The notes under the pieces: model-generated | Databases searched by the model: none | What the model saw: only the letters and a program-made list of their open reading frames with translations | Told to the model about the DNA's origin: nothing | Program-made: the position numbers and the translations under genes | Part shown: piece after piece, positions 1 to 33,348 of the stretch | How the letters are laid out: each line of letters opens with the position of its first letter | How positions within the stretch are numbered: position 1 is the stretch's first letter | NCBI GenBank assembly: GCA_021772955.1 | Contig: JAJFKZ010000028.1 | Location: 1 to 33,348 of the forward strand | Origin: Gammaproteobacteria bacterium | GTDB lineage: Bacteria; Pseudomonadota; Gammaproteobacteria; Xanthomonadales; Wenzhouxiangellaceae | Reading direction: 5' to 3' | DNA length: 33,348 nt

Positions 1-244
1 GGTCACCGTGAATGTGTGAAAATGCCACGCCTGCCTGCTCAAAAACGTGGCCGTCCTGCAGCACTTGAGTGATGCCGCCACCACCGGCTGGTCGTTGCCA
101 TGCATCCCGGGCAAACCCGGCGGCACCGTCCAGTTCGCTGAAGCGGTCACAAATACCTTGCTGCAAGCCCTGCAGATACTGCTTGACTGCAGCGATGCCG
201 TGCTCATCAGATTTCAGGTCTGGTGAATGCTGGTTATTGTTCAT
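1..244 (-). CDS. hemF: Coproporphyrinogen III oxidase, aerobic (5' part only)
   Basis: This is the first 81 codons of a gene that runs off the left edge; it is absent from long-ORF lists because it is cut. Reading from an ATG at 244, the translation starts MNNNQHSPDLKS and contains RPAGGGGITQVLQDG followed by VFEQAGVAFSHIHGD. That Gly-rich segment and the VFE-AGV-FSH-G block are characteristic of aerobic HemF, the oxygen-dependent oxidase that decarboxylates coproporphyrinogen III to protoporphyrinogen IX in heme synthesis. A weak AGAGGA lies about 14 bp before the ATG. hemF beside tsaC and dprA is the arrangement known from pseudomonads, which supports the call. The catalytic C-terminal part is outside the window. 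Confidence 0.9.
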   Translation of the reverse strand, partial: MNNNQHSPDLKSDEHGIAAVKQYLQGLQQGICDRFSELDGAAGFARDAWQRPAGGGGITQVLQDGHVFEQAGVAFSHIHGD

Positions 245-420
245 GGTGGATAGCAATCCTCTGCATAACTATACCTGGGGCGACGGCGTCACTGCGTGAT
301 GCTCCGGTGCAGCCGCATTGAGTGTGGTTTGACCATGGCAAATGCACGCACCGAGACGTGGCGAAGCGCACGCAGCACGCATGCTACGGCTGTTCCGGGC
401 ATAACGCGTTCCATGACCAG
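245..420. other. Intergenic region upstream of hemF
   Basis: The whole hemF-tsaC gap runs from 245 to 542. In this part I see no supported gene. A TATAGT on the minus strand about 30 bp before the hemF start is a possible -10 box, but no good -35 accompanies it. Short reading frames here lack ribosome binding sites and recognisable content. The rest of the gap, from 421, is a repeat-element remnant described separately. Confidence 0.4.
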
Positions 421-521
421 CCCGCATATTTCATGAAGACGGACAGTTACTGGTACTATTTTACGGATAAACAAGGCGATAACAGAAATATTATGAATTG
501 TGGAGTGGACACAGATTGTCC
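421..521 (-). mobile_element. Solo end of a family-1 MITE-like element
   Basis: This roughly 100-bp stretch begins with the inverted-repeat core CCCGCATATTTCATGAAG and then matches, base for base over long runs, the right end of the intact element at 32981-33230 read in reverse. It includes an identical run of about 26 bases around 459-484 (core TTTTACGGATAAACAAGGCG). Similarity fades at about 521, near the tsaC stop codon, and no second inverted repeat is found, so this is a truncated or one-ended copy. It has no coding capacity. Confidence 0.75.
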
Positions 522-542
522 TTCAGCGCTGCCCTGGCACCA

Positions 543-1100
543 TCATCTGCGCACAATTGCTTCGCTTAGCAAATCTTTTATGCTGCTGGGCTTGTCTCTG
601 CCGCCGCATGGCTCGGGAATAATAACATCGACAGCGCTGCTGATGCGCGGGTCCAGTGCCGTCAATTGACTCACCGTTGCAGTGCCGGACACATTGGCGC
701 TGGTCGACACTATCGGACCACCGAATTGAGCACACAGCTGTCGACACAGGGCATGGTCTGGTAGGCGTACGGCCAGTCGCTGACGATGCGCGCCCGTGAG
801 CCAGACCGGCGCAGCTTGAGCACTGGGAAATAACCAGGTGGTGGCAGCCGGCCAGGTGTCCAGCGCCTTGTACCAGTGCTGACGATAGCTGCTGTCAAGC
901 CAGTGTTCGATTTGCTGTAGATCGGAAATGATGCTGATCAGGCCCATCGACATGGGTCGCTGTTTGAGCTGCAGCAGTCGTGCAACGGCCTGCTCATCCG
1001 CTGCGGCACAACCCAGCCCATAAACAGCTTCAGTGGGATAGACGATCAGCCCGCCTTGTCGCAAGGCCTGCAACGCGGACTGGAACAGCTGCTGATTCAT
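543..1100 (-). CDS. tsaC: L-threonylcarbamoyladenylate synthase TsaC (YrdC/Sua5 family)
   Basis: A 185-residue protein, close to the 190 residues of E. coli TsaC. It makes threonylcarbamoyl-AMP from threonine, bicarbonate and ATP, the first step of t6A37 modification of ANN-decoding tRNAs. Visible motifs are GGLIVYPTEAVYGLGC near the N terminus, KQRPMSMGLI at about residues 46-55, and STSANVSG towards the C terminus, all typical of the YrdC fold. I chose the ATG at 1100 because its product aligns with the family start; an in-frame TTG at 1148 would add 16 poorly supported residues. The gene follows topA by about 100 bp on the same strand and its stop is about 20 bp from a repeat remnant. Confidence 0.93.
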   Translation of the reverse strand: MNQQLFQSALQALRQGGLIVYPTEAVYGLGCAAADEQAVARLLQLKQRPMSMGLISIISDLQQIEHWLDSSYRQHWYKALDTWPAATTWLFPSAQAAPVWLTGAHRQRLAVRLPDHALCRQLCAQFGGPIVSTSANVSGTATVSQLTALDPRISSAVDVIIPEPCGGRDKPSSIKDLLSEAIVRR

Positions 1101-1201
1101 GGGTTCGATGATTTCAAGGGGCCGACTCTGCTGATTGTGCGTTGTCAATGATCTGCTGCCAGCCCGGTGTCTGGCGGCACTGTGGCCGCATTTGGCGCTG
1201 A

Positions 1202-3697
1202 CTACTCGTTGACGACCTTCTTGTCGGCCGATTGTTCATTCGCTGTTGCTTTGCTGACCGTTTTTTTGCTCGCGGATTTTTTCCTGGCTGCTTTTTTTGG
1301 GCCTGCTTTTTTCTTGCCAGCTTTTTTCCGGCCAGTTTTTTTCTTGCTGGCTTTTTTCTTGCTGGCTTTTTTGCTGGCCGTCTTTTTATTCGAGGCTTTT
1401 TTGCCGCGACCGCGTTTTTCTGGCGCATTGGCCAACAGCTCGATGCACTCGGCAAGCGTTAATGAATCCGGCTCGCGATCCTTGGGCACGCTGAGATTTT
1501 TCTTGCCATTGGTGATGTAAGGGCCGTATTTGCCTTTCAGTATCTGTATGCCCTGTTCCTCAAAGACCTGGATGATGCGCTCGGCATCGGCCTTCTGCTT
1601 GGCGGCGATCAGCTCCAGAGCACGCTCCAGATCCACGGTGTAGGGGTCATCTTCCTTGGGCAGCGACACAAACTTCTTGCCATAGCGCAGGTAGGGACCA
1701 AAGCGGCCTATGTTGGCTGCAACCTCTTCGCCGTCGCTGGTTTCGCCGAGATCACGCGGCAGCTTGAACAGCGCCAATGCCTCTTCCAGGGTGATGGTGG
1801 CCAGTTGTTGGCCGGGCAGCAAGCCGGCAAATTTAGGTTTTTCCTCTTCGATTTCTGTGTCGCCAATCTGCGCAAACGGACCATAGCGCCCCAGCCTGAC
1901 GCTGACCGGTTTTCCGGATTTTGGATCGATGCCCAGATCGCGCGCCTGGCGTGCTTCGGCGCGGCTGACATTTTTTTCGATATCATTGATCTTATGAATG
2001 AAGCCCTGCCAGAAATCACGCAGCACCGGTAGCCATGGTTGTTCCCCACGGGCAATGGCATCCAGCTCATCTTCCAGTCTGGCGGTGAATTTGTAGTCCA
2101 CGTATTGCTCAAAATGACTGGACAGAAAATTCGCCACCACGCGGCCGGTGTCGGTGGGCATGAAGCGGCGACTGTCCAGCACAACGTATTCCCGATCCAG
2201 CAATACTGAAATGATTGACGCGTACGTGGATGGCCTGCCAATGCCAAATTCTTCCAGCGTCTTGATCAGGCTGGCTTCGCTGTAGCGCGGTGGTGGCTCG
2301 GTAAAATGCTGATCGGCATTGACCGCCAGCAGCTGGACTTGCTCGTCCACATCCATGTCCGGCAAGCGCACTTCTTTGGCCTGCTTGCCGCCGACCGGGG
2401 CCTCCTCATAGACGCTGAGAAAACCCGGCTCGCGGATGGTTGAGCCGCTGACCCGAAATCTGGAGTCCTCGGCAGCGCTAAACTCCACCGTCACGGTATC
2501 CATCACCGCCGGAATCATCTGGCAGGCCATGGTACGGCTCCAGATGAGCGCATACAGTTTGTACTGATCTTCTTTCAGATAGGGCTTCAGGCGCTCTGGT
2601 GTCCAGGCCGGATTGGTGGGCCGGATGGCCTCATGCGCTTCCTGTGCGTTGCGCGATTTGGTGGTGTAGAAGTTGGGTTTTTCCGGCACCTTGTCAGCGC
2701 CAAACTGGCTGCTGATCTGGGCGCGCAGGCCGGCCACGGCCTCACCCGCCAGAGTGACTGAATCGGTACGCATGTAGGTGATCAAACCTTGCGGGCCGGA
2801 ATCGGTGTTGATGCCTTCATACAGCTGCTGCGCCAAACGCATGGTGCGCGAGGCGGAGTAACGCAGCTTGCGCGAGGCGTCCTGCTGCAGGGTCGAGGTG
2901 ATGTACGGTGGTGGCGGACGCCGACGACGCTGGCGCTTTTTGATCTCGGCGACTTTAAGGCGGCCATCCGCAGCGAACTGCAAGGCGCTTTGCACGGCGT
3001 GTGCCTGCTCGGCCCCTGTGAAACTGAATTGCTCGACTTTCTTGCCCTGCCATTTGACCAGAGCGGCCTGGAAATCCATGCCGTGCTGGTGCAGATTTGC
3101 GGCGATAGTCCAGTATTCTTGTGCCTGAAAGCGCTCGATTTCTTCTTCACGCTCAACAATCAGGCGTAATGCCGGTGTCTGTACACGGCCAGCCGACAGT
3201 CGCGGCTGTAGTTTTTTCCACAGCAGTGGAGACAGGTTGAAACCGACCAGGTAATCCAGCGCGCGTCGTGCCTGCTGGGCATCGACCAGGTTATCGGACA
3301 GTACTCTGGGATTGGCGACCGCATGCTGCACGGCCGATTTGGTGATTTCGCTGAACACCACGCGGAAAACCTTGCGTTTGCCGTCGAGCAGCTTTTTTTC
3401 CCGGAAAATTTCCTGCACATGCCAGGCAATGGCTTCACCTTCGCGATCAAGGTCAGTCGCCAGATAGATGTTTTCTGCGGCGCGGGCGGCCTTGATCAGC
3501 TTGTCAACATGCTTCTTGTTGCGCTCGATCAGCTGGTAGTTCATGGCAAAATCGGCGTCTGTGTCAATCGCGCCGGATTTCGGCACCAGGTCACGGACGT
3601 GCCCATAAGACGCCAGCACCTGGAAATCCTTGCCCAGGTATTTGTTGATGGTGCTCGCTTTCGCGGGCGACTCCACGATCAGTAAATTGCTGCTCAT
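1202..3697 (-). CDS. topA: DNA topoisomerase I (type IA), lysine-rich C-terminus
   Basis: An 831-residue type IA topoisomerase that relaxes negative supercoils through a 5'-phosphotyrosine intermediate. The TOPRIM domain is at the N terminus with VESPAKA (Glu9) and TDLDREGEA (residues 81-89). The catalytic tyrosine is Tyr308 in GLITYMRTDS, with Arg310 behind it. The C-terminal region has repeated modules containing GRYGPF, GRFGPYLRYG and GKYGPYITNG instead of the cysteine zinc ribbons of E. coli TopA; no Cys4 cluster is visible. A tail of about 70 residues made almost wholly of K, A, S and G follows (roughly 760-831). The ATG at 3697 gives the canonical MSSNLLIVESPAKA start. It lies 29 bp after smg. 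Confidence 0.97.
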   Translation of the reverse strand: MSSNLLIVESPAKASTINKYLGKDFQVLASYGHVRDLVPKSGAIDTDADFAMNYQLIERNKKHVDKLIKAARAAENIYLATDLDREGEAIAWHVQEIFREKKLLDGKRKVFRVVFSEITKSAVQHAVANPRVLSDNLVDAQQARRALDYLVGFNLSPLLWKKLQPRLSAGRVQTPALRLIVEREEEIERFQAQEYWTIAANLHQHGMDFQAALVKWQGKKVEQFSFTGAEQAHAVQSALQFAADGRLKVAEIKKRQRRRRPPPPYITSTLQQDASRKLRYSASRTMRLAQQLYEGINTDSGPQGLITYMRTDSVTLAGEAVAGLRAQISSQFGADKVPEKPNFYTTKSRNAQEAHEAIRPTNPAWTPERLKPYLKEDQYKLYALIWSRTMACQMIPAVMDTVTVEFSAAEDSRFRVSGSTIREPGFLSVYEEAPVGGKQAKEVRLPDMDVDEQVQLLAVNADQHFTEPPPRYSEASLIKTLEEFGIGRPSTYASIISVLLDREYVVLDSRRFMPTDTGRVVANFLSSHFEQYVDYKFTARLEDELDAIARGEQPWLPVLRDFWQGFIHKINDIEKNVSRAEARQARDLGIDPKSGKPVSVRLGRYGPFAQIGDTEIEEEKPKFAGLLPGQQLATITLEEALALFKLPRDLGETSDGEEVAANIGRFGPYLRYGKKFVSLPKEDDPYTVDLERALELIAAKQKADAERIIQVFEEQGIQILKGKYGPYITNGKKNLSVPKDREPDSLTLAECIELLANAPEKRGRGKKASNKKTASKKASKKKASKKKTGRKKAGKKKAGPKKAARKKSASKKTVSKATANEQSADKKVVNE
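1255..1410. repeat. Low-complexity repeat encoding the TopA lysine-rich tail
   Basis: Within the 3' end of topA the plus strand shows recurring T-runs separated by short G/C units. The 15-base unit TTTTTTCTTGCTGGC occurs twice in succession at about 1345-1375. On the coding strand these are AAAAAA-containing lysine codons alternating with Ala, Ser and Gly codons. Such tracts are prone to length change by slippage, so the tail length may vary between strains. Confidence 0.7.
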
Positions 3698-3726
3698 CGG
3701 GTATTCAGCACTGCGTCTTCAGCATG

Positions 3727-4203
3727 TCAGTGCCTGAGCTCTTGTTCTTCATAAAAAACCATATCTTCGATCCAGGCATAGTTGGCTGCCTGACCAGGTT
3801 GATTGAACAGCACCATCAAGATGACCCATTTCAGATCATCCAGATCAGTGTCCTCTTTTTCCAGCGCCATGATACGATCGATGATCACCTCACGACTGGC
3901 CGGCGTCAAAACGCCCTGGTTTTCCAGCTGCATGATGAAGCCACGGCATTCGACATCCAGTTTCTGCTGTTCCTGATCGTGATACATGCGCGTAGGCGCA
4001 AGCATCTGCTTGTGGTTTTCAAGCGGAATTTCCTGCTCAGCCAGTTCATCCAGCCATTTAAACGCTTTGGCGATCTCATTGTTACTGAAACCGGCCTGAT
4101 GCAGATTGGTTTCCAGATCATCGCGGTCCGGCGTGATCTCGGGATCGTCGTAGATGTAGTTTTCAAACAGGTACATCAGCACGTCCATTACGTTCTCTTT
4201 CAT
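3727..4203 (-). CDS. smg: Smg family protein (DUF494)
   Basis: A 158-residue acidic protein matching the size (157 aa in E. coli) and character of Smg. It has the family-typical start MKENVMDVLMYLFENY, the middle motif AFKWLDEL, and the ending WVILMVLFNQPGQ followed by an acidic C-terminal helix. Its biochemical function is not established. The gene is very commonly found next to dprA. Here its ATG overlaps the dprA stop by 4 bp (ATGA), so the two are probably translationally coupled; a GAGG lies just upstream inside dprA. Confidence 0.93.
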   Translation of the reverse strand: MKENVMDVLMYLFENYIYDDPEITPDRDDLETNLHQAGFSNNEIAKAFKWLDELAEQEIPLENHKQMLAPTRMYHDQEQQKLDVECRGFIMQLENQGVLTPASREVIIDRIMALEKEDTDLDDLKWVILMVLFNQPGQAANYAWIEDMVFYEEQELRH

Positions 4204-5465
4204 TCATTAACCTCTTGGACAGCAGCCAGTGAACGCACCCAACCGGCGGCTTCGGTGGATACCTTGCCGTACAGTTCGAGCACCAACAGCATGGAGGAAA
4301 TTGACTCTGGCGTCAAACCGGTGTGACCTACCAGTTCATCAATGGTCATTGGTTCGTGCTCCAATGTCCGCCAGAGCAGTTGATAGTCTTCATCACACGC
4401 AATATCAGGTTCCAGTCCGCCACTGTCAAGTGCCACAGGCGAATCAACTGTTGTTTCGCCGTGATCTGCGGCGTTGATCTGCTGGTCTGCAGTCGACAGA
4501 TTGCTGCGCAAACGATCCGCCAACTGACCTGCCAGTGGCGCGATATCTTCCAGTACCTGTGCGGCATTCTCAACCAGGCGCGCGCCATCTCGAATCAGCG
4601 CATGACAGCCACGACTGCCACTGTTGCGCACAGATCCGGGCATGGCCATGACTTCGCGGCCTTGTTCGGAGGCGAGTCTGGCCGTGATCAAGGAGCCGCT
4701 GCGCAATCCCGCTTCTACCACCACGGTGGCCATGCACAAACCGCTGATAATGCGATTACGGGCCGGAAAATGCCCGGCGCGGGGTTCCGTACCCAGGGCA
4801 AACTCCGATATCAACAACCCGGTTGCAGCAATCTGACGGCCCAGATCACGGTTACAGGCTGGATAAATTCGATCCACACCTGTACCCATCACAGCGATGG
4901 TCTTGCCGTTGGCATGCAGTGCAGCACGGTGGGCGGCAGCATCAATACCATCGGCCAGACCACTGGTCACCACCAGCCCGGCCTCACTCAAAGCTGCCGC
5001 CACGTCCATGGCTTGCTGCAATCCATGGTTACTGGGATTGCGGCTGCCCACTACCGCGATCTGCGGTTGCCACAACAGATCCTTGTCGCCGACCGCATAC
5101 AACATCCACGGTGGCCGCTGGATATCTCGCAGCAGTTCAGGGTAGTCGTCTGCGTCGATGCAGAGCAGATGATGGTGCGGGTGCTGCAGCCAGTCGCAAT
5201 GCTGCTGCCAGCGCTCACCGTGCGGACGTTTACACCAGCTGCGCGCCTGTTTGATGGCCGCATTCAGACCGCGTACAGGGTCTGATTCCGAAGCTTCGCT
5301 GTGTTGATCGGTGCCGGCAGGCAACTGTGCAACTGCCGCACCTGAGATGATGAACGCCAGCGCCGACTCTGCCGAACCACAGCGCCGCAGCAAAAACTCG
5401 ATGCCCACATTGCCCAGCCCGGGCGCCAGACTTAGCGTAATGAGTGCTCGCTGTTCGGGCGTCAA
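4200..5465 (-). CDS. dprA: DNA processing protein DprA/Smf
   Basis: A 421-residue DprA. The protein binds incoming single-stranded DNA during natural transformation and loads RecA. It has an N-terminal helix-hairpin region (SLAPGLGNVGIEFLLRR) and a central Rossmann-like fold with GSRNPSNHG, TSGLADGIDAAAH, GTGVDRIYP, ISEFALGTEP and FPARNRIISG. A C-terminal winged-helix-like DprA domain follows (about 365-410, TIDELVGHTGLTPESISSMLLVLEL). The start is a TTG at 5465: a strong GGGGGAG lies 5 bases before it and no ATG fits. DprA presence alone does not prove that the organism is competent. Confidence 0.95.
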   Translation of the reverse strand: MTPEQRALITLSLAPGLGNVGIEFLLRRCGSAESALAFIISGAAVAQLPAGTDQHSEASESDPVRGLNAAIKQARSWCKRPHGERWQQHCDWLQHPHHHLLCIDADDYPELLRDIQRPPWMLYAVGDKDLLWQPQIAVVGSRNPSNHGLQQAMDVAAALSEAGLVVTSGLADGIDAAAHRAALHANGKTIAVMGTGVDRIYPACNRDLGRQIAATGLLISEFALGTEPRAGHFPARNRIISGLCMATVVVEAGLRSGSLITARLASEQGREVMAMPGSVRNSGSRGCHALIRDGARLVENAAQVLEDIAPLAGQLADRLRSNLSTADQQINAADHGETTVDSPVALDSGGLEPDIACDEDYQLLWRTLEHEPMTIDELVGHTGLTPESISSMLLVLELYGKVSTEAAGWVRSLAAVQEVNE

Positions 5466-5571
5466 CCGCGCTCCCCCTGATTCGGTAGTGAACTTTCAAC
5501 TGGCATCATCGTGACCAGTGAGCAGTCCGCAAGCGGCACTGCAAAACACCTGCCCCAGGAAAAAACCTGCC

Positions 5572-6843
5572 TCAGAATACCCGGGACGGGTTGGCCAGCA
5601 GATCTCCGTCATGCACATCACGCTGACCGTCCATGATCAGCGCGTAGCTGATGTGGTCATAGCTGCGATAAACCATCAGTCGTCCGATGTACTCATCCGG
5701 CAGAGTTACATTGATTTTATCGCTGGTACCAAAAATGCGCTTGAAACTGCCAGTGGGTCCGCGCACCGGGTCCTTGATCTCCTCACCAGGATTCATCACT
5801 GCAAACACGTGACCAGCCGCAACGCCGTCATCGGCGCCAATGTTAAGCACGACGATGTCATTGTGGGCCGCCGTCGGGCCTACATCAACGATACCGATGA
5901 TTCTGGCATTGGCCGGCACCGTATCCATGACCTTGGGCTCGAAGAATTCTTCATAGGCATAGTCTTCCAGCGGCAAAACATAGTCGCCTTGCTTGACTTC
6001 ACGCTTGGCCTGGTCGATCTGCAGAATCGAAACCTCACCGTTGCGCACGACCGTGGCCGTGGCCACCTCGAACAACTCATGGCCGATGATGTCTCGATCC
6101 TTGCCGTCAATTTTCTTCAGCTGACGCCAGAGCATGGAATCGCGACGGTATTTTTCGGGATAGGTACGACCGGGAAAATCCGGCAGCTTGTATTGTCTGA
6201 TGTAGGATCCACCGGCACGCTGGTCACCATGGCTATGCTCATGGAAGGCAGTCTGATAAACCATGCGATGACGGGCGATCACCACCGGCGTGCCGACACC
6301 GACGGTTAATCCGCGTACGTAAGTCTTGTCCCCAACTATGCCCAGCAGAGATTGTTCCTCATTGGCCAGCACATAGGGAAGATTGTCCATGTCTTCATTA
6401 CTGACCAACCGTGGCCAGCGCAGGAATCCACGCAAGGCATTCAGCGAGATGGCGCTGATCGGCTCTTCGCCAACCACACGAATCTCGGGCGAGCGTCTGA
6501 CCACTTGCAGCATCGGACGGCCGTTCAGATAACTGAGATTGAGCACATCTCCGGGGTAGATCAGGTGCGGGTTCTCCACCTGTGGATTGGCCTGCCAGAT
6601 GGCTGGCCATTCCCATGGTCGAATCAGGAACTTGCTGGCCAGATCCCACAAGGTGTCACCAGGCTGGACAATGTATTCCTGCGGATGATCACTGCGCAAT
6701 TGCGGTGTACCATCCTGCGCCAGGCTGGTTTGTGCGGGCGCCAGCAGCAGAGACAGCATCAGCAGCAGCAACAGCGCGCTGATTGGCAGCATGCGGCGAT
6801 CTGCGACAATGCCGGCAACGGCGATATTTTTGTCTGTGTCCAT
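5572..6843 (-). CDS. LysM peptidoglycan-binding domain protein
   Basis: A 423-residue exported protein. After a charged N terminus there is a long hydrophobic segment (about residues 19-38, ISALLLLLMLSLLLAPAQ), probably a signal sequence or anchor. One LysM domain follows at about 56-103, with QPGDTLWDLASKF and NPHLIYPGDVLNL. The rest has no named domain I can recognise. It is the usual gene beside dprA and def in pseudomonads and relatives, presumed to act at the cell wall. I chose the ATG at 6843 because AAGGA sits 6 bases upstream; an in-frame ATG 24 bases earlier at 6867 lacks that. It starts the minus-strand gene series and is divergent from def. Confidence 0.9.
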   Translation of the reverse strand: MDTDKNIAVAGIVADRRMLPISALLLLLMLSLLLAPAQTSLAQDGTPQLRSDHPQEYIVQPGDTLWDLASKFLIRPWEWPAIWQANPQVENPHLIYPGDVLNLSYLNGRPMLQVVRRSPEIRVVGEEPISAISLNALRGFLRWPRLVSNEDMDNLPYVLANEEQSLLGIVGDKTYVRGLTVGVGTPVVIARHRMVYQTAFHEHSHGDQRAGGSYIRQYKLPDFPGRTYPEKYRRDSMLWRQLKKIDGKDRDIIGHELFEVATATVVRNGEVSILQIDQAKREVKQGDYVLPLEDYAYEEFFEPKVMDTVPANARIIGIVDVGPTAAHNDIVVLNIGADDGVAAGHVFAVMNPGEEIKDPVRGPTGSFKRIFGTSDKINVTLPDEYIGRLMVYRSYDHISYALIMDGQRDVHDGDLLANPSRVF

Positions 6844-7070
6844 AACAGGTCCTTGGTCAGGTTCCATCAACTAACATCAACATCCCTGTTGATCCGGGGG
6901 CCTCAGCTGACTGCCTATCCAGCGTTCGACTGACGGCAATAAAGTCCATATATTCAGACATTTTAGTACATGATCTTACAATTTACATTATTTGGCAAGC
7001 TGATCCCGACTGAATTCTCTTGAGTTATCTCGGCATTGTATAATGACTGAGCACACAAATATGTGAAATC
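6844..7070. promoter_or_regulatory. Divergent promoter region between the LysM gene and def
   Basis: This 227-bp AT-rich gap separates two divergent gene series, so promoters for both should be here. On the plus strand a perfect TATAAT at 7039-7044 lies about 27 bp before the def ATG; no consensus -35 stands 16-18 bp upstream. On the minus strand a TAAAAT near 6960-6965 is a weak candidate for the LysM gene. No gene is seen in the gap. Confidence 0.45.
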
Positions 7071-7595
7071 ATGAGCAAACTGAACATACTGGAATACCCC
7101 GATCCCAGACTGCGTACCATTGCCAAACCGGTTACCGGGTTTGACACAGCGCTGCAGCAGTTGATCGCGGACATGAGCGAAACCATGTATGCGGCGAAAG
7201 GCATAGGCCTTGCCGCCACCCAGGTCGACCGGCATATCCGCCTGCTGGTCATGGATGTCTCGGAACAGCGCGATCAGTTGCGCGTGTTCATCAATCCCGA
7301 GTTGCTGGATCGTTCTGGCAGCGTCGAGCAGGAAGAAGGCTGCCTGTCAGTGCCAGAAATTTATGCCGAAGTAAAACGCGCGCAAAACATCACTGTTCGC
7401 GCTCAGGATCAGCATGGTGAGGTTTTCGAAGAACAGCTCGACGGCCTGACAGCAATTTGTCTGCAGCATGAAATGGATCACTTGCAGGGTCGCCTGTTTG
7501 TCGATTACCTGTCACCGCTGAAGCGTGACATGTTGCGCAAGAAACTGGTCCGGCAACACCGCCAAGAGGCAGAAACCGTGCCGACGGGCTCCTGA
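7071..7595 (+). CDS. def: Peptide deformylase
   Basis: A 174-residue metalloenzyme that removes the formyl group from the N-terminal methionine of new proteins. All three family motifs are present: GIGLAATQ at 44-51, EEGCLSVP at 88-95 with the metal ligand Cys91, and QHEMDHLQG at 132-140 with ligands His133 and His137 and catalytic Glu134. Length is normal. The ATG at 7071 gives the canonical start; the Shine-Dalgarno sequence is weak. fmt begins 17 bp after the stop, the standard def-fmt pair. Confidence 0.97.
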
Positions 7596-7612
7596 TCCGG
7601 CCGCCGCAGAAA

Positions 7613-8581
7613 ATGAAAATCGTCTACGCAGGCACACCTGAATTCGCTGTACCTGCGCTCAAAGCGTTGTGCCAACGCGATGCACTCAGACCGCTACTGG
7701 TGTTGACTCAACCGGATCGACCAGCCGGTCGCGGTCGTCATCTGCAATGCAGTCCAGTGAAATTGTATGCCCAGAACGAACAGCTGCCGGTGGCGCAACC
7801 ACAAAGCCTGGCCGAGGCGCCGATTCAAGCGCAGCTGCAAGCGCTGGCCCCGGATCTGATCATTGTCGCAGCCTACGGCCTGCTGTTGCCGAAAGCGATT
7901 TTGCAGTTGCCGCAGCATGGTTGCTGGAACATTCATGCTTCACTGCTACCGCGCTGGCGCGGTGCGGCCCCGATTCAGTATGCGCTTGCCAGCGGTGACC
8001 GCCACACCGGCATCAGCATCATGCGCATGGAAGCCGGCCTGGATACCGGGCCAGTGTATCTGCAACGACGCATCGCCATCAGCGCGTCCGATACCAGTGC
8101 CAGTCTGCACGACAGGCTGGCAGAACTTGGCGCAGATTGTCTGCTGCAGTGCATCGATGCGCTGTTGCAGGACAAACTGGGCGTGCCCACACCGCAGCAC
8201 CAGGATCAGGCCAGCCACGCGCCCAGACTGACAAAAAGTGCCGCGCAGATTGACTGGCAGGAATCTGCTGAGACCATAGCGCGTAAAATCAGAGCCTACA
8301 ATCCCTGGCCGGCCGCGTGGACGCAACTGTTGGGCAAACGCACCGTGATCTGGGCCGCCACAGCTGTCACCGACAGTTTCGGCGTGCCAGGCAGCGAGCA
8401 TGGCAGCGAGCATGGCAGCGGGCCTGGCAGCATTCTTGAAGCGCACCATGATCGTCTGCTGATTGCTTGTGGTAGCGGCGCGCTGGCAGTAAGGCTGCTG
8501 CAACCGGCAGGCAGCCGCGTCATGCCCGTATCCGACTGGCTGAACGCCTATGGCCGTCACCTCGCAATCCCAGTCAATTAA
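7613..8581 (+). CDS. fmt: Methionyl-tRNA formyltransferase
   Basis: A 322-residue enzyme that formylates initiator Met-tRNA using 10-formyltetrahydrofolate. The catalytic domain has YAGTPEFAVPAL at the N terminus, the Asn106/His108 pair in WNIHASLLPRWRGAAP, and Asp145 in MEAGLDTGPVY. The C-terminal OB-like domain includes IRAYNPWPAAW. An unusual feature is a short Gly/Ser/Glu/His repeat in the C-terminal domain, encoded by a 12-base tandem repeat at 8390-8431. It sits between def and rsmB on the same strand. Confidence 0.97.
   Translation: MKIVYAGTPEFAVPALKALCQRDALRPLLVLTQPDRPAGRGRHLQCSPVKLYAQNEQLPVAQPQSLAEAPIQAQLQALAPDLIIVAAYGLLLPKAILQLPQHGCWNIHASLLPRWRGAAPIQYALASGDRHTGISIMRMEAGLDTGPVYLQRRIAISASDTSASLHDRLAELGADCLLQCIDALLQDKLGVPTPQHQDQASHAPRLTKSAAQIDWQESAETIARKIRAYNPWPAAWTQLLGKRTVIWAATAVTDSFGVPGSEHGSEHGSGPGSILEAHHDRLLIACGSGALAVRLLQPAGSRVMPVSDWLNAYGRHLAIPVN
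8390..8431 (+). repeat. 12-bp tandem repeat inside fmt
   Basis: The unit GGCAGCGAGCAT occurs exactly at 8390-8401 and 8402-8413. A third copy with three changes is at 8414-8425 and a half copy at 8426-8431. It encodes GSEH-GSEH-GSGP-GS in frame, so changes in copy number would alter Fmt by four residues without a frameshift. Confidence 0.85.
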
Positions 8582-8600
8582 CCGAGGAGCCGCATCCAGC

Positions 8601-10175
8601 ATGTCTCAGTCCGACAACAAACCGCCAGCAGCCCAGCCGGATGCCAAACCGACCACCGCCGTCACGGCCAAGACCGCTGCTGCAAAACCTGCGGGCGCAG
8701 CCAGCAAACCTGCTCAGTTCAAAGGCCGCAAGCCATTGCGAAAAAAACCCACTGGGCCGGCCAAACCGGGGGCCAAAAGAGCACGTTCTGAAGCATCAGC
8801 ACATAGCAATCCCACTCAAAAAACCGCCCGCAAGACACGCGCACGCCAACGTGGGGCCAACAACATCCGCCCCACGGCCCGCTGCCTGGCGGTGATCACG
8901 CTGAAAGACATTCTCGGCAACGATTTGACCCTGGATCACGCCATCGACAAACACCTGCAAGAACTGGATGCCCGTGATCGAGCATTTGCCCAGCATCTGG
9001 TCTACGCCACGCTGCGCCGACTGAACTCACTGCAGGCCATAGCAGCGCTGTTGCTGGATAAACCTTTGCCGCGCAAATATTTCGATGTCGAATTACTGCT
9101 GCTGCTCGGCCTGCTGCAGTTGTGGGACAGCCATGTCGCCGATCACGCTGCCGTCAGTGCCACCGTCAATGTCTGCAACGAACTAGGCAAAAACTGGGCC
9201 CGCAATCTGATCAATGCCGCCTTGCGGCGCTTCCAGCGTGACCAGGCGCAACTGTTAGCACAATCGCAGCAAGCCGATCATCTGCGTTACAGCACACCAC
9301 AATGGCTGTTAGCAGCGCTGCAACAGGACTGGCCTCAGCGCTGGTTGAGTATCGTGCAACAGGGCTTGCGACCAGCACCGATGTGGCTGCGTGTGAACCT
9401 GGCCAAAATCAGCCGGGATGATTATCTGCGCCAGTTGTCGGAACAGCACATCGCCGCTGCTGCTGGCAACTCCCGCGCTGATGTCCTGCTGCGCCAGCCA
9501 CTGGCGGTCGAGCAATTGCCAGGTTTTGCACAGGGACTGGTTTCAGTGCAAGACAGCGCGGCGCAATGGGCGGCCACGATTCTGGCGCCGGCAGCCGGTC
9601 ATAAAGTGCTGGATCTGTGCGCCGCACCGGGCGGCAAGAGCTGTCAGCTGCTGGAACAATACCCGGGTATTCAACTGACCAGTGTGGACCTGCATGCACA
9701 ACGGTTGCAGCGGCTGCAAGACAATTACCAGCGCCTCGGCGTACACGGCGAAATCATTTGCGCAGATGCTCTCGCCGCAACCGGCAGTGATGGCTGGTGG
9801 GATCAGCAGACCTTTGACCGCATTCTGCTGGATGCCCCTTGCTCTGCGACCGGGGTGATCAGACGCCATCCGGACATCAAGTGGCGCTTGCAGACCCAGA
9901 AGCTGGACAACATTCTGCAGCTGCAACAGCAGTTGTTGCAATCTGCCTGGCGCATGCTCAAACCCGGCGGTCACTTGCTGTATTCGACCTGCTCTGTATT
10001 GAAGTCCGAAAACGATGCGCAGATCCAGCGCTTCATGCAAACCACGCCAGATGCACAAGCGCAAACGCTGGCTCTGGAGGTGGGACAGGCTACCGATTTC
10101 GGCTGGCAATGCCTGAGTGGTGACGGCGGCGGTGACGGCATGTATTTTGGCCTGCTGAAAAAACCTTTGCCATGA
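8601..10175 (+). CDS. rsmB: 16S rRNA (cytosine(967)-C(5))-methyltransferase RsmB
   Basis: A 524-residue enzyme that methylates C967 of 16S rRNA. After an 87-residue Ala/Lys/Pro-rich extension there is a NusB-like RNA-binding domain (about 90-220). The SAM-dependent methyltransferase domain follows, with VLDLCAAPGGKS (336-347), ILLDAPCSATG (408-418, Cys414) and YSTCSV (461-466, nucleophile Cys464). Family members usually begin close to the NusB-like domain, so the basic extension is unusual. The ATG at 8601 is preceded by GAGGAG at about 12 bp; an upstream in-frame start at 8550 would overlap fmt and is less likely. Confidence 0.95.
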   Translation: MSQSDNKPPAAQPDAKPTTAVTAKTAAAKPAGAASKPAQFKGRKPLRKKPTGPAKPGAKRARSEASAHSNPTQKTARKTRARQRGANNIRPTARCLAVITLKDILGNDLTLDHAIDKHLQELDARDRAFAQHLVYATLRRLNSLQAIAALLLDKPLPRKYFDVELLLLLGLLQLWDSHVADHAAVSATVNVCNELGKNWARNLINAALRRFQRDQAQLLAQSQQADHLRYSTPQWLLAALQQDWPQRWLSIVQQGLRPAPMWLRVNLAKISRDDYLRQLSEQHIAAAAGNSRADVLLRQPLAVEQLPGFAQGLVSVQDSAAQWAATILAPAAGHKVLDLCAAPGGKSCQLLEQYPGIQLTSVDLHAQRLQRLQDNYQRLGVHGEIICADALAATGSDGWWDQQTFDRILLDAPCSATGVIRRHPDIKWRLQTQKLDNILQLQQQLLQSAWRMLKPGGHLLYSTCSVLKSENDAQIQRFMQTTPDAQAQTLALEVGQATDFGWQCLSGDGGGDGMYFGLLKKPLP

Positions 10176-10936
10176 GGCCGCAGCGCCGGCTTATGTTCTT
10201 GCACCAGACATGGCGCCTGCGCCCAGATCAACTTCATCCCGGAGCCACGTTGAGCGCCGCCCGCCCTAGCCGCCGCGCCATGTCGATACTGGTTCCAGGC
10301 TTGCTGGCCTTGGCATTGCTCAGTTGCGATAGGCCGTCGGCCAACAGCGGCAATGACAGCACTTCCGGCATCAATCTGCGCGAACTTGCTATCGAGCAAG
10401 CTGCAACTGTGCAAATGCGCGCTGCCATCGACCTGCGCCTTGGCAGTGGAGTTACCGAAGCGCTGCGCAGTGGTATCCCGATCACCATCACGGTGGATCT
10501 GCGCCTGGGCCTGCGTTATCGTTATTTCGCCCGGGAAATCAACACGCACAGCTTTCACTGGGAGTTGAGCTATCTGCCCCTCAGCGAACGCTACACCCTG
10601 AAACATGCACTCAGCGGAGACATCAGCAGCTTCCCGCGCCTGAACATGTTGCTGGACAGTCTGCGCGAGCCGGTCGCCTATCCCTGGCAAGGCGCCCCTG
10701 ACGGACTCAACGACGGCCAGCATCAGCTGCAGATTCGAGCACGTCTGAATCGCCTGCGCTTGCCAGCACCACTGCGACTGCCGGCCATGCTATCCCGGCA
10801 GTGGCGCTTGCAGGATGGCTGGCGTACCTTGCTGATACCGGCTGACGATGTTGCCAACGCTACTGCCAAGCTACAGCCTGCGCTGCTGGCAAATGCGTTA
10901 TCTGCAGCACCGGCACCCGAGCACAATGAAATCTGA
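10172..10936 (+). CDS. DUF4390 domain protein, possible lipoprotein
   Basis: A hypothetical protein of up to 254 residues, of the DUF4390 type commonly found between rsmB and an ntrY-like kinase gene. The first ATG overlaps the rsmB stop (ATGA). An internal Met37 at 10280 starts MSILVPGLLALALLSC, which looks like a lipoprotein signal with Cys52 as possible lipidation site, so the true start may be 10280. The body is beta-rich with alternating hydrophobic residues (ITITVDLRLGLRYRYF). It overlaps the next gene by 11 bp. Function is unknown; the conserved location suggests a link to the sensor kinase. Confidence 0.8.
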   Translation: MRPQRRLMFLHQTWRLRPDQLHPGATLSAARPSRRAMSILVPGLLALALLSCDRPSANSGNDSTSGINLRELAIEQAATVQMRAAIDLRLGSGVTEALRSGIPITITVDLRLGLRYRYFAREINTHSFHWELSYLPLSERYTLKHALSGDISSFPRLNMLLDSLREPVAYPWQGAPDGLNDGQHQLQIRARLNRLRLPAPLRLPAMLSRQWRLQDGWRTLLIPADDVANATAKLQPALLANALSAAPAPEHNEI

Positions 10937-13175
10937 ATCCTGGCTGTACGGCAGGAGCCTGCCACTACTGGCGCTGCTCAGCATGCTGCTGGCAGCAGCT
11001 TTGCTGGTGGTCGATATTGAATCGGGCGACAACCGCATGCCGACGATGAACCTGTGGATTCTGGGGCTGGGACTGCTGGCATTGTTATTGTTGCTGGCCG
11101 CCATCCTGGGGCGCTTTGTACGCTTGGCCAGCCAGTTGCGCCGCCAGGAACCTGGCGCGCGTCTGACGCGCAGATTGACCATCATTTTCCTGGCGCTGAC
11201 CGTACCGCCGGCATTGATCGTGTACTTGTTCTCGATGGAGTTTCTCAACGAAACCATTGATGATTGGCTGAATGTCGGTCAGGAGCAGGCCCTCGCCGAC
11301 GCCATTGAGCTGGCGCGGGTGGTGTTGGATGCGCGCACGCTGGAAAGTCAGCGCCAGGTACGCCAACTGACGATCGAGTTACAAGATGAAATCAATCGTC
11401 GCGACGCCAGTGACTGGTTTCCGTTGCTGATCGACAAGGTCAGCAGCAGCGGACCGATGGAGCTGTCTATACTGGACGAGCGCGGCGCAGTACTGGCATC
11501 GGCCAACATCGATGGCGCGGTGATGAGCGCAGATCGACCGCGCGATTTCACGCTGCTGCAGATTCTGGACAATCGCATCTATGCTGAAGCGGAGCCGCTC
11601 ACCCGCAGCAACAATAGCGCCGCTAACGACACCACCCAGGCGCTGTCCCGGGAACTCAAGATTCGTGCCGCCATGGTCATCCCCGAATCCGGACCTGGGC
11701 AACCCCGACGCATTTTACAGGGCATCTATTATCTGCCCGGGCAATTCAATGATCTGGCCGGCAGCATCGAGGCGGCCTATTACGATAACCAGCGCGTGAT
11801 TGTGTTACGTGATGCCCTGAAACTCAGCTTTGTCATTATCCTCACCCTGGTGCTGGCACTGAGCATCCTGTTGGGCATACTTGCCGCCTTGAGCGTAGCC
11901 CAGCGACTGGTACAGCCGCTGACGCGATTGGCCCACGCCACCGGTCAGGTCGCAGTGGGCGAATACCACCAGGAGGTGACCTTGCAAAGCAGTGATGAAC
12001 TGGGCTTTCTGGTGCGCTCATTCAATCAGATGAGCATCGAGCTCGAGCGCAGTCGCGTCCATCTGGAAGATCAGCGCCAATACCTGGAAACGGTGCTCAA
12101 CCGCTTGTCTGCCGGAGTCATGTCGTTCGACAGCAGCAATCATCTGGTGACCAGCAATTCCAGTGCTGCAAACATCCTGAACATCGATCTGAAGGCCTGC
12201 AGCGGACAAAGCCTGGACAGCCTCGCCGATCGTTACAGCAACCTGGCTGGATTGTTCCAGCGCATACGCGAACGTAGCCAGCAGGCGCTGGAATGGCGCG
12301 AGGAAATCAATCTGCAGCAAGATCGGCAAGCCTTGGTGCTGGTCGTTCGCGGTACTCGCCTGGCGGGACAAAGCGCTGGTCAGGTGGTGGTCTTCGACGA
12401 TGTCACGGTGCTTACCGAAGCACAGCGCCAGGCAGCCTGGTCCGAAGTTGCCCGACGCCTGGCACATGAAGTTAAAAATCCACTGACCCCGATTCGACTG
12501 GCCGCAGAGCGCATGGGGCGAAAATTGCTGCCACAACTGGATGCACAACACCAGACGATCCTGGCCAAGGCCACTTCCACCATCGTCAATCAGGTCGAAG
12601 CATTGCAGGCACTGGTCAACGCCTTCGCCGATTACGCCCAGGACAATCGTGCTGAATTGCAGTCCCTGGATCTGCATCAGTTGCTGGATGAAATCATCAG
12701 TCTCTATCAGACCGCCAGCGACAGCATCCACTTCAGCAGTGACTTGCAGGCCCAGTCGGCCATGATCATCGCCAATGCCGGGCGCCTGCGTCAGGTACTG
12801 CACAATCTGATTCGAAACGCCCAGGAGGCACATACTGCAGCAGCCATCAGTGCAACCCTGCTCATCGGTCTGCACACCCGCAATGAAGCCCGCAATGGCG
12901 TCGATGGTGTGTTGCTCGTGCTCAGCGACAATGGCCCGGGCATCGACGAAGTGCTACTGGAAAACGTTTTCCAGCCCTACGTCAGCAACAAATTGCGCAG
13001 CACCGACGGTAGCGAACTTTCTGACCGCTCATCCGGCCTTGGATTGGCCATTGTGCGCAAAATCATTGACGAGAGTGGTGGCAGCATCATGCTGGCAAAC
13101 CACAACAACGGTGGCGCTGTGGCCAGCATCTGGCTGCCGATGGCCGCGCGAGTTGATCATGCCGCATCCCCATGA
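10926..13175 (+). CDS. ntrY: NtrY-type membrane sensor histidine kinase
   Basis: A 749-residue kinase with the NtrY layout. Transmembrane segments lie at about 12-30, 43-62 and 84-103, then a long extracytoplasmic region, then another membrane segment at about 300-323. A HAMP domain (about 326-378), a PAS domain (about 380-490), HisKA with the phospho-acceptor His514 in RLAHEVKNPLTPIRLA, and an ATPase domain with HNLIRNAQEAH, LSDNGPGID and GLGLAIVRKI follow. It should phosphorylate the NtrX-like regulator downstream in response to an unidentified envelope or redox/nitrogen signal. The ATG at 10926 overlaps the DUF4390 gene by 11 bp and fits the first membrane segment better than the upstream Met at 10848. 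Confidence 0.92.
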   Translation: MKSESWLYGRSLPLLALLSMLLAAALLVVDIESGDNRMPTMNLWILGLGLLALLLLLAAILGRFVRLASQLRRQEPGARLTRRLTIIFLALTVPPALIVYLFSMEFLNETIDDWLNVGQEQALADAIELARVVLDARTLESQRQVRQLTIELQDEINRRDASDWFPLLIDKVSSSGPMELSILDERGAVLASANIDGAVMSADRPRDFTLLQILDNRIYAEAEPLTRSNNSAANDTTQALSRELKIRAAMVIPESGPGQPRRILQGIYYLPGQFNDLAGSIEAAYYDNQRVIVLRDALKLSFVIILTLVLALSILLGILAALSVAQRLVQPLTRLAHATGQVAVGEYHQEVTLQSSDELGFLVRSFNQMSIELERSRVHLEDQRQYLETVLNRLSAGVMSFDSSNHLVTSNSSAANILNIDLKACSGQSLDSLADRYSNLAGLFQRIRERSQQALEWREEINLQQDRQALVLVVRGTRLAGQSAGQVVVFDDVTVLTEAQRQAAWSEVARRLAHEVKNPLTPIRLAAERMGRKLLPQLDAQHQTILAKATSTIVNQVEALQALVNAFADYAQDNRAELQSLDLHQLLDEIISLYQTASDSIHFSSDLQAQSAMIIANAGRLRQVLHNLIRNAQEAHTAAAISATLLIGLHTRNEARNGVDGVLLVLSDNGPGIDEVLLENVFQPYVSNKLRSTDGSELSDRSSGLGLAIVRKIIDESGGSIMLANHNNGGAVASIWLPMAARVDHAASP

Positions 13176-13235
13176 GCTGCATCAGCGGCGTATAATCACA
13201 GGCCTGTACGCATACAGTCCTGCCGGTCGCAGGCC
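13176..13235 (+). other. Short spacer after ntrY with a TATAAT box
   Basis: This 60-bp spacer holds a TATAAT at about 13190-13195 on the plus strand and a small CCTGC/GCAGG inverted repeat just before the element at 13236. The TATAAT could be a -10 for a separate ntrX promoter, but I see no matching -35. Confidence 0.3.
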
Positions 13236-13402
13236 CTAGGGGGCGTTATTAATTAGCACAGGTTGTGCTGTTAAGCCTGAAAATGCGCCAGACAAGGCGT
13301 GAGGAGAGAGGTTTGGTTACTCCAAATGAACGACGAACAACGCAGTATGGCGTTTTTTCAGGCTCAACCCGTCGGGCCGGGCCAATTGAGAATGCCCACT
13401 AG
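13236..13402. mobile_element. Family-2 MITE-like palindromic element before ntrX
   Basis: A 167-bp non-coding element bounded by CTAG at both ends. The left end CTAGGGGGCGTTATTAATT and the reverse complement of the right end CTAGTGGGCATTCTCAATT are imperfect inverted repeats. An inner pair, AGCCTGAAAATGCGCCA and its counterpart AGCCTGAAAAAACGCCA in reverse, makes a second stem. The terminal CTAGTGGGC is shared with the element at 19468-19737. It lies between ntrY and ntrX and ends 9 bp before the ntrX ATG. Insertion into CTAG with a TA duplication is the known preference of IS630-type transposases; that link is an inference here. Confidence 0.7.
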
Positions 13403-13411
13403 CACAGCATC

Positions 13412-14722
13412 ATGCCAGAACCGTTGATTCTCATTGTTGATGACGAAGCCGATATCCGCGAGCTGATCTCAGATATTCTTGCTGATGAAGGCTATCGGGT
13501 GCAGACGGCTGCCAACGCCAGCGAGGCAGATGCAGCCTACCGTGATTTGCAGCCGGATCTGGTGCTGCTGGATATCTGGATGCCCGACAGCGATGGCATC
13601 ACGCTGCTGGAACAATGGCAAAAACAATCACCCTTGTGCTGTCCGGTGGTGATGATGTCCGGCCACGGCAATGTCGAAACGGCAGTCCAGGCCACGCGCC
13701 TGGGGGCACTGGATTTCATCGAAAAACCCGTTGCGCTGAACAAGCTGCTGGCGATGACCGAACGCGCACTGGCGCACGATCAACCCAGCAGCAAGGTCAT
13801 GCTGGTCGAACAATCGTTGCCGTATGCGCTGCCTTCCGGCAACTCCGACTACCGCCAGGCACTACGCCAGCAACTGCAAAGCCTGGCTGGTCATCTGCAC
13901 CATTACGCATTGGCTGGAGAGCCCGGCACCTGCGCCAGAGATCTGGTGCATTGGGTACATGAAAACAGCCCGTTGGCGAACCTGCCATTGCTGTTTGATC
14001 AACGTGCCCTGCAAGCACTGGCTGCCGATGAGGTTGCTAGCGGCAGTATCTGCATCAGTGCCGTCTCATTACTCAAGCATGAACAGCAGCAATTGCTGCA
14101 TGACTGGGCCAGTGCTGCGCAACCGGACCAGCCCCGGCGGCTGGTGCTGTGCAGTTCCGGCGAAGTTGACGACCTGAATTTGCAAAGCACTCTGACCGCG
14201 TCATTGTATGAATTGCTGGACGGCACCGTGGTGGTATTGCAGCCCTTGCGCCACCACTTGATTGATGTTCCGGTGCTGCTGCGGCAATATTCGGAAATGC
14301 TGTCAGATCGGGATAACCTGCCGTATCGATCGTTTTCTCTGGCGGCTCAAAATCAGTTACGACAGTTCGCATGGCCCGGCAACGAATGCCAGCTGCGGCG
14401 GTTTGTCCGGCAGCTCCTGCTGCTTGGCGGCAAGCAGGAGATCAGCACCGCTGAAGTGCAACAGCAGTTGCAGCTGTTGCAGCAGCAACCGGCTGTCGCC
14501 GGCATGGACAATGATATTTTCAATCTGCCTCTGCGCCAGGCGCGTGAGGCGTTCGAACGCCATTATTTGACCCACCATCTACAGCAAACCGACGGCAACG
14601 TCGGCGCACTGGCCGACAAAGTCGGCATGGAGCGCACGCATCTGTATCGTAAACTTCGCGGCCTGGGTTTGGACCCTCGCCAAATCAGCAAGCCAGCAGA
14701 GTCATTGATCAACACGGACTGA
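13412..14722 (+). CDS. ntrX: NtrX-type response regulator with degenerate AAA+ core
   Basis: A 436-residue regulator. The receiver domain (1-120) is intact: Asp10/Asp11, phospho-acceptor Asp54 in VLLDIWMPDSDG, Ser83 and Lys105 (EKPV). The middle region keeps the outline of a sigma-54 AAA+ domain, such as PLRHHLIDVPVLL at 278-290 and FAWPGNECQLRRF at 319-331. The Walker A motif reads GEPGTCARD (169-177) without its lysine, no Walker B DE is visible, and the GAFTGA loop is missing. A Fis-type helix-turn-helix ends the protein (about 375-420, GNVGALADKVGMERTHLYRKLRGLGL). It should bind DNA but not drive sigma-54 melting. No Shine-Dalgarno is seen; a MITE-like element ends 9 bp upstream. trkA starts 2 bp after the stop. 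Confidence 0.85.
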   Translation: MPEPLILIVDDEADIRELISDILADEGYRVQTAANASEADAAYRDLQPDLVLLDIWMPDSDGITLLEQWQKQSPLCCPVVMMSGHGNVETAVQATRLGALDFIEKPVALNKLLAMTERALAHDQPSSKVMLVEQSLPYALPSGNSDYRQALRQQLQSLAGHLHHYALAGEPGTCARDLVHWVHENSPLANLPLLFDQRALQALAADEVASGSICISAVSLLKHEQQQLLHDWASAAQPDQPRRLVLCSSGEVDDLNLQSTLTASLYELLDGTVVVLQPLRHHLIDVPVLLRQYSEMLSDRDNLPYRSFSLAAQNQLRQFAWPGNECQLRRFVRQLLLLGGKQEISTAEVQQQLQLLQQQPAVAGMDNDIFNLPLRQAREAFERHYLTHHLQQTDGNVGALADKVGMERTHLYRKLRGLGLDPRQISKPAESLINTD

Positions 14723-14724
14723 TT

Positions 14725-16101
14725 ATGAAAATTATCATTCTTGGCGCCGGTCAGGTTGGCGCCGGACTGGCCTTCAGCCTGTCACATGAACACAATGACA
14801 TCACCGTCGTCGATACCGATCAACAGCGTTTGCGTGAGCTGCAGGATCGACTGGATATCCGCGGTGTGGCCGGCTATGGCTCACATCCGCAGGTGCTGAT
14901 CAGGGCCGGCATTGAAGACGCCGACATGCTGGTGGCGGTGACCAACAGCGATGAAGTCAACATGATCGCCTGCCAGGTTGCCTACACCTTGTTCAAGACG
15001 CCCACTCGCATCGCCCGCGTGCGCGAAAGTGAGTATCTGAGCCATCCGGAATTGTTTGAAACGCAGCATATTCCCATTGATCTGCTGATCAGCCCGGAAC
15101 AGGAAGTGTGCAAATACATCCGCCGCCTGATCGAATACCCCGGCGCCTTGCAGGTGCTGGATTTTGCCAACGGCAAAGCGCAGGTAGTGGCCGTGCGGGC
15201 GCGCTCGGACGGACCTTTGGTGGGTCAGCAGTTGAGCACTTTGCGCGAGCACATTCCCGGTGATGTGGATGCGCGTGTGGTCGCCATTTTTCGTGATGAC
15301 AAGGCCATTAAATTTGAAGGCAGTACCGTCATTCACCGTGATGATCTGATGTTTTTCCTGGCCGCGAACCAGGACATTCGGGTGATCATGAACGAATTGC
15401 GCCAGCAGGAACAACCGATCAAGCGCATCATGCTGGCCGGTGGTGGCAACATTGGCAGCACGCTGGCGAAAAGCCTGGAATTTGATTACCACGTCAAGCT
15501 GATCGAACGCAGTCCCCAGCGCGCGCGCGAGATTACCGAAGACCTGGAGCGGGCCATCATTCTGGTTGGTGACTGCGCCGACGTGGAATTACTCAAGGAG
15601 GAGAGCATCGACCGCGTCGATGTGTTCTGCGCTTTGACCAATGATGACGAGGCCAATATCCTGTCATCCATGCTGGCCAAAAAGCTTGGTGCTGGCAAGG
15701 TGCTGACGCTGATCAACCGCCCGGCCTATGCCGATCTGGTGGAAATCGAATTGATCGACGTTGCTGTCTCACCGCGACAAATCACCATCGGTGCGCTGCT
15801 CACGCGCATTCGCCGCGGCAACATCGAGCGCGTGCATTCGTTGCGTAGCGGTGCCGCCGAAGCCATTGAAGCAGTGGCCAAGGGCAATGCCTCGACCTCG
15901 AACGTGGTCGGCCAGCGCATCGGTGAACTTGATCTACCGCCCAGCGCGGCGATCGGCGGTATCGTGCGCGGTGACAAGGTGATCATAGCCCACGACGACA
16001 TCAAGATAGAGAGCGATGATCATGTCATCCTGCTGGTCACTGACAAACACCATATCCAGGCCATTGAGGAGTTGTTTGAAGTCAGAGACAATGTGGTCTG
16101 A
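14725..16101 (+). CDS. trkA: Trk potassium uptake system, NAD-binding regulatory subunit TrkA
   Basis: A 458-residue cytoplasmic protein that gates the TrkH potassium channel. It has the tandem layout of TrkA: an RCK N domain starting MKIIILGAGQVGAGLA with the dinucleotide loop, a TrkA-C domain, then a second N domain starting IMLAGGGNIGSTLA (about 234) and a second C domain at the end. Length equals the E. coli protein (458). It follows the ntrX stop by 2 bp and precedes trkH by 19 bp, so it is very probably in one transcript with both. Confidence 0.97.
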   Translation: MKIIILGAGQVGAGLAFSLSHEHNDITVVDTDQQRLRELQDRLDIRGVAGYGSHPQVLIRAGIEDADMLVAVTNSDEVNMIACQVAYTLFKTPTRIARVRESEYLSHPELFETQHIPIDLLISPEQEVCKYIRRLIEYPGALQVLDFANGKAQVVAVRARSDGPLVGQQLSTLREHIPGDVDARVVAIFRDDKAIKFEGSTVIHRDDLMFFLAANQDIRVIMNELRQQEQPIKRIMLAGGGNIGSTLAKSLEFDYHVKLIERSPQRAREITEDLERAIILVGDCADVELLKEESIDRVDVFCALTNDDEANILSSMLAKKLGAGKVLTLINRPAYADLVEIELIDVAVSPRQITIGALLTRIRRGNIERVHSLRSGAAEAIEAVAKGNASTSNVVGQRIGELDLPPSAAIGGIVRGDKVIIAHDDIKIESDDHVILLVTDKHHIQAIEELFEVRDNVV

Positions 16102-16120
16102 TTGAGCCTGTGATAGCGCC

Positions 16121-17575
16121 ATGAACCTCATTACCCTGCGACGTCTGGTTGGAGCGATGCTGATGCTGTCGGGGTTGTGGCTGCTGCCACCCACCGTGGT
16201 GGCGCTCATCTACGACGAAATCTACGAAGCGCACCCGTTCGCCATTGCCGCGCTCATCGAGCTGTTGCTGGGCCTGGCGCTGTTCTGGCCACTGCGCAAA
16301 CACAAAACCGATTTGCGTGTACGCGACGGTTTTCTGATTGTGGTGATGACCTGGCTGGTGTTTGCCATCAGCGGAACCTTGCCATTGTGGATGATCAAGG
16401 TACCGCACATCAGTTTTGCCGATGGCCTGTTTGAGTCCATGTCGGGACTGACCACCACCGGTGCAACGATACTGACTGGCCTGGATGATATGCCGCGCGG
16501 TCTGCTGTATCTGCGTTCGCAAATGCAATGGCTCGGTGGCATGGGCATTATCGTGCTGGCGGTGGCGATTTTGCCAATGTTGCGGATCGGTGGCATGCAG
16601 CTGTTTCGGGCCGAGACCCCGGGACCGATGAAAGACTCCAAACTGACGCCGCGCATCACCGAAACCGCCAAGGCATTGTGGCTGATCTATGTGGTTGCCA
16701 CCATCGCCTGTGCCGGTGCCTACTGGCTGGCAGGTATGTCATTGTTTGATGCCATCAATCATGCTTTTACCACCTTGCCAATCGGTGGCTTCAGCACCCA
16801 CGATGCCAGCATTGCTTATTTTCAGAGTCCGTTGATCGAATTCATTGCCATGCTGTTCATGGTCATCGCCGGGGTCAATTTCACACTGCACTTTATCTCC
16901 TGGCGTGATGCCTCGGTCAATGTCTACTTTCAGGACTCAGAGTTACGCATGTACCTGCTCTTGCTGGCGGTCTTCGTTGCCATCATTACCATCAACATCC
17001 TCTATCAGGGCATTGCCACCGATTTCTTCACGGCGTTGCGCCTGGGCGCATTCCAGGCCATCAGCGCCATGACCACGACCGGCTATACCACGGCCAGTTT
17101 TTATGCCTGGCCCGGTGTTGTGCCGATCATGCTGGTGGTCATCAGCATCATCGGCGGCTGTGCCAGCTCCACCGCCGGTGGCATGAAGGTAGTGCGCGTC
17201 ATGTTGCTATCAAAACAGATGCTCCGGGAGATTCGCCATCTGATTCATCCCAATGCAGTGCTGGCCATCAAGTTCAGTAACCGGGTCATTAACGATCAGG
17301 TCATCGGCGCGGTGTGGGCCTTTTTCTTTCTGTATGTCGCCACCATCGTTTGTTGCGGCATGCTGCTGCACGCCATTGGGCTGGATCTGGTCACCGCCTT
17401 TTCCGCTACCATTGCCTGTCTCACCAATCTGGGGCCGGCCATTGGTGCGGCCGGACCAAACTATGCGTCGCTGCCGGACACTGCCAAGTTGATCCTCAGT
17501 GCCATCATGTTACTTGGGCGTCTGGAAATTTTCACCCTGCTGGTGCTGTTCATGCCCTCATACTGGAGGGATTGA
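16121..17575 (+). CDS. trkH: Trk potassium uptake system membrane protein TrkH
   Basis: A 484-residue integral membrane potassium transporter. It contains the repeated pore-loop motifs of the family: GLTTTGATIL, LPIGGFSTHD, AMTTTGYTTASF and LTNLGPAIGAAGP, each between hydrophobic helices, plus GGCASSTAGGMKV. The C terminus LGRLEIFTLLVLFMPSYWRD is typical. It works with TrkA encoded just upstream. Its stop codon shares bases with the start of the following small gene (TGATG). Confidence 0.97.
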   Translation: MNLITLRRLVGAMLMLSGLWLLPPTVVALIYDEIYEAHPFAIAALIELLLGLALFWPLRKHKTDLRVRDGFLIVVMTWLVFAISGTLPLWMIKVPHISFADGLFESMSGLTTTGATILTGLDDMPRGLLYLRSQMQWLGGMGIIVLAVAILPMLRIGGMQLFRAETPGPMKDSKLTPRITETAKALWLIYVVATIACAGAYWLAGMSLFDAINHAFTTLPIGGFSTHDASIAYFQSPLIEFIAMLFMVIAGVNFTLHFISWRDASVNVYFQDSELRMYLLLLAVFVAIITINILYQGIATDFFTALRLGAFQAISAMTTTGYTTASFYAWPGVVPIMLVVISIIGGCASSTAGGMKVVRVMLLSKQMLREIRHLIHPNAVLAIKFSNRVINDQVIGAVWAFFFLYVATIVCCGMLLHAIGLDLVTAFSATIACLTNLGPAIGAAGPNYASLPDTAKLILSAIMLLGRLEIFTLLVLFMPSYWRD

Positions 17576-17883
17576 TGGACATTGCCGCATTGGAAAAACT
17601 GCTAGGCAGCGACCGCGACACGGCCATGCTGCGGCTGACGCTGGCCAGCAGTTATCATCAGCAACAAGACTCAATAAACGCCATCAAACATGCGCAAAAT
17701 GCCTTGCAGCTGGATCCCGATTACACCGCGGCCTGGAAACTGCTGGGCCAGCTGCATGCCGAATCCGGCGACACCAAAGCTGCCAGCCACGCCTGGGAGC
17801 AGGGCATCCAGGCCAGTGTCCGACGCGGGGATGTGCAAACCGGCAAAATGTTGCAGGTGTTTTTACGGCGACTGCAAAAATAA
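17575..17883 (+). CDS. Small TPR-repeat protein
   Basis: A 102-residue protein starting MDIAALEKLLGSDRD at the ATG overlapping the trkH stop by one base; GGAGGG lies 5 bases upstream. Two or so tetratricopeptide-like repeats are visible: ASSYHQQQDSINAIKHAQNA with LQLDPDYTAAW, then LLGQLHAESGDTKAASHAWEQG. Such repeats mediate protein-protein contact. No signal peptide is seen. The overlap with trkH suggests coupled translation, but the partner is unknown. A longer reading frame beginning at 17314 inside trkH is not supported. Confidence 0.8.
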   Translation: MDIAALEKLLGSDRDTAMLRLTLASSYHQQQDSINAIKHAQNALQLDPDYTAAWKLLGQLHAESGDTKAASHAWEQGIQASVRRGDVQTGKMLQVFLRRLQK

Positions 17884-17901
17884 TCGCCCGCAGTAGCATC
17901 A

Positions 17902-18762
17902 TCAAGTAGTAGCCTGGCGATAGCGGTTGTAGGACCACTGATACTGGGCCAGATCCAGCGCCGCAATCGCCTCGATGCCCTGATTCATGGCGCGTAGCGC
18001 GAGCGCATCCTCAGCAGCGTACAGCTGGGCCGGTGCGGCCTGCACATGCAGGGCAAAATGGGTTCGATCTGGTAACCTTCGACAACCGACAAACACCACA
18101 CTAGCGCCGGTTTTTCGCGCCAGTCGCAGCAATAATGTCATGCTGAGTGCCGGGCGGCCAAACAACATCGCTACTTGTCCTGCCTGCGCTGGCGGTGTCT
18201 GGTCCGGCAAAATGCCAGCGTAACCACCGCGTTGCAACAAGCGTATCATCGCGGCGATGCCGCGGCGATTGGCGGGCAGCACCTGAGCGCCCGCTCGCGC
18301 GCGATAGCCACTGATCATCTGCTCGACGCGCTGCTCAGACAGCGGCTTGTACAGCAATGCCGTATCCGCTAAATGCTGCGCCAGATACAGACTGGCCAGC
18401 TCCCAGGAACCAAAGTGCGGCACCGCGACAATCACACCATGGCCTGGCTTAGCCGCATCTATCAGCTGGTCCCAGCCGTGTACCTCGGTGATCAGCTGCA
18501 GCAGTTTCGGCAGCGGCCAGTACCACAGTGCACCGAGTTCCAGCAGGCCATCCGCGCGATACTGCAGATGTCGCTGCACTAGCTGCCGGTGGCTTGCCTG
18601 ATCCAGACCCAGGCACCTGCGGATGTTGTCGTCGGCGCGAACTCGACGCCGATTGGGTAGCCGCACCAGGCACTGCGTCAGCGCATCGGCGATCAACTTG
18701 CTCTGCCACATCGGCAGGCTCGCAAGCAACCGTCCCAGCAGCATGAGCAAGGCAGGTTTCAT
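17902..18762 (-). CDS. LpxL/HtrB-like lipid A acyltransferase family protein
   Basis: A 286-residue membrane-associated acyltransferase of the lysophospholipid/lipid A (LpxL, LpxM) superfamily. The catalytic H-x4-E motif is His116-Glu121 in PHFGSWELA. Later family features include RRGIAAMIRLLQRGGYAGILPDQ and FGRPALSMTLLLRLARKTGA. An N-terminal hydrophobic helix (about 4-18) would anchor it to the inner membrane. Members transfer a secondary acyl chain from acyl-ACP to a lipid A precursor, but related proteins acylate other lipids, so I give no symbol. It is convergent with the TPR gene, with 18 bp between stops, and divergent from dtd. Confidence 0.85.
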   Translation of the reverse strand: MKPALLMLLGRLLASLPMWQSKLIADALTQCLVRLPNRRRVRADDNIRRCLGLDQASHRQLVQRHLQYRADGLLELGALWYWPLPKLLQLITEVHGWDQLIDAAKPGHGVIVAVPHFGSWELASLYLAQHLADTALLYKPLSEQRVEQMISGYRARAGAQVLPANRRGIAAMIRLLQRGGYAGILPDQTPPAQAGQVAMLFGRPALSMTLLLRLARKTGASVVFVGCRRLPDRTHFALHVQAAPAQLYAAEDALALRAMNQGIEAIAALDLAQYQWSYNRYRQATT

Positions 18763-18875
18763 GACCGAGGCAGTCGCCCGGACAGAGCTTGGGCAGGGTC
18801 GTTTGTGCTTAACTCAGGCATGCTGTAGAGTCTGCTGCTGATGTCTGTTGGCATGACTATGAATGCGGTTTACCC

Positions 18876-19322
18876 ATGATCTTGTTATTGCAAAGAGTGA
18901 CCAGTGCTGCGGTTACTGTAGATGATAACTGTATTGCCGAGATAGGTGTCGGCATACTCGCCTTGTGTGGCTTCGAGCGTGATGACGATGAGGCCATTTG
19001 CGCACGAATGGCTGAGCGACTGCTGCGCTATCGCTTGTTCAGCGACAGCCACGACAAGATGAACCTGAGCCTGCTGGATGTGCAGGGCGAGTTGTTGTTG
19101 GTACCACAGTTTACGCTGGCGGCGGACACGCGCAACGGCAATCGCGCCAGCTTTTCTGGTGCTGCCGCCCCGGCCGTGGGCGCTGCATTGTTCGAGCATT
19201 TTTCGAGCTTGCTGAAAAGTCGCTATCAGCGCGTGCTGACCGGACGGTTTGGTGCCAACATGCAGGTGGCGTTGGTCAACGATGGGCCGGTCACCTTCTG
19301 GTTGCAGCTACGCAATTATTAA
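18876..19322 (+). CDS. dtd: D-aminoacyl-tRNA deacylase
   Basis: A 148-residue chirality-checking enzyme that hydrolyses D-amino acids (and glycine mischarged on tRNA-Ala) from tRNA. Start MILLLQRVTSAAVTVDD, the block QFTLAADTRNGNRASF (78-93) and the C-terminal NDGPVTFWLQ (135-144, with the cross-subunit Gly-Pro at 137-138) are diagnostic. The residue before QFTL is Pro77, where most homologues known to me have serine (SQFTL). It is a lone plus-strand gene; a row of hairpins begins immediately after its stop. Confidence 0.95.
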   Translation: MILLLQRVTSAAVTVDDNCIAEIGVGILALCGFERDDDEAICARMAERLLRYRLFSDSHDKMNLSLLDVQGELLLVPQFTLAADTRNGNRASFSGAAAPAVGAALFEHFSSLLKSRYQRVLTGRFGANMQVALVNDGPVTFWLQLRNY

Positions 19323-19326
19323 ACTG

Positions 19327-19354
19327 GCAACGAAATACCTATGGTATTCGTTGC
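19327..19354. terminator. Hairpin directly after dtd
   Basis: GCAACGAAATACC at 19327-19339 pairs with GGTATTCGTTGC at 19343-19354, with one bulged A. It starts 4 bp after the dtd stop. No long T-run follows, so termination is plausible but not proven. Confidence 0.45.
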
Positions 19355-19356
19355 AC

Positions 19357-19385
19357 GCCGTTTGCGGCGCATGTCCGCAAACGGC
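19357..19385. repeat. Second hairpin of the dtd-downstream cluster
   Basis: GCCGTTTGCGG pairs perfectly over 11 bp with CCGCAAACGGC across a 7-base loop. Confidence 0.75.
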
Positions 19386-19418
19386 TTCGCTACGCGGCCC
19401 CGGACCTTCGGCCCGGGC

Positions 19419-19453
19419 ATTAACCCGGCAATCTGTTCGATTGCCGGGTTAAT
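19419..19453. repeat. Perfect 14-bp stem of the hairpin cluster
   Basis: ATTAACCCGGCAAT at 19419-19432 and ATTGCCGGGTTAAT at 19440-19453 are perfect inverted repeats around a 7-base loop. A GC-rich imperfect palindrome containing GCCCGGGC lies just before it (about 19396-19418). Confidence 0.8.
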
Positions 19454-19467
19454 AGCTCAATCATTGC

Positions 19468-19737
19468 CTAGTGGGCCATGCGGTTAATTAGGTAACACTC
19501 AGCCGCCGCACAAGCATCGGGGGCAAGGCGCGCGAGCGAAGGCGTCCTTGCCGGGCCGTCGAGCGAGCGGAACGCAGCCCACGGCGCTTGTGCGGCGGCC
19601 CTCCGGGAGCCACTGTGCCGGCGCGACTCGGCGTTGCGCTGCTTGGCAAGGGAGCGGCCATTCCCTGCAAAACGCGCCTTGATTCGCACCGGCACAGCGG
19701 CTCTGAGCGTTACTTAATTAACCGCATGGCCCACTAG
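19468..19737. mobile_element. 270-bp MITE-like element with long terminal inverted repeats
   Basis: Both ends carry CTAGTGGGCCATGCGGTTAA in inverted orientation. The first 23 bases match exactly and 33 of 35 match overall, continuing through GTAAC and CTCAG. Inside is a second inverted pair, CCGCCGCACAAGC against GCTTGTGCGGCGG. There is no coding content. It shares the terminal CTAGTGGGC with the element at 13236-13402. It fills the gap between the dtd hairpins and the DUF4124 gene. CTAG at both ends fits insertion at TA within CTAG, as for IS630-type transposases (inference). Confidence 0.85.
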
Positions 19738-19771
19738 CGTTGCCCAATGCTGATCTTTGAGTCGTTATTGA

Positions 19772-20290
19772 TCAGTTGTTATTGAACTTTTGTGACCACT
19801 GCTTCATAAAGAAGGTTCTTGATTCCGTGGTGGCGATGATCTCACCGTTTCTACTGATCAACTCAGCTCTGAACGTGTGGGTACCGCGATCAATTTGCTG
19901 CAAGCGTGTTGCCGACGTGCTGATCGTCGCTACATGCTCGTCATCAATGTACAACTGGATTTTCATGCCGGGCGTCATTGCTGGCGTGATCTCCAGCTGT
20001 ACCGACAGATCATTGCCGGTCCCCCAGAAGGTTGCTTCACTTTCCGGACTCAAGATGGCAATTTCAGTAGGTGCCGTGGCCTGCTGATTCGGATCATCCA
20101 TCGGCGCGGGCTGGGCCTTGACGATCTTGACCACATTGCTTTCCTGCAGCACGATCGGCACAGCGTCCTTGCTGGGTGGCTGATCACTGAACACCACGTT
20201 GCCGTTTTCATCGACCGACTTGTAGATTTTGTGCTGCGCCTGCACAGCGGTCAGCAACAGCAGCAGTGCCAGAGCAATGCTATATTTCAT
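19772..20290 (-). CDS. DUF4124 domain-containing exported protein
   Basis: A 172-residue protein with a clear signal peptide, MKYSIALALLLLLTAVQAQ, cleaved probably after AQA. A short DUF4124 domain follows directly (HKIYKSVDENGNVVFSDQPP). The rest (about 65-172) resembles an Ig-like beta domain (IAILSPESEATFWGTG and GTHTFRAELISRNGEII). A gene of this type commonly follows or neighbours glnA in gammaproteobacteria. Its role is unknown. I chose the ATG at 20290 because it gives the signal peptide; the longer frame to 20380 would put 30 unsupported residues before it. It is about 150 bp downstream of glnA on the same strand. Confidence 0.85.
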   Translation of the reverse strand: MKYSIALALLLLLTAVQAQHKIYKSVDENGNVVFSDQPPSKDAVPIVLQESNVVKIVKAQPAPMDDPNQQATAPTEIAILSPESEATFWGTGNDLSVQLEITPAMTPGMKIQLYIDDEHVATISTSATRLQQIDRGTHTFRAELISRNGEIIATTESRTFFMKQWSQKFNNN

Positions 20291-20439
20291 GCCGATGCCC
20301 ACGCAGTTGACCGAACCGTTGCCGAAGCTGCTGTATGGCTTTGGGACTAGCCTACGATCCTTGCAGGATTCATCTGTCATGGTGCTGCCGCCAAATAGTT
20401 GAAAACATTAAAGTTAAGACCGAACATGCCAACAATGAT

Positions 20440-21849
20440 TCAGATCGAATAATACATGTCGAACTCCAGTGGATGGGTGGTCATGCGCATGCGCAGCACA
20501 TCCTGGGTTTTCAACTGAATGTAACCGTCAATCAAATCGTCGCTGAACACGTCGCCCGCCTTGAGAAACTCGCGATCCTCATCCAGCGCTCGCAGTGCCT
20601 GCTCCAGGCTGCCCGCCACGGTAGGCAGGTTCTTTTCCTCTTCCGGCGGCAGATCATACAGGTCCTTGTCCATCGGCTCACCCGGATGAATCTTGTTGGC
20701 AATGCCATCCAGACCGGCCATCAGCATGGCCGCAAACATCAGATACGGGCTGCCAGCAGCATCGCCGAAACGGATTTCAATACGACGCCCCTTGGGGTTG
20801 CTGACCCAGGGTATGCGGCAGGAAGCAGAACGATTGCGAGCTGAATAAGCCAGCGCGACCGGCGCCTCAAAGCCTTTCACCAGTCGTTTGTAGCTGTTCG
20901 TGGTGGAATTGGCGAAGGCATTGATCGCATGCGCATGCTTGAAGATCCCACCGATGTAGTACAAGGCGGTATCGGACAGGCCACCATAACCGTCGCCAGC
21001 AAACAGGTTCTTGCCATTTTTGGACAGTGATTGATGCACATGCATGCCGCTGCCGTTGTCACCCACCACCGGTTTGGGCATAAATGTGGCGGTATGGCCG
21101 AATTGATGCGCCGTATTGCGCACCACGTATTTGAACATCGTCATTTCGTCGGCCTTGCGCGTGAGCGAATTGAAACGGGTGCCGATCTCACACTGTCCGG
21201 CGGTTCCCACTTCGTGATGATGGACTTCCACGCCGACGCCAATGTCCTCGAGAATACGACACATGGTACCGCGCAAGTCAGCCAGTGAATCCACCGGTGA
21301 CACCGGGAAATAGCCACCTTTGACTCCAGGCCTGTGACCGCTGTTGCCCTCCTCGTATTCCTTGTCAGAACTCCAGGCCGCCTCCAGTGACTCGATCGCA
21401 TACATGCAACCCTGCATCGCGACCTTCCAGCGCACCGAGTCAAAGATGAAGAATTCCGGTTCCGGGCCGAAGTACGCAGCATCGGCGACACCTGTGGCCT
21501 GTAACCAGGCTTCCGCACGCTTGGCCACCGAACGTGGGCAGCGATTGTAGGCTTCCATGTTGTTGGGTTCCAGCACATCGCATCGCAACACCAGGGTAGT
21601 GTGCTCAGAGAACGGATCCAGGTAGTTGGAATCGGTATCCGGCATCAGCACCATGTCGGATTCACTGATGCCTTTCCAGCCAGCAATGGAAGATCCATCA
21701 AACATCTTGCCATCATTGATGAAGTCTGCATCGACCTCGCTGATGGGTACGGTCAGGTGATGCTCCTTGCCCAGGGTATCGGCAAAGCGAAGATCAACAA
21801 ACACCACTTCTTCGGTTTTGATCCTGTCCAGGATGGCTTCGGCGGACAT
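20440..21849 (-). CDS. glnA: Glutamine synthetase, type I
   Basis: A 469-residue GSI-beta subunit, the length of the E. coli enzyme, making glutamine from glutamate, ammonia and ATP as a dodecamer. Visible signatures: the latch-loop region [29 protein letters not shown] with metal-binding acids, [21 protein letters not shown], and the adenylylation site Tyr in [11 protein letters not shown]. The end, [11 protein letters not shown], is canonical. AGGAG stands 5 bases before the ATG. It begins only 27 bp after prpD, leaving no room for the usual NtrC-dependent promoter between them; any promoter of its own would have to lie inside prpD. Confidence 0.98.
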
Positions 21850-21876
21850 GTTGACTCCTGCTGTTCTGATTAGAAG

Positions 21877-23325
21877 TTAAAAAGAAAACTGGCTCATGAA
21901 TTCATCCACTGGCAACGTGTCCAGGGCTTCCGGTTGCTCCAACATGGCAATAATACGCTGTGCCTGGCGTTGCGGATAGTGCTGGTTGATGGCGTGCATG
22001 AATTTGCTGTGTAACACTTTGATTCCCTCATCACGTCGGCGCTTGTGTCCGATCGGGTAATCTATGGCAACTCTTTCGCTGCTGCTGCCGTCAGCATAAA
22101 AGATTTGTATGGCGTTGCCAATGGCACGCTTGTCAGCATCAAAATAGTCTTTAGTAAATTGCGGGTTTTCAGCTACCTGCATCAATTCTCGCAGTTGATC
22201 AATGCGCGGATCAGCGGCTTGTGCATCGGCATAACTGTCGGCCGTCAGCTGACCAAAAAGCAACGGTACGGCGACCATGTACTGTATGCAGTGGTCGCGG
22301 TCGGCATAGTTATCCAGCGGCCCGGTCTTGTTGATGATGCGATTACCAGCCTCCTGGGTTTCGATGATGATGCGCTGAATAGAGTCGATTTTGTCCTTCA
22401 CCTGTGGATGCAGCTGCAGAGCACATTCCACCGCGGTCTGGGCATGAAACTCGGCCGGAAACGACAGTTTGAACAAGATGTTTTCCATCACATAGCTGTC
22501 CAACTTGCGCTGCAGGGTCAGTGGCTTACCAACAAACAATACGTCTTGGAAGCCCCAGGTTTTTGCACTCAATGCAGACGGATAGCCCATCTCGCCATCC
22601 AGGGCCAGCAGCGCCAGAGTCACCGCCCGACGGCAGGCATCGCCTGCGGCCCAGCTTTTGCGCGAGCCGGTGTTGGGCGCGTGGCGGTAGGTGCGCAGCG
22701 CACCACCGTCGATCCAGGCATTGGAGATTGCATTGATGACATCATCTCGACTGCCACCGAGCATGTGTGTGATCACCGCAGTTGAGGCCACCCGCACCAG
22801 CAACACGTGATCCAGACCAACCCGGTTGAAGCTGTTGTCCAGCGCCAGAATGCCCTGAATTTCATGCGCCTTGATCGCTGCAGTAAAAACCTGACGCATG
22901 GTCAGCGGTGGCTCACCTGTACGGCGACGCTTGCGGCTCAGGTAGTCAGCCACGGCCAATATTGAGCCCAGATTGTCGGATGGATGCCCCCACTCGGCTG
23001 CCAGCCAGGTGTCATTGAAATCCAGATAACGAATCAGTACACCAATGTTGAACGCGCCTTGCACCGGATCCAGCCGGTATGAAGTTCCCGGCACTCTGCA
23101 GCCCTGCGGCAGATCACCACCTTCCACCAGCGGTCCCAGTAATTTGACACACTCGGGAAACCGCATCGCCAGAGCGGCACAGGCAAGACTGTCCAGCACA
23201 CAGTAGCGTGCGGTAGAGTAAGCCAGCTCACTGTCGATGGTGTGGTTACAGGTGTAGTCGGCGATTTGCTGCAGGATATCGTCGATCGGTTGCCGCTGTG
23301 CAGCGTTAATGTCTATTACTGTCAT
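21877..23325 (-). CDS. prpD: 2-methylcitrate dehydratase (MmgE/PrpD family)
   Basis: A 482-residue enzyme (E. coli PrpD has 483) that dehydrates 2-methylcitrate in propionyl-CoA breakdown. Strong family blocks are visible: LDFNDTWLAAEWGHPSDNLG, KAHEIQGILALDNSFNRVGL, RTYRHAPNTGSRKSWAAGDA, TAKTWGFQDV and the late DRDHCIQYMVAVPLLFG. This is the iron-sulfur-independent type. I chose the ATG at 23325 because it gives the family length. The frame stays open to 23400, but that extra stretch runs into the upstream terminator. prpD is separated from prpC and prpB by a TonB-dependent receptor gene. Confidence 0.96.
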   Translation of the reverse strand: MTVIDINAAQRQPIDDILQQIADYTCNHTIDSELAYSTARYCVLDSLACAALAMRFPECVKLLGPLVEGGDLPQGCRVPGTSYRLDPVQGAFNIGVLIRYLDFNDTWLAAEWGHPSDNLGSILAVADYLSRKRRRTGEPPLTMRQVFTAAIKAHEIQGILALDNSFNRVGLDHVLLVRVASTAVITHMLGGSRDDVINAISNAWIDGGALRTYRHAPNTGSRKSWAAGDACRRAVTLALLALDGEMGYPSALSAKTWGFQDVLFVGKPLTLQRKLDSYVMENILFKLSFPAEFHAQTAVECALQLHPQVKDKIDSIQRIIIETQEAGNRIINKTGPLDNYADRDHCIQYMVAVPLLFGQLTADSYADAQAADPRIDQLRELMQVAENPQFTKDYFDADKRAIGNAIQIFYADGSSSERVAIDYPIGHKRRRDEGIKVLHSKFMHAINQHYPQRQAQRIIAMLEQPEALDTLPVDEFMSQFSF

Positions 23326-23360
23326 GATCTCGCTATGTTGGATTGCCTGAATAATCCGCC

Positions 23361-23369
23361 ATTTTATCA
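23361..23369 (-). promoter_or_regulatory. prpD: Possible extended -10 promoter for prpD
   Basis: On the minus strand TGATAAAAT (TG-N-TAAAAT, extended -10 type) lies 36 bp before the prpD ATG and downstream of the receptor-gene terminator. It would allow prpD, and perhaps glnA, to be transcribed separately. No good -35 is visible. Confidence 0.35.
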
Positions 23370-23400
23370 TGCCATCGCGTTGCACTTGAGCTTCACGCAT

Positions 23401-23430
23401 AAAAAAGCCGGCCGCATGATGCGGCCGGCT
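23401..23430 (-). terminator. Rho-independent terminator of the TonB receptor gene
   Basis: On the minus strand AGCCGGCCGC, a 5-base loop and GCGGCCGGCT (23406-23430) form a perfect 10-bp GC-rich stem, followed by a run of six T. It lies 30 bp after the receptor stop codon. Confidence 0.9.
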
Positions 23431-23459
23431 GAATGGGCTAAGCGAGTTTACTTATGTGA

Positions 23460-26400
23460 TCAGAAGCGGTAGCGGACACCCAGCTGAGCCGCCCAACGTG
23501 ACTGACCCGGAATATTATCCACCTGGCGGATGGCATTGTCACGATTATCGCCCGGGGTAAAGTTGAACAGCGGCAGACCGGTGTCCTGATCGATGCCTTC
23601 AAAATTCACCACTTCGGCGACAAATTCGAACGGTACTTCGTTGATCAGGCCCCAGTCGGAATCGATCAGATTGAGGAAGTTCTCAACCGAGAAGAACGCT
23701 TCCAGCATGCCGAAACGACCGATGTCGATCTGCTGGATAAAGTTGATGTCCAGTGTTTCCACAGTCGGGCTGCGATCACTGTTGCGGCCAACCACACCGC
23801 CCTGGGCTGCTGCCAGCACCGAGTTGTCAGCAACCAGCTGGAAGAAGGCCGCTTCGCCAACCGGATCGGCATTGCCATCGCGATCAACAAAGATCGCCTC
23901 ACCCGGATTCGGCACAAACAGCAGATCGTTGTCGGAGATATCGTCGCCATTGGCGTCATTGTCAAACACCCAAGAGAACGGACGACCGGAACGATGTTCA
24001 AAGAACAGGCTGACGATGGTGTTGCCAAAGCCAAAGAAATCCTTGGTGTAATCCAGGCGGAAGGTCCAGCGATTCTTGATTTCGTAGTTGGCGCTGGCGC
24101 TGATATCTTCGTTTGGATTGAATACGGCGCGGTTGTTCCAGTTGGAGATTGCACGGCTGGAGGTGCCTGAGTTCACATCATCGGCATCGGTACGTGAATA
24201 AGCTGCCACGGCACCAAGTCTGCCGAACGCACCGGACCAGCTGTTACGTAATGAAGCAGACAGGTTGGTGCGCGTACCGCGACTGGTGTTGCGCAGCAAC
24301 AACACGTCGTTGAAATCAGGGTCAGCGTTGGCCCGGTCACCAGATGCGGTGTTGATGTCTTCGAAGAACACATCGCGGCCATCCGGCAACTGTCCGGTCG
24401 GTGCGCCGAGATTCAGGTGTGAATAGGCAATGCCATCCTTGACCCAGGATTGATCCAGCTCTACCGAGAACGTGCTGCCAGCAAGGAAGTCCAGCTGAAT
24501 ATCCACGCCGAAGTTGGCCTTGAGCTCTGTGGGTGGCTTGAAGTTGTCTTCCGTAGCATCGACGTCCTGGGCACCACCGGGCACGGCACCGATGTTGAAA
24601 TTCTGCAGCGCCTGTGGATCTGCATTGATGAAGAAGTTTGGATCCAGATCCAGACATCCTGTGTTGCCTGCATCATTACTGTTACCACACTCGAAGACAC
24701 GGATGGTGTCACCGGTATTGGTGAACGAGTTGGATACCCACACACCCGGTTGACGGCCACGGAAAACACCGAGGCTACCACGGAACTGGGTCTGCAGATC
24801 CCAATTCGGCTGCCAGTTGAAACCGATACGCGGCTGCACGATGGTGCTGTCCAGCGTACCGGTATTGGGGAAGCCGAAGCTGTCAGTAAACAGCTGGTTG
24901 AAGGTAGGCGTGTCATCCGAACTGATGCCTTCGACACGGAAGCCATACACAAAGCTGAAATTGTCGGTGATTTTCCAGGTGTCCTGGGCAAAGAAACCGA
25001 GAATGCTGAAGTCCCAGATGGTACGCGCATCGTCGATGTTGCCACTGGCGGGCAGGCGTAATTCAAAATCTACACCCGTGTTGCCATTAAGAAAGTCTTC
25101 AATGCTTGCAAATTGAAAGTTGCCCAGTGCACCGAACAGGAAGGTGTTGTCATTTTCTTCACGGGTCCAGTCGACGCCGAAATCGATGGCGTGATCGCCG
25201 GTGAAGTAAGAGCCTTTCCAGAACACACTCTGGGTATCCACCTGCAGTGCATTGGCCTGACGGAACAGTTCGGTGCCAAAAAGTACGTCACCGCCGTTGG
25301 CTGTTTCCACCGAAACCTGTGGCGATATGGTCGGCACTACGAATGCGGTTTCGTAGTCGGTGTAGATGGCGCGAAACTCGCTGGAAAAATTCGGGGCCCA
25401 GTCGCTGAACAGTTGCAGCGTGTAGGAATCGAACTTGCGGTCTTCGTTGAAGAAGTTCGAGCTCAGGCGCGCGTCGTTGAATGACCCCAAGTCGGAGTCA
25501 TTACCCCGGCTGCGTGAATAACGGAAGCTGGCACGCTGGCCTTCGGCGATGTTCCAGTCCAGCTTACCCATCCAGCGCTCGTCCTGCAGGCCAACGGATG
25601 ACAACGGTGCCAGTGGATCGAAACCAAAGCCCTGTGCGCCATTGATCACGGTCAACAGATCATCGATACTGACCTGACTGCCGCCACCGTTGACCAGGCC
25701 TTCCAGGTTACCCGGCAGGCCATCGGGAGTATTGGAGAACAAGGCACCTTCAAAGTCGAATTTTTCGTAGCCGACGAAGAAAAACAGCTTGTCTTTGATG
25801 ATCGGGCCGCTGATCTGGCCACCGAAGATCTTTTCTTCAAAATCTGATGCGCGGCTACCATCCAGCTTGCCGGTCAGGCCTTCATCACGGTAGTAGAACT
25901 GGCCTTGGGCCTGGTATTCATTGGTGCCGGACTTGGTCACCGCATTGATGAAACCGGCGGTGGAGTTGGTCTGGCTGACATCCACTGGCGACACTTGCAC
26001 CACCAGCTGTTCCAACCAGTCGATAGAAATTGGCTGACCGGTTGAAGGCTGGCCGTTGGCATTGAGACCGAAGTTGTCGTTGGTAGAAACACCATCGATA
26101 AGCAGGTTGTTGAAGCGGGTATTGGCACCGCCTATGGAAATTTCCTGCCGATCCTTGTCCTGCGAGGTCACGCGCGGATCGAAGCGGGCAAAGTCATTGA
26201 TGGATCGGGATACAGAGGCGTAGCTTTCCAGCTCGAAGCGTTCGATCGTGGTGCCGTTACCAATCTTGTCTGGGTCAAATACCGGGTTGATCGGGCCACC
26301 AACCACTTGCAGCGCATCCAGTTCGGCGGAGCCTGAGGTCAATTCAAACTTCAGTGATACCGGCTGCCCCAACTGGGTGGAGACGTCTTCCAGCACTTCG

Positions 26401-26675
26401 GCCTGATAGCCTGCACGAGTGACGGTGACCGAGAACGGCCCGCCTACGCGCAGGCCCCTGGCATTAAAGCGGCCGGTCTGCTGGGTTACTGCGACCGAAA
26501 CCGTGCCGGTCGGTACGTGCACGATCAGTACTTCAGCACCTTCAATCGGCTGGCCATCTTCCGTGGTTACGGTACCATTGATCTGGGTAGAAATGATCTG
26601 AGCCTGAGCCACGCTGCAGCCAATGACAAACAGCAAGCCAAGCAACAGCCTGGAGTCTAGATATTTTCGTAACAT
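23460..26675 (-). CDS. Oar-like TonB-dependent outer-membrane receptor
   Basis: A protein of about 1071 residues with a signal peptide (LLLGLLFVIGCSVAQAQ). A carboxypeptidase-regulatory-like beta domain follows (about 27-115, INGTVTTEDGQPIEGAEVLI), then a plug domain (RFNNLLIDGVSTNDNFGLNANG, SPVDVSQTNSTAGFINAVTKSGTNEY split around it) and a long beta barrel ending WAAQLGVRYRF with the terminal aromatic residue needed for outer-membrane insertion. This is the Oar/CarbopepD-reg type rather than a classical siderophore receptor; I see no clear TonB box. The ATG at 26675 has AGAGG 7 bases upstream. The substrate is unknown. Its position between prpC and prpD suggests a compound whose breakdown yields propionyl-CoA, which is inference. 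Confidence 0.9.
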   Translation of the reverse strand: MLRKYLDSRLLLGLLFVIGCSVAQAQIISTQINGTVTTEDGQPIEGAEVLIVHVPTGTVSVAVTQQTGRFNARGLRVGGPFSVTVTRAGYQAEVLEDVSTQLGQPVSLKFELTSGSAELDALQVVGGPINPVFDPDKIGNGTTIERFELESYASVSRSINDFARFDPRVTSQDKDRQEISIGGANTRFNNLLIDGVSTNDNFGLNANGQPSTGQPISIDWLEQLVVQVSPVDVSQTNSTAGFINAVTKSGTNEYQAQGQFYYRDEGLTGKLDGSRASDFEEKIFGGQISGPIIKDKLFFFVGYEKFDFEGALFSNTPDGLPGNLEGLVNGGGSQVSIDDLLTVINGAQGFGFDPLAPLSSVGLQDERWMGKLDWNIAEGQRASFRYSRSRGNDSDLGSFNDARLSSNFFNEDRKFDSYTLQLFSDWAPNFSSEFRAIYTDYETAFVVPTISPQVSVETANGGDVLFGTELFRQANALQVDTQSVFWKGSYFTGDHAIDFGVDWTREENDNTFLFGALGNFQFASIEDFLNGNTGVDFELRLPASGNIDDARTIWDFSILGFFAQDTWKITDNFSFVYGFRVEGISSDDTPTFNQLFTDSFGFPNTGTLDSTIVQPRIGFNWQPNWDLQTQFRGSLGVFRGRQPGVWVSNSFTNTGDTIRVFECGNSNDAGNTGCLDLDPNFFINADPQALQNFNIGAVPGGAQDVDATEDNFKPPTELKANFGVDIQLDFLAGSTFSVELDQSWVKDGIAYSHLNLGAPTGQLPDGRDVFFEDINTASGDRANADPDFNDVLLLRNTSRGTRTNLSASLRNSWSGAFGRLGAVAAYSRTDADDVNSGTSSRAISNWNNRAVFNPNEDISASANYEIKNRWTFRLDYTKDFFGFGNTIVSLFFEHRSGRPFSWVFDNDANGDDISDNDLLFVPNPGEAIFVDRDGNADPVGEAAFFQLVADNSVLAAAQGGVVGRNSDRSPTVETLDINFIQQIDIGRFGMLEAFFSVENFLNLIDSDWGLINEVPFEFVAEVVNFEGIDQDTGLPLFNFTPGDNRDNAIRQVDNIPGQSRWAAQLGVRYRF

Positions 26676-26704
26676 GTCCAACCTCTGAGTTTTGGAATGA
26701 GAAA

Positions 26705-26764
26705 GTCATCTGATGACAGGGTCTAGCGAGAAAGCGTATTAAACTATTGTTAAGCAGCAATAGT
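26705..26764 (-). promoter_or_regulatory. Operator-like inverted repeats upstream of the TonB receptor
   Basis: Two perfect inverted repeats lie 30-90 bp before the receptor start: GTCATC-T-GATGAC at 26705-26717 and ACTATTG-N8-CAATAGT at 26743-26764. The surrounding sequence is AT-rich with promoter-like hexamers but no unambiguous -35/-10 pair. They are candidate regulator-binding sites. Confidence 0.4.
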
Positions 26765-27031
26765 ATGCCAGTTTTGTTACATTTTGATAACAGTCAGCAG
26801 GCCAATCCCAGGTCAGCTGTACCAACTGCCCGAAGATTATTCAAATACCATCAGAATGTTATGCGCATAAGTCAATATTCAATTTATCATCATTGCTGCA
26901 AAAACTGATGCGGATCAATGAGAACGATTGCGCTCACGGGTACCAAAATGGGTCAGCTGGCAGCCGCCGCAGTGATGCCAGCGGCACTCACTGCGGTTGG
27001 GCTTGGTGAGATTCATCAGACACTATACGGG
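26765..27031. other. Intergenic region with a strong hairpin
   Basis: No supported gene. An imperfect hairpin at 26967-26996 has CCGCAGTGA and TCACTGCGG as outer stem and TGCC/GGCA as inner stem, with one bulge. No T-run follows on either strand. The short reading frame starting at 26918 has no family resemblance. Confidence 0.5.
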
Positions 27032-27218
27032 CTAGCCCGCATAGTGCACGAGGACGTACGTTCAGGTAAGAAAAGCGTATGCACACCAATAAGTTACAAC
27101 GAAATTGATCAAAATTGCAAAAGTTCAGTTTGTCCTATTCGGTGTTAGGAAAAATCTGCCAAAGTAGTTTGGCAGAATTCCCCTAAAATCCGAATCCCTC
27201 ATGCAATATGCGGGTTAG
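27032..27218. mobile_element. Degenerate family-1 MITE-like element after prpC
   Basis: The left end CTAGCCCGCATAGTGCACGA and the reverse complement of the right end, CTAACCCGCATATTGCATGA, resemble the family-1 terminal repeat CCCGCATATTTCATGAAGG. The interior shares scattered blocks with the intact copy at 32981-33230, such as a TTTGTCCT-TTCG segment at about 27129 followed by AAATCTG. The copy is shorter (187 bp) and more diverged. It ends 1 bp before the prpC stop codon. Confidence 0.6.
27150..27176 (-). terminator. Rho-independent terminator of the mdh-prpB-prpC operon
   Basis: On the minus strand TCTGCCAAA, a 4-base loop and TTTGGCAGA make a perfect 9-bp stem followed by five T. It lies about 45 bp after the prpC stop and inside the degenerate MITE-like element. 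Confidence 0.8.
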
Positions 27219-27219
27219 C

Positions 27220-28341
27220 TCAACGCTCGCTGATGTCTACCACTTCACGTTTGTCCGGACCGGTGTAATCGGCACTGGGGCGGATGATGCGGTTGTTGCT
27301 GCGTTGTTCCATCACATGCGCAGCCCAGCCAGTCAATCTGGACATGACGAAAATGGGCGTGAACAGCTTGGTTGGAATGCCCATGTAGTGGTACGCCGAA
27401 GCGTGAAAGAAATCGGCGTTGGCGAACAGCTTTTTCTCATCCCACATGATGCGCTCTACGCGGTCGGAAACGTCAAACAGCAACTTGTTGCCGGTTTCCT
27501 TGGCCAGCTGCCTTGACCATTCCTTGATAATGGCGTTGCGCGGATCGCGCTCACGATAAACGGCGTGGCCAAAACCCATGATCTTGGCCTTGGCGGCAAG
27601 CTTTTGGTGCACATCAGCTTCAGCCTGGTCCACCGATGCATAGTGCTCCAGCATGGCCATGGCGGCCTCATTGGCGCCTCCATGCAAGGGGCCGCGCAGT
27701 GTGCCGATGGCAGCGGTAATGCAGGAATGCAGGTCAGACAGGGTCGAGGCACAGACCCGGGCGGCGAAGGTGGAGGCATTGAATTCATGCTCGGCGTACA
27801 AGATCAACGAAACGTCCATGACCTTGGCATGCAAATCACTGGGTTCGGAACCATGCAGCAAACGCAGAAATTGGGCGCCGATACTGACATCATCGCTGGC
27901 CGTGTCAATGCGCACCTGATCGTGACTGAATCGATACCAATACAGCAGCATGCCCGGTAGCGTCGCCAGCAAGCGATCGATATGGTCCAGCTGCTGTTCG
28001 AAGTCCGTTTCCGGCTCCAGATTGCCGAGGAATGAACAGGCTGTGCGTAGCACATCCATCGGATGCGAAGCGGCCGGAATCAGTTCCAGCACGCTTTTCA
28101 GTGCCGCGGGTAAATCGCGCAAGCCCTGCAGTCGCTTAACATAGGCCTGCAGCTGGGACTGTTGCGGCAACTCACCACGCAGCAGCAGCCACGCGACTTC
28201 ATTGAAACTGGTCTGGTCGGCCAGATCACGGACATCGTAACCGCGATAGCGCAAACTGTTACCGGCCGCGCCGACGGTGCAAATGGTGGTTTCGCCAGCC
28301 GACTGCCCACGCAGTCCGGCAGCGGAAATCTTCTGGTTCAT
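27220..28341 (-). CDS. prpC: 2-methylcitrate synthase
   Basis: A 373-residue citrate synthase-family enzyme that condenses propionyl-CoA with oxaloacetate. Motifs include the N-terminal [10 protein letters not shown], the catalytic histidine region [14 protein letters not shown] and [14 protein letters not shown] with the second catalytic His. Length and context identify PrpC rather than the longer citrate synthase GltA. The start overlaps the prpB stop by 4 bp (ATGA) and GAGGAG stands 5 bases upstream, implying tight translational coupling. Confidence 0.95.
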
Positions 28342-29237
28342 GCAAGCTCCTCATCAGTGCCAGCAGCAAACAACTCATCGAGTTTTTGCTCGTAGGCGTG
28401 ATAGTCAAGATAGTCGTACAATTGTTCGCGGGTCTGCATGATGTCGATGACGTTGCGTTGGTGGCCGTCATCCAGCAGTGCCCGGTAAACGCTCTCCGCC
28501 GCCTTGTTCATGGCCCGATAGGCGCCACAGCAATAGAGCACGATATCGACACCAACGGCAGCGAGCTCCTGCTGGCTGAACAATGGCGTTTGACCGAACT
28601 CGGTGATGTTAGCCAGCATTGGCAGCTGCACGTGCTGACGCAACTCGCGGTAGTTTTCGAGTTCACGCATGGCTTCCGGAAACAGCATGTCGGCACCGGC
28701 CTCGATGTAGGCCTGAGCACGATCGATGGTGGCTGCCATACCTTCACTTGCCAGGGCATCGGTGCGCGCCATGATGACAAAATCATCGTGTTCGCGGGCA
28801 TCCACGGCGGCCTTGATACGATCACACATTTCGCGGGTCGAGACGATGGCTTTACCGGGTCGGTGACCGCAGCGTTTGGCGCTGACCTGATCTTCGATGT
28901 GACAACCGGCCGCCCCGGCCCGGTCCAGATCGCGAATACAGCGAGCAATATTGAAGGCGCTACTACCAAAACCGGTGTCGGCATCGACCAGCAATGGCAG
29001 CTGCGTCACCGCAGTGATGCGGCGCACATCCACCAGCACATCATCCAGCGTGGAAATGCCCAGATCAGGCACGCCCAGGGAATTGGCCGCCAGACCGCCA
29101 CCGGACAAATAAATGGCCTGATGACCGATGCGCTCGGCCATGCGCGCGGTGTAGGCGTTGATGGTACCCGCCACAATCAACGGCTGATTCTGGTCGACCG
29201 CTACCCTCAGCTGGCGGCCCGGATGCTGACTGGCCAT
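28338..29237 (-). CDS. prpB: 2-methylisocitrate lyase
   Basis: A 299-residue enzyme that splits 2-methylisocitrate into pyruvate and succinate, the last step of the methylcitrate cycle. It belongs to the isocitrate lyase/PEP mutase superfamily. The signature KRCGHR (121-126, catalytic Cys123), the metal-site region [12 protein letters not shown] (82-93) and HIEDQ are present. The start ATG at 29237 shares one base with the mdh stop codon. The cis-aconitate-type isomerase (AcnD/PrpF or AcnB) needed to feed it is not in the window. Confidence 0.96.
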
Positions 29238-30217
29238 CAATTCAACAAGCTGGCTACTGCTTCGCGCTCTTCACGCAGCTCCTGGTCGGTAGCCTGCATG
29301 CGTTCACGACTGAAATCATCGATGCTCAAGTCCTGGACAATCTTGTATTTGCCCTGGCTGCAACGACACGGAAACGAATAAATGACCCCCGGCTCGATGC
29401 CATAGCTGCCATCGGCGGGCACCGCCATGGAGACCCAGTCATCATCCGGTGTACCCAATGCCCAACTGCGCATGTGATCAACTGCCGATGAAGCCGCTGA
29501 GGCTGCGCTGGAAGCACCGCGGGCCTTGATGATGGCCGCACCACGCTGCTGTACCGCCGGAATGAATGTGAGTCGGTACCAGTCCTGATCGACCAGTGTG
29601 CTGGCGGCTTGGCCGGCCACCGTGCAGTGGCTGATGTCAGGATACTGGGTGGCAGAATGATTGCCCCAGATAATCATCTGCTTGATGTCGGTATTGTGCT
29701 TGCCGGTTTTACTCGCCAGCTGGCTTTTGGCACGGTTGTGATCCAGGCGCGTCATGGCAGTGAAGTTTTCATTGGCCAGATCCGGTGCCGCAGCACTGGC
29801 AATCAGGGCATTGGTGTTGGCCGGGTTACCGACCACCAGCACCTTTACAGCACGGCTGGCATGATCGTTCAATGCCTTGCCCTGGGGACCAAAGATTTTG
29901 CCGTTCTCGCTCAGCAGATCACTGCGTTCCATGCCCGGGCCGCGCGGCTTGGCGCCGACCAGCAATGCATAATCGACATCCTTGAAGCCAACGTTCACGT
30001 CGGTACTAACGACCACACCACGCAGCAAGGGAAATGCTGCGTCATCCAGCTCCATGGCCACACCATTGGCCGCAGCCTCGGCCGGTGGAATTTCCAGCAG
30101 ATGCAGAATCACCGGTTGATCCTTGCCCAGCATGTCGCCGGCGGCGATGCGAAAACATAATTGATAGCCAATCTGACCGGCAGCACCGGTAATGGCAACG
30201 CGAACGGGTTGTTTCAT
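29237..30217 (-). CDS. mdh: Malate dehydrogenase (NAD-dependent)
   Basis: A 326-residue enzyme interconverting malate and oxaloacetate. The NAD-binding loop is [12 protein letters not shown] at 9-20. The substrate loop carries Arg residues in [24 protein letters not shown] follows, and the catalytic His is in [13 protein letters not shown]. This is the two-domain type found in many proteobacteria rather than the shorter E. coli form. CGGAG lies 7 bases before the ATG at 30217; an upstream in-frame start at 30265 is not needed. As first gene of a coupled mdh-prpB-prpC set it could supply oxaloacetate to PrpC and drain succinate-derived malate. Confidence 0.95.
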
Positions 30218-30371
30218 TGCGAACTCCGAGAACAAAATGACCAAGTTTGGTGATAGATAGCCCACTGCCGAGCAGCCAGTCCGGCTGGTTCAGCTGAGCA
30301 CAATAGTTTAACGCATCACAGCCTGCGGCGGCAGACTGAAAGCACAATGCCTACGTCTGCTGTTGCAGCTG
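30218..30371 (-). promoter_or_regulatory. Probable promoter region of mdh-prpB-prpC
   Basis: This 154-bp gap between the amidohydrolase stop and the mdh start is the only non-coding space before the operon. A minus-strand TAAACT near 30305-30310 could be a -10 box; no clear -35 or terminator is seen, so read-through from the amidohydrolase gene is possible. Confidence 0.3.
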
Positions 30372-31541
30372 TCACGCTACAGATTGAGCGCGCCCTGTGC
30401 GTATCGCTTGCTGTACTTGCTCGATGATAGCCAGAAACATATCCGCACCGCGATCAATCAGCTCATCGGGGAAATCGTAATGCGATTCATGCAAGTTGGC
30501 GTGATCTTCACCAGCACCCAGTGCGAACAGCGCGCCGGTTGCCAGCTCGGTAAAATGACCGAAATCCTCGGACCAGCGTATCGGCTGTGGCGGTTCAATG
30601 CATTCCACTGCGTTGATTTTGCAGGCCTGACGAATGAACTCCACTGCCTCAGGGGCATTGCGGGTTGCGGGAAAACTATCGTCCACCTCAAACCGGCAGG
30701 CTATGCCTCGCTGCTCGCATAATTCCCTGGCCCTGGCCCGTACTTCCTCGTCGATGCTGTCCAGCGTGGCATTGTCCTCGCTGCGCAATGTGACAAATAT
30801 TTCTGCGTGTTTGGGGGTATTGCCGAAGGTGCGATTACCGATACTGGCACCAACCAGCGTCAGTAGTACGACCTCGTCTCCGGGTTTTGCGTAGCGTGCC
30901 TGAATTTCCTGGAAAAAATCGATCAGCTCAACCACCGTGGTGGTCGGCGACACACCACATTCGGGTTCAGCGGCATGCGCTGTTTGGCCTTCCATACAGA
31001 TGATCAGACCGCGCGACGCGCAACACATGGCATGCTCCCTGACCACGACCGTGCCCAACGCATAACCGGGTATGTTGTGCAGGGCGAAAACATAATCAGG
31101 CTGGAATTCCTGAAATACCGGATCATCCCGCACCGCAGCGGCGCCAACACCGGTTTCCTCCGCCGGTTGAAACAACAGCATGACCTCACCGGACTCAGGG
31201 CGTTGTTCACACAGCCTGCGAGCTGTCTCCAGCAAAATGGCCATATGCCCATCATGACCGCATTTGTGCGAGACGCCATCATGCATGGAGCGGTATTCAA
31301 ACTCGTTGGTTTCCTGAATTGGTACGGCATCCAGCTCGCAGCGCAGCATCACCCGCGGGCCTGGCCTGGAACCCGCAAAGCGAGCCAGCACTCCGCAACC
31401 AGCGATCTCGGTGTACAGCTCGTCGGGGCCATAGGTACTAAGCACTGCGGCCACGGTCGCTGCAGTATGCGTTTCTGTGCCTGAGAGTTCGGGCGCCTGA
31501 TGCAGTGAGTGGCGCAGTTGTTGCATTGTTGAAACCATCAT
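30372..31541 (-). CDS. M20 family amidohydrolase/peptidase
   Basis: A 389-residue metallohydrolase of the M20D group (hippurate hydrolase, N-acyl-amino acid amidohydrolase and IAA-amino acid hydrolase relatives). Metal-binding features: Cys94 and the histidines in SHKCGHDGHM (91-100), LLFQPAEETGVGA, ALHNIPG and the late ANLHESHYDF. The dimerisation-domain histidine lies in GQTAHAAEPE. No signal peptide is seen, so it is probably cytoplasmic. Its natural substrate cannot be told. The frame begins with two adjacent Met codons (31541 and 31538); a GGA suits the second slightly better. It precedes mdh on the same strand. Confidence 0.9.
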   Translation of the reverse strand: MMVSTMQQLRHSLHQAPELSGTETHTAATVAAVLSTYGPDELYTEIAGCGVLARFAGSRPGPRVMLRCELDAVPIQETNEFEYRSMHDGVSHKCGHDGHMAILLETARRLCEQRPESGEVMLLFQPAEETGVGAAAVRDDPVFQEFQPDYVFALHNIPGYALGTVVVREHAMCCASRGLIICMEGQTAHAAEPECGVSPTTTVVELIDFFQEIQARYAKPGDEVVLLTLVGASIGNRTFGNTPKHAEIFVTLRSEDNATLDSIDEEVRARARELCEQRGIACRFEVDDSFPATRNAPEAVEFIRQACKINAVECIEPPQPIRWSEDFGHFTELATGALFALGAGEDHANLHESHYDFPDELIDRGADMFLAIIEQVQQAIRTGRAQSVA

Positions 31542-31580
31542 TATTCCATTTCAGCCATTCTTGTCACCGCACATATAGAC

Positions 31581-31600
31581 CTTATAAGTCCGGACTTCTG
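31581..31600 (-). promoter_or_regulatory. Palindromic operator candidate upstream of the amidohydrolase gene
   Basis: A perfect 12-bp palindrome AAGTCCGGACTT (31586-31597) abuts and overlaps the palindrome CTTATAAG (31581-31588). On the minus strand this puts a TATAAG -10-like box right beside the palindrome, about 40 bp before the start codon. It is a plausible repressor site. It lies in the 65-bp gap after the PLP-enzyme gene. Confidence 0.45.
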
Positions 31601-31606
31601 ACACGC

Positions 31607-32755
31607 TCATGTACTGCGCAAAGCCTGCGCCAAATCTGCAATCAGGTCCTCGACATCTTCTATGCCCACTGACAGCCGCAGCAGATACGCATCCACGCCT
31701 TCGGCTTCACGCCGCTGCGCAGCAACGCGTGCGTGGGAGGTTAACAGCGGCTGACAGATGGTTGATTCCACGCCACCGAGGCTGACCGCCGAGCTGATCA
31801 ATTGCAGTCTTCTCTCCACCAGCTCCGCCGTCAATGGTGCACGCACCCGCAGGCCCAGCATGCCACCAAAATCCAGCATCTGTTGGCTGGCAATCTGATG
31901 CCCCGGATGCTCGGGCAGGCCCGGGTAATCCACCGCTTCGATCTGATCCTGCTGCTGCAGCCACACAGCCAATCGTCGGGCATTCGCGCATTGCTGGTGC
32001 ACGCGCACCGCCAGTGTCTTCAAACTGCGTTCCAGCAGGCAGGCAGTCTGGGCATTCATGCTTGCCCCCATGCGCACTGCCAGAGCACGTATCGGCTGCA
32101 TCAAGGCCGCACTGCAGACCACTGCTCCAGCGATCAGATCGCTGTGCCCGCCCAGGTATTTGGTGGCGCTGTGAATGACGATATCGGCACCCAGCTTGAT
32201 CGGGTTCTGCAGAATCGGTGTAGCAAAAGTGTTGTCGATGATCACCAGCACGCCGCGTTGATTGGCCTGTTGGCAGATTTTGTGCAGATCGATGATGCGC
32301 AAGCGCGGATTGGTCGGCGACTCCAGATAGATGGCCTTGCTGTGTTCGCCGCAGGCAGCCAGCAGTGCATCAGCATCGGCAGCAGCACGTGTTATCGAAA
32401 TCCCCAGCCGTGGCATGCAGGTGGCAAACAGATCATCGCTGCCGCCGTAGATGCCTTCCGCTACCACCAGTTCATCACCAGGCTGCAGATGCGCCTGCAG
32501 CACCGTGTGTACCGCAGCCAGCCCGGAGGCAAACATCAGCCCCTGCTCGGCCTGCTCCAGTGCTGCGATCTTGGCCGCCACCGCCTGTTGGTTGGGGGTG
32601 TTGGTGTAGCGCGGATAGCGTACCTGTTCGGCATCCAGATAATGGTAGGCACTGTCTGCATACAAGGGTGAATTCACGCCACCGGCAGGATTGCGCAAGG
32701 TGCCCGCATGCACGGCTTGTGTGCTGCTGCCAAAGGACTTGTTGTTATCTGCCAT
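31607..32755 (-). CDS. Cystathionine gamma-synthase/lyase family PLP enzyme
   Basis: A 382-residue trans-sulfuration-type PLP enzyme. The Schiff-base lysine is Lys199 in HSATKYLGGHSD, with the cofactor Asp174 in VIIDNTFATP and the phosphate-binding SGLAAVH early on. YLESPTNP and the late SLGGVESTICQP are also family blocks. Family members include cystathionine gamma-synthase, gamma-lyase, methionine gamma-lyase and O-acetylhomoserine sulfhydrylase; sequence inspection cannot separate them. If it is a gamma-lyase, its product 2-oxobutanoate would yield propionyl-CoA and so feed the methylcitrate cycle genes nearby (inference). Confidence 0.9.
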   Translation of the reverse strand: MADNNKSFGSSTQAVHAGTLRNPAGGVNSPLYADSAYHYLDAEQVRYPRYTNTPNQQAVAAKIAALEQAEQGLMFASGLAAVHTVLQAHLQPGDELVVAEGIYGGSDDLFATCMPRLGISITRAAADADALLAACGEHSKAIYLESPTNPRLRIIDLHKICQQANQRGVLVIIDNTFATPILQNPIKLGADIVIHSATKYLGGHSDLIAGAVVCSAALMQPIRALAVRMGASMNAQTACLLERSLKTLAVRVHQQCANARRLAVWLQQQDQIEAVDYPGLPEHPGHQIASQQMLDFGGMLGLRVRAPLTAELVERRLQLISSAVSLGGVESTICQPLLTSHARVAAQRREAEGVDAYLLRLSVGIEDVEDLIADLAQALRST

Positions 32756-32980
32756 AAAATGTTGCGCCGGGAGTGTGGTGTCAGCTGTTGCTCAAAGGAT
32801 GGTCATGCTCTGTTAACAAACAATGTTAGTTTGACCGATTTAAGCGATCAGGGAAACCACCTTGAGCATTTTCTTCTTTTTGCTCGATGTGCTTGTCAGC
32901 ACCAGCGCTGGAGTTGACCTGCTGCTCAGTCACATTGATCACGGCGGCCTCGGCGCTGGGCTGGTGTGGCGTGCTGCCGT
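32756..32980. other. Region without a confident gene
   Basis: Upstream of the PLP-enzyme gene this stretch is open in one phase on both strands. A minus-strand frame ending at 32826 would encode a charged tail containing GADKHIEQKEENAQGG and can only begin at an ATG supplied by the repeat-element end at 32990 (54 aa). It could be the remnant of a gene cut by the element, or chance. A promoter for the PLP-enzyme gene should lie near 32760-32830 but no clear boxes were found. Confidence 0.3.
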
Positions 32981-33230
32981 TAGCCCGCATATTTCATGAA
33001 GGGTTCGAGGAGCAGGGCGAAGCTGGCTAAGCAGCTTGGACGATCGCCCGCAGAAGCATAGCCGTAGCTATGCTTCAAGGGCGATCGGCCGAGATGCAAC
33101 GCCAGATTTGGCCTGAACTCGAACAGGACAAACCGTATCCACTCCACTATGCAAATTTTCAATGTTATCGCCTTGTTTATCCGTAAAATATGACTAGTAA
33201 CTGTCCGCCTTCATGAAATATGCGGGTTAG
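32981..33230. mobile_element. Intact family-1 MITE-like element
   Basis: A 250-bp non-coding element with terminal inverted repeats: CCCGCATATTTCATGAAGG on the left, present in reverse complement on the right at about 33208-33226. TTAG flanks the core at both ends in direct orientation, which may be a 4-bp target-site duplication. Its right half is nearly identical to the remnant at 421-521 and a diverged copy lies at 27032-27218. A near-perfect internal palindrome (AAGCATAGC-CGTA-GCTATGCTT) at about 33054-33075 forms a further hairpin. No transposase is encoded. Confidence 0.85.
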
Positions 33231-33348
33231 CCATAGTGCTGACACTCGCGATGCAATCCAGCAGTCCTCGCCAAGCTGGCTGCGCACACCGCCATGACCG
33301 CCCCTGTAGCCGGCAAGGCTTGACTGCAATCTGCTTGCAAGCTCTGCT
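33231..33348. other. Right edge, no assigned gene
   Basis: The last 118 bp are open in all three minus-strand frames for most of their length and I cannot tell which, if any, is coding. No family motif is recognised. A gene entering from outside the window and ending near the repeat element is possible. Confidence 0.3.

Follow-up and report, generated by a model that had tools for sequence, protein, structure and literature searches.

An NtrX/PlrR-type response regulator with an eroded AAA+ core in a gammaproteobacterium of the family Wenzhouxiangellaceae

The window (the whole stretch of 33,348 nucleotides that was analysed, from a gammaproteobacterium of the family Wenzhouxiangellaceae) contains the gene series def, fmt, rsmB, DUF4390, ntrY, ntrX, trkA, trkH; all genes given here with coordinates are on the forward strand. 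The rsmB gene (8550..10175, identified by annotation and synteny), a conserved upstream neighbour, is followed by a gene for a DUF4390 protein (10172..10936; PF14334, 1e-24) and by the sensor kinase gene ntrY (10926..13175), whose product contains HAMP, PAS, HisKA and HATPase domains (Pfam) and, by residue inspection, H514 within the motif HEVKN. The DUF4390 protein is a homolog of PlrP, the third component of the Bordetella PlrSR system (PMC13001219), and the presence of rsmB and the DUF4390 gene directly upstream of ntrYX is the arrangement of PlrPSR-type loci. Inspection by eye shows an internal methionine in the DUF4390 protein followed by a lipobox-like LALALLSC, and the protein may be a lipoprotein. 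Downstream, 2 bp separate the ntrX stop codon from trkA (14725..16101; ORF list, NCBIfam), and trkA precedes trkH, which encodes a potassium transporter subunit (16121..17575; NCBIfam). The order from def to ntrX is retained in most of the relatives examined; trkA and trkH follow ntrX in many of them but not in all (e.g., they are absent at this position in Methylomonas loci). In another genome of the same genus, G001, ntrX and trkA appear to overlap by 4 bp (GTGA). The trkAH genes are probably co-transcribed with ntrX; direct control of trkAH by NtrX is a conjecture.

The ntrX gene (13412..14722; ORF list, Pfam, NCBIfam and alignment) encodes a 436-aa response regulator with an eroded AAA+ core. 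The receiver (REC) domain (residues 1-121, 13412..13774; Pfam Response_reg, 2e-29) has D54, the phospho-acceptor (13571-13573), S83 and K105 (13724-13726) all in place, and D54 and K105 are invariant in a 49-member alignment of NtrX proteins (A1). The AAA+ lid domain (residues 279-358, 14246..14485; Pfam AAA_lid_14, 6e-9) retains the WPGN motif at residues 321-324, and the C-terminal Fis-type helix-turn-helix (HTH; residues 374-420, 14531..14671; Pfam HTH_8, 7e-9) contains the conserved sequence GMERTHLYRKL. The top NCBIfam match of the protein is NtrX (2e-73), with a score of 247.8 bits, far below the equivalog cut-off of 600. The protein combines a receiver with the Asp and Lys residues, a C-terminal Fis-type HTH, NtrX as the best family model and an adjacent ntrY gene, and is a true NtrX by orthology.

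The central domain (residues 139-278, 13826..14245; delineated by a Sigma54_activ_2 match, the AlphaFold model and a motif table) matches only Sigma54_activ_2, the Pfam model of the degenerate type, from end to end (positions 2-138 of 138) with 24.9 bits against a cut-off of 25 bits; Sigma54_activat (PF00158) is not among the Pfam matches at E-values up to 1. The Walker A remnant, GEPGTCAR (residues 169-176, 13916..13939), keeps the first glycines and has A175 in place of the lysine, and the Walker B remnant, SGSICISAV (residues 210-218, 14039..14065), contains no acidic residue, with S216 and A217 at the D/E positions. The loop 1 that bears the GAFTGA motif is deleted upstream of the Walker B remnant. 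The alignment with 114 homologs further shows that the arginine-finger residue is replaced by T262 and the sensor II arginine, in the lid, by C326. The span between Walker A and Walker B is 49 residues long compared to 63-68 in most lysine-retaining relatives, and Brucella NtrX (PDB 5m7n) has about 29 extra residues between the two aligned blocks. The first-pass annotation of this DNA had described an intact receiver and HTH, a preserved WPGN landmark and missing Walker A lysine, Walker B acids and GAFTGA loop, all of which is borne out here. Judging by the residues that are kept, the core is unable to function as a sigma-54 activator, and the protein is no longer a bacterial enhancer-binding protein (bEBP), the predicted AAA+ fold notwithstanding.

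An AlphaFold2 model built with a 49-row alignment has a mean pLDDT of 89.7, with values mostly between 91 and 97 in the core and the lid, and a pTM of 0.60, so that the arrangement of the domains in the model is unsure. A Foldseek search started with this model identifies the Brucella NtrX structures as the best matches (E 3e-29), followed by NtrC1 (E 1e-22) and NtrC4, VpsR and FleQ. VIA-align ranks NtrC1 and Brucella NtrX at Z-scores of 24-25, with a large rmsd because the domains move. As modelled, the central domain still resembles AAA+, without the nucleotide site.

The region between ntrY and ntrX contains a candidate promoter and an insertion. A TATAAT hexamer (13191..13196, forward strand), a candidate sigma-70 -10 element of an ntrX-trkAH promoter, is located just past the ntrY stop codon within the sequence AGCGGCGTATAATC, which is identical in G001. 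By analogy, this region is a candidate equivalent of the promoter at the 3' end of Bordetella plrS that drives plrR-trkAH (PMC13001219). Part of the family has a conserved promoter-like element, TGCGSTATNCT, upstream of ntrX; this element has no match in the window or in G001, where TATAAT occupies the corresponding position. Between ntrY and ntrX there is also a MITE-like insertion (13236..13402, no strand assigned) with imperfect inverted ends, CTAGGGGGCGTT and AATGCCCACTAG. The insertion is absent from G001, which has CTAG at the matching place; further copies are present in the window genome, G000 (on contig C114, 80% identity over 147 bp, and as a fragment on C127), with relatives at 78% in G008. 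The alphaproteobacterial pattern CAAN2-5TTG, which S. meliloti NtrX binds depending on phosphorylation of D53 (PMC9223101), occurs twice, as a raw count, within 480 bp upstream of ntrX. In the sister genus g4, a perfect 18-bp palindrome, TGTGGTAAATTTACCACA, is found just upstream of ntrX, once per genome (L148 in G004 and L149 in G008), and may act as an operator of the ntrX promoter in that genus. The palindrome is found nowhere in G000, G001 and G003 with up to 2 mismatches allowed, and the idea of a common NtrX operator was dropped given its absence from G000 and G001.

The window genome (an assembly 88% complete) encodes a divergent sigma-54 factor, RpoN (L127, G000:C36:23048-24115), that keeps the ARRTVAKYR box. 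Two further proteins of this genome match sigma-54 activators with high scores; one carries GAFTDA, and the other is PspF-like and carries GSFTGA. Other regulators therefore probably continue to use sigma-54. The GAFTDA protein gene (L142, G000:C106) is adjacent to a second NtrY-like kinase gene. Divergent rpoN genes are present also in G001, G004, G008, G019, G030 and G035, which encode few other sigma-54 activators; this divergence would fit a sigma-54 regulon that has shrunk and is under relaxed or shifted constraint. In G044 (99% complete), ntrX and trkA are present and neither of two Pfam models detects rpoN; hence, a genome can carry such an NtrX while lacking sigma-54, and the family does not require this factor. 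A simple link between NtrX erosion and the loss of the sigma-54 system is ruled out: rpoN is divergent in G000, G001, G004 and G008, but its scores are normal in other lysine-less lineages (G005, G009, G011, G013 and, among betaproteobacteria, G065). In the 2-contig genome G054, several genes for sigma-54 activators, as well as rpoN and ntrX, seem to be broken into pieces (G054:C1:951956-953047 and 1600000-1605000), which reflects either frameshift errors or real pseudogenes.

The distribution of the motif losses was examined in NtrX relatives from 60 related genomes and GTDB species genomes, with 115 rows compared; because the window protein served as the query, this set is a sample of beta- and gammaproteobacterial NtrX rather than full coverage. 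A GAFTGA-like motif is found in none of the 115 proteins, including those with intact Walker motifs. Thus, the ability to contact sigma-54 was lost in an ancestor and not specifically in the ntrX of the window. The earlier proposal that this protein acts independently of sigma-54 is borne out. The Walker A lysine is kept in 75 of the 115 proteins. On a tree built only from the REC and C-terminal columns, with the core left out, the presence or absence of the lysine requires 4 changes, 3 of which are forced by well-supported branches; the losses map to Betaproteobacteria, a Lysobacteraceae-like clade (where Lys is replaced by Arg), 4 genomes of the genus g5 and the genus of the window. In the sister genus g4 (G004 and G008) the lysine is kept and loop 1 and the sensor II arginine are already gone, so that its NtrX is an intermediate state. 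Across the 115 rows, loss of the sensor II arginine, a shorter Walker A-Walker B span and loss of the lysine tend to co-occur. As read from these sequences, loss of the nucleotide site is what the genus of the window adds, a convergent change given about four losses of the Walker A lysine, and the NtrX of the window represents the extreme of a loss that proceeded gradually and repeatedly across the family. The description of this protein in the first-pass annotation as the decay of a true enhancer-binding protein is therefore only partly apt: it is an NtrX ortholog that lost its motifs, but the absence of GAFTGA is an old family trait, and "decay" is too strong a word for a core with a predicted AAA+ fold and evidence of purifying constraint.

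We consider it likely that this protein is a regulator of the PlrR/NtrX type that is switched by NtrY phosphorylation and acts at sigma-70 promoters without ATP. Under this scheme, NtrY would phosphorylate D54, probably with the help of the periplasmic DUF4390 protein. The phosphorylation would alter the receiver-mediated dimer contacts; the paired Fis-type HTHs would then occupy palindromic sites, with either activation or repression of sigma-70 promoters as the outcome. We infer that the former AAA+ core would neither bind nor hydrolyze ATP, nor touch sigma-54, and would persist as a folded linker or dimerization module.

An alternative is that the core is a decaying remnant that only spaces the REC and HTH domains and is headed for deletion. 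The comparison of G000 with G001, whose NtrX is 72% identical and lacks the same motifs (GEPGTCLH and RGCIAISAG at the Walker positions), bears on this directly. Identity between the two is 86% in the REC domain, 61% in the core, 76% in the lid and 90% in the HTH; dN is higher in the core than in any other domain, at 3.4 times that of REC (0.31 vs 0.09), compared to 0.8 times in a lysine-keeping Methylomonas/Methylobacter pair (0.12 vs 0.15), which also fits ongoing neutral decay, and loop 1 is already deleted, with the betaproteobacterial forms shorter still (about 420 aa). However, the 140 core codons contain no indel, and dN is far below dS (2.1, saturated), which indicates a constrained core with no frameshift; the full AAA+ fold is confidently predicted, and in all 30 sampled rows of the betaproteobacterial clade the lysine is gone but the domain is retained. 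The core thus appears to evolve fast and yet under purifying constraint, weaker than that on the rest of the protein, and the remnant hypothesis seems unlikely. It is conceivable, but quite unlikely in our estimate, that these proteins make up a class of NtrC-family pseudo-ATPases that arose repeatedly: after the sigma-54 contact was lost, the core would have been converted in parallel (in Betaproteobacteria, the Lysobacteraceae-like clade and, within the family of the window, two lineages) to a module that works without a nucleotide and has taken on a new role in allostery or ligand sensing. The related hypothesis that the core of the window protein itself became a sensor of another nucleotide, a second messenger or a partner protein, similar to VpsR or FleQ, appears improbable: the fold is kept with all ATPase residues lost, and the structural matches include FleQ and the c-di-GMP-binding relative VpsR, but these matches stem from shared AAA+ ancestry and no conserved new pocket is apparent. 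Finally, although the window assembly is fragmented (176 contigs), the chance that the motifs are concealed by a sequencing or assembly error, the outcome that would have undone the first-pass annotation, is negligible: the independent genome G001 has the same losses, and the frame is open throughout the gene, which rules out a frameshift, pseudogene or artefact.

The NtrX family offers a graded natural series, from proteins with all Walker residues and no GAFTGA through partial losses to the NtrX of the window with none, which lets one ask what a AAA+ domain does, and why it is kept, once the sigma-54 contact is lost. In practical terms, beta- and gammaproteobacterial NtrX should not be annotated as sigma-54-dependent.

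Among the known systems, betaproteobacterial NtrX (PlrR of Bordetella, NtrX of Neisseriaceae) is orthologous to the protein of the window and shares the order rsmB-DUF4390-ntrY-ntrX(-trkAH), represented in Bordetella by rsmB-plrP-plrS-plrR-trkA-trkH (PMC13001219). In Bordetella, there is evidence that phosphorylation of PlrR is required, genetic evidence, specific to this genus, that the DUF4390 protein restrains the phosphatase activity of NtrY, and deletion of trkAH produces none of the phenotype seen with the loss of plrS (PMC13001219). The sampled betaproteobacterial proteins, like that of the window, have lost loop 1, the Walker A lysine and the sensor II arginine; in the window, however, the lysine was lost independently, neither Walker B position is acidic, and gammaproteobacterial relatives mostly keep the lysine. 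A passage of PMC13001219 that cites Bonato 2016 states that betaproteobacterial NtrX lacks a AAA+ domain. No bEBP with a degenerate Walker motif turned up in a search of the literature; the degenerate core of betaproteobacterial NtrX was already known, and the convergent gammaproteobacterial example is new. Brucella NtrX (PDB 5m7n, 5m7o and 5m7p), the best solved match, and other alphaproteobacterial NtrX share the REC-AAA+-Fis architecture, but the Brucella protein was crystallized with ATP and ADP, for which the NtrX of the window has no residues; Caulobacter NtrX has been reported to lack GAFTGA. NtrC of Rhodobacter capsulatus and Caulobacter and VspR of Vibrio cholerae act at sigma-70 promoters and regulate independently of sigma-54 (PMC10274813), a property shared by the NtrX of the window. 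The GAFTGA-less NtrC of R. capsulatus needs ATP binding and that of Caulobacter needs binding and probably hydrolysis (PMC10274813), whereas the nucleotide site of the NtrX of the window is gone; given these NtrC-type relatives, this NtrX may retain a nucleotide role by another mode. The GAFTGA-less VspR works without ATP (PMC10274813) and is the nearest mechanistic parallel.

Follow-up and report, generated by a model that had tools for sequence, protein, structure and literature searches.

Near the right end of the window, the whole stretch of 33,348 nucleotides analysed here, lies a short sequence with inverted terminal repeats, raising the questions of what kind of element it is and which transposase could have moved it. 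The earlier note had described an intact 250-bp MITE-like element with matching 19-bp terminal inverted repeats, TTAG at both borders, an internal hairpin and no reading frame, and we found each of these structural features again. The element proper, read directly from the sequence, is 243 bp long (32984-33226), and the 250-bp span assigned to it (32981-33230) also took in three of the four left and all four right flank bases. The features of this copy and of two further copies in the window are as follows.

32984-33226, plus strand: MITE of the 243-type subfamily, from the sequence; 97.1% identity to a consensus built from 24 aligned copies, best other own-genome copy 96% over 251 bp
32980-32983, no strand: left target-site duplication TTAG (YTAR), from the sequence and the family flank count
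32984-33002, plus strand: left 19-bp terminal inverted repeat CCCGCATATTTCATGAAGG, read from the sequence
33003-33124, plus strand: internal hairpin, a long imperfect inverted repeat with approximate borders; its tip is the nesting place of a second repeat in composite copies
33208-33226, minus strand: right 19-bp terminal inverted repeat CCTTCATGAAATATGCGGG, the exact complement of the left repeat, inside a 141-bp overlap with contig C33
33227-33230, no strand: right target-site duplication TTAG (YTAR), from the sequence and the family flank count
421-522, minus strand (reverse orientation): truncated 243-type copy with left flank CCAG, the remainder lost; aligns with C141:1-521
27036-27214, minus strand: complete 179-bp MITE of the sister (240/179) subfamily, flanked by CTAG (27032-27035) and TTAG (27215-27218)

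No open reading frame of at least 100 aa overlapped the 243-bp element, and a scan revealed no promoter or terminator consensus around it. The element is thus short, bounded by exact 19-bp terminal inverted repeats and devoid of a transposase gene, as expected of a type II MITE. Folded with DNA parameters, its strand reached -73.8 kcal/mol, compared with -32.6 ± 3.7 kcal/mol in 200 shuffles (z -11.2). A fold of this strength would also suit a structured regulatory RNA or another functional repeat, conserved in place and immobile. However, long inverted repeats alone yield strong folding, and a gathering search against Rfam returned 0 matches in the window.

We then examined the family in the own genome, whose assembly comprises 2.63 Mb in 176 contigs and is 88.5% complete. 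The 16-bp end, allowing at most 2 mismatches, matched 107+98 = 205 times, while the reversed-pattern control matched 0+0 times, excluding a chance origin of the ends. From 98 loci among these matches, 55 end pairs less than 600 bp apart were collected, of which 34 were closer to the 243-bp type and 21 to the 240-bp type. The family thus contains one subfamily of about 243 bp and a sister subfamily of about 240/179 bp, whose representatives (240 and 243 bp) were 71% identical over 154 bp. The stretch around GAACAGGACAAAC (within 32984-33226, near alignment columns 140-160) was 99% conserved in the 24 aligned copies, exceeding the ends, and the sister subfamily carries a similar CGAATAGGACAAAC.

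After six of the 55 pairs were left out (nested pairs or a missing flank), 49 elements entered the flank count. Identical 4-bp flanks were found in 30 of them and were lacking in 19; independence would give 13.7, and 0 of 10,000 shuffles reached 30. The pattern YTAR fitted 91 of the 98 element ends. A TA duplication of the IS630/Tc1 type was ruled out, since the outer two bases are duplicated too (CTAA/CTAA, TTAA/TTAA). These results showed many dispersed copies with target-site duplications, and the high-copy MITE family proposed in the earlier note was borne out. The same note had called the window copy the founder of the family, which goes too far: its identity to the consensus is the highest only in a tie with one other copy, and this value fits a young copy and a source copy equally well.

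To describe the insertion sites, we rejoined the flanks of 47 sites at which both were long enough. Only 16 of the 47 rejoined sites were open across 198 bp, compared with 96 of 134 control YTAR sites (p 9e-6); therefore the elements favour gaps between genes. This preference, the conserved internal stretch and the placement of the 27036-27214 copy directly behind a gene end could all be read in favour of a regulatory RNA. Gene avoidance, however, follows from selection against gene disruption, and target duplications are present family-wide, including perfect YTAR duplications at 16 of 16 MITEs examined in G055, a genome of the same order.

The two other copies in the window were also examined. 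The truncated copy, which had been placed at 421-521, is real and extends to 522. In contrast, the supposed degenerate copy at 27032-27218 proved to be a complete member of the sister subfamily, and six further own-genome copies matched it over 185-191 bp at 92-95%. A gene of the citrate synthase family (27220-28341, minus strand) has its stop codon 5 bp from the edge of the 27036-27214 copy. At this site, the one of the window's three that was compared with relatives, homology to G001, a genome of the same genus, starts only at 27217, just outside the element; the other flank could not be aligned, and a strict empty site in G001 was not obtained. G001 thus lacks the element at the site compared, which also speaks against a repeat conserved in place, and we consider the regulatory-RNA explanation highly improbable. 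The earlier note had named two results that would count against a mobile family, namely no other copies in the genome, or the same sequence recurring at homologous sites within a conserved RNA or gene; neither was encountered, the second at this one site.

The contig ends bear on how the window copy is joined to its flank. Positions 33208-33348, containing the right repeat and the right flank, form an exact 141-bp suffix in common with contig C33, and positions 1-141 form an exact prefix in common with the start of contig C141. Window 1-522 and C141:1-521 were 93.3% identical, with 420 bp of flank included. Both contig ends look like branches of the assembly graph, and the breaks look as if the assembler had stopped at repeats with k = 141. 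The evidence for joining the window copy to its right flank is therefore the assembler's path together with the matching TTAG. In contig C33, the same right flank is preceded by another element, 211 bp long and with left flank ACAG, and the TTAG/TTAG match favours the joining in the window over that in C33.

Next, we considered which transposase could recognise the ends. G055 contains an intact 1679-bp insertion sequence flanked by TTAG/TTAG, with ends CCCGGATATTTCATGA and CCCGAATTTTTCATCA that agree with the MITE end at 15 and 13 of 16 bases. Its gene matched Pfam PF13701 over positions 3-431 of 435, and its transposase was 54-56% identical to those of ISPa33 and ISPosp7. These two names were taken from plasmid annotations, which also assign ISEcp1 to the IS1380 family. 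Compared by eye, this insertion sequence and the G055 MITEs have the ends alone in common.

Similar ends were observed in other members of the IS1380 family. ISPa33 (1561 bp, CTAA/CTAA) agreed with the MITE end at 13 and 13 of 16 bases, and ISPosp7 (1613 bp, CTAG/CTAG) at 11 and 14. Elements of Acidovorax temperans (1627 bp; 12 and 13 of 16), Stutzerimonas (1655 bp; 11 and 11) and Marinobacterium (1568 bp; 11 and 12) were all flanked by CTAG/CTAG. The Nostoc element, with flanks TGAA, falls outside the YTAR rule, and a clean end pair was not obtained at three of the ten IS1380 loci (Komagataeibacter IS1380A, Shinella and Azotobacter). A 4-bp YTAR duplication was present at 6 of the 10 loci examined, as in the MITEs, and the end motif common to the IS1380 elements and the MITE is CCCG(C/G)ATATTTCA. 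In an Opitutaceae genome, the exact 19-bp end and CTAA come after a C-terminal fragment of PF13701; a second contig terminates in the same last 115 bp, in that case with TTAG, the homology being judged by eye. The MITE therefore has terminal repeats like those of the G055 insertion sequence, ISPosp7, ISPa33 and the Acidovorax element, identical to the Opitutaceae end, and the same 4-bp YTAR duplication. Outside the ends, nothing was recognised in common between the MITE and any insertion sequence examined, and likeness to an autonomous element is thus limited to the terminal repeats, as in type II MITEs.

The transposase gene itself was less regularly found. No intact IS1380 gene was detected in the own genome, where the sole PF13701 match, in an assembly 88% complete, was a sub-threshold C-terminal fragment; a matching transposase in the same genome as the MITEs was found in G055. 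Nothing else IS1380-like was found in the own genome besides this fragment (L218; G000:C9:7154-7525), next to which a TTAACCCAATTGTTGCATAAATCC stretch resembles an IS1380-type end of a different sort. PF13701 had no match in 5 of 13 other end-bearing genomes searched, nor in 3 of 5 end-bearing relatives, and G022 had four PF13701 hits without matching ends (best 11 of 16).

Such a gap in the own genome would be expected if the MITE were moved by a transposase from a different family that duplicates YTAR, such as the IS5 group. The IS5 group prefers YTAR targets, and a YTAR duplication alone does not separate transposase families. A PF01609 transposase was not found in the own genome, however, and it is IS1380 elements that bear the same terminal motif as the MITE, which makes a mover from another family improbable. 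Judged from the sequence, the 243-bp element is very probably a type II MITE that relies on an IS1380-family transposase like those of ISPa33 and ISPosp7, which recognises its ends in trans and inserts it at 4-bp YTAR sites. A transposase of this DDE family (PF13701) would bind the MITE ends and insert the element at a YTAR target, which would thereby be duplicated, and the window copy would have moved in this way. The source element may have been lost from the own genome or may be missing from the incomplete assembly, and the internal hairpin may be purely structural, with no need for a cellular function.

We also assessed the distribution of the ends in other genomes. Of 61 genomes, the own genome and 60 relatives, only the own genome contained the exact 19-mer. 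With the 16-bp end and at most 2 mismatches, 44 of the 61 genomes matched, many with only a few matches, against 0 to 2 per genome in the reversed control. Matches numbered 27+27 in the congener G001, 15+18 in G005, 19+15 in G022, 16+10 in G046 and 98+97 = 195 in G055. A restriction of the family to the own genome was therefore dropped. G004, of the same family, contains a 240-type relative with altered ends.

Farther afield, 45 stretches from named genome contigs contained the exact 19-mer; they belong to Gammaproteobacteria, Desulfarculaceae, Desulfocarbo indianensis, Nitrospirota, Opitutaceae and others. End matches were found in 17 of 17 genomes searched from these carriers, reaching up to 72+72. 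Relatives of the 243-type interior, at least 60 bp long at 70-82% identity, were present in 4 of the 45 named loci (L062, L072, L089 and L095), and elsewhere the ends alone were found. Plasmid and phage collections contained no match to the 243-bp MITE itself, and no viral contig held the exact 19-mer end. An autonomous element was also sought among the ORFs near the ends in the named loci and rejected, the ORFs scanned being housekeeping genes. In one of these loci (L063, 2764-5880), two MITE-type ends lie 3117 bp apart around folate-metabolism genes (FTCD_C, THF_DHG_CYH), with CTAA on both sides as read from one strand; this may be chance or a MITE-bounded cargo unit.

A second repeat was identified in the window at 19468-19737. 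It is 270 bp long with 35-bp inverted arms and had no Rfam match. With shorter matches (below 72 bp) and two hits of the arms in the window against themselves set aside, it matched 23 own-genome places over at least 72 bp. At 19 of these, 243-type MITE sequence adjoins the second repeat at the hairpin tip; the four without an adjoining MITE are the window, C155, C61 and C43. This shared position is best explained if nesting took place once and the resulting composite of about 500 bp then multiplied. By eye, the arms of some copies of the second repeat differ in sequence from those of others, although the two arms of any one copy still pair. Just before the repeat, at about 19419-19453, lies a near-perfect palindrome, TTAACCCGGCAATC...GATTGCCGGGTTAA.

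On a wider reading, the MITEs would form an IS1380-type superfamily found in several bacterial phyla, one that persists and bursts in genomes mostly without a matching transposase and that can acquire a further miniature repeat at the tip of its hairpin, the two then multiplying as a composite. The extension over phyla draws on the occurrence of the exact 19-bp ends among Gammaproteobacteria, Desulfarculaceae, Nitrospirota, Opitutaceae, Neomarinimicrobiota and others, and we put this reading forward as a tentative possibility, with some doubt.

These findings connect a high-copy repeat that had no name with one particular transposase family and target rule, so that repeats of this kind can be annotated. 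G055, with one intact IS1380 element and its many end matches, offers a natural system for testing trans-mobilisation by IS1380 transposases, and the nested composite suggests that a MITE can act as a carrier for another miniature repeat. The interest of the family is moderate and lies in its breadth, the pairing in G055 and the composite.

Searches of the openly licensed PMC literature did not find the 19-mer end, found GCATATTTCATGA only in two papers with unrelated titles and, in the accessible text, yielded no description of an IS1380 MITE. The family is an ordinary kind of element, type II MITEs of IS1380 type, and as far as these searches reached it is new as a described member. The earlier note had not recognised it as a named element; this holds for the MITE itself, but its ends match those of the named elements ISPa33 and ISPosp7.

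Compared with known systems, ISPa33 and ISPosp7 of the IS1380 family have 11-14 of 16 end bases and the 4-bp YTAR duplications in common with the MITE, but they are 1561-1613 bp long and carry a transposase gene, whereas the MITE has none and only the ends are alike. Duplications of 5 bp are listed for two other IS1380 members, IS1247 and ISPsp9, in the accessible passages of two papers. Type II MITEs in general resemble autonomous insertion sequences in their terminal repeats alone, according to the accessible text of PMC10969869, and the same is seen here; those of Anabaena sp. 90 are given in the accessible part of PMC3542288 as 77-541 bp long with 147 copies. In the accessible text of these two papers no mover is assigned, whereas the ends here point to IS1380. 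The accessible text of PMC4133298 describes TIMEs, Tn3-derived miniature elements of about 262 bp, which have no gene, carry the ends of an autonomous family and are held to be moved in trans; they have 38-bp Tn3-type ends and 5-6-bp duplications and usually occur once per genome. Against this description, the 243-bp MITE is likewise short and geneless with the ends of an autonomous family, but differs in its 19-bp IS1380-type ends, 4-bp YTAR duplications and high copy number.
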